Assembly (NCBI GenBank): GCA_027459625.1
Contig: DAIDHP010000017.1
Location: 1-64,000, forward strand
DNA: 64,000 nt
DNA from: Chthonomonadales bacterium
GTDB lineage: Bacteria; Armatimonadota; Chthonomonadetes; Chthonomonadales; CAJBBX01
Direction of reading: 5' to 3'
The translations under genes and the position numbers were made by a program. The notes below the pieces were generated by a model that did no database searches, had not been told where the DNA came from, and worked only from the letters and a program-made list of their open reading frames with translations. This document shows, one piece after another, positions 1-64,000 of the stretch (position 1 is its first letter; the number at the start of each line of letters is the position of its first letter).

Positions 1-77
1 GGTGTGAACCGCCCGGTGCGGACCCGCATGCCGGGTGGTGTGGGAGGCGGGATCAGTAATGACCCCGCCTACCCGAT
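1..77 (+). mobile_element. 3' end of a group II intron (domains V and VI); rest of the intron and any maturase lie upstream of the window
   Basis: DV: ACCGCCCGG (8-16) pairs with CCGGGTGGT (31-39), with a CGC triad (10-12) whose G11 faces T36 (G.U), a 2-nt bulge TG (29-30), and upper stem TGCG/CGCA with a GACC loop. DVI: GGCGGG/CCCGCC stem with GTAA loop; basal GGGA (42-45) pairs with T70 and CCC (72-74), leaving A71 bulged 6 nt before a ...GAT 3' end. Confidence 0.88.
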
Positions 78-131
78 CCAAATTCATTTGACACTAGACC
101 CGAGCATATCGAGCCACCGCTCGATGGGTGA

Positions 132-2141
132 TCACAGAAACAACTTCTCAAGATACTCCGGAGCGTCCGAAAACGGCGGAATCTGTTTGTGAGCCACGCG
201 ATAGATTCTCTCGTGGCTCTTCCGCGCAGCTACCTGCAGAGGCTCGTAGGGAAGGTTGCACACGTCCACAAAACCGATATTCCAGTTCTCGCCGTCGAAC
301 CTCCCCAAAGCGGATTCATCGTAGAGCGTAAAGTAATGCACGCCGATGCATCCGGATTGAACCGCCGCATTTTCCACGTAGAATCGATAAGCGTCCCCGC
401 GCGACTTTTGATCTTTCACGCGACCGATTCCGCTTCCCGGCAATCCCACATCCAATGCGCCAAAATGCCATTCCCCAATCATCACGGGTTTCTTCAACAG
501 CTTGACAATCTCCTTAACCTTATCCTCGGGAACTCGTTCATTGTAGCAATTCATACTGAACACATCAAAACAACGCATTCCCGACAACGCCCATTCCGGA
601 GGTACGGTATAGTATCGCGCGCCGAGATTGAGATGGTTCGGATCGACCTCCCTGCAAGCTTCGGAGAGGGTTTTGAAGAGCTTCTCAACCATGAGGGAAC
701 TAAACGCCTCCAGATCGCTTTCAGCCTTATCGTTCAAAGGCTTGTTCCACTCTCCATGCGATATCTCGTCAATGCTCGCTGCGAGTCCCCATGCGTCGGA
801 GAAAGCGCCATCCGTGCGATATTTTTCCCTAAGCCATTGGCCTAACCGCTTGCGTGATGCGCAGTCAGGCGTATTGAATAGCATTCCTTTGGCGGGAGTC
901 AATTGAGTGAAACCCCATGTGGGTTCGTTCATCAGAAAGTATCCGATAAAAGCCTGGTCTTCCGCAGATTCAGACAATTGCTTCGCGTATTCCCTTGCGT
1001 CCTCTTCGAAACCGGGATCGAAGATATCCGGCATATCTCGAAAAACCATTCGAGCCCTTTTGGGAGTGAAATAAAGCGGGCGCACATATGGAAATCCCGC
1101 AGCCTTGGCGATTTTCCAGTCCGACCAGTTTCCCATCGTGTTGAAGCCCATATCCTTAAGGAGAGAGACGGAGATTTTCGCCCAGTTATCATAATAGTCC
1201 TTAGGACCGAATGCGCGAATCAGATTTGCGGCGAGGAAATTGATCTGATGAAGGTCGTCATATCCTCTGCCATAAGCTGCGGCGAATCCGGAATTCTTAT
1301 CAGGAAGCCACGTGAAGGCTTTCTTCAAATGCCCTATGGGGCAACCAATGTTTACTCCCACGCAATCCATTCCAGTCGACCAAAAGGCGAAGCCATCGGG
1401 ATCCACGAGCCACCATCGTTTCCCGTCGAAATGAGTGCGAAAGAAGCCTGTTGCGTCGAATCGTCTCGCGGTCCATCCCCCCCAGAAAGAAAACCCTTCG
1501 GGCCAGCGTTTCGTTTGGGAGGAATCCAACTGGGATTTGAGACGACTGGTCACCTCATCCGTCGAGAGGGATTTCTCCGCCCATGTGCGAAGAGTGTTTT
1601 GTCCCATTTCATCAATGAGCGGTCCCACTGGCAAGATGGGATCCATAAGTTTGGGAGGCTCACTCTCCCAGGCTTCCAAATCCGTCATGTGCCATTTCAC
1701 AGAATGCGGACCTTTTCTTAGCAGCGTAATTCGAAGCCTGTCCACTTTTTCCATATTGACCTTGTCTCCGCCGCACATGGGCTTTAGCCAAGCGTCCTCG
1801 CGCGGATACCGCCATTGATTTTGATGCACCGCCTCCAGAGGCGCGCGCATCCTCGCCTGGCATTGGTTCAATAACCCGAAAATCATGTGGAAGGCGGGTC
1901 CGGAGTCGCCTTCCTGCAGGGAAAGCTGATAAACCACCAACAGATCCCCCTCCAGGAGAAAATCCGATTTGAGGTATTTGGCATTGCCAAGTGCGCCTAC
2001 GGGGAACCGGTATTCCAACCCGTCACCGACTGAATTGGCCGTATAAATTGTCGCACTGGCAAGAGGCGATTCGCTCTTTTCACTTAGCAATCCCCCAATA
2101 TAGCCAGATAAGTTCAATATCCGCACCGTATCCTTGTTCAT
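132..2141 (-). CDS. glycoside hydrolase, agarase-like (TIM-barrel)
   Basis: 669-aa ORF; FDGKRWWLVDPDGFAFWSTGMDCVG and FIGYFLMNEPTWGF resemble agarase-like/clan-A hydrolases. Confidence 0.6.
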   Translation of the reverse strand: MNKDTVRILNLSGYIGGLLSEKSESPLASATIYTANSVGDGLEYRFPVGALGNAKYLKSDFLLEGDLLVVYQLSLQEGDSGPAFHMIFGLLNQCQARMRAPLEAVHQNQWRYPREDAWLKPMCGGDKVNMEKVDRLRITLLRKGPHSVKWHMTDLEAWESEPPKLMDPILPVGPLIDEMGQNTLRTWAEKSLSTDEVTSRLKSQLDSSQTKRWPEGFSFWGGWTARRFDATGFFRTHFDGKRWWLVDPDGFAFWSTGMDCVGVNIGCPIGHLKKAFTWLPDKNSGFAAAYGRGYDDLHQINFLAANLIRAFGPKDYYDNWAKISVSLLKDMGFNTMGNWSDWKIAKAAGFPYVRPLYFTPKRARMVFRDMPDIFDPGFEEDAREYAKQLSESAEDQAFIGYFLMNEPTWGFTQLTPAKGMLFNTPDCASRKRLGQWLREKYRTDGAFSDAWGLAASIDEISHGEWNKPLNDKAESDLEAFSSLMVEKLFKTLSEACREVDPNHLNLGARYYTVPPEWALSGMRCFDVFSMNCYNERVPEDKVKEIVKLLKKPVMIGEWHFGALDVGLPGSGIGRVKDQKSRGDAYRFYVENAAVQSGCIGVHYFTLYDESALGRFDGENWNIGFVDVCNLPYEPLQVAARKSHERIYRVAHKQIPPFSDAPEYLEKLFL

Positions 2142-2328
2142 ACCATGGTGTCCTCTTCATGAGATCATATATGAAATAGATTGTGACACGGAATGTCGTG
2201 TATTACCATATCGAAATCGTTTGAGAGCATCCATATCATCCACATATCATTATTCCCTTCGTTACTCTTTTCTAATGGCGTCCCGCATCATTGGATGTTA
2301 AACTGTACTTAATAGAGGGCTACCGATT

Positions 2329-3150
2329 ATGAAAACCAAATTGACCAGAAGAGAGTTCATCGTTGCGGGAGCTGGATTGACGATTATAAAAGGAGCGGGA
2401 AGATCATCGCGTAAAAATCCGTCGCCTCCCGCCAAAAGAGCGTCCGTTTTGATTGGATACGGATTGGTCAACCTTTGGCACACCATAGATTGCCATGAAT
2501 TGGCTGATTTGCTCTATTCGGCTGGCTGCACCATGACCGAAATAGAGTATGTCGCATGGTTTAACGAAGCGGCAAGGAAGGGGCGGTCCATTGAAACCCA
2601 CGTGGAATTTACGAAAACCTTCGTGGATGCGATGCGGCGTAGAAACATCACCACGATGATTTCACTCGTCAATTGGAACGCCGAGGCGGTGCGTCAGCAA
2701 GATGACGCCTGGTTTCAGGAACGATTGAATGAGATTATTCATAGCATTGGCACCAAGAAAGTCATGTTGATGGGGGTGTCCGAACCAAATGCGGATGAAA
2801 ATGGCAAAGCGTATCGCTGGATGGAGTATACGGTGAAGGAGTGGAAAGGTCTCAAAATCGCCAACGGGGATAACGGCAGAGGAGACCCCACGGTGAAGGG
2901 GTTCGATCTTGTGGATTGGCATTGGTGCGGTGATTTTGATGCGAAATCGGTTCGATTGTTGACGGATGGAAAGCCGACCATCAACAACACCGATTGCTGG
3001 CCCGTCTTAAATCCGGGGCCAGATCGCACTCGCACAATGGCTCAAGCGGCTCTGAAGCGCAAGGCGAATTTCAATGTGTACGGCTTTAACGACACCAAGA
3101 TAGACGAGGATGTCATCCATGTTCTGGGCGAATGCATTAGAGACGCCTGA
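2329..3150 (+). CDS. putative exported TIM-barrel glycosidase-like protein
   Basis: Tat-like N-terminus TRREFIVAGAGL; WxxRLNEIIH and VDWHWCGD segments; 273 aa. Confidence 0.45.
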   Translation: MKTKLTRREFIVAGAGLTIIKGAGRSSRKNPSPPAKRASVLIGYGLVNLWHTIDCHELADLLYSAGCTMTEIEYVAWFNEAARKGRSIETHVEFTKTFVDAMRRRNITTMISLVNWNAEAVRQQDDAWFQERLNEIIHSIGTKKVMLMGVSEPNADENGKAYRWMEYTVKEWKGLKIANGDNGRGDPTVKGFDLVDWHWCGDFDAKSVRLLTDGKPTINNTDCWPVLNPGPDRTRTMAQAALKRKANFNVYGFNDTKIDEDVIHVLGECIRDA

Positions 3151-3173
3151 GTCAAATCCAAGGAGAATTTCAC

Positions 3174-4301
3174 ATGAGTTTTATCAACGGCGGTAGTTGC
3201 AAAATTCGGAAAATGAGGCGAAGTGCGCTCGTCTCTCGCTTGATTAGATATCTTAAAAACGAATTATGCAATTACCCGAACAAAGTATTTATCATATCTT
3301 CAATGACGGCTGTATTATTCAGCGCGCTTGGTTCCAATCCTTCTTTTGCGACGACGCTAGGCGTGGATGGAGCTAGGTTCACAATAAACGGCAAACCCCA
3401 GTTTATGCTTGGCATAAGCTATTTCTCCGCTTTGGGGATAGATGCAAAAGCCACCCATGGGGATATTGATCAGATGCATAAGTTAGGATTTAACTGGATG
3501 CGAGTCTGGGCGCTTTGGCCGGCTTTCGGCAAAAACATCACCGCGTTCAAACCTGATGGATCTCCAATGCAACCCTATATGAATCGCCTAAAGGAACTTC
3601 TGCAGTATTGTGACAAGCGCGGCATGGTTGTGGATATCACTATGGCGCATGGGGCGACATTCGACGGCCAACCCTGCCTGCCAACGTTTGAGGATTATCT
3701 AAGCTCAATCCGCACCCTCGCAACCGATTTGAAAAAGTATCGCAATTGGTATCTGGATATGGCGAATGAGCACGATATTCGCGACGCCCGTTATGTGAGC
3801 TACGAGGATTTGCGTAAACTTCGGGATGCGGTCAAGCAAATTGATCCGAAGAGGATCGTGACAGCTTCCGGAGGAGGAATGGATGAGGCTTCATTGCAAA
3901 ACGCGTTGGTAACGGCGGGTTTGGATTTCATAGCCCCTCACCTTCCGAGACAGGCGGGGTCCGCCGAGCAAACCGAATCCATTACCAGGAATTGCTTGTC
4001 TGTAATGAGTAAAATGGGACATGTCGTTCCGATCCTCTATCAGGAGCCCTTTCGCAGGGATTACGGTAATTGGCAACCTGGATTGAATGATTTTTTCACG
4101 GACGCAATAGGAGCGAAGAGCGTCGGCGCGGCGGGTTGGTGTTTCCATAACGGTTCCAATGAGCATGCGAAAGACGGGCGGCCGCGCAGATCCTTCGACT
4201 TGCGGGATGGTCCTTTGTTCAGCCAACTTGACAGCGTCGAGAAAAATCTTGTAAACCAATTAGCCGGGAAACTGGCTTCCACCACTTGGGGCTCACCATA
4301 G
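3174..4301 (+). CDS. secreted cellulase-like (GH5-type fold) protein
   Basis: LGVDGARFTINGKPQFMLGISYF...MHKLGFNWMRVWALWP...YLDMANEHD typical of GH5-like proteins. Confidence 0.6.
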   Translation: MSFINGGSCKIRKMRRSALVSRLIRYLKNELCNYPNKVFIISSMTAVLFSALGSNPSFATTLGVDGARFTINGKPQFMLGISYFSALGIDAKATHGDIDQMHKLGFNWMRVWALWPAFGKNITAFKPDGSPMQPYMNRLKELLQYCDKRGMVVDITMAHGATFDGQPCLPTFEDYLSSIRTLATDLKKYRNWYLDMANEHDIRDARYVSYEDLRKLRDAVKQIDPKRIVTASGGGMDEASLQNALVTAGLDFIAPHLPRQAGSAEQTESITRNCLSVMSKMGHVVPILYQEPFRRDYGNWQPGLNDFFTDAIGAKSVGAAGWCFHNGSNEHAKDGRPRRSFDLRDGPLFSQLDSVEKNLVNQLAGKLASTTWGSP

Positions 4302-4356
4302 CTTTAATTCCCGAAGTTGTTGCCGGCGATACACCGGCTTCATATCAATATCCGGA

Positions 4357-5883
4357 GTGAAACCTTTCGTGTCCAAGGAAAACGATATCAATCTTTCCAT
4401 GTTCCGCGCCTATGATATCCGCACCCCCTCGTCATCTCTTGGGACTGAGTTGGCGAATAGGCTGGACCATGCCATGGCTATCTATTTCAAACTAGATTTG
4501 GGAGTGAATGGGGTTATCGTGGCGCATGACGCTCGTTCCAGCGGACCGCGTTATCTTCAGATTGGCGCTGAAATATTCTCAAACGCCGGGTTGGATGTGA
4601 TCGTCATTCCAGGCGTTTGTTCCACTTCCATGTTCTACTTTACAGCCATGCAGTATCCGGAAATGGCTGCGGTGTTGTTCGGTGCTTCGCACAATCCAGC
4701 CGGAGATACGGGATGCAAGATACTAGGGAAGGGAGTTATCCCCATTGCGGAGCATATCGGACCGGAGGGCGGCCTGGATAAAATCAAGGAGTATTATATA
4801 GCGGGAATCACCGCAAGCTCCAAATCGTGCGGATCCATCAAAGCTTATGATCCCACGGAAGATTATATCGCATACAGCATGGAGCTTGCTGGAGTGCGAA
4901 AAGGCGGGCTGAAGGGGCTCATGGTTTTGCAGGATTATCTTAATGGCGCTGCGGGACGCGAAATGATGCTCGCTTTCACTCGCGCGGACACGGATTTGTC
5001 GCCTCTGCATTTCACTGCGGATGGCTCATTTCCCCTAGGCGATCCCAACCCGGTGAAGGAGGAGGTGATCGCGGAGGGCATACGGACACTGAAAAAAGGC
5101 GGCTCGCTTCTCGGGGTTTTCTTTGACGGGGATGGGGACCGCATCGACTTTTACAGCGGGTCGGGGGAATACCTCTCCTCCAGTTTCGTGTTCGCAGGCA
5201 TTCTGCCGGAGATACGCAAACGCTTTCCGGGGGATGGGATCGGGGTCTACGCCGACTTGAAGTCCAATCCTCTCGCGATCATGGAGATGGCGAAGACGGG
5301 GGTGACGGTTAATGTTATCCGAAACGGTCACTCTCAGATAAAAAACGCCATGTACGAAAATCCCGCGATGGTCGCCACCGTGGAGGAATCGGCGCATTTC
5401 TACGAGGCGTTCACATATCAAGGCGCGAGATACTGTACGGAAAACACGCTCTATATCGCGCTCCTGACGGCTCGAACTTGGCTTGAGAATCCCAGGAAAT
5501 ATTCCGAACTGTTTGAAATTCAGTCCGAAACGAGCAGAGCGAGGGAATGGGGGTACAAATTCCCAGGCGATGATCATCGCGCGGAGGCTTTGAAGGATGT
5601 GGAGGAGTATTTCAAGTCGCTTGGTGCGAATGTGATGTCCCGCATGCCTAACGGGTACGATCTCGAAGCCACTATGATGCGCAAGGGCATTCCGTTCGAT
5701 ATCAATGAAAATACGATACTCTCATCGGACTGGCTGCAGGTATGCCAGAGAATATCTCAAAGCGAAAACGGATTGGCGCGCTGGGAGGTTGTGTCGGGCG
5801 ATCCGAAACTAACCGCCATGGCGAAGGAGGAGATCGCTCGCATTGTAAAAATACACGGCGCGGGGGATGAATACAAAGGATAG
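4357..5883 (+). CDS. phosphomannomutase/phosphoglucomutase family
   Basis: FRAYDIRTP, phosphoserine loop GASHNPAGDTGCK, metal loop FDGDGDRIDFY; GTG start. Confidence 0.85.
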   Translation: MKPFVSKENDINLSMFRAYDIRTPSSSLGTELANRLDHAMAIYFKLDLGVNGVIVAHDARSSGPRYLQIGAEIFSNAGLDVIVIPGVCSTSMFYFTAMQYPEMAAVLFGASHNPAGDTGCKILGKGVIPIAEHIGPEGGLDKIKEYYIAGITASSKSCGSIKAYDPTEDYIAYSMELAGVRKGGLKGLMVLQDYLNGAAGREMMLAFTRADTDLSPLHFTADGSFPLGDPNPVKEEVIAEGIRTLKKGGSLLGVFFDGDGDRIDFYSGSGEYLSSSFVFAGILPEIRKRFPGDGIGVYADLKSNPLAIMEMAKTGVTVNVIRNGHSQIKNAMYENPAMVATVEESAHFYEAFTYQGARYCTENTLYIALLTARTWLENPRKYSELFEIQSETSRAREWGYKFPGDDHRAEALKDVEEYFKSLGANVMSRMPNGYDLEATMMRKGIPFDINENTILSSDWLQVCQRISQSENGLARWEVVSGDPKLTAMAKEEIARIVKIHGAGDEYKG

Positions 5884-6270
5884 AAAAAGTGGATACTATT
5901 TGCGTATGGTAATATAGGAGACGCGAATAATGGCGCACTCTTCAGGTTATTGCGATATTTTGAAAAAAAGGCTGAGATCGCTCGTGTGAGGCTCGGGCAA
6001 GATGATTACGAAACATGTATTGCTGATCACTTGCATGTCACATGAAGCGTTATGCAACCGTATTATATTCAGTAGTAGGGAATATGATTATGCGGGAAAT
6101 CAAACAATTATCAAAGAAATACTTGCCAAGTGTTGGTTACTACGGTAATCTGTAATTGGTAATCGCGTTTTCTTATTCGCCTCTGATACGAGTGGTGTTT
6201 TAGTGAATTGAAAAAGTCAAGCGCCGTGTGGAGTATGATCCCCGGTGGAAAGATTAAAGGAGATTTTTTA

Positions 6271-6960
6271 ATGCGTTTTAATGGTAAAACGATCTTAGGG
6301 TCAGTTTTTCTCGCACTTGCCTTAGTGGCTTTCTCCGTTATGTCCACATCCTTTTGCCGTGCGGAGGATATGGAGAAATTGCCGTTGAAGTTGCCTCAAC
6401 CCACATTTGTCGGAACGCCGTTGGAGTTTCTCGCCGGACCAAAAGTTGAAAAACCCAAGCCCCAGCCCATGCCGATGGTCCCCGCCGGGACTATTAACTT
6501 GGCTCTGCACAAACCCGTTACAAGCAGCAAGCCGCCATTTGATCGATCTCTCTCATTGGTAACCGATGGCAACTGCGAAGCCAAGGTGGGTACGGCGGTT
6601 TTACTGAAGCCAGGGTTGCAGTGGATTCAGATTGATCTCGGAGCGGAGTGCCCGATTTACTATATTCAGGTATGGCACTATTTCAACGAGCCGTGCGTGT
6701 TCCATGATGTCATCGTGCAAGTATCCAACGATCCGAATTTCGTGAAGGGGGTTACAACCCTTTTCAACAACGACCAAACCAATAGCGCGGGATTGGGCAT
6801 TGGCAAGGATCGAGAGTATCTGGAGACCTATCTCGGCAAACTGATTGATGCCAAAGGGGTTAAGGCTCGGTATGTGCGCCTCTACAGCAAGGGCAGCAAC
6901 TACCGTGATCCGTTAAACCGATACATCGAAGTCGAGGTGTTTGGTTTACCCGCCAAATGA
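6271..6960 (+). CDS. secreted discoidin (F5/8 type C)-like protein
   Basis: AAAGGAG before ATG at 6271, signal peptide, INLALHKPVTSSKPPFDRSLSLVTDGN...WIQIDLGAECPIYYIQVWHYF. Confidence 0.65.
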   Translation: MRFNGKTILGSVFLALALVAFSVMSTSFCRAEDMEKLPLKLPQPTFVGTPLEFLAGPKVEKPKPQPMPMVPAGTINLALHKPVTSSKPPFDRSLSLVTDGNCEAKVGTAVLLKPGLQWIQIDLGAECPIYYIQVWHYFNEPCVFHDVIVQVSNDPNFVKGVTTLFNNDQTNSAGLGIGKDREYLETYLGKLIDAKGVKARYVRLYSKGSNYRDPLNRYIEVEVFGLPAK

Positions 6961-8537
6961 GTCGAAAGATACTTTTTGTAGCGGCGCTGCTAGTCCTTTG
7001 GGCTGCAGCGCTGCTGTTTCGTGTGGTCTCCATAAATAACCGGCCCGTGCACGCCGACGAATCCGTGCATGCGTTGAAATTCAGTCAGCTTTGGCTTAAA
7101 GGCGTTTACAAATACGATCCCAATCAGTTTCATGGTCCCACCATTTACTACGCCGCCCTCCCGATTGTATGGGCTGAGGGTCGGATCAATTTCGCCGACA
7201 CCCATATATCGGATTTCCGCCTCTCCATCGCTCTCTTCGGGGCGGGGATGATTCTGTTGCTCTTTTTCCTTTCCGATGCATTGGGAAAGCCCGCAACTTT
7301 GCTGACCGGCTTATTGCTTGCCATTTCGCCCGCGTTTGTCTTTTACAGCAGGTATTACATTCAGGAAATCGTGCTGGTCTTTTTCACTCTGGCTCTCTTG
7401 GCGTGCATATGGCGTTTTGTCGCTTCGCGCAAGCCCGTTTGGTTTTTGTGGGGGGGATTTTGTGTCGGCATGATGGCGGCGACAAAGGAGACGGTTGTTA
7501 TCAATCTCTTCGCGTTAGCCGTCGCAATATGCACGTTGTATCTGCACTCTCGATATGTCGAAAAAAAGCCTATCGATTGGCGCTCGGGAATAAAGTTATC
7601 TTATCTCATCGGGGCGGTTATCATCGCATTCTTCGTGATGGCGTTTTTCATCACGGGCAATTTCCGAAATCCCGTGGGATTTTGGGATTACTTTCTCGCC
7701 TATATTCCGTGGGTGCATAGGGCCCACGCTTCAGCGCTGCATCTGCATCCTTGGGGCTATTACCTTCATATCCTCGTTTGGTGGCATAATGGAAAGGGAC
7801 CCGTATGGACCGAGTTGCTGACGATCATACTCTCTCTGATTGGTCTGATTATCGCCTTCATCCCTCAATGGAGTGATCGGCTTGATATTCATCCTCGTTT
7901 CATTCGATTTGTGGGTCTCTACACGGTCATATTAACACTTGTCTATTCAACCATACCTTATAAGACTCCATGGTGCCTTCTGAATTTTTTGCTTGGGATG
8001 ATCATTATGGCGGGATATGGCGGCGTTGCGATGGTTCGACTTCTTCCCGGCGCCCCCTTGAAAGTCATTGCGACTCTGCTGATTTTTGGAGGATCGTTGC
8101 AACTTGCAATGCAGTCCTACGCCACCAGTTTTAAATATGAAGCCGACACACGCAACCCATATGTTTACGCGCAAACCGATCCCGATTTCCTGAGGTTTGT
8201 GAAACGGTTCCGCGCGATAACCGCAGCCTATCCGTACGGAAATCAGACCTTGGTGAAGGTTATATGGAAGGATAACTACTACTGGCCTATCCCATGGTAT
8301 TTGCGAGCCTATAAGAACGTGGGCTACTGGGGAGGCGTCATTCCGCCCGATCCTTCCGCGCCCATTGTTATCTCCTCGTATGATCTGGATGATGTCATGA
8401 CGGCGAAGATAAGCAACACCCATCTCATGACCGGACTGTACGCCATACGTCCCGGTGTCTATTTGGAGTTGTGGGTAAGGATGGATGTGTGGAAGGACTA
8501 TCTGAAAACCTTAAAACCCGGGGATGATGGGAATTGA
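6957..8537 (+). CDS. GT39-like membrane glycosyltransferase (TIGR03663/Agl23-like)
   Basis: Multiple TM segments; NNRPVHADESVHALKFSQLWLKGVYKYDPNQFHGPTIYY; overlaps upstream stop by ATGA. Confidence 0.75.
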   Translation: MSRKILFVAALLVLWAAALLFRVVSINNRPVHADESVHALKFSQLWLKGVYKYDPNQFHGPTIYYAALPIVWAEGRINFADTHISDFRLSIALFGAGMILLLFFLSDALGKPATLLTGLLLAISPAFVFYSRYYIQEIVLVFFTLALLACIWRFVASRKPVWFLWGGFCVGMMAATKETVVINLFALAVAICTLYLHSRYVEKKPIDWRSGIKLSYLIGAVIIAFFVMAFFITGNFRNPVGFWDYFLAYIPWVHRAHASALHLHPWGYYLHILVWWHNGKGPVWTELLTIILSLIGLIIAFIPQWSDRLDIHPRFIRFVGLYTVILTLVYSTIPYKTPWCLLNFLLGMIIMAGYGGVAMVRLLPGAPLKVIATLLIFGGSLQLAMQSYATSFKYEADTRNPYVYAQTDPDFLRFVKRFRAITAAYPYGNQTLVKVIWKDNYYWPIPWYLRAYKNVGYWGGVIPPDPSAPIVISSYDLDDVMTAKISNTHLMTGLYAIRPGVYLELWVRMDVWKDYLKTLKPGDDGN

Positions 8538-8568
8538 GGAAGGAGAGCTTCAAGCGCTCTCCTTCCTC
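8536..8568. terminator. bidirectional intrinsic-terminator hairpin between convergent genes
   Basis: GAGGAAGGAGAGC ttcaagc GCTCTCCTTCCTC, 13-bp perfect stem. Confidence 0.75.
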
Positions 8569-8572
8569 TCGG

Positions 8573-10120
8573 CTATTTATTATGCCTGGTGATCTCCGGC
8601 CAATTGTCCGTGCGGAACGGGAAAGCGGGCAGATCATCTTTGTTGTATAGGGTTACAACAAGGTAGGAAGCCCATCCATATCTCACCGCGACGGGATTTG
8701 GGACCTCAGGGGAGGATACCTCCACAGTGTCATCGCTCGTGATCTTTGCGTTCGCCCACACCCATTGCTGATCGGCTCCGGCAATGGCGAAACCTTTGAC
8801 CACCCCTCCCTTCGCCATCAAACCGCCATCGGTATGGGTGAAGGTGATTATGGCTTTATCTCCCTGCACCTTCATGGATTGATACACGGGTCCGTAGCAT
8901 GTCACATCCTCGCCGTAGACGTGTTTCTCCGCAACCAGTGCGAGGCGTTTACCCACATCCTGCTTGTCCTTGGGGTGGATGTCCGTAGGGTTGCCGATAT
9001 CGAACGCGGTGGCGATCCAGGTGTCAGGAAGGTCTTGCGTGGTAAGCCATTGCGCCTCTCGTAACTCCGCCCATGCGTCATTCCCAGGCTTTTTGGGAGG
9101 TCCGATAAAGCCGGCAAGCTGTACGATGAGGAACGGGAAATCATATCCCCATCTGTCACGCCAGTCGGAAATCATCACCGGAAGAAGCGTGCGGTACTGA
9201 TACGCTCTGCCCGCGTTGTTCTCGCCTTGATACCAGATCACCCCTTTTATTCTGATCGGTATGAGAGGGTTGATCATGCCATTGTAGAGAACTGCGGGAT
9301 AATTCGAGTTCCTCTCAATGGATTGCAGAATCGGCTCATTGTGCAGTTTCATCGCCACGTCCAGTTGCGCCAATTGCGAATCGAAATCCGTCATTCGTGT
9401 TTTCAACTGCCGTTCGCTTGTCCAGGATTCCGCCGGAGTACCCCCCCATGAGGAGTGGATTAGCCCGATAGGCACATGGAGGTTCCTGTAAAGGTCCCTT
9501 CCGAAGAAGTACGCCACTGCGGAGAAACCTCCCCAATCGCCGTCCTTGCGAAGGTTATCCGGGGTGCAGACGTCCCATGCGCCTTTACAGGTGGATGCGG
9601 GTTTCAGAGTGAGTTGATTCGGAACGAAAAACAGACGAACTTTTGGGTAATTCGCTTTGGAGATCACCTTGTCAGGATCTAACAGATTTCCCACGCCGAA
9701 TTGCATGTTCGATTGCCCGGAGCATAGCCACACGTCTCCGATGAGGATATTGGAGAAATGAGCCTGTGCATTGTCCGGACCGGAGACGATCATGTCATAC
9801 GGTCCGCCCGCTTTCATTGAAGGCAGCTTAACCATCCATTTTCCATCCGAGGTGGCGGTCGCTTCATACCTCTTTCCTCTGAATGTTAGGGTTACGGTTG
9901 CGCCCGGGGTGGTCCATCCCCATATTGGATCGTGTTCATTCCTTTGCAGCACCATATTATCGCTGAAGAGGGATGAAACGAATGGGAGCTTGCCATCCTG
10001 CGCCAGCGCTCCAATGAAGGTGGAGCCAAAAAGAATACAGGCAAGGAGGATGGTGAAGGGTATCGTCCATGATTTTCCGAAACGATAGTCGGGCGGATCA
10101 ATACGCGCTTTCGATAGCAT
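8573..10120 (-). CDS. sialate O-acetylesterase-like SGNH esterase
   Basis: LFSDNMVLQRNEHDPIWGWTTPGATVTLTF; GDVWLCSGQSNMQFGV; GVIWYQGENNAGRAYQYRTLLPVMISDWR. Confidence 0.9.
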   Translation of the reverse strand: MLSKARIDPPDYRFGKSWTIPFTILLACILFGSTFIGALAQDGKLPFVSSLFSDNMVLQRNEHDPIWGWTTPGATVTLTFRGKRYEATATSDGKWMVKLPSMKAGGPYDMIVSGPDNAQAHFSNILIGDVWLCSGQSNMQFGVGNLLDPDKVISKANYPKVRLFFVPNQLTLKPASTCKGAWDVCTPDNLRKDGDWGGFSAVAYFFGRDLYRNLHVPIGLIHSSWGGTPAESWTSERQLKTRMTDFDSQLAQLDVAMKLHNEPILQSIERNSNYPAVLYNGMINPLIPIRIKGVIWYQGENNAGRAYQYRTLLPVMISDWRDRWGYDFPFLIVQLAGFIGPPKKPGNDAWAELREAQWLTTQDLPDTWIATAFDIGNPTDIHPKDKQDVGKRLALVAEKHVYGEDVTCYGPVYQSMKVQGDKAIITFTHTDGGLMAKGGVVKGFAIAGADQQWVWANAKITSDDTVEVSSPEVPNPVAVRYGWASYLVVTLYNKDDLPAFPFRTDNWPEITRHNK

Positions 10121-10391
10121 ATGTTCACCTCACATGTGGATTTCGGGATACATGCATGATCTCCTTTTACTTGAAAAAGGTGAGTATCTTTGCATATATC
10201 TTGAATTGCTAAATTTTACCCTAAAAGGTATTACGCTCATTCTATTCAATTGATTGTGGAGAATTCGGAACAGGGATCATCGTATTTTGTTCTTCGATAT
10301 AGGTGAAGGTAGAATATTGAAGAAATTCATCCGACATTTGCATCCGGCGCAATATAACATTAATGTTTACGAGAGGGGGACACCGGAGGAA

Positions 10392-11018
10392 ATGGGTTCC
10401 GCAAGGCTTTTCGTGGAGGCGTTCATCTCCCTCATCGCCATACTCAATCCGATCAGCGCGGCGCCGATCTTTCTTGGATTGACGCAGGGTCAGACTGTTC
10501 GCGAACGAGCGCAGATCGCGCGCACCACCGCCATAGCGGCGACGGTGATACTGCTCATCGCCGCGATTGCAGGTAAATGGATACTGTTTTTCTTCGGGAT
10601 CAGCCTCCCAAGTTTCCGCGTGGCGGGAGGGATACTGATCGTCTTAATAGGGCTTGATATGTTGAACGCCCGGCCGAGCAGGAGCAGAGAAACGCCCGAG
10701 GAGACTGCGGAAGCTCAAAGTCGCAAGGAGATCGCCGTGGTTCCGATGGCGTGCCCGCAATTGGCTGGGCCCGGCTCCATCAGCTTCGTTATCATGTTCA
10801 CTGGGAAGGGGGGCGGGATGATGGATATGGTGGTATTGATAGGTATCATTCTTCTTGCCGGAGTTGCCTCCTATCTAACGCTCTTATTGGCTTCCCCTCT
10901 TGGAAACGCCTTGGGGCGAACCGGAATGAATATCATGACCCGTATTATGGGGCTGTTACTGGTGGCTGTGGCGGTGGAGTTTGTCATAACGGGCGTGAAG
11001 GCGATGTGGATAGGTTGA
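10392..11018 (+). CDS. MarC family integral membrane protein
   Basis: FISLIAILNPISAAPIFLGLT...FRVAGGILIVLIGLDML...PMACPQLAGPGSISFVI; ATG at 10392 in frame with the longer ORF. Confidence 0.85.
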   Translation: MGSARLFVEAFISLIAILNPISAAPIFLGLTQGQTVRERAQIARTTAIAATVILLIAAIAGKWILFFFGISLPSFRVAGGILIVLIGLDMLNARPSRSRETPEETAEAQSRKEIAVVPMACPQLAGPGSISFVIMFTGKGGGMMDMVVLIGIILLAGVASYLTLLLASPLGNALGRTGMNIMTRIMGLLLVAVAVEFVITGVKAMWIG

Positions 11019-11034
11019 AATCTTGGCGTCTCAA

Positions 11035-11752
11035 TTATTTTTGGAAAAAAGCGTATGTCCCATGGTAGGCATCCTCAAGGCCGGGAATGCCGTTTTTTTT
11101 CGCCAATTCAACGTACTTTTGAGAACCCGGAATCAGCCCGTACCTCCATTCGCATATCCCACATAAAGTGTCGGATAAAACCAAATACCAACCCCTCTGA
11201 CGACTTTCAATGATAAATATCCCTATCCCATCCTTCCAATTAGGTTTTTTTGTTGGTGTTCGCCATTCAGTTTCAAATACGGCCATGGCATGAGTGGTGT
11301 GATCTCGCCTTTCCTTAACCATTTTCGCCCATTGCTCGCTCCATAGAGTGTTTATTTAGCAAAGCGGTGACTTTGTACGGGGTGAGATGCAGCATGGATA
11401 TCTCTTTTGGATCGGCTAATCGACAGAGCTCGTTTGCATCCCTTCGCTCCAATGCGCTTATCGCCAAATTTTTTACGCCGTTCGGGGAGAGCGGACCAAA
11501 GAGTTGATAGCCAATCCAGTCTAATAAGAGGAGAATAATTGCAGTTAAAAAAGTGAACCTGACCCACTCTTTTTTTGTTTTAGGAAATCGGATATATATT
11601 GTCGTCCTTGTTCGTTTCCCGCTATCCGATAGTTCATGCGGAATTCTCATAACAATGGGTTTTCTTTTTCCGGAAAACAAAGCTCGCCATATGGTCCGGA
11701 TCATTTTCCCCCTCTCCTGTAAAACCTCTTGGTGGAAATGCAATATCACCAA
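11035..11752 (-). pseudogene. membrane-anchored hypothetical protein split by a 1-nt frameshift (ORFs 11315-11752 and 11035-11322)
   Basis: Second frame reads in before its Met as NTLWSEQWAKMVKERRDHTTHAMAVF; removing one A from CTA AAT AAA CAC fuses the two ORFs. Confidence 0.55.
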
Positions 11753-12387
11753 TCATCCGAAACTCTATCGGATACGGGCACCAGTTTTGAAACCACTTGG
11801 CCATTGAGACGCAAAAATATAACCCTTTTTAAATCCCATTTTGGCTCATTCCACATATCCCATTCATTATTGTGATTCACATCGGTGACAATTACAAAAT
11901 TGTCGCCCCTTTTAGCCACCACATTTCTTACTTGAGCGTAGGAAGGTATATTAGGGTCCATCTCATCGAAAAATCCCGGCCATCCATAATTACTCCCGGC
12001 TGTGGGATCCGGCGGCGCATTGGGACAAAAAAGGAGCCTTTTGTCCTTTACATATGAGTTTAGAAATACTGTAAATCCGCTAATATTCGCGGGCAGACCC
12101 AATTGAGCGTCTCCCATCGCGATCCCAACGGAGGGATCCATGCCGTTATAATCCTGACGATAGATTGATGCGGCCAATCCGATCTGGTGAAGATGCGAAA
12201 CGCATATCATCTGCCTCGCTCTCTCCCTCGCGGGGCCAAGCGCCGCCCAAATAATGCCCGCAAGAACAATGATAATCGCGATGACCACGAGGAGTTCCAC
12301 TAATGTGAAAGCACTTCTTGCTATTATATTATTCCCTTCAAGAGACGTAAGACTTAATCCTTTCAAGTCAAATAATTTGACTCGCAT
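11746..12387 (-). CDS. type IV prepilin-like protein (N-terminal methylation motif)
   Basis: RSAFTLVELLVVIAIIIVLAGIIWAALGPARERARQMICVSHLHQIGLA. Confidence 0.85.
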   Translation of the reverse strand: MRVKLFDLKGLSLTSLEGNNIIARSAFTLVELLVVIAIIIVLAGIIWAALGPARERARQMICVSHLHQIGLAASIYRQDYNGMDPSVGIAMGDAQLGLPANISGFTVFLNSYVKDKRLLFCPNAPPDPTAGSNYGWPGFFDEMDPNIPSYAQVRNVVAKRGDNFVIVTDVNHNNEWDMWNEPKWDLKRVIFLRLNGQVVSKLVPVSDRVSDDW

Positions 12388-12528
12388 AATTTGATAGATT
12401 ATGAATTTTTAGAGGTGTTTGATTTATGAAATATATATATTAAATCATTATGAATTATTCCTTTATAGATCGTTTTATCAAATTCTCGATGTAGTTGTAA
12501 ATAGTAATACACATAAAAGAGATTTAGT

Positions 12529-14073
12529 CTATTTGGTCATCATTCTATATAATGAGATTTTAATATTGAGCTCATTGATACGTTTCATTCCAGCGGATTT
12601 AATTAAAGATTGTAAGCCGAGCTTATGATTAGAATTACGTTTTAATAAAATGATATTGGGAGTAATTCTAACAATTCCATATAGTGGATTCTTCAAAATA
12701 TTATACACTATACAAAAGTATTTATTATTATCTCCCGTGGAGAACTCAGAATTCTTAGGAATTAATAAAATATAATCTACTTTTGAGAACATAATAGCAC
12801 TATCTAATTCCACGGAATTACAAGGGGGACTATATAATCCGGCTTCCTCCTTTAAGGCGATTATGGTTCCGCCCCAGCAAAAACTGTAGAAAGGATTAGG
12901 GAATGTATAAATTCGTAGACGATGGGCAATATGCGGAACAAACTCCCGTTGGGCGGATACGGAAGCGTATGGCGGGATAAGTTTTATTACAGAATTCGCA
13001 TCAGCAACCTGAATATTGTCAAAGGGCTGCACCAAATGTTTGGATGACATTAATGGACCAGTAGTGAAATAAATTGAAGCGGCAACGAGTAACTCTAATG
13101 CGAGAAAACATGCAGCAATATTATTGCTCCAATCTTTAATACGTCTGAAGGCAACTATTGCTGATATAAATACAAAAGGAGTTATAAAAACCGTGTAATG
13201 GAACATAATATCATGCATTTGGACTCTAGAACTTAAAAGACACTCTAGTATATTTGGAATAGTGATTAACAATATTTCAGGGGCGAGAAAGGATATAAAT
13301 AACACGGGGCTAAATAATTGAAAAATAAAAACGATATTATCAGAAGTTAATAAATCATGTAGGATTCGAAACGGATGAAACATAATATACCTGAAAATGA
13401 GTAAGGGCGATCCGCCATATTGAGAATATAAAAAATAATAAGGGGAAGGAATCCCATTATTATAATATTTCATGATGGATAATGCGACAGTAGTTATAAT
13501 AAGTCCAAAAGAGATTGTTATACAACCGGATTTATATTTGCGTATGATAAAAAGATAAATTCCTATGGAGATGATAACAATCCCCGCAGTTTCCTTAGTT
13601 AATGCGAAAATAGTAAGAGAGATGAAATACCAACGTGTGTTATTTTTTTTTATAAAGTAGTATGATAGTAGTATAAATAAAGTTCCGAGAGTTTCGGGAT
13701 GATAATCAAACGTATTTGTCCATTCCAAAGCAGGATAAAGAAGGTAACACACAGAAAACAAAACAGCAATCCATTGGGACTTAATCTCATTTTTCGCAAT
13801 GAGATACACTGGCAAGGCACCCATTCCAAGTACTATTGACTGGAAGACAAGAAGAGCTTTAGGATCATCCCATATCCAATATAATGGTGCAATCAGGTAA
13901 AGTATAGGACTGAAATGGTCAGCGAATATGTTTAAGCCTCTCACCGTATCAAAGGGAAGGTGTCCATGGCTAATGAGCCAAACTGATTGGTCAAAAATTC
14001 CAAGATCAAACGCGGTCAACGCGAAATGATTATAAAGAAAAAAAGAATGGTTTATAAATAAAATGATATACAA
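12529..14073 (-). CDS. DUF2079-like polytopic membrane protein
   Basis: FDLGIFDQSVWLISHGHLPFDTVRGLNIFADHFSPILYLIAPLYWIW; many TM helices; no clear ATG, TTG start assumed. Confidence 0.7.
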   Translation of the reverse strand: MYIILFINHSFFLYNHFALTAFDLGIFDQSVWLISHGHLPFDTVRGLNIFADHFSPILYLIAPLYWIWDDPKALLVFQSIVLGMGALPVYLIAKNEIKSQWIAVLFSVCYLLYPALEWTNTFDYHPETLGTLFILLSYYFIKKNNTRWYFISLTIFALTKETAGIVIISIGIYLFIIRKYKSGCITISFGLIITTVALSIMKYYNNGIPSPYYFLYSQYGGSPLLIFRYIMFHPFRILHDLLTSDNIVFIFQLFSPVLFISFLAPEILLITIPNILECLLSSRVQMHDIMFHYTVFITPFVFISAIVAFRRIKDWSNNIAACFLALELLVAASIYFTTGPLMSSKHLVQPFDNIQVADANSVIKLIPPYASVSAQREFVPHIAHRLRIYTFPNPFYSFCWGGTIIALKEEAGLYSPPCNSVELDSAIMFSKVDYILLIPKNSEFSTGDNNKYFCIVYNILKNPLYGIVRITPNIILLKRNSNHKLGLQSLIKSAGMKRINELNIKISLYRMMTK

Positions 14074-14139
14074 TAATATCGATAAATATAATAAGAATAA
14101 AAAAAATATGTTTTTATAATATAATATGCAAATTTTATC

Positions 14140-15214
14140 TTATTCATTGATCCCGAATATGTTGAGGATTAAATGTTTTTCTGATTCACAATTGGTTGAA
14201 ATTGCGATCTTGGAATTTATTTCCCCAATTTTATTAAATATATTTATGTCCAGAATCAACAAATACTGCGAGGGATCGTTAGGCAATACTTTGTATTCAA
14301 TATTATTATCACATGCAATTTTATTTATTTTAAAATGATAATTATATGGGGAATATACAATAATATGTTTTGTAATAGAAGGCATATCGCATTTGATTAT
14401 TCCTAGTGAAATTGAATTTGGTTTTAATTCAACAGCTCGATATATATATCCATTAACCATCATATCCATTTCATGTTTGTATCGATCGTTAGATAATATC
14501 TTAATATAATCAGTGAACTCACCATGATTATATGAAGAATTTGGCCTTATATTTAGTTTGATATCGCCTCCATTTATCTTTTCAGAGGTGATATTGAGAA
14601 TATGCTTGTTATAAATTATTTTTTTTAATTAAAATATTCCGAAACTTTGGATTATGATATATGATTATATTCTCCTGTATAATATTACTACATAGCATCG
14701 CGGGAAAATATAGATATTTTGGACATTGGACTATGACATTTGCGAATAATAAAATGGTAATTGGTTTATTATAGCCTTCTATCCATAGTGATAATATAAT
14801 TTTCTGCCTTCCTTCTTTTCCTATGCTATTATAATGAATATTGATATTATGATAGGAATATGCCTTTAACAGGAATTGCTCCGTTGAGACAGTGGTACAT
14901 CCGCATGATGGTTTATACCGTATAATATGTAGAGGTTCAGAACCTGAATTATATATTATTGCAGAGTAATCGATACTTTTTGGACTTAAGATTGAACCCA
15001 TAAACGGTGAGGACACAAGATGGATAGGGGGATCAATATCTTTAAATTTATAATCAATAATATGTACCATGAAAAATACGTCAATAATAATAAACACAAT
15101 CAATAATGATGCAATAATATATTTTATAGATTTATGTTTCTTGCATACTTTCATTAAATATAAAATCCTTTTTTTAAAATTAATAAAATTATTCGATAAT
15201 AGCCTATTTCTCAA
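14140..15214 (-). pseudogene. DUF1573-like membrane-anchored protein, frame interrupted in an A8 run
   Basis: ORF 14609-15214 carries IIRYKPSCGCTTVSTEQFLL and ends just after A8; the next frame continues without stops (IIYNKHILNITSEKINGGDIKLNIRPNSSYNHGEFTDYIKILSNDRYKHEMDMMVNG) into ORF 14140-14469. Confidence 0.75.
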
Positions 15215-15245
15215 TATTTCATATCAATTAAATTAAAGCACTTTA

Positions 15246-16103
15246 TCATGGCAAAAACAATTTCAAATCACTGCTATCGGTTCCAGATACTAATTCGAGG
15301 GGTAACCAATTCTTTTCTTTCTCGCTCCACCACATTCTCAGTATATATGGTCCACTCGTATTGTTTTCTCTACCTTGTAAGTATAGGTGAATTTCAGCAA
15401 CTGAAATCGATTTATCAATATTATAATTATCTAAAAAATTATCCTGATAAATAAATAACCCGTGTTCCACTCCAAGTTTGCTCACATTTGTTAGGTTATG
15501 TGGATTGTTTATAGGGAAATATGGTTTGCTTAATTTATTGTATTTTACATAAGTAACTGAACTGGCGGGAATGCATATTCCTTTCAACTCTGGTCCAGAC
15601 GCTAGTCGATGAATCACCGCTTTGACAACATTATATGAAGATGAATCTTGTGGAGATAATCCTAATTGGGCCGCATCTTGGTTCAATTCCGCAGTATCAA
15701 TCACGCATCTCACTGGCTTAAATGATTTTACAATTTCCAAATATTTATCAGGCATATCCTTGCTCGACCACATCTCAATAATGTTATATAATGAAAATTT
15801 AAGTTTGGCATCCTGGTCAGGTGTAATAATGGTACTGAAAACGGTTCGCATGTTAGCCATTCGAATCTTGAAACCGGGTGTATCCTTTATTGATTCATAG
15901 GGGAGTGATTTCCATAAAATTACCGCATCCGCATGTGGAATATTTTGCACCATCGAACTAACCGAATGACCCTCGTTGATTTGATTCAATAAATATATTG
16001 AGTACAAATAATGTTGATAAATCATTCGACTAATAAAGGCTACTGGAATCGCAATTAGAATAAAAAAAATAACCCACACGCGGATACGTTTCATTTTCGT
16101 CAC
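15246..16103 (-). CDS. hypothetical membrane-anchored protein
   Basis: 285-aa ORF with one N-terminal TM; no family recognised. Confidence 0.55.
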   Translation of the reverse strand: MTKMKRIRVWVIFFILIAIPVAFISRMIYQHYLYSIYLLNQINEGHSVSSMVQNIPHADAVILWKSLPYESIKDTPGFKIRMANMRTVFSTIITPDQDAKLKFSLYNIIEMWSSKDMPDKYLEIVKSFKPVRCVIDTAELNQDAAQLGLSPQDSSSYNVVKAVIHRLASGPELKGICIPASSVTYVKYNKLSKPYFPINNPHNLTNVSKLGVEHGLFIYQDNFLDNYNIDKSISVAEIHLYLQGRENNTSGPYILRMWWSEKEKNWLPLELVSGTDSSDLKLFLP

Positions 16104-16142
16104 TTTAATATATTTGCCGTATCTTAAGCAATATTAATCGCT

Positions 16143-16388
16143 TTACATCCAACCATTACAATTACATGACCCCCAACCTAAAAGATTATTGCATTTAGGT
16201 TGACTTCCTGGAGAACAGCATGTTACATCGCTTTGAATTGTACCACAGCATATACAGCATATGCCTGAAGGACATCCCACAAGCTCCCCACATCCACTGC
16301 ACGCTGCAAAAGCATTTTTGGGATTTGGTAGAAATATCACCGTCAAAAGAACCACGAAATACATGACGCTAAAGAATACGTTTTTCAT
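16143..16388 (-). CDS. secreted cysteine-rich mini-protein
   Basis: ATG at 16388 with AAAGGA upstream; signal peptide MKNVFFSVMYFVVLLTVIFLPNPKNAFA then about 53 aa with 12 Cys (ACSGCGELVGCPSGICCICCGTIQSDVTCCSPGSQPKCNNLLGWGSCNCNGWM). Confidence 0.65.
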   Translation of the reverse strand: MKNVFFSVMYFVVLLTVIFLPNPKNAFAACSGCGELVGCPSGICCICCGTIQSDVTCCSPGSQPKCNNLLGWGSCNCNGWM

Positions 16389-16733
16389 CGAAAATATCCT
16401 TTCCACATAATAAAGATTGTTTGCGGCATATCCTTGTGCCAAAATTGCAAATGGGAGAACATACGAGAGGCACAGACATATTAAACCAATAGTCTCTGAC
16501 CACAAGATCGCTTACAACATTTGCCACCCTGAGCTTATGTAAATAAACCCCGGGTTATTCGTGACCTCTATTCGAATCACTACTTATCCTGTGAAGTTTC
16601 CGATTGCGCTTCGTCACACATGTGTCATCCTCCTTTGAAGACGGGTCGTGTCCCCCTAACTCGCCCGGTTTTCCGTTACCAATATTATATAGTCCCATCT
16701 CCGTCCAAAAACTCACGGGTGATTTTCAGGAGC

Positions 16734-17333
16734 TTAGTCTTCGTCGTCATTCGGCAGGAAAAAATCGGGTTCGGCATCCCGGGGAAGCAGTTCGCGGAGA
16801 GAGCTGTAATCGTCACCGCGACGCTCCAATATCCGCCGCATCTGATTCCGAACCCGCACCACCGCCATCTGGATGGCATGTGGGGTGCGGCCGGTCATCA
16901 GAGCGATTTCGGCTTCGGGGATATCCTCAAGGAATCGCAGGCGGAATACCTCTTGCTGCGAGGGCGTTAGCTCCTTCATCGCGCTCTCTATTTTGGAATG
17001 GAACGCCTTAAGGAAAACACGGTTCTCCGGAGAAAGGGAGGGATCGGGAAAATCACACGGAGAACGGTTTCCATCCTCGTCCAGGGTTTCCGGCGGGGCG
17101 CATTCAACCCTTCGCATGCGATTCAACTTCACAAGATACTTTAAGCCGATATGTTTCGCGCAGGCGTGCAATCGACTTCGTCGCCCTGAGAGCTTGCAGG
17201 CGGCGCAAACGCGTTCAATCGGGGGCGTATTTCCGTATCCGTCAAGGGGACAGAGCTTGCGTCCCTCTCGCAGCAATCCGTTCGCCATGATATGCGAAGC
17301 GCAATCCTCCCTCTCGGAGACGGGAACGTGCAA
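16734..17333 (-). CDS. sigma-70 region-4-like HTH protein with Cys-rich N-terminus
   Basis: MKELTPSQQEVFRLRFLEDIPEAEIALMTGRTPHAIQMAVVRVRNQMRRIL; upstream CPLDGYGNTPPIERVCAACKLSGRRSRLHACAKH; no region 2 visible. Confidence 0.65.
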   Translation of the reverse strand: MHVPVSEREDCASHIMANGLLREGRKLCPLDGYGNTPPIERVCAACKLSGRRSRLHACAKHIGLKYLVKLNRMRRVECAPPETLDEDGNRSPCDFPDPSLSPENRVFLKAFHSKIESAMKELTPSQQEVFRLRFLEDIPEAEIALMTGRTPHAIQMAVVRVRNQMRRILERRGDDYSSLRELLPRDAEPDFFLPNDDED

Positions 17334-17842
17334 TTGCGTCGCGCATCGAAGGGCGATTCCCCTTAAGCATTTTTCGAATATTTTTTCAGGGAGGTTCGGT
17401 GTTCACCTGAGTACGCATCCTTGGGATAGACGATGAAGGAAATGAATAGTTGCTTGTTAAAGCTGATATAATTATATTATAAGAAGTTTTTCACCATACG
17501 TCAATATGAATTCCATTTTTAATGCATTAAATGAGCAGATTGTGAAACTGATTGACAAATGCATAGCGGGTAAAATTAGTATCAGTTATGTTTCTTTTCC
17601 TATGAGGTATGAAGAAACTCATTCACATTTTCCACTAAGTCGCAGTTGTGCGCCGGTGTTGAAGAATCGCTTTGTATTATAGTGAAGCTCATTTGGAAAG
17701 GTGTTAGTAACGGAACGATTTTCGCCGAAAGCTCGTTTAGATTTTATGATAACTAAATATCGAGGTATTCCTCACAGCACTTAGGTTGAGCCGTCGAACA
17801 CCATAAGATCATATCGTATCGCAATGTAAAAGGAGAAGAACT

Positions 17843-18268
17843 ATGTTAAAGGAATTCAAGGAATTTATCGCACGCGGCAATGTCCTGGATTTGGCTATCG
17901 CGGTGGTCATCGGCGCTGCATTCGGGAAGATAGTGACATCCTTCGTGCAGGATATTCTAATGCCGCCCATTGGGCTTCTTTTGGGGAAGGTCGATTTTTC
18001 CAACCTTTTTGTCAACCTATCCTCCGTGAAGTACGCCTCCATCGAGGAGGCGAAAAAGGCGGGCGCAGCCACGATCAATTACGGGGTGTTCATCAATAAC
18101 ATCATCAACTTTGTTATCATCGCCTTCGTTATCTTTTTGGTTGTTCGGATGGCTAACAAAATGAAAAAGGAACCTGAACCCGAGTCAACAACGAAGGAAT
18201 GCCCCTTATGCGCCAGCGTCATACCGATAAAAGCGAAAAAATGCCCTCAGTGTACATCCGATCTGTAG
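17843..18268 (+). CDS. mscL: large-conductance mechanosensitive channel MscL with C-terminal double-CxxC tail
   Basis: [48 protein letters not shown]; tail [23 protein letters not shown]. Confidence 0.95.
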
Positions 18269-18280
18269 GATCATGGGCTC

Positions 18281-18320
18281 TCGCTCACAGTGTACGCATA
18301 GGAACGTACACTGTGAGCGA
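18281..18320. terminator. hairpin between convergent mscL and DUF1080 genes
   Basis: TCGCTCACAGTGTACG cataggaa CGTACACTGTGAGCGA, 16-bp perfect stem. Confidence 0.7.
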
Positions 18321-18327
18321 AGAAAAT

Positions 18328-19077
18328 CTACTTGGATTTCCGAGGAATTAACCAAACGTTTCGGAAGGAAACCGGATTGTGATCTCCTTGAAGAACTAAT
18401 GGTCCAACGGGAACCTCATTCTTGTACTCGCCATATTGGATCCCAGTCGGTTTTTCAAAATAGGCGTTATCCTGAATCAACGTGTTGTTTTGGTAAACTG
18501 TCACCCGGGCTTCCTGGATTACTTTGCCATCGGCGTCGAAGCGAGGAGCGTGGAAGAGGATATCATAGGTTTGCCACTCTCCCGCCTTTTTGCAGGCGTT
18601 CACCAATGCAGGCTTTTGATCGTAAAGCGCCCCGCAGCCATCCTTGTCCGGGGTTTTCTCTCCGTATGAGTTGAATATTTGCACTTCGTACCTACCCATC
18701 AAGCCTACGCCGCTATTGCCATCTGTGATTGGATTGCCGTTGGCGTCGGTTGGGCAGCGAAATTCGACATGAAGATAGATATCACCGAAATCTCGTTTGG
18801 AGGTGATATCCTTGCCATTCGGAGTGAACACGCCGACGGGGTTCATGACCCATGCGGCATCATCCTTGGTATAGCGTTGATACCAGCTGTTCGCAAACTG
18901 CTTCTGACTTTTACCGATGAGGATGATGGCACCCTTAGGCGGCTTGGTTGGGAATTTATGGGTCTTGGGGGCGGGCTCAGGTTGTGCGGATACAGTTGAT
19001 ATAATGCACATCGATGCGATTGCCATTAATCCCGCCAAAGTGATCGTCAATGAACGCTGGAAGATGCTGGTTTTCAT
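18328..19077 (-). CDS. secreted DUF1080-family protein (3-keto-disaccharide hydrolase-like)
   Basis: Signal peptide; FGDIYLHVEFRCP...GNSGVGLMGRYEVQIFNSYG...GPLVLQGDHNPVSFRNVWLIP. Confidence 0.85.
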   Translation of the reverse strand: MKTSIFQRSLTITLAGLMAIASMCIISTVSAQPEPAPKTHKFPTKPPKGAIILIGKSQKQFANSWYQRYTKDDAAWVMNPVGVFTPNGKDITSKRDFGDIYLHVEFRCPTDANGNPITDGNSGVGLMGRYEVQIFNSYGEKTPDKDGCGALYDQKPALVNACKKAGEWQTYDILFHAPRFDADGKVIQEARVTVYQNNTLIQDNAYFEKPTGIQYGEYKNEVPVGPLVLQGDHNPVSFRNVWLIPRKSK

Positions 19078-19219
19078 ATATGCTCCCTTGATTTATTTTA
19101 TATCTCCGAGGCGTTGCAAAATTGACACGCTTTCAATAGGCGAATTTAACAACGCCGTCATTGAACTTACTTAAAAACAGTATGACACACTATGAACGCG
19201 AGCCGTTAAGCAGAATCCC

Positions 19220-21277
19220 TTATGATTTCAGCTTTTGCGCCGCCTCTTGGATGGCGGGGTCCTTGGATATCTGGAATATCTTCGTCAGAGCGGCGTCCGT
19301 CTCCGGTCCCATGACGGCAGGGTATTGCACTCCGTCTCGTTTTTGCGGTTTGGCGAGGTCCATGATGGTGTTCGCCGCTGTCGGGAAGAGGATCGGATCA
19401 TCGAGCATCGTCGCCGCCAGCGCCACCGAGGAAGGGGTGCGGCAATCCTTCAGGATACTCAACGCCAGCGTTTTCTCGTCGGGGCGTTTTGCCACCTGCA
19501 AAGCCTCCGCTATATTGCTAACCTTGTCCTGCGCGGACATGGCGCTATCCTGCCCGATAAGGCGCAAGTAACCGCGTTGCGCCTCTATTTGGTTGTCTTC
19601 GTTTGTGTCTGTCTTGGCGATGTTCAATAGTACCGGTAGCGCCTGAGATGTGGTCCAACTCTCCGATAGAGCGGTGACCGCCGCGGATCTTTCCACTTCG
19701 TCTTTTGACTCGGTGGCGGAGACTAGAGCTTTGAATGCGTTGTCGCCGCCTATCTCCGCCAGCACATCCATGAGAGCCGCTTTTCCTTGGGGGGTGGCGT
19801 TAGGCAGGGAAGCGAGTACGGGTTGTATTGCCTCATCACTGTTGTTCATCCTTTGCCCAATGGCGATAACGGCGTTCTTAGCGGCGTCTCTCACCTCGTT
19901 GTTCGTCGTGGATGCGACAAGGGCTACCAGAGACGGGTGATCATCCTGCCCCCCGATCTGATCAAGCGCGTTTAACGCAGCGACGGCGATTTGAGGGTCG
20001 GCGCCCTGCGCTGCGTTCATGAGCGTGATACGTGCACTCATGTTCGCCCTCATCGCCAAAACGGACATCATTGCCGATCGCATCTCCTTCGAACTATGAT
20101 TCGCCAGATAGATGATCGCGCTGTCAACCGCCTTTCCTTTCATGTCGGCGAGGGAGCGTCTGGCTTCTCCATCATTTTGAAACACCAAATTCGCCAGAGG
20201 CACCACGGCCGCAACACCGGAAAGCAAGCCTGCCGCGCGAATGCCGACTTGACGCAACGTCGGGTCGGGGCTTTGCAACGCCTTTAGAGCGATATTCGAT
20301 CCCTCCTTGGCGCGGCGATCCGTCATGGATGTGAGCATCGCCGCCTGCATGTAGGGCGGAAGGGAGCCCCATATGGCGAGGCATCTTTTTGTGGAAACGG
20401 AGTCCGGCAGCAAGCCGGCGATGCCGGAGGCGATGAGTTGCAGGTCGACATCCTGGACTTTCATGCATGATAGGCAGGCACCAAGCGCTTTCGAAGAGTG
20501 TAATGCTTCCAATCCACGCAACCCTTCCGCTCTAGCGCCCAAGGGCCATGGGGAGGAGGCGATTTGCGAAAAGAGGTATTCCGCCTGCCCCTTTTCGCCA
20601 TGAGTCGCCAAGGAGTAGGCGCAACTCACAATGGCTTGATATACGGGAATGGTTTTGACCGGCTGTGAGAGTAGGTACGCCAAGGCGGATGTGGTGCCGA
20701 TCTTGCCCAATGCCGCTATCGCCGCCTCCGAAACAAGCGGGTTGGAGTTTCGAACATATCTCTTGAGCGCATCGACCGAGAGCGAATCTCTTCTGTCCCC
20801 GAGGGAGTTGATGATCCCGATGAGCGTTGTTCCGGTCGTTTTACCCAACGCGTAACGGAGAGAACGGTTCACGAGTGGGGATTTATTTCTTTCAAGGGCG
20901 TACCGCGCACTATCCGAAAGCTGAGGATTTAAAAGCAGCTTGCTCAACACGGGAATCGATTTGTCCGTTCCGTACATCCACAGTATGCGGCAAATCTCTT
21001 GTTTTCCCGCGAAAAAGGTGTTCGGATTTACAAGTAGGTTGTCCAACACGCCTTCAATATGAAGGTATTTCGTCGTTTCCTTTTTCAAGGATGCATCCCG
21101 AAGCATGGCTTTAACCTCTTCAACGCCTGTTCGGTTTTGGTAGTCGTATGTTTTGATTAACTGAAACGGATCATCCTGGGCGTTGCCTGGGTGACCTGAT
21201 AACGGGATGAACGCCATGCTTGCCACAAGGATGAGAATGAATTTTATCTTTATCTGATTGGAGATCATGATTTGCAT
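19220..21277 (-). CDS. secreted HEAT-repeat protein
   Basis: Repeated helical units such as SEAAIAALGKIGTTSALAYLL; likely start MQIMISNQ at 21277 with signal peptide. Confidence 0.75.
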   Translation of the reverse strand: MQIMISNQIKIKFILILVASMAFIPLSGHPGNAQDDPFQLIKTYDYQNRTGVEEVKAMLRDASLKKETTKYLHIEGVLDNLLVNPNTFFAGKQEICRILWMYGTDKSIPVLSKLLLNPQLSDSARYALERNKSPLVNRSLRYALGKTTGTTLIGIINSLGDRRDSLSVDALKRYVRNSNPLVSEAAIAALGKIGTTSALAYLLSQPVKTIPVYQAIVSCAYSLATHGEKGQAEYLFSQIASSPWPLGARAEGLRGLEALHSSKALGACLSCMKVQDVDLQLIASGIAGLLPDSVSTKRCLAIWGSLPPYMQAAMLTSMTDRRAKEGSNIALKALQSPDPTLRQVGIRAAGLLSGVAAVVPLANLVFQNDGEARRSLADMKGKAVDSAIIYLANHSSKEMRSAMMSVLAMRANMSARITLMNAAQGADPQIAVAALNALDQIGGQDDHPSLVALVASTTNNEVRDAAKNAVIAIGQRMNNSDEAIQPVLASLPNATPQGKAALMDVLAEIGGDNAFKALVSATESKDEVERSAAVTALSESWTTSQALPVLLNIAKTDTNEDNQIEAQRGYLRLIGQDSAMSAQDKVSNIAEALQVAKRPDEKTLALSILKDCRTPSSVALAATMLDDPILFPTAANTIMDLAKPQKRDGVQYPAVMGPETDAALTKIFQISKDPAIQEAAQKLKS

Positions 21278-21318
21278 CCTTTCACAATGAGTGAAGCGTT
21301 GAGCGAAATCAACACCTG

Positions 21319-22623
21319 TCAAACATGCCATGGCGCCCTCATTGGGGTGGAAAGCATTCGGGAAGCCGAAGAATCGCCGATAATCTGCTCCGTGTCCGGG
21401 TTCCAGCGGATTTTACGTCCCAATATCATCGCTATCTGTCCTAACTCACCGATGGATGCGGCACGATGCGCCACTTCCGCCGGAGTTATGGTGGTTCGGC
21501 GGGACTTGACGCAATCAAGGAAGTTACGGTGGTGCTCGGAACTGTAGTAGAGATGCAATTCATCCGGCCCGATCACCTCCTGCAAGAGAGACTTGGGATA
21601 GGCGTCCAATCCGCCGCGATCGACCCACACCCATCTTCCATTTTCCCCGTACCATTTGCAACCGCTTCGAATGTTGTGGTTTCCCATGTTCGCCACGTGC
21701 ATTTCCAATCCGTTGCGATATGTGGCGACAAAGTAATAGTGCGTGGCGGCGTTCCATATTCCGGTGGGCGGATATGTTCCCATACCATCAACGGAGATGG
21801 GGCCGGTGTGATCGAGATTGAGCCCCCAATTGGCTATGTCGGCGTGATGTCCGATCCAGTCCATCAACTGCCCGCCGCCGTAATCCAATTGCCATCTCCA
21901 ACTCCAGTGAGTGCGTTGGTCGCAATAGGGCGCCCACCTTGAAGGACCAAGCCAGAAATCATAGTCCAGTTGCGGCGGCGGATTTTTGAATTTCACCGGC
22001 CCGATACCGACACCTGTGGGGAGGCCGACTTCGCAGCGCATCACCTTCCCAATTCGTCCATTACGAACCAATTCGCAAGCGAACCTAAAATTCTCCACCG
22101 ATCTTTGCCAACTGCCGGTTTGCCAAATCCTGCCGTTGCGCACTTGAGCATCGCACATCATTCGTCCTTCGCGCAGACAATGGGATATCGGTTTTTCTCC
22201 GTATACATCCAAGCCTGCGTTTAACGATTGTATGGCGGGGATGCAATGCCAATGATCGGGCGTTGCAAGCGATATGGCGTCAAGATCGTCTCGCGCCAGT
22301 AGCTCGCGGAAATCGACATATGCGGCGCAATCCTGGTTGCCGTAATGCTGATCCACGATTTTCTTGGCGTTAGCGAGATGATCCTTGTCCACGTCGCACA
22401 CCGCCACGATCCGTGTGTCCGGCTGGAACAAAAACGAATACATGTCGCTTGTTCCCTGTCCACCCACGCCAATGCAACCCATGACGATCTTGTTACCTGG
22501 CGAAGAGCGTATCGCCCTGCCCATGGCGGATGCGGGAATAATGCTGAATACCGAAGCGCCTAATCCAGCTCCTACCGCACCTTTTAAGAAAGTGCGTCGG
22601 CTTATTTGTTTGGAATCTTGCAT
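21319..22623 (-). CDS. Gfo/Idh/MocA family oxidoreductase, Tat-exported
   Basis: SRRTFLKGAVGAGLGASVF; GCIGVGGQGTSDMYSF; DAISLATPDHWHCIPAIQSLNAGLDVYGEKPISHCLREGR. Confidence 0.92.
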   Translation of the reverse strand: MQDSKQISRRTFLKGAVGAGLGASVFSIIPASAMGRAIRSSPGNKIVMGCIGVGGQGTSDMYSFLFQPDTRIVAVCDVDKDHLANAKKIVDQHYGNQDCAAYVDFRELLARDDLDAISLATPDHWHCIPAIQSLNAGLDVYGEKPISHCLREGRMMCDAQVRNGRIWQTGSWQRSVENFRFACELVRNGRIGKVMRCEVGLPTGVGIGPVKFKNPPPQLDYDFWLGPSRWAPYCDQRTHWSWRWQLDYGGGQLMDWIGHHADIANWGLNLDHTGPISVDGMGTYPPTGIWNAATHYYFVATYRNGLEMHVANMGNHNIRSGCKWYGENGRWVWVDRGGLDAYPKSLLQEVIGPDELHLYYSSEHHRNFLDCVKSRRTTITPAEVAHRAASIGELGQIAMILGRKIRWNPDTEQIIGDSSASRMLSTPMRAPWHV

Positions 22624-22864
22624 GCCTAACCTCCGAAAATACCGTCCTGCATCTCATTTTGCGATGCAAAGACATGCGAGCATGAAATGAATTGAAGTTT
22701 ATAAAAACGATGCGGATTGGCATCCGCTTCGTGAAATCAAGAAATACCCCTAGTTACAAGACGAAGCCCCTCATGATTTTCATCAAATTTTCATCTTCAT
22801 GCCAGGATTTCGCTCTGACGGGTGAATGGTATCGAACCGGTTCGGGTGCGCCTTGCTTCGTGGT

Positions 22865-22894
22865 TTGATTACACCCCCGCTATTCATCTATAAT
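22865..22894 (+). promoter_or_regulatory. sigma-70-type promoter upstream of leuS
   Basis: TTGATT (22865-22870), 18-nt spacer, TATAAT (22889-22894). Confidence 0.5.
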
Positions 22895-22933
22895 AAAGGG
22901 CGTGGAAAGCGCCGTCGGGTGACTTGCATATTC

Positions 22934-23020
22934 AGGTAATTGAAAAATTCGCTTTTCAGGTATTTCGCCGAGCATGAAATGAGCGATATTAGCCTCATTT
23001 TCTGAATTTTGCAATTACCT
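22934..23020. repeat. imperfect palindrome/stem-loop in putative leuS leader; copy of a dispersed intergenic repeat
   Basis: AGGTAATTGaAAAATTC ... GAATTTTgCAATTACCT outer stem and GAAATGAGC ... GCCTCATTTTC inner stem. Confidence 0.6.
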
Positions 23021-23114
23021 CTATTGTGAATGAATACATTAATACATCGTACCACCTAAGGTTGCCGATTACGTAGAGTTCCGACGGGCAAGTTGAAATC
23101 TGATTTTAATCCGG

Positions 23115-25766
23115 ATGGGAGAGTCAATGGACGATCGTTACGACTTTTATGAGATAGAAAACAAATGGCGAAAAAAATGGGAGGATGACGGCACATTCGC
23201 CGTGAATGACGATTCAACCCAGCCTAAATTCTACGGATTGGAGTTCTTCCCTTACCCTTCGGGATCAGGATTGTCGGTGGGGCATTGTAAGAACTACGTC
23301 CCTACGGATGCTTATTGCCGCTATATGAGCATGAAGGGATACGATGTGCTGCATCCCATGGGCTGGGACGCTTTCGGACAACCGGCTGAAAACGAAGCCA
23401 TCAAAAGAGGTCGCAACCCAAGAGAGATGGTGCCGGAATACGCCGCGAATTACCGTTGCACCCTGAAACGAATTGGCTCAAGCTATGACTGGTCCCGCGA
23501 AATCAACTCCAGTCTGCCGGAATACTACCGTTGGACGCAATGGCTGTTTCTGTTGTTGTACAAGCGAGGGCTCGCTTATCGTGCGGAGACGCCTATCAAT
23601 TGGTGCCCATCCTGCAAAACCGGTCTTGCCAACGAGGAGGTTAAGGAGGGACGCTGCTGGCGTTGCGACACCGTTGTGGAAAAACGTCCGATGCCTCAGT
23701 GGTATTTCAAAATCACGGATTACGCGGAGCGATTGCTTAATGATCTGGATACGATTGATTGGCCGCAAGGCATTAAGCAGATGCAACGGGAGTGGATTGG
23801 CAGGAGCGAAGGAGCGGATGTGGATTTTCCCGTTAAGGATGGCGTTTCAATCAAGGTGTTCACCACGCGACCCGACACCCTGTGGGGGGCGACCTTCATG
23901 GTGCTGGCTCCGGAGCATCCCCTGGTTGAGAAGCTAACCGCTCCTGAACAACGGGAGGAAGTTCAGCGGTATGTGCAAAAGACTAAAACCGAGACCGAAA
24001 TTGATCGGATGAACGTCGAACGCACGAAGACCGGGATATTCACAGGGGCTTACGCTCTTAATCCGGTAAACGGGGCGAAGATACCGATTTGGGTGGCGGA
24101 CTACGTATTGATGGGATATGGTACCGGTGCGATAATGGCAGTTCCGGCACATGATCAAAGGGATTTCGAATTCGCACGCAAATATGGCATCCCCATTGAA
24201 TTGGTGTACTCCGAAGACAACGGCCCCGCCACGGGCGAAGATATGACGGAAGCGATACCGGACATGGGGCGCATGAGGGAATTTCACCCCGGTTCGGATG
24301 CGATATGCAAGGATTTTCCGTTTGCGGGCTCGCAGAACGATAAGTCGACGGTCCATCGCGTGATAACTTGGTTGGAGAAGTGGGGCGTGGGCCAAGGAAG
24401 GATCAACTATCGTCTGAGAGATTGGTTAATCAGTCGTCAAAGATATTGGGGCGCTCCGATTCCGATGATTCACTGTTCCAAATGCGGAACCGTCCCCGTA
24501 TCCGAAGACCAGCTTCCAGTGCGACTTCCCGACGTGGAGAACTATCAACCCTCCGGAACAGGGGAATCCCCCTTGGCGACCATTCCTGAGTTTGTGAATG
24601 TGCCGTGCCCCGTTTGCGGCTCCCCCGCCAGAAGGGAGACCGACACCATGGGTGGCTTCGCATGCTCCTCATGGTATTTTATTAGGTTTGCGGATCCACA
24701 TAACGACAAAGCGTTTGCGGATCGCAAGAAAATAGACTACTGGCTGCCAGTGGATTGCTATGTGGGGGGCGCAGAGCACGCGGTTATGCATTTGTTGTAT
24801 GCCAGGTTCTGGACAAAGGTGATGCATGACGCCGGCTTGATTGGATTTGACGAACCTTTCCAAAAGCTTCGCAACCAGGGAACCGTATTGGCGTTAACTC
24901 CAGGACGCAAACCACGCGTCGGGGAGAGCGTAAGCGGAGAAGAGGGAGAGAGCGTGGTGGATTGGATCGTTTTGAAACCCGAGGAGCGGGAGATGTATCC
25001 TCCGGAACAGATTGTAAACCGCTGGGTGAAGATGTCCAAATCCAAGGGGAACGTGGTAACTCCGGACGAAATCGCGGACAGATACGGGGCGGATAGCCTG
25101 CGTGTATATGAAATGTTCGTTGCGCCATTCGAGGATAACGTGCAATGGAGTGATGAGGGCATTCACGGGGCGTTTCGTTTTGTGAACCGTGTGTGGCGAT
25201 GGCTGAACTCGAATCACTCCTCCTATCGATCCGATTGGCAAAAAGAAATCGAGATGCGAACGGATGAGGAGCGCACCATTCGCCGGAAGCTGCACCAAAC
25301 AATCTCGAAGGTTGGATCCGATATCGAGAATTTCGGTTTTAACACGGCGATTGCTGCCACCATGGAACTGGTGAATAGTCTGTATATTTATCGCCCCTTG
25401 GATGACAGTCGCCCCGAGAACCAATGTTTATTATCCGAGGCGATGGAATCTCTTGTTCTACTCATGGCGCCTTTTACGCCGCATCTCTCCGAGGAGATGT
25501 GGGAGAGGCTGGGAAAACAGGGATCAACGTATCACGCCGATTGGCCAACTTTCGATCCGGAGATCGCTTCCGAAGAAGAGATTGAGTTGGCGGTTCAGAT
25601 CAATGGCAAGGTAAGAGATCACATAAAGGTGCCCGTCGACGCCAGCGAGGAGATGGTTAAGGAGCGCGCATTGAACTGCGAAAAAGTGGTGGAGGCTTCC
25701 CAGGGGAAGACAGTGAGAAGGATAATCGTCGCCCCTGGGAAGCTTGTGAATGTAGTGCTTGGATGA
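23115..25766 (+). CDS. leuS: leucyl-tRNA synthetase
   Basis: FPYPSGSGLSVGHCKNYVPTDAYCRY; MGWDAFGQPAENEAI; VKMSKSKGNVV. Confidence 0.97.
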   Translation: MGESMDDRYDFYEIENKWRKKWEDDGTFAVNDDSTQPKFYGLEFFPYPSGSGLSVGHCKNYVPTDAYCRYMSMKGYDVLHPMGWDAFGQPAENEAIKRGRNPREMVPEYAANYRCTLKRIGSSYDWSREINSSLPEYYRWTQWLFLLLYKRGLAYRAETPINWCPSCKTGLANEEVKEGRCWRCDTVVEKRPMPQWYFKITDYAERLLNDLDTIDWPQGIKQMQREWIGRSEGADVDFPVKDGVSIKVFTTRPDTLWGATFMVLAPEHPLVEKLTAPEQREEVQRYVQKTKTETEIDRMNVERTKTGIFTGAYALNPVNGAKIPIWVADYVLMGYGTGAIMAVPAHDQRDFEFARKYGIPIELVYSEDNGPATGEDMTEAIPDMGRMREFHPGSDAICKDFPFAGSQNDKSTVHRVITWLEKWGVGQGRINYRLRDWLISRQRYWGAPIPMIHCSKCGTVPVSEDQLPVRLPDVENYQPSGTGESPLATIPEFVNVPCPVCGSPARRETDTMGGFACSSWYFIRFADPHNDKAFADRKKIDYWLPVDCYVGGAEHAVMHLLYARFWTKVMHDAGLIGFDEPFQKLRNQGTVLALTPGRKPRVGESVSGEEGESVVDWIVLKPEEREMYPPEQIVNRWVKMSKSKGNVVTPDEIADRYGADSLRVYEMFVAPFEDNVQWSDEGIHGAFRFVNRVWRWLNSNHSSYRSDWQKEIEMRTDEERTIRRKLHQTISKVGSDIENFGFNTAIAATMELVNSLYIYRPLDDSRPENQCLLSEAMESLVLLMAPFTPHLSEEMWERLGKQGSTYHADWPTFDPEIASEEEIELAVQINGKVRDHIKVPVDASEEMVKERALNCEKVVEASQGKTVRRIIVAPGKLVNVVLG

Positions 25767-25782
25767 TACGCGCGAACTTAAG

Positions 25783-27219
25783 TCAGAACTCCACGGCATA
25801 ACAAGGGGCTATCGGCAATTCCGCTATCTCGGGTGCGTGAATAACCAATGCTCTCTCCTTTTGCTCGAACGTCACCTTTCCGGGATATCCGAGCAATGTG
25901 ACGTTCGTCACGGCGCCCGATAACTCCTTGCCGAGTTGACGAACCGCTGCGATCCCTTTATCCGGGTATCTCATTTGGAAAGCGTATACGGTGTTGTTTT
26001 TGGCGGTAAACCGAAAATCCTCCGGAGTCCAAGGCACGGCGTCCTCCTTGAAAGCGCCGGTGGCTGGATTCGTCGGTCCTTCCGCCGCCACCTTCCATGG
26101 GTGCGTTCCGTAAACCCCTTCTGCGTTGGCTTTGAACCATTTCTCCAAGACCTTCAGTAACCACAAACATTGCTCGTCTAATGTGCCATCTGGCATTTGG
26201 GGCAGGTTTAAAAGCAGGCTGCCGTTCTTGCTGATGATATCCACAAGCATTTCGATGACATGCTCCGGGGTTTTGTATATCTGCCTGCTGTCGAAGAACC
26301 ACCCCCCCACGCAAGTATCCGTTTGCCATGGATCCTCCGCGATGCCGGGTCTCTGCCCTCGTTCGATATCCAAAACGCCCACTTTATAGACTTGAGGATT
26401 GGTATCCTTCTGATTATAGACCGCATGATTTACTCCGCTATGAAGCCGTGCACTGGTGTTGTAGAGATGAGCGATCAGTTTTAACCCCACTTCGCCAAAG
26501 GGCACTCCTCCATCACTGTAAAAAAGGTCGGGATGATGTTGGTCCACCAAGTCTTTCATGCGCTCAAACCATTTCGCGTGCCACCATGGATTGGTTGTGT
26601 ACCAGTCATCCTTGTCCCCTTTGTTGGGTTGATACAGGTCCTCGTATTCCGGATTGTTCCCATCATAGGGCACTCCGGCGTAGGGACCATCGGGGTCACA
26701 GTTCTTATTGTATTTCATCCATGAGAAAGAGGCGCCTATATGTTCGGACACCCCGAACGGCAATCCTCTTTTCTCAGCCGCCTGATGCCAGAGCCCCACG
26801 ATATCCTTCATGGGACCGACCTTCGTGGCGTTCCATCGATGATGCATGGAGTTCCAGTTATCGAAATTATCGTGATGCACCGCCTGAGCCACGAAATACT
26901 TGGCGCCTGCGGCTTTGTACATATCCATCAACCCTTCGGGATCAAACTTCTCCGCTTTCCAGAGTTTGATGATATCCTTGTATCCGAACTTCGACGGATG
27001 ACCGTAGACTCTCCAATGGTGCTGGTAAAGCGGGTCGTGAGGTTGATAGATGCGCCTTGCATACCAGTCTCCGCACATGGGAGTGCATTGGGGGCCCCAA
27101 TGCGCCCAGATTCCGAATTTGGCGTCCTTGAACCACTGAGGGCATTCATAAGTGCGTAACGAGTCCCAAGTGGGGGCGAACGGACCGCCGGAGATTTCGA
27201 GTGAGGATGTATCGCTCAT
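25783..27219 (-). CDS. alpha-L-fucosidase (GH29-like)
   Basis: PQWFKDAKFGIWAHWGPQCTPMCGDWYARRIY; KYFVAQAVHHDNFDNW; SKNGSLLLNLPQMPDGTLD. Confidence 0.9.
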   Translation of the reverse strand: MSDTSSLEISGGPFAPTWDSLRTYECPQWFKDAKFGIWAHWGPQCTPMCGDWYARRIYQPHDPLYQHHWRVYGHPSKFGYKDIIKLWKAEKFDPEGLMDMYKAAGAKYFVAQAVHHDNFDNWNSMHHRWNATKVGPMKDIVGLWHQAAEKRGLPFGVSEHIGASFSWMKYNKNCDPDGPYAGVPYDGNNPEYEDLYQPNKGDKDDWYTTNPWWHAKWFERMKDLVDQHHPDLFYSDGGVPFGEVGLKLIAHLYNTSARLHSGVNHAVYNQKDTNPQVYKVGVLDIERGQRPGIAEDPWQTDTCVGGWFFDSRQIYKTPEHVIEMLVDIISKNGSLLLNLPQMPDGTLDEQCLWLLKVLEKWFKANAEGVYGTHPWKVAAEGPTNPATGAFKEDAVPWTPEDFRFTAKNNTVYAFQMRYPDKGIAAVRQLGKELSGAVTNVTLLGYPGKVTFEQKERALVIHAPEIAELPIAPCYAVEF

Positions 27220-27345
27220 TGTGAAAATAACTCCTTTTTGTTTATTTGCTTTCGTCGTATTGAGTTGAGATATGGCAATGAACTGCAAACTTGGATATAT
27301 TCCGGATCAAACGTATGAGGCATCACCCATACAGCTTCTCGGCAT

Positions 27346-28434
27346 CTATCCGGAATAACCTTTCTTGAATCTGAGCCACGCTTTACGAGCGGCTCCATCC
27401 GCCTTGTGCAAGCCTAGCGTGGCGAGATATGCGCGGAAGCGTGGATCTGGCACGCGATAGTACTTTAACAGACTGTTCGTTATTGTGTCGCCAAAATCAT
27501 AAAGCAAGAAGAAATTGACGCCGATAAACTGACGGCTGTATTTTTTCGCGCAGGTGAATATCGAGTTAACAAATTCCGCTTGCTTCACTTCGGAGCTATT
27601 CAGAAGCGGAGATGCGGGATACCCCGCCTCCTGCAGGATAATCCGTTTCCTTCCCGCCAATCTTGCCATGTTTTGAAAATCAACCGGTATCACAGAGATG
27701 GGGCGCACGGTGAAATCGGGATTAAGGGGATAGTAGGTCAGGGATATGAAGTCGGAGTATTGGTTGATTTGATCAAACAATGATGGATCTTCGGATGCGC
27801 CCGAATAAGTGCACGTAACCCCCACTTGAAGTTTGGGTTTCAAACGATGCAAAGTGATCGTTGCGTGGCGCATGAGTTTCATGAATGGGCTGATTTCGTT
27901 CGGATGTTGACGAAGATAGACATCCACCTCGTTTCCAAGACTGACCCACTTCACATTGTCGGGAGCAATTTTCACCAACTCGTCAAGGAGCGTATCGAAC
28001 CGTGAGATCATCTCAGGGGAGTCGAAGGGAACGTTCATTAAATCCGCAGGCAGGGTCTTGTTATTGGTGTCAATGGTCTGTATCGTTATCAGAAATTTGA
28101 ATCCGTAAGGGGATAACGCCTCCAGAAACTTTCGGTAGTTATTCAGATTCGGTTTTGCGGCGGCGGTGGCATCCACTTCCGACCATTTCAAACTGAGATA
28201 AATGAAATTCACGCCGTATTTGCGGGTGTCGAGGATTTCATATCCCAGACGGTCGGGCTTCGCTCCCTGCGGCAGATTGGTGGAGATGCCGATTAGAGGA
28301 TAATGGGCTTCCTTGTTCCACTCATAGGACTTTGCTTCGGTGCATGAGGTAAGAATAATAACAGTGAGTATGACAATCGGAATCACTGAGCGATTTTTAC
28401 GTGCCACGGTTCTGAGAAAAGGTTTTGTAGACAT
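27346..28434 (-). CDS. secreted TIM-barrel glycosidase-like lipoprotein
   Basis: Lipobox-like LTSC; VKWVSLGNEVDVYL and KRIILQEAGYPAS resemble GH53/GH5-like proteins. Confidence 0.55.
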   Translation of the reverse strand: MSTKPFLRTVARKNRSVIPIVILTVIILTSCTEAKSYEWNKEAHYPLIGISTNLPQGAKPDRLGYEILDTRKYGVNFIYLSLKWSEVDATAAAKPNLNNYRKFLEALSPYGFKFLITIQTIDTNNKTLPADLMNVPFDSPEMISRFDTLLDELVKIAPDNVKWVSLGNEVDVYLRQHPNEISPFMKLMRHATITLHRLKPKLQVGVTCTYSGASEDPSLFDQINQYSDFISLTYYPLNPDFTVRPISVIPVDFQNMARLAGRKRIILQEAGYPASPLLNSSEVKQAEFVNSIFTCAKKYSRQFIGVNFFLLYDFGDTITNSLLKYYRVPDPRFRAYLATLGLHKADGAARKAWLRFKKGYSG

Positions 28435-28649
28435 GATATGATAACCTTACCATATTATGTTGTTGCGATCCGTTTATGTCAATCTCTTCACGGTCGTTTT
28501 TTTGAAACGCTGTCAGGCGTGCCCTATTGAATACCTCCGATCGATCATCGATAAGTTGACACCCCGCCGGGCAAGATAGTATCATAAAACTTATCCTGAG
28601 GAAGTAATTTCTTAAGGAGAATCAAGGTAAAAATGCGGGAAAAGAATAA

Positions 28650-29945
28650 TTGAAAAAAATACACGTTCACATAGACGGTTATGAGACCGCTGCGCGGGCT
28701 TTGGGAAGATCCCTGCTGCAGGATAATCCCACCGCCGAGGACACGGTTAAAAGTATCATTCAAAAGGTGCGCACCGAAGGTGATGATGCATTACTGGAAC
28801 TGGGGCGAAGATTTGATTGTTCGCAATTGTCAGAGTTGGAGGTTACTCGGGACGAGTGGGAGGAGGCTTGCACGCTGGTTTCGGATAAGATGAAGGAAGC
28901 CATTAGGGCGGTGAAGGCGAGCATTAAGGCGTTCCATGTGAAACAAAAACGCACCAGTTGGGTAAACGCAGAGCCGGGAATGACGGTGGGGCAACTGATA
29001 CGTCCTCTGGCCCGCGTTGGAATTTACGTGCCTGGAGGGACTGCGGTATATCCAAGCAGCGTTTTGATGTCCGGGATTCCAGCGAAGGTTGCCGGGGTTA
29101 AGGAGTTGGTCATATGCACGCCATGTGGTAAGGATGGACGAATCAGCCCGCTCGTGCTTTACGCCGCGAGGGAGACCGGTGTCGACAGGGTTTTCAAATG
29201 CGGAGGCGCCCAGGCGATCGCCGCAATGGCTATGGGGACGAAGACCATTCCCTCGGTCGATAAGATTGTGGGACCGGGTAACGTCTATGTAAATATTGCG
29301 AAAAAGATGCTGTGGGGTTTGGCTGACATGGATATGCTAGCCGGTCCAAGCGAAGTCTGCATTGTGGCGGACGATGGCGCCAACCCTGCATACGCAGCTT
29401 CGGACATGCTGGCGCAATCAGAACATGACACCGAATGCGCCGCTTTTCTCATAACGCCTAGCGAGCGCATTGCGGCGGAGACGGAAAAGGAGTTGAACCT
29501 ACAATTGGAGGCGCTGCCCCGCAAGGAGATATTGCGAAAGGCGTTGGAAACACACGGTGCGATTGTGATAACGGAATCCTTGGAGCAGACATTTGATTTG
29601 GCGAACATTTGCGCACCCGAGCATCTTGCATTGATGGTGAGAGACCCGTTAAGCGCACTTGGGCAGATACGAAATGCGGGAGCGATCCTAATGGGCGATA
29701 ATTCCCCGCAAACCCTTGGGGATTACTACGCCGGACCTAGCCACACACTTCCCACGAGCGGCACGGCGCGTTTCTCCTCCCCGTTAAATGTGGATACCTT
29801 TCTGAAGAAAACTAGCTACATCTCTTACGACAAAGCCTCTCTCTCACGGGTGGCGCCGATATTGGTGGCTTTCGCTGAGGAAGAGGGTTTCGAAGCCCAC
29901 GCTTCAGCGGTTAAGGTGAGGTTGAATGACAAGCTGAAAGATTAA
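28650..29945 (+). CDS. hisD: histidinol dehydrogenase
   Basis: RVGIYVPGGTAVYPSSVLMSGIPAKVAGV; GPGNVYVNIAKKML; AGPSEVCIVAD; TTG start. Confidence 0.96.
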   Translation: MKKIHVHIDGYETAARALGRSLLQDNPTAEDTVKSIIQKVRTEGDDALLELGRRFDCSQLSELEVTRDEWEEACTLVSDKMKEAIRAVKASIKAFHVKQKRTSWVNAEPGMTVGQLIRPLARVGIYVPGGTAVYPSSVLMSGIPAKVAGVKELVICTPCGKDGRISPLVLYAARETGVDRVFKCGGAQAIAAMAMGTKTIPSVDKIVGPGNVYVNIAKKMLWGLADMDMLAGPSEVCIVADDGANPAYAASDMLAQSEHDTECAAFLITPSERIAAETEKELNLQLEALPRKEILRKALETHGAIVITESLEQTFDLANICAPEHLALMVRDPLSALGQIRNAGAILMGDNSPQTLGDYYAGPSHTLPTSGTARFSSPLNVDTFLKKTSYISYDKASLSRVAPILVAFAEEEGFEAHASAVKVRLNDKLKD

Positions 29946-30049
29946 AGCGAATGACGGAAATCTCCCAAGTAAGTTTCATATATGCATACCCGGTTAATTG
30001 CAGCAGGATGAACGGTTGAATTGTCAGGTGGCGCTTACCATACAAATGA

Positions 30050-30667
30050 GTGAAGGCAAGCAAGAAAGGCATGGATATGACTAACAGACAAGCGAATGTT
30101 CAGCGTAAAACCACTGAAACGGTGATCACCATCGCCTTAAATCTTGACGGGGAGGGGGATGGGCGGATATCGACAGGGATAGGTTTTTTCGATCATATGC
30201 TGCATCACGTGGCGAGACATGGTTTGATGGATATGACAGTGTCCGCCAAAGGAGACACATTCATTGACGATCATCACACCATTGAGGACGTCGGCATCGC
30301 TTTTGGTCAAGCCATACGCCAAGCCTTGGGGGATTGCGAGGGGATAACACGATATGGCGACGCGATCATTCCCATGGACGAAGCCCTTGTGTTGTGCGCT
30401 TTGGATATCAGCGGAAGGGGCTTGTGTTACTATGAATTAAGCCCGTCCGCTGAGAAGGTGGGGGAGATGACTAGCGAGATGGCACCGGAATTCTTTAGAG
30501 CCGTGGCATATAACGCCGGCGTCACCCTGCATCTACGGCAATTATCCGGGGTGAACTCCCATCATATCCTTGAAGCTGCATTCAAGGCGTTCGGACGCGC
30601 CTTGGCGATGGCAGTGGAAAGATCTGAAAGAGTCAAAGGAGTGCCATCAACCAAAGGAGTGATTTAA
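30050..30667 (+). CDS. hisB: imidazoleglycerol-phosphate dehydratase
   Basis: RKTTETVITIALNLDG; GIGFFDHMLHHVARHG; DDHHTIEDVGIAFGQA; start may be at 30071. Confidence 0.96.
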   Translation: MKASKKGMDMTNRQANVQRKTTETVITIALNLDGEGDGRISTGIGFFDHMLHHVARHGLMDMTVSAKGDTFIDDHHTIEDVGIAFGQAIRQALGDCEGITRYGDAIIPMDEALVLCALDISGRGLCYYELSPSAEKVGEMTSEMAPEFFRAVAYNAGVTLHLRQLSGVNSHHILEAAFKAFGRALAMAVERSERVKGVPSTKGVI

Positions 30668-31158
30668 TGGGAGCATCGGAAACAAGGGGCGTTTCCATTG
30701 TATTCACCCCGACACGAGCAACTCGCATACTTTTTTGGCTTATTTTGGCGCTCTGCGTCCCGGCGATGCTTGGAGAGATGTTTATCATTCCCATCGTATC
30801 CTACAAACGTCTAGGGTTGCTGTTGGCATTGCAATTCATCGCCTGCCTGTTAGCTCTGCGAGCCATTCGCACCCGTTATGAAATTACCGAAACCGGGGTT
30901 TTGGTGAATTTGCTCTTTGGAAGACGGTGCATCGAATGGAATTCCCTTTTGTACCTGGATCAAATGCGCCACTCCTTTGTGGTGATAGGAAAAACAGGCA
31001 AATTGGCTCCCGATTTGATACGCCCGAATGACGCCGATCGAATGATGCGTTTAATATTGCAGCATGGACGTTTGAGGGTGGCGTCCGAAAGGGTGCCGTG
31101 GTATGTGATCGCTCGTTTCCGACCCATTGAAACCGAATCGCGTTCCGAATCGTTATAG
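30667..31158 (+). CDS. hypothetical PH-like membrane protein
   Basis: Two TM helices then RYEITETGVLVNLLFGRRCIEWNSLLYLDQ; start overlaps hisB stop. Confidence 0.55.
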   Translation: MGASETRGVSIVFTPTRATRILFWLILALCVPAMLGEMFIIPIVSYKRLGLLLALQFIACLLALRAIRTRYEITETGVLVNLLFGRRCIEWNSLLYLDQMRHSFVVIGKTGKLAPDLIRPNDADRMMRLILQHGRLRVASERVPWYVIARFRPIETESRSESL

Positions 31159-31320
31159 AATACATCCAATCTTTATATCCATTTGAATTCGTTTCGTTGT
31201 GACGCTATTCATCAGCGTTGGATGCGTTAATGCTTAGGGACTTAATATGTAGTCCTTATATTGGCTGCAATGGGCTAAAGGCGAAGTCAGTGATTATCTT
31301 GTTTGAGAAAGCATTTACAT

Positions 31321-31962
31321 ATGATAGCGATAGTGGATTACGGCGCCGGAAATCTCGGCAGTGTGGACAAAGCGTTCCGATATATCGGCGCTGATGTGAA
31401 AGTGACATCCGACCCCGATGTGGTGTCGAAAGCGGATGCACTTGTATTGCCTGGCGTCGGAGCTTTTTCCCATTGCATGGATGGCTTAGAGAGTATCGGG
31501 CTGACGCGGGTGGTAAAAGACTATATTCAATCCGGCAAGCCTTTTCTTGGGATATGCATTGGATTGCAGATGCTATTTGATTATAGCGAGGAGAAAGGTG
31601 TGCACAACGGGCTGGGGGTTCTTCCCGGCAAGGTGGTGAAATTCAGCTTCGATTCAATACATAATCCACAGAATGTCCCCGAGAGACCGTTGAAAATACC
31701 TCATATCGGCTGGAATGCGCTGGAATTTGAAAAGAATTCGTCCCTGTTTGAGGGGGTGAGGGAGGGGGAGAGGGTCTATTTCGTACACTCCTTCCATGCC
31801 GTCCCCGCCCAGGTAACGGATGTAATCGCTTCCACGGAGTACGGATATCGTTTTAGTTGCGCCGTTCAACGTGAGAATGTATATGCGACTCAGTTTCATC
31901 CGGAAAAGAGCGGAGCGGTTGGTTTGCGAATCCTTGCGAATTTCACCCGTCTAATAAGTTGA
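31321..31962 (+). CDS. hisH: imidazole glycerol phosphate synthase glutaminase subunit
   Basis: MIAIVDYGAGNLGSVDKAF; GICIGLQMLFDYSEE; FVHSFHA; TQFHPEKSG. Confidence 0.95.
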   Translation: MIAIVDYGAGNLGSVDKAFRYIGADVKVTSDPDVVSKADALVLPGVGAFSHCMDGLESIGLTRVVKDYIQSGKPFLGICIGLQMLFDYSEEKGVHNGLGVLPGKVVKFSFDSIHNPQNVPERPLKIPHIGWNALEFEKNSSLFEGVREGERVYFVHSFHAVPAQVTDVIASTEYGYRFSCAVQRENVYATQFHPEKSGAVGLRILANFTRLIS

Positions 31963-32060
31963 GGTTATTGCGCAATTCAGGTGAATAGCATGCATGAAAT
32001 CAGTTCGCGCGGATTGAAGCCACAAGCACCAGTTTTGCGGTTGCCTAAGTTCATTCATGG

Positions 32061-32807
32061 ATGGAGATAAAAATGGATATTATTCCCGCAATAGACCTGA
32101 AAAACGGGCGTTGTGTGCGGCTTTCCCAGGGAGTGTTCAGTCAGGTGGAAACCTACTCCGAAGATCCGGTGAAATTCGCTTTGAGATGGGAAAGTGAAGG
32201 TGCGAAACGGCTGCATATCGTGGATCTGGACGGGGCGAGAGTGGGGGTTCCTCAACTAGATAACATTGATGTCGTTCGTCAAATAATACGTAAAGTGAGT
32301 ATTCCCGTTCAGTTTGGCGGGGGGGTGCGAAACACGGAGATCGCGGAGAGAATGTTTCGCATAGGCGTGGAGAGGGTGATAGTGGGCACAAGTGTCGCAC
32401 AGAACGATGAAATCGCAAAAAGTCTTTTCATGCTCTACGGTCATAAAATCGTGGTAGGCATTGATGCCAAGGAAGGAAATATCGCCGTATCCGGCTGGGT
32501 GGAGCGATTGGATGAAAGCGCTGTCTCCTTCGCCCGACGTATGGCGAACATGGGAGCGGGGCGGATCATCTTTACGGACATTGGCAGAGACGGAATGCTG
32601 AACGGACCTAATATTCTGGCTTTAAAGGAGATTCTTGCGGCTGTATCGGTTCCAGTGATCGCATCGGGAGGCGTCGGCAAGCTGGAGGATGTAAGAGTGC
32701 TTTCTGAGATGACCGCCCCAAATCTTGAAGGGGTGATTGTCGGAAAAGCGCTTTACGCCAACAAGTTTTCGCTAAAGGATGCCATTGAACTGACTGCGGT
32801 TGGATAA
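32061..32807 (+). CDS. hisA: ProFAR isomerase
   Basis: MDIIPAIDLKNGRCVRLSQG; VQFGGGVRN; DIGRDGMLNGPN; VIASGGVG; start may be 32073. Confidence 0.95.
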   Translation: MEIKMDIIPAIDLKNGRCVRLSQGVFSQVETYSEDPVKFALRWESEGAKRLHIVDLDGARVGVPQLDNIDVVRQIIRKVSIPVQFGGGVRNTEIAERMFRIGVERVIVGTSVAQNDEIAKSLFMLYGHKIVVGIDAKEGNIAVSGWVERLDESAVSFARRMANMGAGRIIFTDIGRDGMLNGPNILALKEILAAVSVPVIASGGVGKLEDVRVLSEMTAPNLEGVIVGKALYANKFSLKDAIELTAVG

Positions 32808-32818
32808 GAAGGTGAAAT

Positions 32819-33133
32819 ATGGGCGACTTGATACCAATCGTGGCTATAATTGCACCATTCTCAATTCCAATTATTGCGATCTGGCTCAACCACCAGCTTA
32901 AAATCGCCGAGATCCAATCAAGAAATATGAAAACCATGAATATCGCCACCAGGACGGAACTTGACACCCTGAAGCGAGATTTTGAAAATTTGCGCGATGT
33001 CGTCACCCAACACAGCATGAGTTTGGATAACACAATGCGGCGGCTGGATGACACCATATTGAGAATGGAGGAGCGTATAAATCGCTTGGAGAAGGCTGAA
33101 AATCAGGTGAATGCGCCAAATCGATTGGGATGA
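32819..33133 (+). CDS. small membrane/coiled-coil protein (paralog 1)
   Basis: N-terminal TM; RDVVTQHSMSLDNTMRRLDDTILRMEERINRLE. Confidence 0.6.
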   Translation: MGDLIPIVAIIAPFSIPIIAIWLNHQLKIAEIQSRNMKTMNIATRTELDTLKRDFENLRDVVTQHSMSLDNTMRRLDDTILRMEERINRLEKAENQVNAPNRLG

Positions 33134-33192
33134 TGATTATAGTCAATTAAAACGAGGATGCATGTCTTTTTTTCCGGGAAAGGTTATGATGA

Positions 33193-33534
33193 ATGGATGT
33201 GGTGCAAACAATATTCTTATTTCTAATCGCCTTGGTCACCATTATTGCTTGTTCCATATCCGTTCCTATCGTATACGCCTCAAGATTAAACCATAAACGA
33301 AAAATGATGGAACTGGACATCCAAGCGAAAAACCGTATCGCCTTTGACACTCAAAGGGCGTTGGATGAGATCAGGCGAGAGATGAAAATGTTGCGTGATT
33401 CCTCCACCCAGTATAACCTCAGCCTTGATAACTCTTTACAGCGATTGGATGACACCATCATCCGTTTGGAGGCGCGTATCACCAAGCTGGAGCAGGACTA
33501 TCGTGTCATGAATGGCAGGAACAGGCAAAACTAA
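33193..33534 (+). CDS. small membrane/coiled-coil protein (paralog 2)
   Basis: N-terminal TM; RDSSTQYNLSLDNSLQRLDDTIIRLEARITKLE, clearly related to the preceding ORF. Confidence 0.6.
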   Translation: MDVVQTIFLFLIALVTIIACSISVPIVYASRLNHKRKMMELDIQAKNRIAFDTQRALDEIRREMKMLRDSSTQYNLSLDNSLQRLDDTIIRLEARITKLEQDYRVMNGRNRQN

Positions 33535-33552
33535 CTCAAATCTTCCCAAGGT

Positions 33553-34806
33553 TCACACTCCGAGAGCGTTGATAGCCTCCTCCACCGATTCTCCGAAGAC
33601 GTTTATGATTTTTTCCGTCTGCTCCGTCGTGAGAATGAGAGGCGGCTCAAAACGGATCACCTTGGGATTATTCAGCGTGTAAGCGGCGATGATTCCTCTG
33701 CGTGACATACCGTTGATGGATAATTCCGCCACGTCCTCAATTTCGAACTCCACGCCGATCATCAATCCCAACCCTCTCGCCTCTTTCAACGCTTTGGGGA
33801 ATCGAGTTCGCACCTGGCGCAGCCCTTCCAGCAATTTCTCCCCTTGTATCTTAGCGTTATGGAGCAGACCTTCCTCCTCAATCGTTCGGATAGCCGCCAA
33901 TGCGGCGCTGCAAGCGAGTTGATTGCCTCCGAATGTGCTCGTGTGAACGAGTGGATTTTCACCGAAAGCCTTGTCCCATATCTCCTTTGTGGCAATGGTC
34001 GCTCCAATAGGCATCACACCGCCGCCGAGAGCCTTCGCGAGCGTCATGATATCCGGCGTTACCTTCCATTGTTCGCAGGCGAAGAGAGTGCCGGTTCTGC
34101 CCATGCCCGTCTGCACCTCGTCAAGGATGAGATACACTCCCGTATCCTCGCAAATCCGTTTCAATTCAGGAAGGTAATTGTCGGATGGAAGATTTATGCC
34201 GCCCTCTCCCTGTATGGGTTCGACAAGAACGGCTGCTGTGTTTTCATCAATCGCCTCTTTCACCGCCGCAGCGTCGTTGAACGGCACATGCACGAATCCG
34301 GGCACCAAAGGGTTGAAGGGTTTGCGAAAAACCTCGCGCCCGGTAGCGGATAAAGATCCCATGCTCTTGCCATGAAACCCTCCAGTCGTGCATATGAAAT
34401 TAGGTTTGCCCGATGCCGCTCTGGCGATTTTGATGGCGGCTTCCACCGCCTCGGTGCCGCTATTGCTAAAGAAGGAGTATTGCAGATTGCCTGGGGTTAT
34501 CCGCGCGAGTGATTCCGCGAGGTTTGCCAAAGGGGCGTTAAAAAATGTGCGAGAGGAAAGGGGAATCTCATCCAATTGGCGATGAACCGCCTCCACCACC
34601 TTGGGGTGACGATGTCCCAGGGCGAAAACACCGTATCCTCCGAGGCAATCCAAATACTCCTCGCCGCTTGAAGTTTTCAAGATGCATCCTTCGGCGTATA
34701 CTTCCACGTCGGAAAAACCGGCGAAACGCATTAGCGCCGTCAAACCCGGGTTGACGTATTCCTGATATTTTGCAATGATCTCGTCGATCAGAAGTGTTTC
34801 CGACAT
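33553..34806 (-). CDS. class III aminotransferase (putrescine/acetylornithine aminotransferase-like)
   Basis: FSNSGTEAVEAAIKIARAASGK; LILDEVQTGMGRTGTLFACE; TLAKALGGGVMPIGA; start MSETLL at 34806 preceded by GGAGG. Confidence 0.88.
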   Translation of the reverse strand: MSETLLIDEIIAKYQEYVNPGLTALMRFAGFSDVEVYAEGCILKTSSGEEYLDCLGGYGVFALGHRHPKVVEAVHRQLDEIPLSSRTFFNAPLANLAESLARITPGNLQYSFFSNSGTEAVEAAIKIARAASGKPNFICTTGGFHGKSMGSLSATGREVFRKPFNPLVPGFVHVPFNDAAAVKEAIDENTAAVLVEPIQGEGGINLPSDNYLPELKRICEDTGVYLILDEVQTGMGRTGTLFACEQWKVTPDIMTLAKALGGGVMPIGATIATKEIWDKAFGENPLVHTSTFGGNQLACSAALAAIRTIEEEGLLHNAKIQGEKLLEGLRQVRTRFPKALKEARGLGLMIGVEFEIEDVAELSINGMSRRGIIAAYTLNNPKVIRFEPPLILTTEQTEKIINVFGESVEEAINALGV

Positions 34807-34946
34807 GAAAGCCTCCGATAGGTTGAAATGATAACTGTCCCTAGGTTTTACCCTCTGAAGGGGAGTTCCGGCAAGTTGATAAGACGGACGCATCGGAAAA
34901 AAATCGAATCGAAACTATTTTTTTGAATGGGATAATATGGTATTAT

Positions 34947-34964
34947 TGAATGAACGTTTAATTA
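34947..34964. promoter_or_regulatory. candidate TetR operator
   Basis: Near-palindrome TGAACGTTTA centred on AACGTT in the divergent intergenic region, 22 nt before the regulator start. Confidence 0.35.
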
Positions 34965-34986
34965 ATCAGATTGCGAAGGCGTATTC

Positions 34987-35589
34987 ATGCCATCCAGACG
35001 ACAACAAGCTGAGATAAGGCGCGTACAGATCATAGACGCTGCGCTAAAGGTATTTTCCGAAAAAGGCTATGATGGCGCCTCCATTCGGGATATAGCCGAG
35101 GAGGTGGGCGTGTCCGAAGGTTTGATGTATCATTACTTCTCCAGTAAGGAGGAGCTTTTACAGACCTGTTGGCGAGAGCGCACATGGGGAGCCCAACTGG
35201 AGATGATACTCTCCGACACTCAGGGTAAAAGTGTTCCCGAAGTGCTGCAAACCTTGGTAAAGGGCTTTCTTAATTCGTTGTATTCGTGCGCCTCTTCCGT
35301 TCGAATGTGTCTTGCGGAAATGCAGAGAAACAACGAGGTTGCCACCGTTCAGATAGAACATATAGACGAAAACCAGGAGATACTAATAAATTTCCTGAAA
35401 TCGCGCCAAAATATAGGAGAGATATCCTACAAGGCGGACGTGCAAATGGCGGCGGGGATGCTTATGGGATGTGCGTTCAGTTTGTTTATTTTATGGAATA
35501 GACTATCCGAACCCGAGTGGATCGAAAAGGTGGACGCATTTGCCACTGCGGGAGTGAATTTCATACTCCATGGCTTGTATATGCCATAA
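34987..35589 (+). CDS. TetR/AcrR family regulator
   Basis: RRVQIIDAALKVFSEKGYDGASIRDIAEEVGVSEGLMYHYFSSKEELL. Confidence 0.93.
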   Translation: MPSRRQQAEIRRVQIIDAALKVFSEKGYDGASIRDIAEEVGVSEGLMYHYFSSKEELLQTCWRERTWGAQLEMILSDTQGKSVPEVLQTLVKGFLNSLYSCASSVRMCLAEMQRNNEVATVQIEHIDENQEILINFLKSRQNIGEISYKADVQMAAGMLMGCAFSLFILWNRLSEPEWIEKVDAFATAGVNFILHGLYMP

Positions 35590-35654
35590 TTAAGCGCGTC
35601 TGTGACGGCTTGATTTGCCAGGTTTTTCATTAAGAGATTTTGGAGGATGAATGT

Positions 35655-37106
35655 ATGTCATCTTTTGTGAAAAAATTTACGATGTTTTCCATGATTATAA
35701 TGATGGTTTGGTTTGGGCGAACCTCGAACGCTAAAAAGATTCCTTTGAATTTGGAAATCACAACCAAACCTGGATCGACTCCCAAACCGCTGGCTCTGGA
35801 CATCAATCAAGCGGTTCAAATAGCTCTGCAAAACAGCAAGACCATGAAGTTGGCTGCGGAGGCCGTTCAGAAAGCTCACGGAGCCGTAATTGAGCAAAAA
35901 GATGGCTTCCTCCCTTCGCTCAATTTCTCCGGCACATACACCCATCTGAACTCCGGGGCAAGCGTCTCGCTTCCGTTAGGTCCGAACGGACAAAATGTGT
36001 CAGTGCCGATTGTGATCCAGGATCAAGCGAGTTTTTCCTTGACCGCCATGTTGCCCGTGGATATCATGGGGTTGATTAAAACATCCGTGGACGCCGCCCA
36101 GTTCCAGGAGATCGCCACCCGCTTGAATTACAATGCGACGCGAAATCAACTGATTTTAAACGTTAAAAACGCCTATTACAATGTATTGAGATCACAGGCA
36201 TACGTGGTGGTGGCGCAGCAATCCCTTCAAAACGCGCAGGATCAGGAAAGAACCTCACAGAGTTATCTGAACGAAGGAACAGGAACGCGATTTGACGTGC
36301 TGCGTTCTCAGACGGCTGTAGCCAACGCGCAACAAAGCCTGTTATCTGCGCAGAATCAGGTGAACTTGGCGATAGCCTCGCTAAACAATGTGTTGAATAT
36401 CGATCAAAACACTCCTTTAACGCTAAAGGATGCTACGAATGATTCTCCTATCGATATCACCTTTGATCAGGCTTTAGCCAAGGCGTATGCGAACCGTCCG
36501 GAAGTTCTTCAGGCTGACGCCTCAATTCAAGCGGCGAAAAAGGGAGTGAGATTGGCTGATCGTTCGATGCTGCCCTCCTTGGGATTGTCATGGACCGGTT
36601 CCGCCAATCCCAATGCATCCGCCTTCAACCCTCTATCCACCAGTTGGGCTGTCACCGCTCAAGTTAGCGTGCCTATCTTCGATCAAGGTGTCAGCAACGC
36701 TAGAATTGAACAGGCTCACGCGGATGTCAATTCAGCCAGCATTGACAAGCAGATGACCCTTGATGGAATAGCTTTGCAGGTGAGGCAGGCATATCTTTCA
36801 CTCAAGGATGCGGAGGATCGGCTGAAAGTAACAAGCGCGGCCATGACGGAGGCTCAGGAGCAATATCGCTTGGCAGAGGTGCGTTTCAAGGAAGGCGTCA
36901 CCCAGACTCCGGGCGGATCCCCGTTATTGGAGATTAGCGACGCTCAGACCGCTCTTTCTCAGGCTCAGACAAACCAAGTGAACGCTGAATATGACGTCGC
37001 CAATGACAAAGCGATCCTTGACGAGGCTATGGGACTATACGCCTTCGACACTAATTCGAAACCAGGGTATTCCACCCCCACGCAGGTAAAGGGAATTGTT
37101 AAGTGA
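35655..37106 (+). CDS. TolC-family outer membrane efflux protein
   Basis: ALDINQAVQIALQNSKTMKLA; repeated coiled-coil TolC pattern. Confidence 0.92.
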   Translation: MSSFVKKFTMFSMIIMMVWFGRTSNAKKIPLNLEITTKPGSTPKPLALDINQAVQIALQNSKTMKLAAEAVQKAHGAVIEQKDGFLPSLNFSGTYTHLNSGASVSLPLGPNGQNVSVPIVIQDQASFSLTAMLPVDIMGLIKTSVDAAQFQEIATRLNYNATRNQLILNVKNAYYNVLRSQAYVVVAQQSLQNAQDQERTSQSYLNEGTGTRFDVLRSQTAVANAQQSLLSAQNQVNLAIASLNNVLNIDQNTPLTLKDATNDSPIDITFDQALAKAYANRPEVLQADASIQAAKKGVRLADRSMLPSLGLSWTGSANPNASAFNPLSTSWAVTAQVSVPIFDQGVSNARIEQAHADVNSASIDKQMTLDGIALQVRQAYLSLKDAEDRLKVTSAAMTEAQEQYRLAEVRFKEGVTQTPGGSPLLEISDAQTALSQAQTNQVNAEYDVANDKAILDEAMGLYAFDTNSKPGYSTPTQVKGIVK

Positions 37107-38686
37107 TAACAGATGGCTTGTTTTCCAGTCGCGGAATTCCAAGAGATGTCTTTAACCGAAAGTATGTTCGTGCATTTACAACACTCCTTCTATGCTCCAT
37201 TGTTTTTACGATGGGCATGTTCGGATGCGGAAGGAAAACCTCCAGCACCTCCGCCTCAGGCTCGAGTAAAAAATCCGCCGGCGTAGCGGTAACGGTAAAA
37301 CCCGCGCGCATTGGAGATATCACGAAATATCTTGAATTGGACGGCAGCATGATAGCCTTTCAGGATGTCACGGTTGGCACTAAGACGGCGGGAAGGCTTA
37401 TCTCCGTCTTTCCCAAGGAGGGGGATCATGTCATCGCCGGCCAAGTTGTTGCGGTGATGGACACTTCGGATTTTACCGCCCAGCTTCAAACCGCACAGGG
37501 GAATTTGGAAACGGCGATCAGCCACGAGCTTCAAGCCCGTTCCCAGCTCCGACAATCGAAGGCGATGCTCCAGCAAGCGTTGACAAATCAATCGCTCACG
37601 GAGAAAACGATCGCCACTGGCATCTCTCTCGCAAAAGCCGCGCTTCAAACCGCAATCGAGCAACTGGCTGTCGTGAAAAAAGGGGCGCGTGAGCAGCAAC
37701 GTCAAACGGCTCAACAGCAAGTGATTGCGGCTAAATCCACCCTGGACAATGCGAAAACAACTTTGACGAGGGATCAAAAGCTGTTTGCGCAGCAAGTCAT
37801 TCCCCGCAGTCAGTTGGATGACGCCCAGAACAGCTATGAGAATGCGTTATCCGCTTACAATCAGGCGAAATTAAATCTCTCGCTTATTCAAGAAGGTCCA
37901 CGTCCGGAAGAGGTTCGTGAGTCTGAGTTAGCGGTTCAACAGGCGCAGAACAATCTCAGTCAGGCTGTCTCCAACAAGGCCAACATCAAACTGAGAGAGG
38001 AGGATGTGACTAACGCTCAGGAAAACGTGTCGTCGGCGACGGCGGGGCTGACAGCCGCCATTGCAGGCGTCGATGTCGCAAAAGCCTCCCTCAAAATCGC
38101 TCAGGACGCCCTGAATAACTGTTATATTCATACGCCCATATCCGGAATCGTCGCCGCACGGCGAAACGAGCCGGGCGCACAATTGGGAAACGGCAATCCG
38201 GTGTTGCGGATAGTCAATCCTAAATCGATCTATTTTCAGGCCATCCTAAGCGAGAGCCAATACGCCGAAGTGCATTTGGGGCAGTCAGTCACCGTGAAAG
38301 TGGACGCCTTGCCCGGTCAAAGCTTTTCGGGAAGGGTTGCGCGCATATTTCCCGTGGCAAGCTCCGCTCGTAATTTTCTTGTGCGAATCAATTGCCAGTT
38401 GTCTCCCTTAATGCGTCCCGAGATGTTCGCTCGCGGTAATATCCTCATTGATACCCATCGACATACCGTGCTCGTGGATAAGGACGGTGTCATTTTTGAT
38501 CCTGTGAATGGATCGGCAAAAGTGTTTGTTGATGATCACGGGATTGCACGCCAACATCCCATTCGCGTTGGGTATAGCAATCCGTTTGTTGTTGAGGCTC
38601 TTTCAGGTGTCAAAGCCGGTGATGAGATCATCACCAACGGACAAAACGCTCTCCAAAACGGGGATAAGGTCTTCATCAGCCGCTGA
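37103..38686 (+). CDS. RND efflux periplasmic adaptor (HlyD/AcrA family)
   Basis: GRLISVFPKEGDHVIAGQVVAVMDTSDF; YIHTPISGIVAARRNEPGAQLGNG. Confidence 0.93.
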   Translation: MITDGLFSSRGIPRDVFNRKYVRAFTTLLLCSIVFTMGMFGCGRKTSSTSASGSSKKSAGVAVTVKPARIGDITKYLELDGSMIAFQDVTVGTKTAGRLISVFPKEGDHVIAGQVVAVMDTSDFTAQLQTAQGNLETAISHELQARSQLRQSKAMLQQALTNQSLTEKTIATGISLAKAALQTAIEQLAVVKKGAREQQRQTAQQQVIAAKSTLDNAKTTLTRDQKLFAQQVIPRSQLDDAQNSYENALSAYNQAKLNLSLIQEGPRPEEVRESELAVQQAQNNLSQAVSNKANIKLREEDVTNAQENVSSATAGLTAAIAGVDVAKASLKIAQDALNNCYIHTPISGIVAARRNEPGAQLGNGNPVLRIVNPKSIYFQAILSESQYAEVHLGQSVTVKVDALPGQSFSGRVARIFPVASSARNFLVRINCQLSPLMRPEMFARGNILIDTHRHTVLVDKDGVIFDPVNGSAKVFVDDHGIARQHPIRVGYSNPFVVEALSGVKAGDEIITNGQNALQNGDKVFISR

Positions 38687-38784
38687 AATAATTGCATCCT
38701 TCGGATTAGGGTGAGAGAACTTTTTTCATGTGTATCCTCGTTTGCCTATCATTGTGTTAAGTCATCCCATTTAGGAGCAATTCG

Positions 38785-41700
38785 ATGTGGCTCACGCAAG
38801 TTTCCATTCGCAGACCCGTCTTCATTTTAATGGTGGTTTCAGCGTTGATCGTGCTTGGATTGAACTCTTGCATGAAAATGCAAGTTGAGTTGAATCCCAA
38901 CGTCAATTTCCCCTATATTAATGTCATCACCAGCTATCCCGGAGCGGGTCCAGAGGAAGTGGAAACTCAGGTGACCAAGAAGATCGAAGACGCGGTGGCT
39001 AGTGCGAACGGGATCAAGCAAATCACTTCGAGCTCTCAAGAGGGGCAATCCGCCGTAAGCATCGAATTCAACCTCGGAGTGAACAGCGACGTCGCCGCTG
39101 CGGATGTTCGTGACAAGGTGAGCGCCGTTCGAGGGCAATTGCCTACCGGATGCAAAGACCCAGTCGTCTCTAAGCTTGATTTGAATTCCATGCCCATTCT
39201 CTACTATGGTTTATCCGGCAAGCGGAACAGCAGATATCTCCGAGACCTGGCGGATAACTACATTCAACCAAGACTAAGCCAAATTGAAGGCGTAGCCGCA
39301 GTTTCCATAACCGGTGGCAATGTTCGTGAGATTCAGGTGGAAGTGAATAAGGATCAACTGGACGCTTACGGCATCAGTATTCTCCAACTCGTGCAACTTA
39401 TAGAGGCGAACAACGTGAACTTCCCTGTTGGACATGAGATAGAAGGGAACAGGGAATACAATGTGCGTATCGTAGGCGAATTTCCCAATATCCAAACAAT
39501 CGCGAATACCCGATTGCACATGCCGAACGGTCAAATGGTGCGGTTAGGCGATATCGCCACAGTGCGGGATACCGTGGAAGAGCAACGTGATATCAGCCGT
39601 ATAAACGGTAAGAACTCCGTGGTGATCGTGATTCAGAAAACAGCCGACGGCAACACAATCCAAGTTGCTGAGGCTGTTCGCAAGGAGGTGAAAACACTAG
39701 AAACCGAGTTGCCGCCAGATATCAAGTTCGTTTTAAACCAGGATTATTCCGTCAACGTGCAGGATTCCGTTAATGACGTTGAGACAAGCTTGATATTAGG
39801 CGCTTTGCTCGCGGTTATCGTTGTATTCCTCTTTCTTCACAACATCCGCGGAACGGCGATCGTCGCACTCGCTATTCCCACCTCGATAATGGCTACATTC
39901 CTTCCCATGTACGCTTTTGGATTTTCTCTGAACACAATGACCATGCTCGCTCTGTCGCTAGCCGTCGGGATATTGGTGGACGATTCTATTGTGGTGTTGG
40001 AGAATATCTACCGACATCTCTCTCGCGGGGAGGAACCGGTGGAGGCGGCGTTCAACGGCAGAAGTGAAATCGGCTTGGCAGCGATTGCGATTACGTTCGT
40101 GGATGTGGTTGTGTTTGTCCCAATCGCTTTTATGGGTGGAATCACCGGACAGTTTTTCAGGGGGTTTGGTTTGACGGTCGCTTCCGCCACTCTGTTCTCT
40201 CTTTTCATGTCCTTCACACTCACTCCGATGCTGGCATCCAGATGGTATCGCTCCGGCGAGGCTGTGGAGGCGAAGCACGGCGTTTTCGGAATGGTGAATA
40301 GGTTCTACAAGGCTCTCGATAGGATTTACCGCAGAGCGTTGGACTGGTCCTTAAGGTTTCGTGGAGTGATTATATACACCGGGGGCGGGGTGCTTGTTCT
40401 TGTATTTGTGGCGGTGGCGGCATCCTTCAGTCATAGTTATGCGGGTGTTATCCAGGTGGGGATATTTTTCCTGTTATCCGGCATTTTGCTGCTGTGGAGA
40501 TATCGTTTTTTCGGTCTGATTGTTATCGGGTTTGGCATTGCCGCAACGATTTTGGCGTTTACCATCGGCGTCACTGCTAATCATCCTCTCCTGCTGTTCC
40601 GTTTTGCACCGGATCAGGATCAGGGTCAAGTATCCATACAGGTGGAGTTACCGGCGGGAACCTCCATCGGAAAATCCTTGAAGGTGGAAAAGCAGATAGA
40701 GCAGGATATCTCATCGGTGAATGATGTTCAGAACTCCTTCGTGGAGATCGGCGCATCACAGGCGGGCATGCTCGGCATAGCAAGCATCGGACCGCAGTAT
40801 ATCACGATGAGCCTCAAGCTTCGAGATAAAATGAGTCTTCTCGACAGCATTAATCCATTCGTAAACAAGTCCAACTTGCGTACCATTCCCGATACACAAG
40901 TGGCGGATATCATTCGTTCGAAAATCGGGCAGATTCCCGGCGCGATCACGAAGGTGGCTGCCGTCAGCGGTTTCGGAGGGGGTTCCGCTCCTCTGGAAAT
41001 CGACATACTTGGAGATAACCTCAACCATTTGAATGCGTTGGGTATGCAAGCGCTTGCAATTTTCAAAGCCGAACCGGGTGTTATTAATGCGGATACATCC
41101 AGCAGATTAGGCAAGCCTGAGCAAAGAATCATCATTGATCGAACCAAGGCGGCGTCCTTTGGACTCACGATATCAGATATCGCGAACGTGATGCGCACTG
41201 CGATCGAGGGGAATGATGATGTGGTATATCGTGAAAACGGGAATGAGTACAAAATTCGCGTGCAGTATGCGGACAAATATCGCCACAACGTGGGGAATAT
41301 CGGGAATATCGTTGTTGGAAATGCTTTGACTTCAAACGGATCCGTTCAACCCATACGCTTAAGCGATGTGGCGGATATCTATCTTAGCACCGGTCCAACG
41401 AAGATAGATCGCATGGATCGACAAAAGGTGGTTAAGATCACCGCGAACATCAAACCCGGATACGCTCCTGGTAATATGCAATTGGACCTTGATAAGAAAC
41501 TTGCCGCTCTCAAATGGGGGCATAATCGTTATAAATGGGGCGGTGAGAACCAAATGCAATCGGATGAACAGGGATATATGTTTTCCGCTCTCGCCTTGGC
41601 GATCGTTCTGGTCTATATGTTAATGGCTGCGTTATTCGATAATCTTTTGTACCCCTTCATCATCATGCTTGCACTACCTCAAGCTTTAATCGGAGCGTTG

Positions 41701-42102
41701 ATAGCGTTAATGATTACCGGATACGCTTTAACCATTGTATCGATGATTGGCATCATCATGCTGGTGGGGTTGGTGACCAAAAACGCCATATTGCTGGTGG
41801 ATTATATCAACACGCTACGCTCTCGAGGAATAAAGCGAAATGACGCGATACTCGAGGCTGGCCCAACGCGTTTGCGTCCGATTCTGATGACCACCATTGC
41901 GATGATATTCGGTATGCTGCCGGTTGCAATCGGAATCGGTCACGGCGGTGAATTCCGTGCTCCGCTAGCGGTAGCGGTTATTGGGGGAATGCTATTATCC
42001 ACGATGCTGACTTTGCTTGTTATCCCGTGCGTATACACATATTTCGACGACTTTAATCTATTCCTTTCCGCCAAGGTGTTTCGCCGGAAGAGATCAGAGT
42101 AA
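38785..42102 (+). CDS. RND efflux transporter permease (AcrB/HAE1 family)
   Basis: IRRPVFILMVVSALIVLGL; YPGAGPEEVETQVTKKIEDAV; LALSLAVGILVDDSIVVLENIYRHL; MLVGLVTKNAILLVDYIN. Confidence 0.96.
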   Translation: MWLTQVSIRRPVFILMVVSALIVLGLNSCMKMQVELNPNVNFPYINVITSYPGAGPEEVETQVTKKIEDAVASANGIKQITSSSQEGQSAVSIEFNLGVNSDVAAADVRDKVSAVRGQLPTGCKDPVVSKLDLNSMPILYYGLSGKRNSRYLRDLADNYIQPRLSQIEGVAAVSITGGNVREIQVEVNKDQLDAYGISILQLVQLIEANNVNFPVGHEIEGNREYNVRIVGEFPNIQTIANTRLHMPNGQMVRLGDIATVRDTVEEQRDISRINGKNSVVIVIQKTADGNTIQVAEAVRKEVKTLETELPPDIKFVLNQDYSVNVQDSVNDVETSLILGALLAVIVVFLFLHNIRGTAIVALAIPTSIMATFLPMYAFGFSLNTMTMLALSLAVGILVDDSIVVLENIYRHLSRGEEPVEAAFNGRSEIGLAAIAITFVDVVVFVPIAFMGGITGQFFRGFGLTVASATLFSLFMSFTLTPMLASRWYRSGEAVEAKHGVFGMVNRFYKALDRIYRRALDWSLRFRGVIIYTGGGVLVLVFVAVAASFSHSYAGVIQVGIFFLLSGILLLWRYRFFGLIVIGFGIAATILAFTIGVTANHPLLLFRFAPDQDQGQVSIQVELPAGTSIGKSLKVEKQIEQDISSVNDVQNSFVEIGASQAGMLGIASIGPQYITMSLKLRDKMSLLDSINPFVNKSNLRTIPDTQVADIIRSKIGQIPGAITKVAAVSGFGGGSAPLEIDILGDNLNHLNALGMQALAIFKAEPGVINADTSSRLGKPEQRIIIDRTKAASFGLTISDIANVMRTAIEGNDDVVYRENGNEYKIRVQYADKYRHNVGNIGNIVVGNALTSNGSVQPIRLSDVADIYLSTGPTKIDRMDRQKVVKITANIKPGYAPGNMQLDLDKKLAALKWGHNRYKWGGENQMQSDEQGYMFSALALAIVLVYMLMAALFDNLLYPFIIMLALPQALIGALIALMITGYALTIVSMIGIIMLVGLVTKNAILLVDYINTLRSRGIKRNDAILEAGPTRLRPILMTTIAMIFGMLPVAIGIGHGGEFRAPLAVAVIGGMLLSTMLTLLVIPCVYTYFDDFNLFLSAKVFRRKRSE

Positions 42103-42295
42103 TCCAACCTTATATTCATACCATCTAAGAAGGTAATATAATGGAAATACGGGAGTGGGTTATCTTCTCGCCATAACCCTTCCTCTTATCATTCTCTCCA
42201 AGCTATTCCAGAAATACGCCAATCGATATGGTGTGCATTCGTGCGCACCGGACATCTATTTTTCATTTCATTACTAATAGGGGCCTCTCCGGGGG

Positions 42296-43231
42296 TTGAA
42301 AAAAGGGATGCATATGCTCAAACGTCTTAATTTGAACAGTTTGATTCTCGATTCCTCGCGAAGATTGATACATTGCAGCCATATATCGCTATTGTCCACT
42401 TATTATCCTGATGTCAATTTATGGGATGTCATAACGGACATTCATATGTTGGAGAATGCGATTCAGGAGCTTGTAAACCTGTCATGTTCCAGAATGTGCA
42501 ACGGGTCCAAGTGTTTTATCGAAACGCAAAATATCACGCTTAACCATAACTATTGCAGCACACATGCGGACGTGGCGCCGGGAGATTACGTGACGCTTCT
42601 TTTGTCCGATAATGGCAGGGGATATACGGAAAACGAGTTGCAGTTATTGCTTTCGAAGCCTTTGAAAGACGGAGATGTGTCGATGGATCAGTCATTCTTG
42701 GAAAAATGTCAAGTCTTCGCCACGATGAATCGGGGCGCATTGCATGTTTATAGTGAGGTCAATAACGGAACCACGTACAAAATGTATATACCTCGTGCGA
42801 TGGAAGGAAGGCGGAAGGATGATGCGGAATGGATGGAAAGTTTGCCGAAGGGGAATGAGACGGTTTTAATTGCCGAAGATGACACCCCACTTTCTGAAAT
42901 ATGCTTGACCGTGTTGAGACAGTATGGATACAGAGTATTGAGCGCCTCCAATGGAGCGGAAGCTCTTCAAGTCGCAAAAGAATATCCCGACCCTATTCAT
43001 TTGTTGATCACCGATCTTATCATGCCCAACATGGCCGGGGATGAGCTATATAAAACGATTCATAATATACATCCAGAAACGAATGTCCTCTTCACCTCAG
43101 GATATACGCGCCATGCACTCGTTCAACAAGGGGTGATGACCGAAAAAGGGTATTTCCTTCAGAAACCCTTCTCAAAAGCCGGGCTCTTGTGGATGGTGCG
43201 ATCCACATTGGAAAACCCTCAAACAACGTAA
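42296..43231 (+). CDS. degenerate HATPase domain fused to response-regulator receiver
   Basis: N-half LSDNGRGYTENEL...TTYKMYIPRA; C-half TVLIAEDDTPLSEICLTVL...LLITDLIMPNMAGDELY...LFTSGY. Confidence 0.75.
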   Translation: MKKGMHMLKRLNLNSLILDSSRRLIHCSHISLLSTYYPDVNLWDVITDIHMLENAIQELVNLSCSRMCNGSKCFIETQNITLNHNYCSTHADVAPGDYVTLLLSDNGRGYTENELQLLLSKPLKDGDVSMDQSFLEKCQVFATMNRGALHVYSEVNNGTTYKMYIPRAMEGRRKDDAEWMESLPKGNETVLIAEDDTPLSEICLTVLRQYGYRVLSASNGAEALQVAKEYPDPIHLLITDLIMPNMAGDELYKTIHNIHPETNVLFTSGYTRHALVQQGVMTEKGYFLQKPFSKAGLLWMVRSTLENPQTT

Positions 43232-43239
43232 GAGTGGTG

Positions 43240-44034
43240 TCAGGAAATAGGCAGCGTATCTCCGATTTCCCGCTTTATGTCATCAGCCGTGAGCAATCGA
43301 AACTTACTCTCCCGATTTGTATGTCTATCCAATAACCCTATTTCCAATTGCATGGTTTTCAGCGCGGTGTCAAGAAATACGTTTTCCTCAGATTCATGGA
43401 CTTCGGTGGAAACTTGCTTCTCGTCCGCAACAAGTGATTTACGCTTGGAGGAACTCTCCAACGCCCCAGCGGCCCAAGTGGTTAATGCGGTTCTAATGGC
43501 ATGGTTCAATGTGCATTCGGTTGAATAATCGGAAAGGGTTTCCAGCATTTTATCTTCAGCCTCCCATGTTCCCGCAACAACGGCGTAGCCGGAGCGCTGA
43601 GAAAACTCCCCGTCGTAATTCAATATAAGAAAGAGATCGCGATTCGGAGTTTCCCCCATCTCGCCGAAAATGGCGCGGATCACTGCCGGTGCGTTCAACG
43701 TATCGCCAAACAGTTTTTTCAAAGGCGGACTGAGAGAGAAACCCACGAGTCTATGGGCGGTGATATCGTCCGGGCTGCGTTCGTATCCCTCACGATGCGC
43801 CACGTCAATGGCGCCAATTCTTATGGATTCAATATCCGATTGATTCCCAATGGCTGAGTAGATAAGACGATCATATATTTCAAATATTTTACGTTGAGAT
43901 TTTCGAAGTGTGAGCAAAAGAAGACCATCGTTAAAGCTCAGACCCACCACCGGGCTGCCTTCGTTGAGTTTATCTTCCACGTAATCTTTTCTATGACTGA
44001 CCGCTTCGTTAAAATCAAACGGACTATATACCAT
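43240..44034 (-). CDS. prcA: 20S proteasome alpha subunit
   Basis: Follows the beta gene on the same strand; SPVVGLSFNDGLLLLTLRKSQRKIFEIYDRLIYSAIGNQSDIESIRIGAIDVAHREGYERSPDDITAHRLV matches the bacterial alpha-subunit pattern. Confidence 0.85.
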   Translation of the reverse strand: MVYSPFDFNEAVSHRKDYVEDKLNEGSPVVGLSFNDGLLLLTLRKSQRKIFEIYDRLIYSAIGNQSDIESIRIGAIDVAHREGYERSPDDITAHRLVGFSLSPPLKKLFGDTLNAPAVIRAIFGEMGETPNRDLFLILNYDGEFSQRSGYAVVAGTWEAEDKMLETLSDYSTECTLNHAIRTALTTWAAGALESSSKRKSLVADEKQVSTEVHESEENVFLDTALKTMQLEIGLLDRHTNRESKFRLLTADDIKREIGDTLPIS

Positions 44035-44072
44035 ACTTGCACCTAATGAAAGCTAAGAATGTGATGCGAGAT

Positions 44073-44867
44073 TTACGCATCAAGGGAGTTGATATCTTGT
44101 GTGATGTTTCGGAGGATTTCCTCTGGAATATCGGCAATGCCATCCGCATCGATTTTTTTCGCCAAGGGCAATCTTTTCGCCCATCCACCAGTGGCGGCGT
44201 CCAAGTCCGCGGCGATATCCAGCATAATCAGCGCCTCGCGCAGCGCCTCCTCCAAACTCATCTCATGAAACGGCTTTTTTGTCTTCACTATATAATCGAA
44301 AACACCTCGTATTTGAACCGACCCGCTTCCAGCCGCACCGAATTCCGTGCTTTCGAACCTTGCGCCCATACCGTCGTAAAAGAATATCCTGCCGGTATGC
44401 ATAGCCACGTCATATGAACTCAGAATAGGGATGAACCCCCCGATTCCCTGAAGCGCGGAGGGCAATCCTGCTGCAATAACCCGGGAGAGTTCCGAGAGTT
44501 TGCCTTCAAGGCTCATGGGTTGCAATTGAGAGCGCTCGAAGTATTTAAAGGAGTGACGAAGGTATTTCACCACATCCATCGCTCGCCCGTATGATCCGGA
44601 TATCGCAAGGAGGGTGTAATCATCTATTGGGAGCGATTTTTCCGCCCTGTCGTACATGACAGCGAAATTGGCGGTAGCCCGTCGATCGCCCACGTTTATC
44701 ACCCCTTCGCGGTACTTAACTGCAATTACAGTGGTGCCGTGAATGTCGGTAATGGGGGATGCTCCCGAGGGAATTGCGTATTCCTTGCCTAGCCATTCAG
44801 GGGGAGTGATAACAACTTCGCTTAACGGGCGTATCATCTCCAACAGGTTCGAATTGCCCATTATCAC
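44073..44867 (-). CDS. prcB: 20S proteasome beta subunit
   Basis: Propeptide then HG|TTVIAVKYREGVINVGDRRAT (Thr1, Asp17), EKSLPIDDYTLLAISGSYGRA (Lys33), GAAGSGSVQ. Confidence 0.93.
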   Translation of the reverse strand: MIMGNSNLLEMIRPLSEVVITPPEWLGKEYAIPSGASPITDIHGTTVIAVKYREGVINVGDRRATANFAVMYDRAEKSLPIDDYTLLAISGSYGRAMDVVKYLRHSFKYFERSQLQPMSLEGKLSELSRVIAAGLPSALQGIGGFIPILSSYDVAMHTGRIFFYDGMGARFESTEFGAAGSGSVQIRGVFDYIVKTKKPFHEMSLEEALREALIMLDIAADLDAATGGWAKRLPLAKKIDADGIADIPEEILRNITQDINSLDA

Positions 44868-45049
44868 TCCCCACTTCTTTGGCGATATCTTCGAGCGGTG
44901 TCCGGATCAATACGCTTCATACGTTTCAACAGGTCACCAACATCCGGACGCTTGACGTCTGGCTTGGTTGGACCGCCGTCGTCCCCTTCCTTCCTCATCG
45001 GTTCGGCGGGCATGGGGCGACGCACTCTCTCTTCAAATTGAAATTCCAT
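44864..45049 (-). CDS. UBact-type (Pup-like) protein modifier
   Basis: 61 aa MEFQFEERVRRPMPAEPMRKEGDDGGPTKPDVKRPDVGDLLKRMKRIDPDTARRYRQRSGE; C-terminal RRYRQRSGE; stop overlaps the GTG start of the proteasome beta ORF. Confidence 0.88.
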   Translation of the reverse strand: MEFQFEERVRRPMPAEPMRKEGDDGGPTKPDVKRPDVGDLLKRMKRIDPDTARRYRQRSGE

Positions 45050-45055
45050 TTTATT

Positions 45056-45091
45056 CCCTCCTTCCTCTCTATAGTATACGAGGAAGGAGGG
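45056..45091 (-). promoter_or_regulatory. 12-bp perfect hairpin occluding the UBact Shine-Dalgarno
   Basis: Minus strand CCCTCCTTCCTC-gtatactataga-GAGGAAGGAGGG-AATAAA-ATG; AGGAGG lies in the 3' arm; no U-tract follows. Confidence 0.7.
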
Positions 45092-45118
45092 ATTCTGATT
45101 TCCTTAGAGTGAAAATCC

Positions 45119-46246
45119 TTAGGCTTTTAACTTTTTCATTTCGGATTTTAACTTGGAGATGCTGTCTATGTTGGTGGGATCTATGTCGTTAAGAAATGCC
45201 GCGTAGATGCTCACATAGTCGCCGAGGTAGAATAGGCTGAACATTTTCGCCAAAAGCGAGTCTCCCTTCGCCCACGCCTCGTACGATGGGGTGTGTCCCG
45301 CAAGCTTTTTCATTACTTCCACGCGTCGTGCAATCCTCGGCTGGGTGGCGGTTTCCGAAGGGTCGCGGAGGTAGATCAGTATCCATCTGGGAGCCTGTTT
45401 GCGACATTTCTTCCAAGCCAGAATTTCATTGTGATTCTGTTCGGGAAATACATTTGCAAAGGCATGTTCCTTGGCGTTTTCGTTAAACTGGCACTTCCAA
45501 CGAACAGCCACCACACCTCTATATCCCTGACTGCCGTATATCACGGGTATGCGTCCGTCAAGCTGAATCGCCAACTGTTTCGCAGTATTGTTTTCAATCG
45601 GAACATCCGTGGAGTACTCCTTGTTCAGATCGGCGAGCAATTGCATGGTTTCTTCAATGTCCTTGCTGATGGGGCGGGAAAACAACCCGAGGTGAGACAG
45701 CAATGAAAGCATGGGGAAGAACATATATCCCGTAGCAGTACGAGGGGGTTGTCCGCCGGGAATGGTACAGACCGGAAACCCATCCCTGTTCGCTCGTTCC
45801 GCCAACTCCCCTCCGCTGGTCACGCAGACGATTTGGGCGTTGCGTGCGCGCGCCTGGTTGTAGGCTGAGAGCGTCTCTTCCGTGCCCCCTGAATAGGAAG
45901 CGCAAATTACCAGGGTGTCCTTGCCTGCGAACCCAGGAAGAGTGTAGTCACGATTGACAATCATCGGGATGTCGCCATATTCCTCCATCAAGATTCGAAG
46001 CATATCCCCGCCAATCGCCGAACCTCCCAAGCCGGAGAGCACGATGTTGTTGATGGGGCGTTTTCTCGAAAGTCCTTGGATGGCGAATTTTTCACCGATC
46101 TCATAAGCTGTGCGGCATTGTATGGGGAAATCAGCGGTAAGTTGAAGGATATTGGACGGGTCTAGTTGACGCATTGCGGCAATATCATCCAAAACCGATT
46201 TTGATTGCAGCATCATAAATCTCCTTTTAGGATGTTGGATTCGCAA
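45119..46246 (-). CDS. bifunctional phosphoglucose/phosphomannose isomerase
   Basis: NNIVLSGLGGSAIGGDML; VICASYSGGTEETLSAY; QNHNEILAW. Confidence 0.88.
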   Translation of the reverse strand: MRIQHPKRRFMMLQSKSVLDDIAAMRQLDPSNILQLTADFPIQCRTAYEIGEKFAIQGLSRKRPINNIVLSGLGGSAIGGDMLRILMEEYGDIPMIVNRDYTLPGFAGKDTLVICASYSGGTEETLSAYNQARARNAQIVCVTSGGELAERANRDGFPVCTIPGGQPPRTATGYMFFPMLSLLSHLGLFSRPISKDIEETMQLLADLNKEYSTDVPIENNTAKQLAIQLDGRIPVIYGSQGYRGVVAVRWKCQFNENAKEHAFANVFPEQNHNEILAWKKCRKQAPRWILIYLRDPSETATQPRIARRVEVMKKLAGHTPSYEAWAKGDSLLAKMFSLFYLGDYVSIYAAFLNDIDPTNIDSISKLKSEMKKLKA

Positions 46247-46315
46247 TAACGGCCCAATGGCTAAGCGTTGAAGGCAACTAGCATCGGGCCGGGTTTTGCA
46301 GCGGATAATTTGTTA

Positions 46316-46567
46316 TTATTTAGCCACGAAATTCAAAAATGCAATGTGGCGCGCACGTTTGATCGCTTCGCTCAACAGACGTTGATGTTTTGCGCATGTT
46401 CCCGATGAGCGTCTCGGATACATTTTGCCCCGTTCGCTCACGAATTTACGAAGCTTTGCATATGACTTGTAATCTATGCTCGTGACTTTATCCACGCAAA
46501 ACTCACAAACCTTTCGGCGCGGTTTGCGAAATTTGTTTGGAGCGCGTTTGCGCACGACGTTATTCAT
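46316..46567 (-). CDS. rpsR: 30S ribosomal protein S18 (Cys-containing form)
   Basis: [62 protein letters not shown]. Confidence 0.97.
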
Positions 46568-46631
46568 CTATACCCTTTCTCATAGGGCCCCCATAGGGAA
46601 GACCCCTTAAAATTGACAAGTTGGAAAAGGA

Positions 46632-47069
46632 CTATTCCTCTGCGAAGGGATCATAATCCTCGGGTTCCGAAGTTTTAGAAGATTGCGGAATGTTTTCCCG
46701 GACAGGGGCGACGTGGTCCATTTCAGCAGCATCCGTTCCCTGGGATTTCGGTCGATCCAATCCTTGAACGTTATCGGCTATGATTTCCGAGGTTTTACGC
46801 TTGGAACCGTCTTGCGCGTCCCATGTGCGAACTTGCAAACGCCCTTCCACGAGAATCAACCGTCCTTTGGTGATGTAACTGTTTATGAATTCCGCAGTTT
46901 GTCTCCATGCCACCACATCAAGGAAATCCGTCTCCCGCTCGCCCGTATCCTGATTTTTTCGCGGGCGATCAACCGCAACCGAAAAACGGACAAAGGGGAT
47001 TCCACTTGAGGTGTATTTTATTTCCGGGTCACGGGTAATTCTCCCGATGATAATAATGTGGTTTAACAT
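46632..47069 (-). CDS. ssb: single-stranded DNA-binding protein
   Basis: MLNHIIIIGRITRDPEIKYTSSGIPFVRFSVAVDRP; acidic tail DYDPFAEE. Confidence 0.95.
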   Translation of the reverse strand: MLNHIIIIGRITRDPEIKYTSSGIPFVRFSVAVDRPRKNQDTGERETDFLDVVAWRQTAEFINSYITKGRLILVEGRLQVRTWDAQDGSKRKTSEIIADNVQGLDRPKSQGTDAAEMDHVAPVRENIPQSSKTSEPEDYDPFAEE

Positions 47070-47129
47070 TTCTCCGCTCCTTCGTCTTCTTGGACATTCA
47101 TGGATGGGTGTGTCAGTAATCAGAGGGTG

Positions 47130-47432
47130 TTACTCTTCGTCTTCGTTTTGGCGCACGATAATATGTCTGAAGACATCGTCGCTGATTCGAAATACGCGAT
47201 CAAGCTCCTTGGGTACGTTGGTGTCTGCAACGAAATTCATCAGGATGTAAATGCCTTCACGATGACCGTCAATTTCGTAAGCAAGTCGCTTTTTGCCCAT
47301 TTCCCATTTACCGGCATCCGTTACGGAGCCGTTCATGTCAGTAACGATCTTGGAATACTTGTCAATGATGGGCTGGAGTTGTTCGTCCGTTAGTTCCGAA
47401 TCCACAATGTACATCGCCTCGTAGTGGCGCAT
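47130..47432 (-). CDS. rpsF: 30S ribosomal protein S6
   Basis: MRHYEAMYIVDSELTDEQ; GKWEMGKKRLAYEIDGHREGIYILMNF. Confidence 0.96.
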   Translation of the reverse strand: MRHYEAMYIVDSELTDEQLQPIIDKYSKIVTDMNGSVTDAGKWEMGKKRLAYEIDGHREGIYILMNFVADTNVPKELDRVFRISDDVFRHIIVRQNEDEE

Positions 47433-47460
47433 GGTTCTTTCACCTCCCCTCGGTCTATGG

Positions 47461-47530
47461 CTCCGGCGCTATCCGGAGCAGGAAGGAGTATGCCCGATGT
47501 ATAATTCGGGGGACGGCTTTACACGCCGTC
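47461..47530 (-). promoter_or_regulatory. structured 5' leader of rpsF (three consecutive hairpins)
   Basis: CTCCGG/CCGGAG, CCCGA/TCGGG and GACGGC/GCCGTC stems between promoter and rpsF. Confidence 0.45.
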
Positions 47531-47553
47531 AAATACTCTTTTCAATTGCGTTC

Positions 47554-47583
47554 ATTATACCAGACGTTCGCGTGAAAATGTAA
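47554..47583 (-). promoter_or_regulatory. sigma-70-type promoter of rpsF operon
   Basis: Minus strand TTACAT, 18-nt spacer, extended -10 TGGTATAAT. Confidence 0.6.
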
Positions 47584-47604
47584 TTCGACATCCCGCTAAA
47601 TTTA

Positions 47605-48357
47605 TCATAAGCCGGTCGGGTGATCTATGAAAAACGTCTCCAAGTGAAATTTATGGCGTAAGATGTCCCCTAAAGCCTTTATTCCAACTGTTTCCGTTGC
47701 GTAATGTCCTGCGAATATGAGGTTGATTCCATGTTCCTCCGCGAGGAAGAAATTGGAATGACTGCCCTCCCCGGTTAACAATGTGTCGCATCCGGCGGCT
47801 TTCGCCTCGGGCGCCATTTGACCTGCGCCTCCGGAAATGATGCCTATCCTCCGTAGTCTGCGTGGCCCCGTCGCCATGACATAAGGGGTTATCTGCAGAG
47901 CTTGCTCGATTTTGTCCGATAGCTCCTCAATTGTGGTGTCCGTATCGCAATAGACGCCGATGGGCGCACCGTTTATCATACCATATCGGCCTGCAATTGG
48001 AAGATCGATCAAACGAGCCAACTGCGTATTGTTGCCAACTTCTGGATGCATATCCAATGGCAAGTGGCATGAGTACAAGGATAGGCAATTTGATATGATA
48101 GCTGAAAGTTTTCTGTAATACGCATGCGTCACCGGCGCGGTTTGTTCCCAAAAAACGCCATGATGGACCATGAGCATGTCGGCGCCTTTTGAAACAGCTT
48201 CATTTATCGAATAGAGACATGCATCCACCGCTAACGCGATACGAAAAACCTCTTCCTTGCCTTGAACTTGAAGACCGTTCCAGGCCTTGGGATAGTCTTC
48301 GATGTGAGCGACATCCAAGTAATCATTCAACCAATTTACAAGCTCCTCCGTATGCAT
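47605..48357 (-). CDS. Nif3-like dinuclear metal centre protein
   Basis: HTEELVNWLNDYLDV; DMLMVHHGVFW; SLYSCHLPLDMHPEVGNN; NLIFAGHYATETVGIKAL. Confidence 0.92.
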   Translation of the reverse strand: MHTEELVNWLNDYLDVAHIEDYPKAWNGLQVQGKEEVFRIALAVDACLYSINEAVSKGADMLMVHHGVFWEQTAPVTHAYYRKLSAIISNCLSLYSCHLPLDMHPEVGNNTQLARLIDLPIAGRYGMINGAPIGVYCDTDTTIEELSDKIEQALQITPYVMATGPRRLRRIGIISGGAGQMAPEAKAAGCDTLLTGEGSHSNFFLAEEHGINLIFAGHYATETVGIKALGDILRHKFHLETFFIDHPTGL

Positions 48358-48739
48358 GGAGTGTGTCCTCCTTTTTTTCATCCATTCGCCACCCGTTGGC
48401 AAAGTCCTGCACTTGGTTAATATCTATTCCTTGAGATCATGATTAGAGCACGTTCCCTTTGAGATTACCCCTAAATGTGTATTGTCGAGGAAGCATCGCC
48501 GCCCATGATCGAAACGCAAATTTGAAAGTGAATATCGCTTTTCAGAATAATGCAGTCATAGTGATTGTTACCGCTTTCGGCGTGCAGCACTTGCGGCTAC
48601 CTTAGGGGGGATGCGCCGCGAAAAAAAATCTTTGTTACGAAATAAATGAGCAAAAATATCTTTGCGGCATCTTGTATCGTTTTATCCTATATGATATACT
48701 TTGCTATCTTGCAGACAATGAGTTGATATTCCAAGGAGC

Positions 48740-49174
48740 ATGCACATGATTGCTGATCACGAAGAATCCAGCTTCACCTTTGTGGATAAACGTCACACCG
48801 TTCAAGAGGAAAGTGCGAACGTGGATGAGTCCTCAATTACCAATTCCGAAACCCCGCAGGAACAGACACAGGATAGCCCCAAGGAGGGGACCGATTCCGT
48901 CGAAAGTGAAATCGGCACAAGCCCTTCCATCACGGATCATCTTGTCACCTGTATTGAATTACTGCATCAAGGGGCGTGGATTTGCATGGGTCTTGTCGCG
49001 GATCCAGTAACAGGAGTCATCAATCGTGACTTGGAAGGCGCTCGCATAGCGATTGACACAATTGAATATATTGCCTCAAAATTGGAAACGAAGCTTGATC
49101 CAGTCATGCAGAGAGAGTTGAAAAACCTATTGACGGATCTGCGATTGAATTATGTACAGCAAATGAACCGATAG
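48740..49174 (+). CDS. DUF1844-like protein
   Basis: SFTFVDKRH...GLVADPVTGVINRDLEGARIAIDTIEYIASKLETKLDPVMQRELKNLLTDLRLNYVQ. Confidence 0.7.
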   Translation: MHMIADHEESSFTFVDKRHTVQEESANVDESSITNSETPQEQTQDSPKEGTDSVESEIGTSPSITDHLVTCIELLHQGAWICMGLVADPVTGVINRDLEGARIAIDTIEYIASKLETKLDPVMQRELKNLLTDLRLNYVQQMNR

Positions 49175-49199
49175 AGTTCACCATTACGGAGGAAGCAGT

Positions 49200-49739
49200 A
49201 TGATCCGAATCGGGTTGCCATCCCCTCTGTTTTTTAAGCTGCGACTGAGGGCGCAGATAGCCTCGAATCATATCATCCATCAATCCAATGAATTAAGACG
49301 TTGTTATGCCGAACACTTCAGCCTGGGCGAAAAAACAAAAATACTAAAATCGGGCGCTATTTCATCCGTTTTTTCATCTCGAAAGAAATTATCATATCAA
49401 ATGCGAATATTGTCGGAATTGAGCGCCAATCATCAGGATTTAGTGGATTTGCTATGCAGCGCCGCAAAAAACGGTTTGCGCAAGGAGGATTTTCCTCGAT
49501 ATGCGCATTTAAGAGAGTGGTTCCTGAAGAACTATTTCTCCCAATGCCGTCCCATACTCAACAAGTCAATGGCGGATAATGGTTCCGCCAATGTGTTGAA
49601 CGGTGAAAATGACCCCTTCGCCCTATTGTTTACCAATCCGACCATTCTAGAGGCGATTCATTCCTACGAGGTTCTCGGAGCGATTGTGCAGTCTCGCGAT
49701 ATTCTGGATTCCATCAATACGGTAAACAAGATCAATTGA
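49200..49739 (+). CDS. hypothetical protein, no recognised family
   Basis: 179-aa ORF between DUF1844 and rdgB; stop overlaps rdgB start. Confidence 0.55.
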   Translation: MIRIGLPSPLFFKLRLRAQIASNHIIHQSNELRRCYAEHFSLGEKTKILKSGAISSVFSSRKKLSYQMRILSELSANHQDLVDLLCSAAKNGLRKEDFPRYAHLREWFLKNYFSQCRPILNKSMADNGSANVLNGENDPFALLFTNPTILEAIHSYEVLGAIVQSRDILDSINTVNKIN

Positions 49740-50368
49740 CAGCAATAAAAAGCTCCTACGCTCCTAAAATTGTGGTGGCGACCGGTAATCGTAAGAAGGG
49801 TGTCGAAATGCAAACGATACTTGCCAATTCCGGTCTTGAAGTTTGCACTATCGCTGATTTCCCGCATGTCGATTTTGAAGTTGAGGAAACTGGCTGCACC
49901 TATGCGGAGAACAGTGAATTCAAGGCCGTGGCCGCCGTTTCTCTCACGGGCATGGTGTCGGTTGCGGATGACGCCGGATTGGAGATAGACGCATTGGGCG
50001 GCCAGCCTGGCGTATACTCGAAAAGATTCCTCGGAGAGCACACTCCTTTTCCGGAAAAGATGCATCGTATTCTCCACCTGCTCAAGGATACTCCTATCGA
50101 GGAGAGAAAATGCAGGTTCATTTGCGCCGTCGTGATAGCCACTCCGGATGGGAAAAAAATCCTCTGCGATGGCGTTTGCGAGGGAATAGTGGGCTGGGAG
50201 ATGAAGGGGGAGTATGGTTTTGGATATGACCCCATATTCTATTTGCCGGATCTGGGCAAATATATGGCTGAATTGCCCCCCGAGAAGAAGCATCTCATTA
50301 GCCACAGAGGCAAGGCTCTGGCGAAGGTCAAAGTGGCTCTTGCCGAGCTTTTCGGTCTCATGAGTTAA
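49736..50368 (+). CDS. rdgB: XTP/dITP pyrophosphatase
   Basis: KIVVATGNRKKGVEMQTIL; YAENSEFKAVAAVSLTG; VADDAGLEIDALGGQPGVYSKRF; GEYGFGYDPIFYLPD. Confidence 0.95.
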   Translation: MTAIKSSYAPKIVVATGNRKKGVEMQTILANSGLEVCTIADFPHVDFEVEETGCTYAENSEFKAVAAVSLTGMVSVADDAGLEIDALGGQPGVYSKRFLGEHTPFPEKMHRILHLLKDTPIEERKCRFICAVVIATPDGKKILCDGVCEGIVGWEMKGEYGFGYDPIFYLPDLGKYMAELPPEKKHLISHRGKALAKVKVALAELFGLMS

Positions 50369-50606
50369 CGCTTCCCCTGTTCCCATCGTCCATGTTCCTC
50401 TATAATCTCCTTCATCGGAAGATCAGAAGGTCTCGCATTCTATATAATCCAACGCTTAGCGAACTGTCAGGTATAATCTATTTGCATACTGGGTAATTGC
50501 ATGAATCGTGGATAGGTGTTTCGTTGTCATCAGAAATGCCATACACGTTGGTCATCGGGGAAATCGCAATTATCACATCCATTATGATCATTTGGAACGG
50601 TGAAAA

Positions 50607-51896
50607 ATGAGTTCAGTTGACGCTTTCATTCATACATTGAGAAGTCTCGGAGATCCTCGGGAAATGGCATCATGCGTAAATGCAGACGACGCGTTCGCCT
50701 TTCATCGGGATACAAACACTCATGTTCATCTGCCTCCGAATTTCAGCGCCTTTCAAAGCCTCGGTCAGGCATTGGAAATGGCGACAAATGAGGGCGTGAA
50801 TGCGCTCGGAGCCAGCAACTATTACGACTATTCTGTTTATGGACAGTTCGCAACCCTGTCCGTGCAAAAGGGGATATTCCCGCTTTTCGGTATTGAGATT
50901 ATCGCACTCATGGATGATCTGGTTGAAAGCAGAACGCTTATTAACGATCCCGGTAATTTTGGTAAAATCTACATTTGTGGCAAGGGTATCACCAATTTCT
51001 CGCCGATGAGTGAGAACTCCTCCCGTTTGCTTCAAACCATTCGAGTGAACGATAGCTTGCGCATGAATGAAATGACACGGAAGCTTTCCACGATATTTGT
51101 TAACGCCGGAATCGATATTCCTCTCACCCCGGATATCATTAAAGAACGGATCGCCACTCGAACCGGCGTATGCCTGAATACGGTCTATCTGCAGGAGCGT
51201 CATTTGGCGCAGGCTTTTCAAGAGGCGTTTTATGAATCGACGCCTGTCGCGGATCGCTCCGAGAAGCTTCGGGCCATTTTTGGAGCTTCGCCCAAGAATG
51301 CGATGGATCCGGTTCTTGTGCAAAATGATATTCGAACCCATCTTATGAAAGCGGGCAGACCGGCGTTCGAGCCTGATACGTTTGTGGATTTCGAACACGC
51401 TTATAATCTGATTCTCGCGTTGGGAGGCGTTCCATGTTATCCGACTTTAGCGGATGGTGCGAAGCCGATTTGCGCTTATGAAGAGCCTGTTGAGGAGTTG
51501 ATTGCAAAATTACGGCGACTTAACGTTCACACGGCGGAATTCATCCCCAATCGAAACACCCCCGAGGTTTTATCCCGGTATGTGCACGCCATGCGGGATA
51601 CTGGCTTTGTGGTGACAGCGGGCACGGAGCATAATACGCAAGAGCTTTTGCCGATAAAGCCTGCGTGCTTAGGGGGAACGCCGATTCCGGAGGATGTACA
51701 GGCTATTTTCAGAGAAGGGGCTTGCGTGCTGGTGGCGCACCAGTATCTGGGTTTGATGGGGTTGACCGGCTTTGTGGAATCCGATGGGGCTTTAAATTCC
51801 CATTACGGTTCCGATAACGAACGCATTTCCTTTTTCCGCACTCTCGGAGAATGGATATTGATGAAATATCAGGATGCCACATCTCAAGCAAATTGA
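50607..51896 (+). CDS. PHP-like metal-dependent hydrolase
   Basis: RDTNTHVHLPPNFSAFQSLGQALEMATNEGVNALGASNYYDYS; PLFGIEIIA; TAGTEHNTQELL. Confidence 0.6.
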   Translation: MSSVDAFIHTLRSLGDPREMASCVNADDAFAFHRDTNTHVHLPPNFSAFQSLGQALEMATNEGVNALGASNYYDYSVYGQFATLSVQKGIFPLFGIEIIALMDDLVESRTLINDPGNFGKIYICGKGITNFSPMSENSSRLLQTIRVNDSLRMNEMTRKLSTIFVNAGIDIPLTPDIIKERIATRTGVCLNTVYLQERHLAQAFQEAFYESTPVADRSEKLRAIFGASPKNAMDPVLVQNDIRTHLMKAGRPAFEPDTFVDFEHAYNLILALGGVPCYPTLADGAKPICAYEEPVEELIAKLRRLNVHTAEFIPNRNTPEVLSRYVHAMRDTGFVVTAGTEHNTQELLPIKPACLGGTPIPEDVQAIFREGACVLVAHQYLGLMGLTGFVESDGALNSHYGSDNERISFFRTLGEWILMKYQDATSQAN

Positions 51897-53002
51897 AACT
51901 CCTATCCTCTTGTGTTTTAACATCATTCTTATTGATGCTCTTCATCACACCGATGTTTGAGAGCCAAGCGTTCGGACGACAAATACATTGGAAGGCAAAG
52001 AGCCTTGTTTTGATCCAAAAAGGCGCGACTTACGCTCGAATGATACGCTTGGAGGACGGTGCCATACTATGCGCCTTTGAGATGGATGGGAAATCCTGGG
52101 TCAAGCGAAGCGTTGACGAAGGCGTGCAGTGGGGGAATAGTGTGTTGGTGGCGTCATCCCCCCTCGGTTCCGATTCCAACCCATCTCTTCTGCAGCTTCA
52201 AAACGGTTCTATTCTCTTATGGTATAATTTTCGTCCCACCGATAGCGTTCATCCCTATGAGATAGGTTATAATGTCAGCGATGACGCAGGAGTAACCTGG
52301 AAAACAGGGAAAACCGTTTGGGCGGGGGGGATCACGGCAAACAAAGGTTGTTGGGAACCTGCCGCAGTTCAATTACCTTCTGGCGAGATTGAGCTTTTTT
52401 TCTCCATGGAAGCTCCTTTCGGCACGGTGGGAGAACAGGGAATAGCGTTGGCTCGATCCTACGATGACGGGAAACACTGGTCCCATCCTGAAATAATCTC
52501 CTGCAATCCCGGTAAAAGAGATGGTATGCCCGTACCGATGATATCAACTTCCTCTGATCGAATTTATGTATCGATTGAGGCGAATCGGGCAACCACCAAC
52601 CAACTGCAACCATCCGTGATATGGACGACGTTGAATGATGATTGGCATATGGGTTGCATCGGGGAAAAAAGCCCATATCGACTTTCTCGAATCGTGCATC
52701 CTCGCTTGCCCGCCAACGTGTACGCCGGAGCCCCTTATCTTTGCGAACTCAGTCAGAACACCCTCATTCTTTCATGTCAACTTACCAAAAAGCACGCTGA
52801 TGCGCCTCGGATGATGGTGTATTCAGGCGACTTAAAGGATATGCAATTTACGAATCCCACGCAACCTTTTGGCGATGGGGAGGCTGCCGGGTGTTGGTGG
52901 AATTCCCTGTTCGACAAAAATCAGAGCACAATTACCGCGATTTCAAACACCAGTGTTAACGGGGTGCGTGGAATTTGGGCGATTGACGGAACTTTGTCGT
53001 AG
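51851..53002 (+). CDS. secreted sialidase/BNR-repeat exo-glycosidase-like protein
   Basis: DEGVQWGNSVLVA, DDAGVTWKTGKTV and YDDGKHWSHPEII Asp-box-like repeats. Confidence 0.8.
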   Translation: MDIDEISGCHISSKLKLLSSCVLTSFLLMLFITPMFESQAFGRQIHWKAKSLVLIQKGATYARMIRLEDGAILCAFEMDGKSWVKRSVDEGVQWGNSVLVASSPLGSDSNPSLLQLQNGSILLWYNFRPTDSVHPYEIGYNVSDDAGVTWKTGKTVWAGGITANKGCWEPAAVQLPSGEIELFFSMEAPFGTVGEQGIALARSYDDGKHWSHPEIISCNPGKRDGMPVPMISTSSDRIYVSIEANRATTNQLQPSVIWTTLNDDWHMGCIGEKSPYRLSRIVHPRLPANVYAGAPYLCELSQNTLILSCQLTKKHADAPRMMVYSGDLKDMQFTNPTQPFGDGEAAGCWWNSLFDKNQSTITAISNTSVNGVRGIWAIDGTLS

Positions 53003-53010
53003 AAGAGTTT

Positions 53011-53802
53011 TTATGAATCAGCCGGTATGTTATAACGATGTACACTCTTCTGGGATGTGGCGTTTTGTGTTGCAAGTATCGAACCGTCTTCCATTCTCAG
53101 GATCAGTTCTCCCTCCGAAGTGATACCCACCGCCGTTCCTGGTCTCTCCCCGGAATCCGTTGTTACGCGGTAATGCTCGCCCGTATACCCGTCATGCTCA
53201 CGAAGCATTTCCGTAATGGGATCGAGACCATGCCAAAGCAAAATATCCGCCCACCATAAAAGTTTATGATAGAGCGTTTTGGCAAGCGCTTGAGGCGTGG
53301 GGGCTTGTCCGCCTTCCATCGCGATGGAGGTGGCGATGGATTCAATATCCGGGGGGAATTCAAGCTGCGTCAGATTGACCCCCACACCGATGATCGCCTG
53401 GCTAAGTGATTGCTTGAAGGCGGGGGTTTCAATTAATACTCCGCATACCTTGCGATTGGAAATCAGTATGTCATTAGGCCATTTATATTGAGGGGTGAGG
53501 TTGGTGGATTCCGATATTGCGGTGATGGCGGCGGCTGCCGTTACCAAGGAGATGAGCTTTACATGGCGCTTGGAAAATCCACTTAAATCAAAGATGTAGC
53601 TGACTAACAATGAGGAATTGGGAACGGCGTCCCATTGCGATTTAAGGCGTCCTCTCCCAGAGCTTTGATAATCCGCTCGAACTCCAACGATATCCCTGGC
53701 GCAGGTTGAGATGATTTTCTTTGCGTAATCCTGCGTTGAGGTAAGATGCGGAAACGATAGAATGTACTTTCCTTCCGCAACCTCCTCTTTTAGTCCGTTC
53801 AT
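53011..53802 (-). CDS. birA: biotin--[acetyl-CoA-carboxylase] ligase (no HTH domain)
   Basis: LTSTQDYAKKI; ADYQSSGRGRLKSQW; YKWPNDILISNRKVCGVLIET; IGVGVNL. Confidence 0.93.
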   Translation of the reverse strand: MNGLKEEVAEGKYILSFPHLTSTQDYAKKIISTCARDIVGVRADYQSSGRGRLKSQWDAVPNSSLLVSYIFDLSGFSKRHVKLISLVTAAAAITAISESTNLTPQYKWPNDILISNRKVCGVLIETPAFKQSLSQAIIGVGVNLTQLEFPPDIESIATSIAMEGGQAPTPQALAKTLYHKLLWWADILLWHGLDPITEMLREHDGYTGEHYRVTTDSGERPGTAVGITSEGELILRMEDGSILATQNATSQKSVHRYNIPADS

Positions 53803-53808
53803 TCTCGT

Positions 53809-54609
53809 TTAATAGGTTTCTATTATGTCCAAGGCGATATCCAAGGCGGGTGCGGAATGGGTTAGAGCGCCTACGGAGAGCACATCCACGCCTGTCGCAG
53901 CGATCTCTTTGACTGTCTCCTCCGTGATGCCACCGGACGCTTCGGTGAGCGCCACTCCCTCGCACATTTTAACGGCAACCGCTCTTGTGGGGTTATCCAT
54001 ATTGTCCAGCAAAAGAACATCCGCACCGGCTTCAAGAGCCTCCTTCACATGATCAAGGTTTTCACATTCCACGGTTATAGTCATCGTATGGGGTACCGCT
54101 GAGCGCGCACGCTTTACAGCGGCGGTGATCCCTCCAGCGGTGATGATATGGTTGTCTTTTATCATAACCGCGTCATCAAGACCCATACGGTGATTTTTTC
54201 CGCCGCCCACGGTTACGGCGTATTTTTCCAGAAGACGTAACCCAGGCGTGGTTTTACGCGTATCGACAATGCGCACCCCGGTGCCGCTTACCAATTCCAC
54301 AAATCGCGCCGTGCGCGTGGCAATTCCGGAGAGATGTTGGAGAAAATTAAGGGATACGCGCTCGCCCGATAGAATCGCTCTGGCGCCGCCTTCAATACGC
54401 GCCAATATCTCCCCTGTGGAGACATGTGCGCCATCCTCGCGGATCATGGTGAAGGATATATCCGGTGAGACTTGGTTAAACACCTCTTCGGCGACGGGCA
54501 ATCCCGCAATGACCCCCGTCTCTCTCGCAACGATATTGGCTCTTGCCTGTACGTCCGGGGGAACTGTCGCTAACGTTGTCACATCACCCGTACCGACATC
54601 CTCCCGCAA
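53809..54609 (-). CDS. nadC: nicotinate-nucleotide pyrophosphorylase
   Basis: REDVGTGDVTT; LNFLQHLSGIATRT; DTRKTTPGLRLLEKYAVTVGGGKNHRMGLDDAVMIKDNH. Confidence 0.96.
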   Translation of the reverse strand: MREDVGTGDVTTLATVPPDVQARANIVARETGVIAGLPVAEEVFNQVSPDISFTMIREDGAHVSTGEILARIEGGARAILSGERVSLNFLQHLSGIATRTARFVELVSGTGVRIVDTRKTTPGLRLLEKYAVTVGGGKNHRMGLDDAVMIKDNHIITAGGITAAVKRARSAVPHTMTITVECENLDHVKEALEAGADVLLLDNMDNPTRAVAVKMCEGVALTEASGGITEETVKEIAATGVDVLSVGALTHSAPALDIALDIIETY

Positions 54610-54845
54610 CGCTCTGCGAACGATATCCTCAATCAGTAAGCTATAGATGAGTTGTATGGTTCACCTCCCGCCGCGGATAAATAGATTAATAACGAATACA
54701 TTCCGTCGGCAATTACAGTATGTGGGTTCCTTCGAAGTAATAACAGTATACATTCACTGGCAAATCAATGAGTTCATAATTCATGCGGAAGTCGATGATG
54801 AGATTACGGGATATTGAGTGAATTTTTAAAACCCGATGCGATGAT

Positions 54846-55478
54846 CTATTTTGACGGGGGAGTTGTCTCCCTGTTCTGCGGTTCATCGGTGTAGTGATCC
54901 ACAAATCCAGTTACGAAATCAGACATTACCTTGGCGGCGTCCTCAACTGTCACGGGTGTATTCTGAGGTGATAGCAGAGGCGACTTGGGTGAGAGCATTC
55001 GAAAGGATTCCAAATCCTTAAGAGCCTGAATTATCTTGGGATCATCTTTAAGCTTTTGCAAATCCGGTTGAGGTTTGATAGCAAGCGAATGACCATAAAC
55101 CTTCAATGGATTATAATGAAACCCGTTAGAAATCCAACCACCAAAACGATTTAGTGTAACTGCTAAATCGTAACGGGTTACATTTAATGTTTTGGGTGCA
55201 ATTTGGTCGGAGTTTTTCAAGCCTGGCTGAGACTTAACATCCTTCCATTTGCCGTGGATGAGCGAAAGGCGGAAGGCGTCGAGTATCACAGCCAACTCTC
55301 CGATGGTTACTTTTTCACCACCTATAAATCGTCCATCGATGGTCTGCATAACCCCGCGTTGCAGGACGCTATCAACCGAGGGCGCCGCCCAACTATTGGA
55401 AGTGACATCGGCGGGTAGGGCGGCTCCGGCGCTGCTTGACAAAACCATCCAAATGCAAAGGATTATCGCTGTTTTCAT
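54846..55478 (-). CDS. secreted protein with SLH-like repeats
   Basis: Signal peptide; VDSVLQRGVMQTIDGRFIGGEKVTIGELAVILDAF. Confidence 0.55.
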   Translation of the reverse strand: MKTAIILCIWMVLSSSAGAALPADVTSNSWAAPSVDSVLQRGVMQTIDGRFIGGEKVTIGELAVILDAFRLSLIHGKWKDVKSQPGLKNSDQIAPKTLNVTRYDLAVTLNRFGGWISNGFHYNPLKVYGHSLAIKPQPDLQKLKDDPKIIQALKDLESFRMLSPKSPLLSPQNTPVTVEDAAKVMSDFVTGFVDHYTDEPQNRETTPPSK

Positions 55479-55500
55479 AGGCGCTCCTTCGGACTAATCG

Positions 55501-56529
55501 CTAATGGCGGGAGGAGACAATTTGCCGTGATTCCACCTGACTAATAGCGTGTAACTCTTCCAGCGCTCTGCCGGTTCCAATGGCGACACATGACAAAGGG
55601 TCATCCGCGACGTAGACGGGAATGTCGGTGGCCACGGACAGAAGCTTATCCAATCCTCTGAGGGATGCGCCTCCCCCTGTGAGCCAGATGCCTCTCTGGA
55701 TGATATCCGCCGAAAGTTCGGGCGGAGTGCGCTCCAATACGTGTTTGACTCTGTCTATGATTTGAGTGACAGGCTCCGAAAGCGCCTCTCTTATCTCTTC
55801 AGAGGTTACCTTGATGGTGCGGGGCAGTCCAACCACCTGATCTCTCCCTCGCACGTCGTACACTAACTCCTGCTCCAAAGTGTATGCTGCGCCGATCTGT
55901 ATCTTGATTTCCTCTGCGGTTCGATCTCCGATCATCAAGTTGTAGGTGTTCTTGATGTGGCGCATGATTACCTCATCCATCTTGTTCCCGCCGACGCGCA
56001 AACTCTCGGAAAGAACGATTCCGCCTAATGAAATAACAGCAATATCCGTCGTGCCGCCGCCGATATCCACAACCATATTCCCGCCAGGATTGGAAATGGG
56101 GAGTCCCGCCCCAATCGCAGCCGCCATAGGCTCCTCGATGGTGTATGCGTCTCCGGCTCCCGCCTCTTTCGCCGCCTGCAGGACGGCGCGGCGTTCCACG
56201 CTGGTTACTCCGGAAGGGACGCACACCAAAACACGCGGTTTGAAAATCTTTTTACGCCCTACAACTTTGCGTATGAGATGTTCCATCATTTTGGCGGTGG
56301 TGGTGTAATCCGCTATGACTCCGTCGGAAATGGGGCGGATAGCGGTGATATTGCCGGGAGTCCTCCCTAGCATAAGTCGAGCCTCCTCCCCCACGGCAAG
56401 CACTCTGCCCGTATTCGCCGCGATGGCAACCACCGATGGCTCTCTTAGAACAATTCCCTTGCCGCGAAGATAAACCAAAATGTTCGCGGTGCCAAGATCG
56501 ATTCCGATTTCAGGCGTTAAAGAGAACAA
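55501..56529 (-). CDS. mreB: rod shape-determining protein MreB
   Basis: [67 protein letters not shown]. Confidence 0.97.
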
Positions 56530-57806
56530 ACCTTCAAACCTTCCCAGCTATCCTCGGAGCCTTTGCAAATGCTCGCTCCAAGTTCAGCTAATTTACCCAC
56601 ATAGTTTTCATAGCCTCGATCGATATGTTCGATTCCGGCGATTTCCGTTTCACCTTCGGCCGCTAGCGCCGCGCATATTAATGAAGCGCCCGCCCGCAAA
56701 TCCGTCGCAGTGACCGGAGCTCCTGTCAATCGTTCCACGCCGGTGATAACCGCGGTTCTACCCTCCACCTTGATATTGGCTCCCATGCGGTTCAATTCGT
56801 TAACGTATCTGAAGCGGCTTTCATATACGTTTTCCGTGATGACCGATGTTCCGCTTGCGATGCTGAGCAGCGCTGCTATGGGCTGATGCATGTCGGTTGG
56901 AAATCCCGGATGGGGCATCGTTTTAATGTTAATGCCGTTAAGCCGCCCATTACATCTGACTCTCAGCCCGTTGAAATCCTCGGTCACTTCCGCGCCTGCC
57001 TCAACAATCTTGCTGATCATAGGTTTCATATGGGAGTATACCGCGTTTTGCAGCTTAAGGTCGCTACAGGTTATTGCGGCGATTATGGTGAATGTTCCCG
57101 CTTCCATACGGTCCGGAATAATACTGTATTCACCACCATGCAAGCGCTTTTTTCCGCTAATTCTAATAGTGGTTGTGCCAGCGCCTTGGATATCAGCACC
57201 CAGGCTGTTCAAAAAATTGGCTAAATCAACCACCTCCGGCTCCGTAGCGCAGTTATCGATTGTGGTTACTCCGTCAGCAAGCGCTGCGGCGGTCATAAGG
57301 TGTTGAGTCGCTCCTGCACTCTGAAAATCGAAATATATGGAGTTTCCGTGCAAAGAGTTGCATTCGGCTGTGTAGATGCCATGTTCGGTATGGAGGGATG
57401 CGCCAAGTCGTTTTAATCCCTCGATATGAAAATTGACCGGTCTGGCGCCGATATCGCAACCCCCGGGGACAGGTACGCGCGCAAAACCGAATCTGGCGAG
57501 TAAGGGACCTAACACGCAAAACGAGGCTCGCATCTTGCTAACCAATTCGTACGGAGCTTCAAGACAATGGATATTTCGAGGATCAATCGTGACGGTGTTC
57601 ATATCAACGAATTGCGTGGAAGCCCCCAAGCCGTTCAAAAGCTCCACCATAATCTGGGTGTCCAAAATGCGGGGCACGTTGTACAGGGTTACCACGTCTT
57701 CGGCGAGTATCGCCCCCGCCATAATCGCCAAAGCGGCGTTTTTACTTCCGCTTATCCGCACAACCCCGGAAAGTTCGCTGCCTCCGTTGATGTATAACTT
57801 TTCCAA
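56517..57806 (-). CDS. murA: UDP-N-acetylglucosamine 1-carboxyvinyltransferase
   Basis: [52 protein letters not shown] with catalytic Cys. Confidence 0.97.
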
Positions 57807-58156
57807 TGATAGCCAGCCTCCCTTGAAACTTGAGCATCGAAATCCGATATAAAAGGAACAAAAACAAGAGTAACCGTGTTAAATTGATTTCATGATGATT
57901 TATCGCTTTTCACATTACAGTATACTGGATAGTTCAATTCCATGTCAAATTCATGAAATAAGGCGAATGTTGCATATGGCAAGCGATAGGTCATTTTACG
58001 GGGTGATTTTGCAACAGCCTGAGAAGCTTGCAACTCACTTCGGTGGGGAATCCGTGGGTAAGGAAATGTGAAAAATGAATGATTTGCCTGTAACTTCTAC
58101 GGTGAAAAACTCGTATATACGGTAAATAAACCGCAGAATATTTTTCATATTTTGTC

Positions 58157-58185
58157 TTGACAAACCGTTTATGCGGGCGTATTAT
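58157..58185 (+). promoter_or_regulatory. strong sigma-70-type promoter
   Basis: TTGACA (58157-58162), 17-nt spacer, TATTAT (58180-58185). Confidence 0.65.
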
Positions 58186-58430
58186 TAGATAGTGGCGATA
58201 CGATACGAGGACAGATGGAAGCGCATAAATCAACCCGATTGAAATTCCATTGACCAGCTAGCCGAAAGATATCTTTCGACATCACTTAACGAAAGAACGA
58301 CTGTTTGAATGACATGAAGATGTCGTTCACCGTTTAACTAACGTTTTGTTTAGATGTGGTTGATCCACTTTTTCAAACTGCAATCATGTTAAAAAGATCA
58401 ACGCAATTAATTGTCGAAGGAGCGAAGACA

Positions 58431-58640
58431 ATGTGGAATTCACCGGAAAATGATCAGTTTGCGGATGAACTGTACTTGGCGGGAGAGAAGGTGCCATCAG
58501 GTGTTTACAGGCAGATAGGAGGCAACCGTGAAGTTCGACTCGAAAAAGAGGATTTTCTACCCGCCAGCTTGGATGGCCGTGTTGCCTGTTACATGAGAGT
58601 GAATATGACTTGGGAGCAATTGAGGCAACACGCTGCTTGA
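58431..58640 (+). CDS. 69-aa hypothetical protein
   Basis: GAAGGAG then ATG at 58431: MWNSPENDQFADELYLAGEKVPSGVYRQIGGNREVRLEKEDFLPASLDGRVACYMRVNMTWEQLRQHAA. Confidence 0.7.
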   Translation: MWNSPENDQFADELYLAGEKVPSGVYRQIGGNREVRLEKEDFLPASLDGRVACYMRVNMTWEQLRQHAA

Positions 58641-58672
58641 GGATGCATATACTTATGGTGAACGGATGCAAT

Positions 58673-58708
58673 AAAGAGTTCCTGATCTTGATTTCAGGAA
58701 CTCTTTTT
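58673..58708. terminator. intrinsic terminator, U-tract on + strand
   Basis: AAAGAGTTCCTGA tcttgat TTCAGGAACTCTTTTT. Confidence 0.9.
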
Positions 58709-59045
58709 ATATGCTGTCCGGTATTCCGATGATTTTCAATTCCTCGCGGGCTCTATCTATCTGAGGGACTAAAATGTTCCGCACCTCCTCCACGGTCAAA
58801 CCGCTTCGAGCCAACGCCTCGTTTAAAAATTTCGGTCGATCCTCCGCCAGCAAAAGATCGATGGTGGATATGTTGAGTGTTTCGGAAACAAGTCCCAAGG
58901 ATGGAGCGATTCGATGGATATCCTCCTCGGTTTTGGCGCGTAACATTTTACGGGCGATATCCAAATCCTGCTCTGCTCTTTCCAAGGGGGCGAGGAGCAG
59001 AAGGTATTCATTCAACTTCTCCTGTATGAGTTCTCCTTCATCCAT
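58707..59045 (-). CDS. hypothetical protein downstream of accA
   Basis: MDEGELIQEKLNEYLLLLAPLERAEQDLDIARKML; overlaps the accA end. Confidence 0.55.
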   Translation of the reverse strand: MDEGELIQEKLNEYLLLLAPLERAEQDLDIARKMLRAKTEEDIHRIAPSLGLVSETLNISTIDLLLAEDRPKFLNEALARSGLTVEEVRNILVPQIDRAREELKIIGIPDSI

Positions 59046-60063
59046 CATTGCTTTCCTCCTCGCTGGGTGTTTGTTCCACATACTCACCCATGCGCCTGAG
59101 CCGCTGGTACCGTGTTTCAATCAAAATGTCAACGCTTGGGAATGAATCCAATTTATTCAACGAAGTCAAAAGCGATGTTTTGATCGTCTCCGCCATGGTG
59201 ACCGGGTCTCTGTGAGCTCCTCCCAAAGGCTCGGGCAGTATGTCGTCAATCACTCCGAGAGAGTGAGCGTTTGACGCTGTAAGACAGAGCGATTTTGCAG
59301 CGTCACTTGCACGGGATTTGTCGTGCCAGAGAATGGCGGCGCATCCTTCGGGGGAAATCACCGAGTAAATCGAATGTTCCAACATGGACACATGATCTCC
59401 AATTGCGAGACCGAGAGCGCCCCCGCTTCCTCCTTCGCCAATGATTGTGACTATGATGGGTGTTTTCAACAATGAAAACTCACGGAGATTGTGCGCGATT
59501 GCTTCGCTCACACCGAATTCCTCAGCATGCAGATCTGCCGCTGCGCCTGCGGTATCCACCAGGGTGATCAAGGGCATATGAAATCGTTCCGCCAACCGCG
59601 CCAAGCGTAACGCCTTACGGAAGCCTTCCGCATGTGCGCTGCCGAAATTACGTCGCTGTCGCTCTTTGATGTCACGTCCCTTTTGCTGTCCGATCACCAT
59701 CACCGGTCTGTTTTCCAATATCGCTGGGCCTCCAACGATGGCTTCATCATTCGCCGCCAGCCTGTCTCCGTTTAACTCAAAAAAATCATCGAAAATCAAA
59801 CGAATGTAATCCAGGGAATAGGGTCGGTCCTTATGACGCGCTAATTGCGTTTTTTCCCACGGCGAGAGATTTTTATAAACCCTCACCATCACTCGGTGCA
59901 ATTCCTCTTCCAATTCAGCGATTTTCGCCGAAAGATCGATGCCCTCGTGAAGCGCCTCTTCACGTCTTTGAGGGGATTTTAACTCCTGGATAAGATTTTC
60001 CACCTCTGTAATGGGCTTTTCGAAATCGAAAACGTCACCTATCATTGTGCCGCCCCCCGTCAA
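59038..60063 (-). CDS. accA: acetyl-CoA carboxylase carboxyltransferase alpha subunit
   Basis: LARHKDRPYSLDYIRLIFDDFFELNGDR; GRDIKERQRRNFGSAHAEGFRKALRL; GEGGSGGALGLAIGD. Confidence 0.96.
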   Translation of the reverse strand: MTGGGTMIGDVFDFEKPITEVENLIQELKSPQRREEALHEGIDLSAKIAELEEELHRVMVRVYKNLSPWEKTQLARHKDRPYSLDYIRLIFDDFFELNGDRLAANDEAIVGGPAILENRPVMVIGQQKGRDIKERQRRNFGSAHAEGFRKALRLARLAERFHMPLITLVDTAGAAADLHAEEFGVSEAIAHNLREFSLLKTPIIVTIIGEGGSGGALGLAIGDHVSMLEHSIYSVISPEGCAAILWHDKSRASDAAKSLCLTASNAHSLGVIDDILPEPLGGAHRDPVTMAETIKTSLLTSLNKLDSFPSVDILIETRYQRLRRMGEYVEQTPSEEESNDG

Positions 60064-60886
60064 ATAGTTTTAGCAGCAACGCTAGCGCGGTTCTCATCTC
60101 TTTGCGTGGAAGGATGCGATCCACCATGCCATGTTCCGCCTGAAATTCGGAGGTTTGAAAGTCATCGGGCAAGTTAACACCGGTATCCTGATTACCCACT
60201 CTTCTTCCTGCAAAACCCACGATAGCTCCCGGCTCTGCGAGAATAACATCTCCCAAACAGGCGTAACTGGCATATACGCCACCCGTGGTTGGATCGGTGA
60301 GAACGCAAACAAAGAGGATTCCCGCCTCCCGTAATTTCCCGGCTGACGACGAAGTTTTAGCCATCTGCATCAGAGAGAGAAGACCCTCCTGCATTCTGGC
60401 CCCGCCCGATGCGGTGAAGAGAATAACAGGCAGACGATGAGCGAGCCCGTACTCCATCGCTCGTGAAATGCGCTCACCCACAACGGATCCCATGGAACCG
60501 CCCATGTAACCGAAATCGGACACTCCGATTACAACCGGTTTATTATCGATAAAGGCCGTGCCTGTAACAATGGCTTCGCTAAGTTTGGTATTTGTCCGGG
60601 CTTTCTCAAGCTTGGCGGGGTACTCTATGAAATTCAAAGGATCCCTTGAAATGATGTCTTCGTTCAAAGGTTGAAAGGAACCTTCATCGACAGTTATTTC
60701 AATTCTTTCATATGCGGATAGTTTATGGTGAAAACCGCATTTCGTGCAGACCTTCGAGTTTCTTTCAAAATCCCTCACAAAAAGGATTTCATTGCATCGT
60801 TGACATTTGGTGACAATTCCTGCGGGGATATCCGTCGAGCTTTTATTGCCGGTCGGTTTCCGACTGAACCATCCGCTTCTCACCAT
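60035..60886 (-). CDS. accD: acetyl-CoA carboxylase carboxyltransferase beta subunit
   Basis: CQRCNEILFVRDFERNSKVCTKCGFHHKLSAYERIE; FTASGGARMQEGLLSLMQMAKT. Confidence 0.96.
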   Translation of the reverse strand: MVRSGWFSRKPTGNKSSTDIPAGIVTKCQRCNEILFVRDFERNSKVCTKCGFHHKLSAYERIEITVDEGSFQPLNEDIISRDPLNFIEYPAKLEKARTNTKLSEAIVTGTAFIDNKPVVIGVSDFGYMGGSMGSVVGERISRAMEYGLAHRLPVILFTASGGARMQEGLLSLMQMAKTSSSAGKLREAGILFVCVLTDPTTGGVYASYACLGDVILAEPGAIVGFAGRRVGNQDTGVNLPDDFQTSEFQAEHGMVDRILPRKEMRTALALLLKLFDGGRHNDR

Positions 60887-61058
60887 ATTTCCCTCTCCTT
60901 AGACAAATAAAGAGTGCAATTTCCAAGTATAATAAAACCATTGAATCCGTGCTGTGTCATATCCCATAATATTCCTGCATCCTGCTTGGCAGATGACTTC
61001 CAATCAGATACGCATGCATGAAATGATGCAAATCAATCTTATTTTCTTAGGGGCATCC

Positions 61059-62123
61059 ATGAACCTGACCGACATACGAAAACAGATAGATGAAATTGAT
61101 GAGCAGTTAATCGAATTACTCAATCAACGCGCACGTTTCGCTCAGGAGGTAGGGATGCACAAAGAGCGCACGCGTGCACACTATTTTACCCCTGAACGGG
61201 AGGAAATCGTATATAAGCGTGTTCAAAGCCTGAATAATGGCCCATTATCGAACGAGGCGGTGCGCAATATCTATCGTGAAATCATCTCCGCCTCTCGCGC
61301 ACTCGAAAAGCCTTTGAAAATTGCCTATTTAGGGCCGGAAGGCACCTATTCGCATTATGCGTCCCTTCTCAAGTTCGGTGGTTGCGCGGAATATGTTCCG
61401 GTTGATTCCATAACCGAGATATTCGCATATGTGGAACGAGGTTATGCGGATTACGGAGTGGTTCCCGTGGAAAACTCCCAGGCGGGTGTGATCCCGGAGA
61501 CATTGGATACTTTTATGGAATCCAACATGCATATCGTATCGGAATTATACATACCGGTGATTGTTAACCTCGCTTCGCATTACACCAATCTCAATGATAT
61601 TAAAGTGGTGTTTTCGCATCCGCAACCAAAAGCGCAATGCAAACTATGGCTGAGAAGCAATCTTCCCAATGCGGAGGTTATTGAAACTCCAAGTACATCC
61701 CGTGCGGCGGAGATGGCCGCACAAACCCCTGATAGCGCAGCTTTGTGTCCTCGCATCGCAGCGGAAAGATCCAACCTCCCGATATTGGTGGAGCACACGG
61801 AGGACAATCCAGGAAATCGCACCCGATTCATCGTATTGGGGTACAACGAACCCGATAAGACAGGCCAGGATAAGACATCTATCATGTTTTCCTTGCATCA
61901 TCAGTCCGGGGAGCTCTACAAAGCCATTGGCGCATTCGAGAAATATGATGTGAATATGACGATGATTGAATCGCGACCGGCTCGTTTGGGGGGGTGGGAG
62001 TATATGTTCTACGTGGATATACAAGGGCATATAAAGGATGCACAGGTTGCCAAGGCGATAGACATGCTTTCCTCTCATGCTCGTTTTTTGCGCCTGCTTG
62101 GATCCTATCCAGCCGCGGAATAA
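61059..62123 (+). CDS. pheA: chorismate mutase/prephenate dehydratase
   Basis: MNLTDIRKQIDEIDEQLIELLNQRARFAQEVG; AYLGPEGTYSHYASLLKFG; VVPVENSQAGVIPETLD; NRTRFIVLG; ACT domain. Confidence 0.95.
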   Translation: MNLTDIRKQIDEIDEQLIELLNQRARFAQEVGMHKERTRAHYFTPEREEIVYKRVQSLNNGPLSNEAVRNIYREIISASRALEKPLKIAYLGPEGTYSHYASLLKFGGCAEYVPVDSITEIFAYVERGYADYGVVPVENSQAGVIPETLDTFMESNMHIVSELYIPVIVNLASHYTNLNDIKVVFSHPQPKAQCKLWLRSNLPNAEVIETPSTSRAAEMAAQTPDSAALCPRIAAERSNLPILVEHTEDNPGNRTRFIVLGYNEPDKTGQDKTSIMFSLHHQSGELYKAIGAFEKYDVNMTMIESRPARLGGWEYMFYVDIQGHIKDAQVAKAIDMLSSHARFLRLLGSYPAAE

Positions 62124-62151
62124 CTTGAAGCCATTCATTCCGCAGGAATGG

Positions 62152-62919
62152 CTAATGATTCGTCATTTTCCTGATGATATCAGGTAGTTCATTCAACGTT
62201 CGGATCGCGCACACACCCTCGGGCGCGGAATTCGATGTATCATTGCGCAGCCAAATCAGATTTTCAATCCCCGCCTCTTTCGCCCAATGCAGGCAGCGCA
62301 ACTGATCGTCCAAAACGATGGAATCCCTAGGGTTTGCACCGATTACGGATGTTATTCGACGATAAAATTCCGGGCCTTCCTTGGCGCAATCCACTATGTC
62401 GGGCCCGAATTTGCTTTCCGTAAAGCTTTCAATTCCGGCTCCGATAAGAGCGGCCAAGAGATATTCCGATTCCTGACTTGAAGCCATTTGAATGCGGACG
62501 CCCATTTCAAAAAGTTCCTGGAGAGTGGCGTGCGCTTCCGGAAACGCCGCATTGCAGGATGTCAAAGCTTCGAATTGTAATCTGGATGCGAGTTCGGACG
62601 GGGTTTCGGAGGTTTTTAAAGAGATATTCATAACTTGGCAAGCGTCCAAAAGAGCACGAGCCCGCTCCTCTTTTATCCAAGTCTCATAACCAGACAGACT
62701 GGTGTTTTCATTGAATCTTTCCTTGTACCTGTTCAACGAATTGCTCAACGCTATCCGCACCGCCCGCTCCCAATCCCCTTCTCCGCCTGCAATTTCACGG
62801 GGTAGCAATTGACACAGCTCCCCAATGTACTCCTCCGTCAGATCAGGCTGACATGAAAGCGTGTCATCGAAATCCGTGAAAAGGAATACATCTTTGCTAA
62901 TAATTGAATTATCCACCAT
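62152..62919 (-). CDS. HAD-superfamily hydrolase
   Basis: FLFTDFDDTLS; IQMASSQESEYL; DSIVLDDQLRCLHWAKEAGIENLIWL. Confidence 0.8.
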   Translation of the reverse strand: MVDNSIISKDVFLFTDFDDTLSCQPDLTEEYIGELCQLLPREIAGGEGDWERAVRIALSNSLNRYKERFNENTSLSGYETWIKEERARALLDACQVMNISLKTSETPSELASRLQFEALTSCNAAFPEAHATLQELFEMGVRIQMASSQESEYLLAALIGAGIESFTESKFGPDIVDCAKEGPEFYRRITSVIGANPRDSIVLDDQLRCLHWAKEAGIENLIWLRNDTSNSAPEGVCAIRTLNELPDIIRKMTNH

Positions 62920-63149
62920 TTGCGGTTCCTTACCTCTCGCCCGCTTCGTCCGTATATTGTCTGGACGTTTCAGGCTATAATCCGTCACGGACTTCGCACC
63001 ATTCGCCTGAAAGGCGATCCATTAAGATTCCCACGCGTGTTATCCGGCTCTTATTCAATAATCCAAGATAACTGCAAAAGGCGCATTGCGGGTCTTCACC
63101 AAGAATGGAAGGTGGCATGTAATCCTTTTTTCCGCATTTTGCAATTAGA

Positions 63150-63914
63150 TCAACTGATAAGATTATGCCGTATACACTTGTCTTTGAACAGATTTATCGC
63201 TTTCCGTTTTATTTCCGACATATCGTACTGCATGATATCGCAAAGATATTCGCGTGTTTGAGAAAGCGGCAAACTCATTTTGCACGACGACTCCTTGGCA
63301 AGTTGCTCCAAGTTCCTGAGACCCCATTCCTTCGCGGATAAAAGTATTTCATGCAAATCCTGTTTGGGAGGCAAGGATTCCAGCCATGCCGCGTAAACGA
63401 ATGGTAACCCGGTCAGTTCCTTCCATGCTTTTCCAAGGTCAAGCATATGTGTGGCTGGGGAATCAAACAGCTTGAGATCACCGATGATGAGGCAGGCATC
63501 GCAGTCTTTCAACATATCTTCGGGATTGGGGGGCAAAGAGCAATATTTCGGGTTAATGTCAATTAATTCGGCAAGAACGATGCGTGTCAAAGCAGCAGAT
63601 GTGAGGGAACTAGTGTCAAGCGCCACAGTGCGAATATCCTTGTATGGTTTTTTTGAAAAAAGCCTGACGCTTTTCACAGGACCGTCGGCGGAGACGGAGA
63701 TATCCGGCACAATGGCTATGTTAGGGTTTTGAAAGGATTCGAATATGGAGACCATTGCGACATCCAAGTTACCTTCGCGTAGATTTATTGCTAACTGAGA
63801 AGGAACTTGATAGTTGATGGACAGATCAAGGAAACAGTCAGAGGATTCAAACCATGCGCTTAACGGCACTCCGTTCAAATAGGGCACACAACCAATGCGA
63901 TAAGATGATGTCAC
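63150..63914 (-). CDS. mqnA: chorismate dehydratase (futalosine menaquinone pathway)
   Basis: YRIGCVPYLNGVPLSAWFE; LREGNLDVAMVSIFES; VRLFSKKPYKDIRTVALDTSSLTSAALTRIVL; LGKAWKELTGLPFVYAAW. Confidence 0.88.
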   Translation of the reverse strand: MTSSYRIGCVPYLNGVPLSAWFESSDCFLDLSINYQVPSQLAINLREGNLDVAMVSIFESFQNPNIAIVPDISVSADGPVKSVRLFSKKPYKDIRTVALDTSSLTSAALTRIVLAELIDINPKYCSLPPNPEDMLKDCDACLIIGDLKLFDSPATHMLDLGKAWKELTGLPFVYAAWLESLPPKQDLHEILLSAKEWGLRNLEQLAKESSCKMSLPLSQTREYLCDIMQYDMSEIKRKAINLFKDKCIRHNLIS

Positions 63915-64000
63915 CTAATATCTCCGAAGGATTGTTGGCGATGATATTGGCTTTTCACTACATCAACTTCGATTAAACCATCAGTCCGATATCAACGATG

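Follow-up and report, generated by a model that had tools for sequence, protein, structure and literature searches.

UBact, a Pup-like protein tag, was reportedly described by Lehmann et al. in 2017 and has been reported from Armatimonadetes among other phyla; to our knowledge its conjugation has so far been argued mainly from genomics. For proteasomes, the pairing of the alpha-pocket lysine with the carboxylate of an activator is established. In mycobacteria the C-terminal GQYL of Mpa opens the gate of the Mycobacterium tuberculosis (Mtb) 20S core (PMC8142254, PMC8755798), and gate opening needs this GQYL/HbYX ATPase tail (PMC8142254). Here we describe a UBact gene and its 20S partners in a window of 64,000 nucleotides, the whole stretch of DNA analysed, from a Chthonomonadales assembly (G000; 4.55 Mb, 96.6% complete), and argue that this genome very probably encodes a complete UBact-proteasome system, the Gram-negative version of pupylation.

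Results

The ORF of 61 residues was recovered with the same coordinates and translation as in an earlier note on this DNA, which had proposed it to be UBact from its sequence; profile searches bear this out. It scores 78.5 bits (E = 3e-22; cut-off 27.8) against the Pfam UBact model PF20513 and 78.0 bits (cut-off 35) against the NCBIfam model NF033388, and its C-terminus, RRYRQRSGE, fits the R-x-x-R-Q-R-x-G-(E/Q) pattern. The ORF is UBact, a family already known, for which Pfam and NCBIfam each provide a model, and the tag is probably mostly disordered. The pattern P-G-P...RM..DP..A..YRQRSG is invariant across 17 aligned relatives; a rarer form of YRQRSG, with T replacing S, occurs in some of 80 UBact loci. 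In the sister genome (G001) the ORF is 97% identical to that of the window and nine of the 11 changed codons are synonymous; the gene is under purifying selection. The terminal residue is Glu in 41 and Gln in 39 of the 80 named loci. Pup ending in Glu requires no deamidation (PMC12288473), and the remark in the earlier note that a tag ending in Glu could be ligated directly is reasonable in the light of this Pup biology.

Table 1. Features of the UBact locus, its unlinked partners and a second group of Pup-like tags.
Feature	Location	Strand	Characteristics
20S proteasome alpha	43240..44034	-	264 aa, divergent; H0-type N-terminal helix; pocket Lys49
20S proteasome beta	44073..44861	-	262 aa from ATG 44861; TIGR03690, PF00227, PrcB alignment
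UBact	44864..45049 (stop included)	-	61 aa; end ARRYRQRSGE; PF20513 and NF033388
UBact leader hairpin	45055..45092	-	perfect stem of 12-13 bp closing a 12-nt loop; ribosome-binding site AGGAAGGAGGG as its 3' arm
SIS protein, bacterial phosphoglucose/phosphomannose isomerase-type	45119..46246	-	PF10432 170 bits, PF01380
Dop-type (L001)	C64:15161-16513		TIGR03688 473 bits vs TIGR03686 (PafA) 348; Dop loop kept
Mpa/ARC-type ATPase (L003)	C64:16673-18154		just upstream of Dop; TIGR03689 425 bits
PafA-type ligase (L002)	C16:7287-8663		end-to-end alignment with the PafA model only; Dop loop missing
Second Pup-like tag ORF	L086:9174-9368	-	
Second Pup-like tag ORF	L087:2898-3185	-	
Second Pup-like tag ORF	L088:7646-7909	+	
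Second Pup-like tag ORF	L188: about 7699-7899	+	

Behind UBact the beta and then the alpha gene follow on the same strand; both are genuine 20S genes, and the 20S context first proposed for the tag holds. The beta subunit matches TIGR03690 (E = 1e-41, under the equivalog cut-off) and PF00227 as well. Alignment to PDB chains of Rhodococcus and Mtb PrcB confirmed the intact Thr1, Asp17 and Lys33 that had been claimed for it, with the processing site HG/TTVIAVKYREGVINVGD...AEK (HG/TT) and Thr1 at residue 43 of the ATG-start protein. The overlap of UBact with beta, also claimed, requires a beta start at GTG 44867; the likelier start is ATG 44861, with GGGGAG in front of it, and this leaves a 2-base gap. 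The two genes look translationally coupled whichever start holds. The alpha subunit matches TIGR03691 (E = 8e-22), stays under the cut-off of the Pfam proteasome model, and has Mtb PrcA as its best match among sequences of solved structures (E = 3e-13). Misidentification, a concern given the low profile score, was ruled out by modelling and a structural comparison: the AlphaFold model, made from an alignment of 32 relatives, reached a pLDDT of 91.6 and a pTM of 0.89, and its best PDB matches are all Mtb 20S chains, so alpha is predicted to have the 20S fold.

The leader hairpin of UBact (dG -30.9 kcal/mol, z -4.0) holds the whole ribosome-binding site within its stem, is single copy in the genome and is retained in the sister genome with one C-G pair changed to U.G. 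In the genus of the window UBact, no longer placed behind Dop, is preceded by a leader of its own. A search at the hairpin turned up no intrinsic terminator, and as there is no U-tract the structure does not look like one for the upstream gene; Rfam gave only sub-threshold, meaningless matches there. A natural guess is that the hairpin controls translation of UBact and, by coupling, that of beta and alpha. The SIS protein upstream is an ordinary metabolic neighbour, outside the tagging system. The genes rpsF-ssb-rpsR (46316-47432, minus strand) lie upstream of both the isomerase-type gene and UBact.

The earlier note had seen no PafA, Dop or ring ATPase in the window, had supposed them unlinked or absent, and had suggested a genome search for PafA/Dop and Mpa/ARC homologues. 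All are present in G000, unlinked to the window and not absent; the PafA-type ligase on C16 removes the objection that a genome without any PafA would raise. The assembly holds exactly two genes of the Pup-ligase family. In the Dop-type protein about 77 residues separate GLETEYG from LPNGARLY; the protein also keeps the Dop-loop motif (R/K)W(D/N)..-P.RD.RGF. The other protein carries the FLRNGGRLYIDAVGSHEEYATPE motif; its assignment by best score was undone by a tie of the PafA and Dop profiles at 298 bits, and the decision for PafA comes from the coverage of the model and the lack of the Dop loop. The nearest solved structure to the ATPase is Mtb Mpa. Dop, PafA and the ATPase score below the NCBIfam equivalog cut-offs, as do beta and alpha, and these cut-offs are presumed to be largely actinobacterial-based.

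UBact is present in 45 of 61 sampled genomes (that of the window included), conservation whose absence would have counted against the original proposal, and all 45 have canonical PafA/Dop (Fisher p = 5e-12). Two UBact-negative genomes, G026 and G058, have a canonical PafA and a beta gene at a contig edge; there the UBact gene is probably just unassembled. Extra UBact matches in G004 and G048 were considered as paralogues and rejected, as each sits at the end of a contig and is probably a fragment left by the assembly. A species-level genome collection yielded at least 192 UBact-encoding loci, and the 80 that were kept include Armatimonadota, Latescibacterota and Verrucomicrobiota. In most Chthonomonadales the genes form one cluster of roughly 7-8 kb in the order ATPase-Dop-UBact-beta-alpha-PafA. 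In the genus of the window (G000, G001) they occupy three places: ATPase-Dop, UBact-beta-alpha and PafA. The breakpoints in G000 lie inside contigs, so the split is no assembly effect. Fimbriimonadales (L161, L163, L178 and others) have a Dop-UBact-beta cluster, with alpha and the ATPase elsewhere in the genome. Tandem UBact-like frames were seen at G042:C4:768105-768378 (L078) and L160:7131-7585; the second copy at L160 ends in RRYRQRDGGVN instead of GE/GQ. A Dop-UBact-beta cluster also occurs in a MAG labelled Methanoregulaceae archaeon (L170, JADZEW010000030.1), most likely through contamination or mislabelling and not as an archaeal UBact.

A further PafA/Dop-like family is found in five of 291 Armatimonadota genomes. 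In four of these genomes, at L086, L087, L088 and L188, an ORF of 60-95 residues lies between two PafA/Dop-like genes and ends in QQGGE, QRGGQ, QQSGE or QDGGQ; the four align, with R46, S49, S52, F55, Q61 and G64 invariant, and one of them matches Pfam Pup weakly (E = 0.05, below the cut-off). At L086, L087 and L088 the tag is accompanied by an AAA ATPase of ARC-like type and by a protein of the JAB protease type; L087 and L088 additionally encode a ThiF/E1-like protein and possibly an E2-like one, and L087 has a weak RING-like match. No 20S proteasome genes lie within these clusters, and G035, which carries L086, lacks both UBact and a convincing match to 20S beta. Together these features look like a second Pup-type conjugation system beside ubiquitin-type enzymes, one that is absent from the genome of the window. 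It gave no match in a Verrucomicrobiota sample, in a search without a positive control, and only weak matches on plasmid records; a literature search, with most subscription journals outside its reach, found no description of the cluster. At L089:5455-10124 (G018) three PafA/Dop-like genes stand in a row with no evident tag ORF adjoining.

The ATPase of G000 ends in RSRKTPSTSRSNII (...RSNII), with three residues after the last phmmer-aligned position as against 11 in full-length Mpa chains. Among 53 distinct tails of UBact-linked ATPases, drawn from three or more phyla, with Armatimonadota, Latescibacterota and Verrucomicrobiota among them, the last residue is I in 41, V in nine, M in two and L in one, and the penultimate residue is I in 30 and V in 23; over all the loci covered, the penultimate tyrosine of HbYX/GQYL occurs in none. 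Lys49 of alpha aligns with the docking-pocket lysine (motif xK[IVL][FY]E[IV]YDR), which is invariant in 32 of 32 alpha subunits and in other proteasomes pairs with the activator's carboxylate (PMC12288473). We hypothesize that in UBact-class proteasomes the pocket has been kept and the peptide signal changed. A literature search, from which most subscription journals were out of reach, returned no description of a tyrosine-free tail. Bpa/PafE, a tail-bearing activator, was also looked for without a match, but the controls of that search were equally silent.

Discussion

By homology with pupylation, UBact would be conjugated, recognised and used to direct degradation. By the chemistry known for PafA (PMC2588565), the ligase on C16 would phosphorylate the side-chain carboxylate of the UBact terminal Glu and join the tag to substrate lysines; because the tag ends in Glu, it could do so without prior deamidation. 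Dop, encoded on C64, would mainly remove and recycle the tag, and its retention with both Glu- and Gln-ended tags suggests that this is its constant job. The ATPase, also encoded on C64, would recognise tagged proteins, unfold them and hand them to the 20S core formed from the beta and alpha subunits of the locus. Our hypothesis is that it probably docks on the alpha ring by its conserved aliphatic C-terminus, whose carboxylate would meet the pocket lysine in place of a contact that uses the HbYX/GQYL tyrosine. The chances seem even that ATPase-20S coupling in the UBact class differs from that of other proteasomes, either through a tyrosine-free aliphatic tail, -[IV][IVML]-COOH, reading the invariant-lysine pocket, or through the beta-grasp domain alone.

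As the ATPase has no GQYL/HbYX tail, ATP-driven degradation should not be taken for granted. UBact could instead be a reversible regulatory mark, with a 20S core that works mainly independently of the ATPase and tagging that is not chiefly a degradation signal. We consider this improbable: the missing HbYX/GQYL in 53 of 53 distinct tails would fit it, as would the unlinked parts of the system in the genus of the window and in Fimbriimonadales and the retention of Dop even with a Glu-ended tag, but the ATPase, tag and 20S genes are clustered in most of the order, the alpha pocket lysine is invariant, and Glu-type Pup systems keep Dop too (PMC12288473). Still further from likely is a tag that is Pup proper, acquired from actinobacteria. 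The enzymes and chemistry are indeed common to pupylation, but no Pfam (PF05639) or NCBIfam Pup match appeared at E up to 10 beside the strong UBact match, the tag ends in RQRSGE and not in GGQ/GGE, and all five partner proteins fall short of the cut-offs curated for bacterial Pup-proteasome equivalogs. A chance frame or decayed remnant beside proteasome genes, which the shortness of a 61-residue ORF might suggest, is least credible of all and already refuted by the family scores, the recurrence in 45 of 61 genomes and at least 192 loci, the bias to synonymous changes and the strong ribosome-binding site.

The UBact-proteasome reading gains its wider interest from the tight co-inheritance of UBact with the ligase/depupylase family and the 20S core, and culturable hosts, with Chthonomonas calidirosea among the cultured relatives, suggest themselves for a direct test. 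The tyrosine-free docking tail facing an invariant pocket lysine sets up a concrete contrast with the mycobacterial machine; as the gate-opening rule is central in proteasome biology, a natural system that had kept the pocket and dropped the tyrosine would be a useful test of it. It is this system-wide ATPase tail, directly testable, that lifts the locus above the routine.

Comparison with known systems

The locus resembles the described UBact family in its tag sequence, in the R-x-x-R-Q-R-S-G-E end, in its linkage to the 20S genes and in the presence of PafA, Dop and the ATPase in the genome; it departs from it in the division of the cluster among three places in the genus of the window and in the leader hairpin that covers the SD sequence. 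With mycobacterial Pup, Mpa, PafA, Dop and PrcB/PrcA it shares the enzyme families, the beta active site and the alpha fold, and the isopeptide chemistry is likely the same. The tag sequence differs, with a terminal Glu here and Gln in M. tuberculosis, and the ATPase of the window's genome, ending in ...RSNII, is about 8 residues shorter than Mpa and lacks GQYL. The archaeal and eukaryotic PAN and Rpt proteins share the OB-AAA ring ATPase architecture and a docking partner, the lysine of the alpha pocket, whereas in all UBact-linked ATPases seen the HbYX tail gives way to two aliphatic residues.
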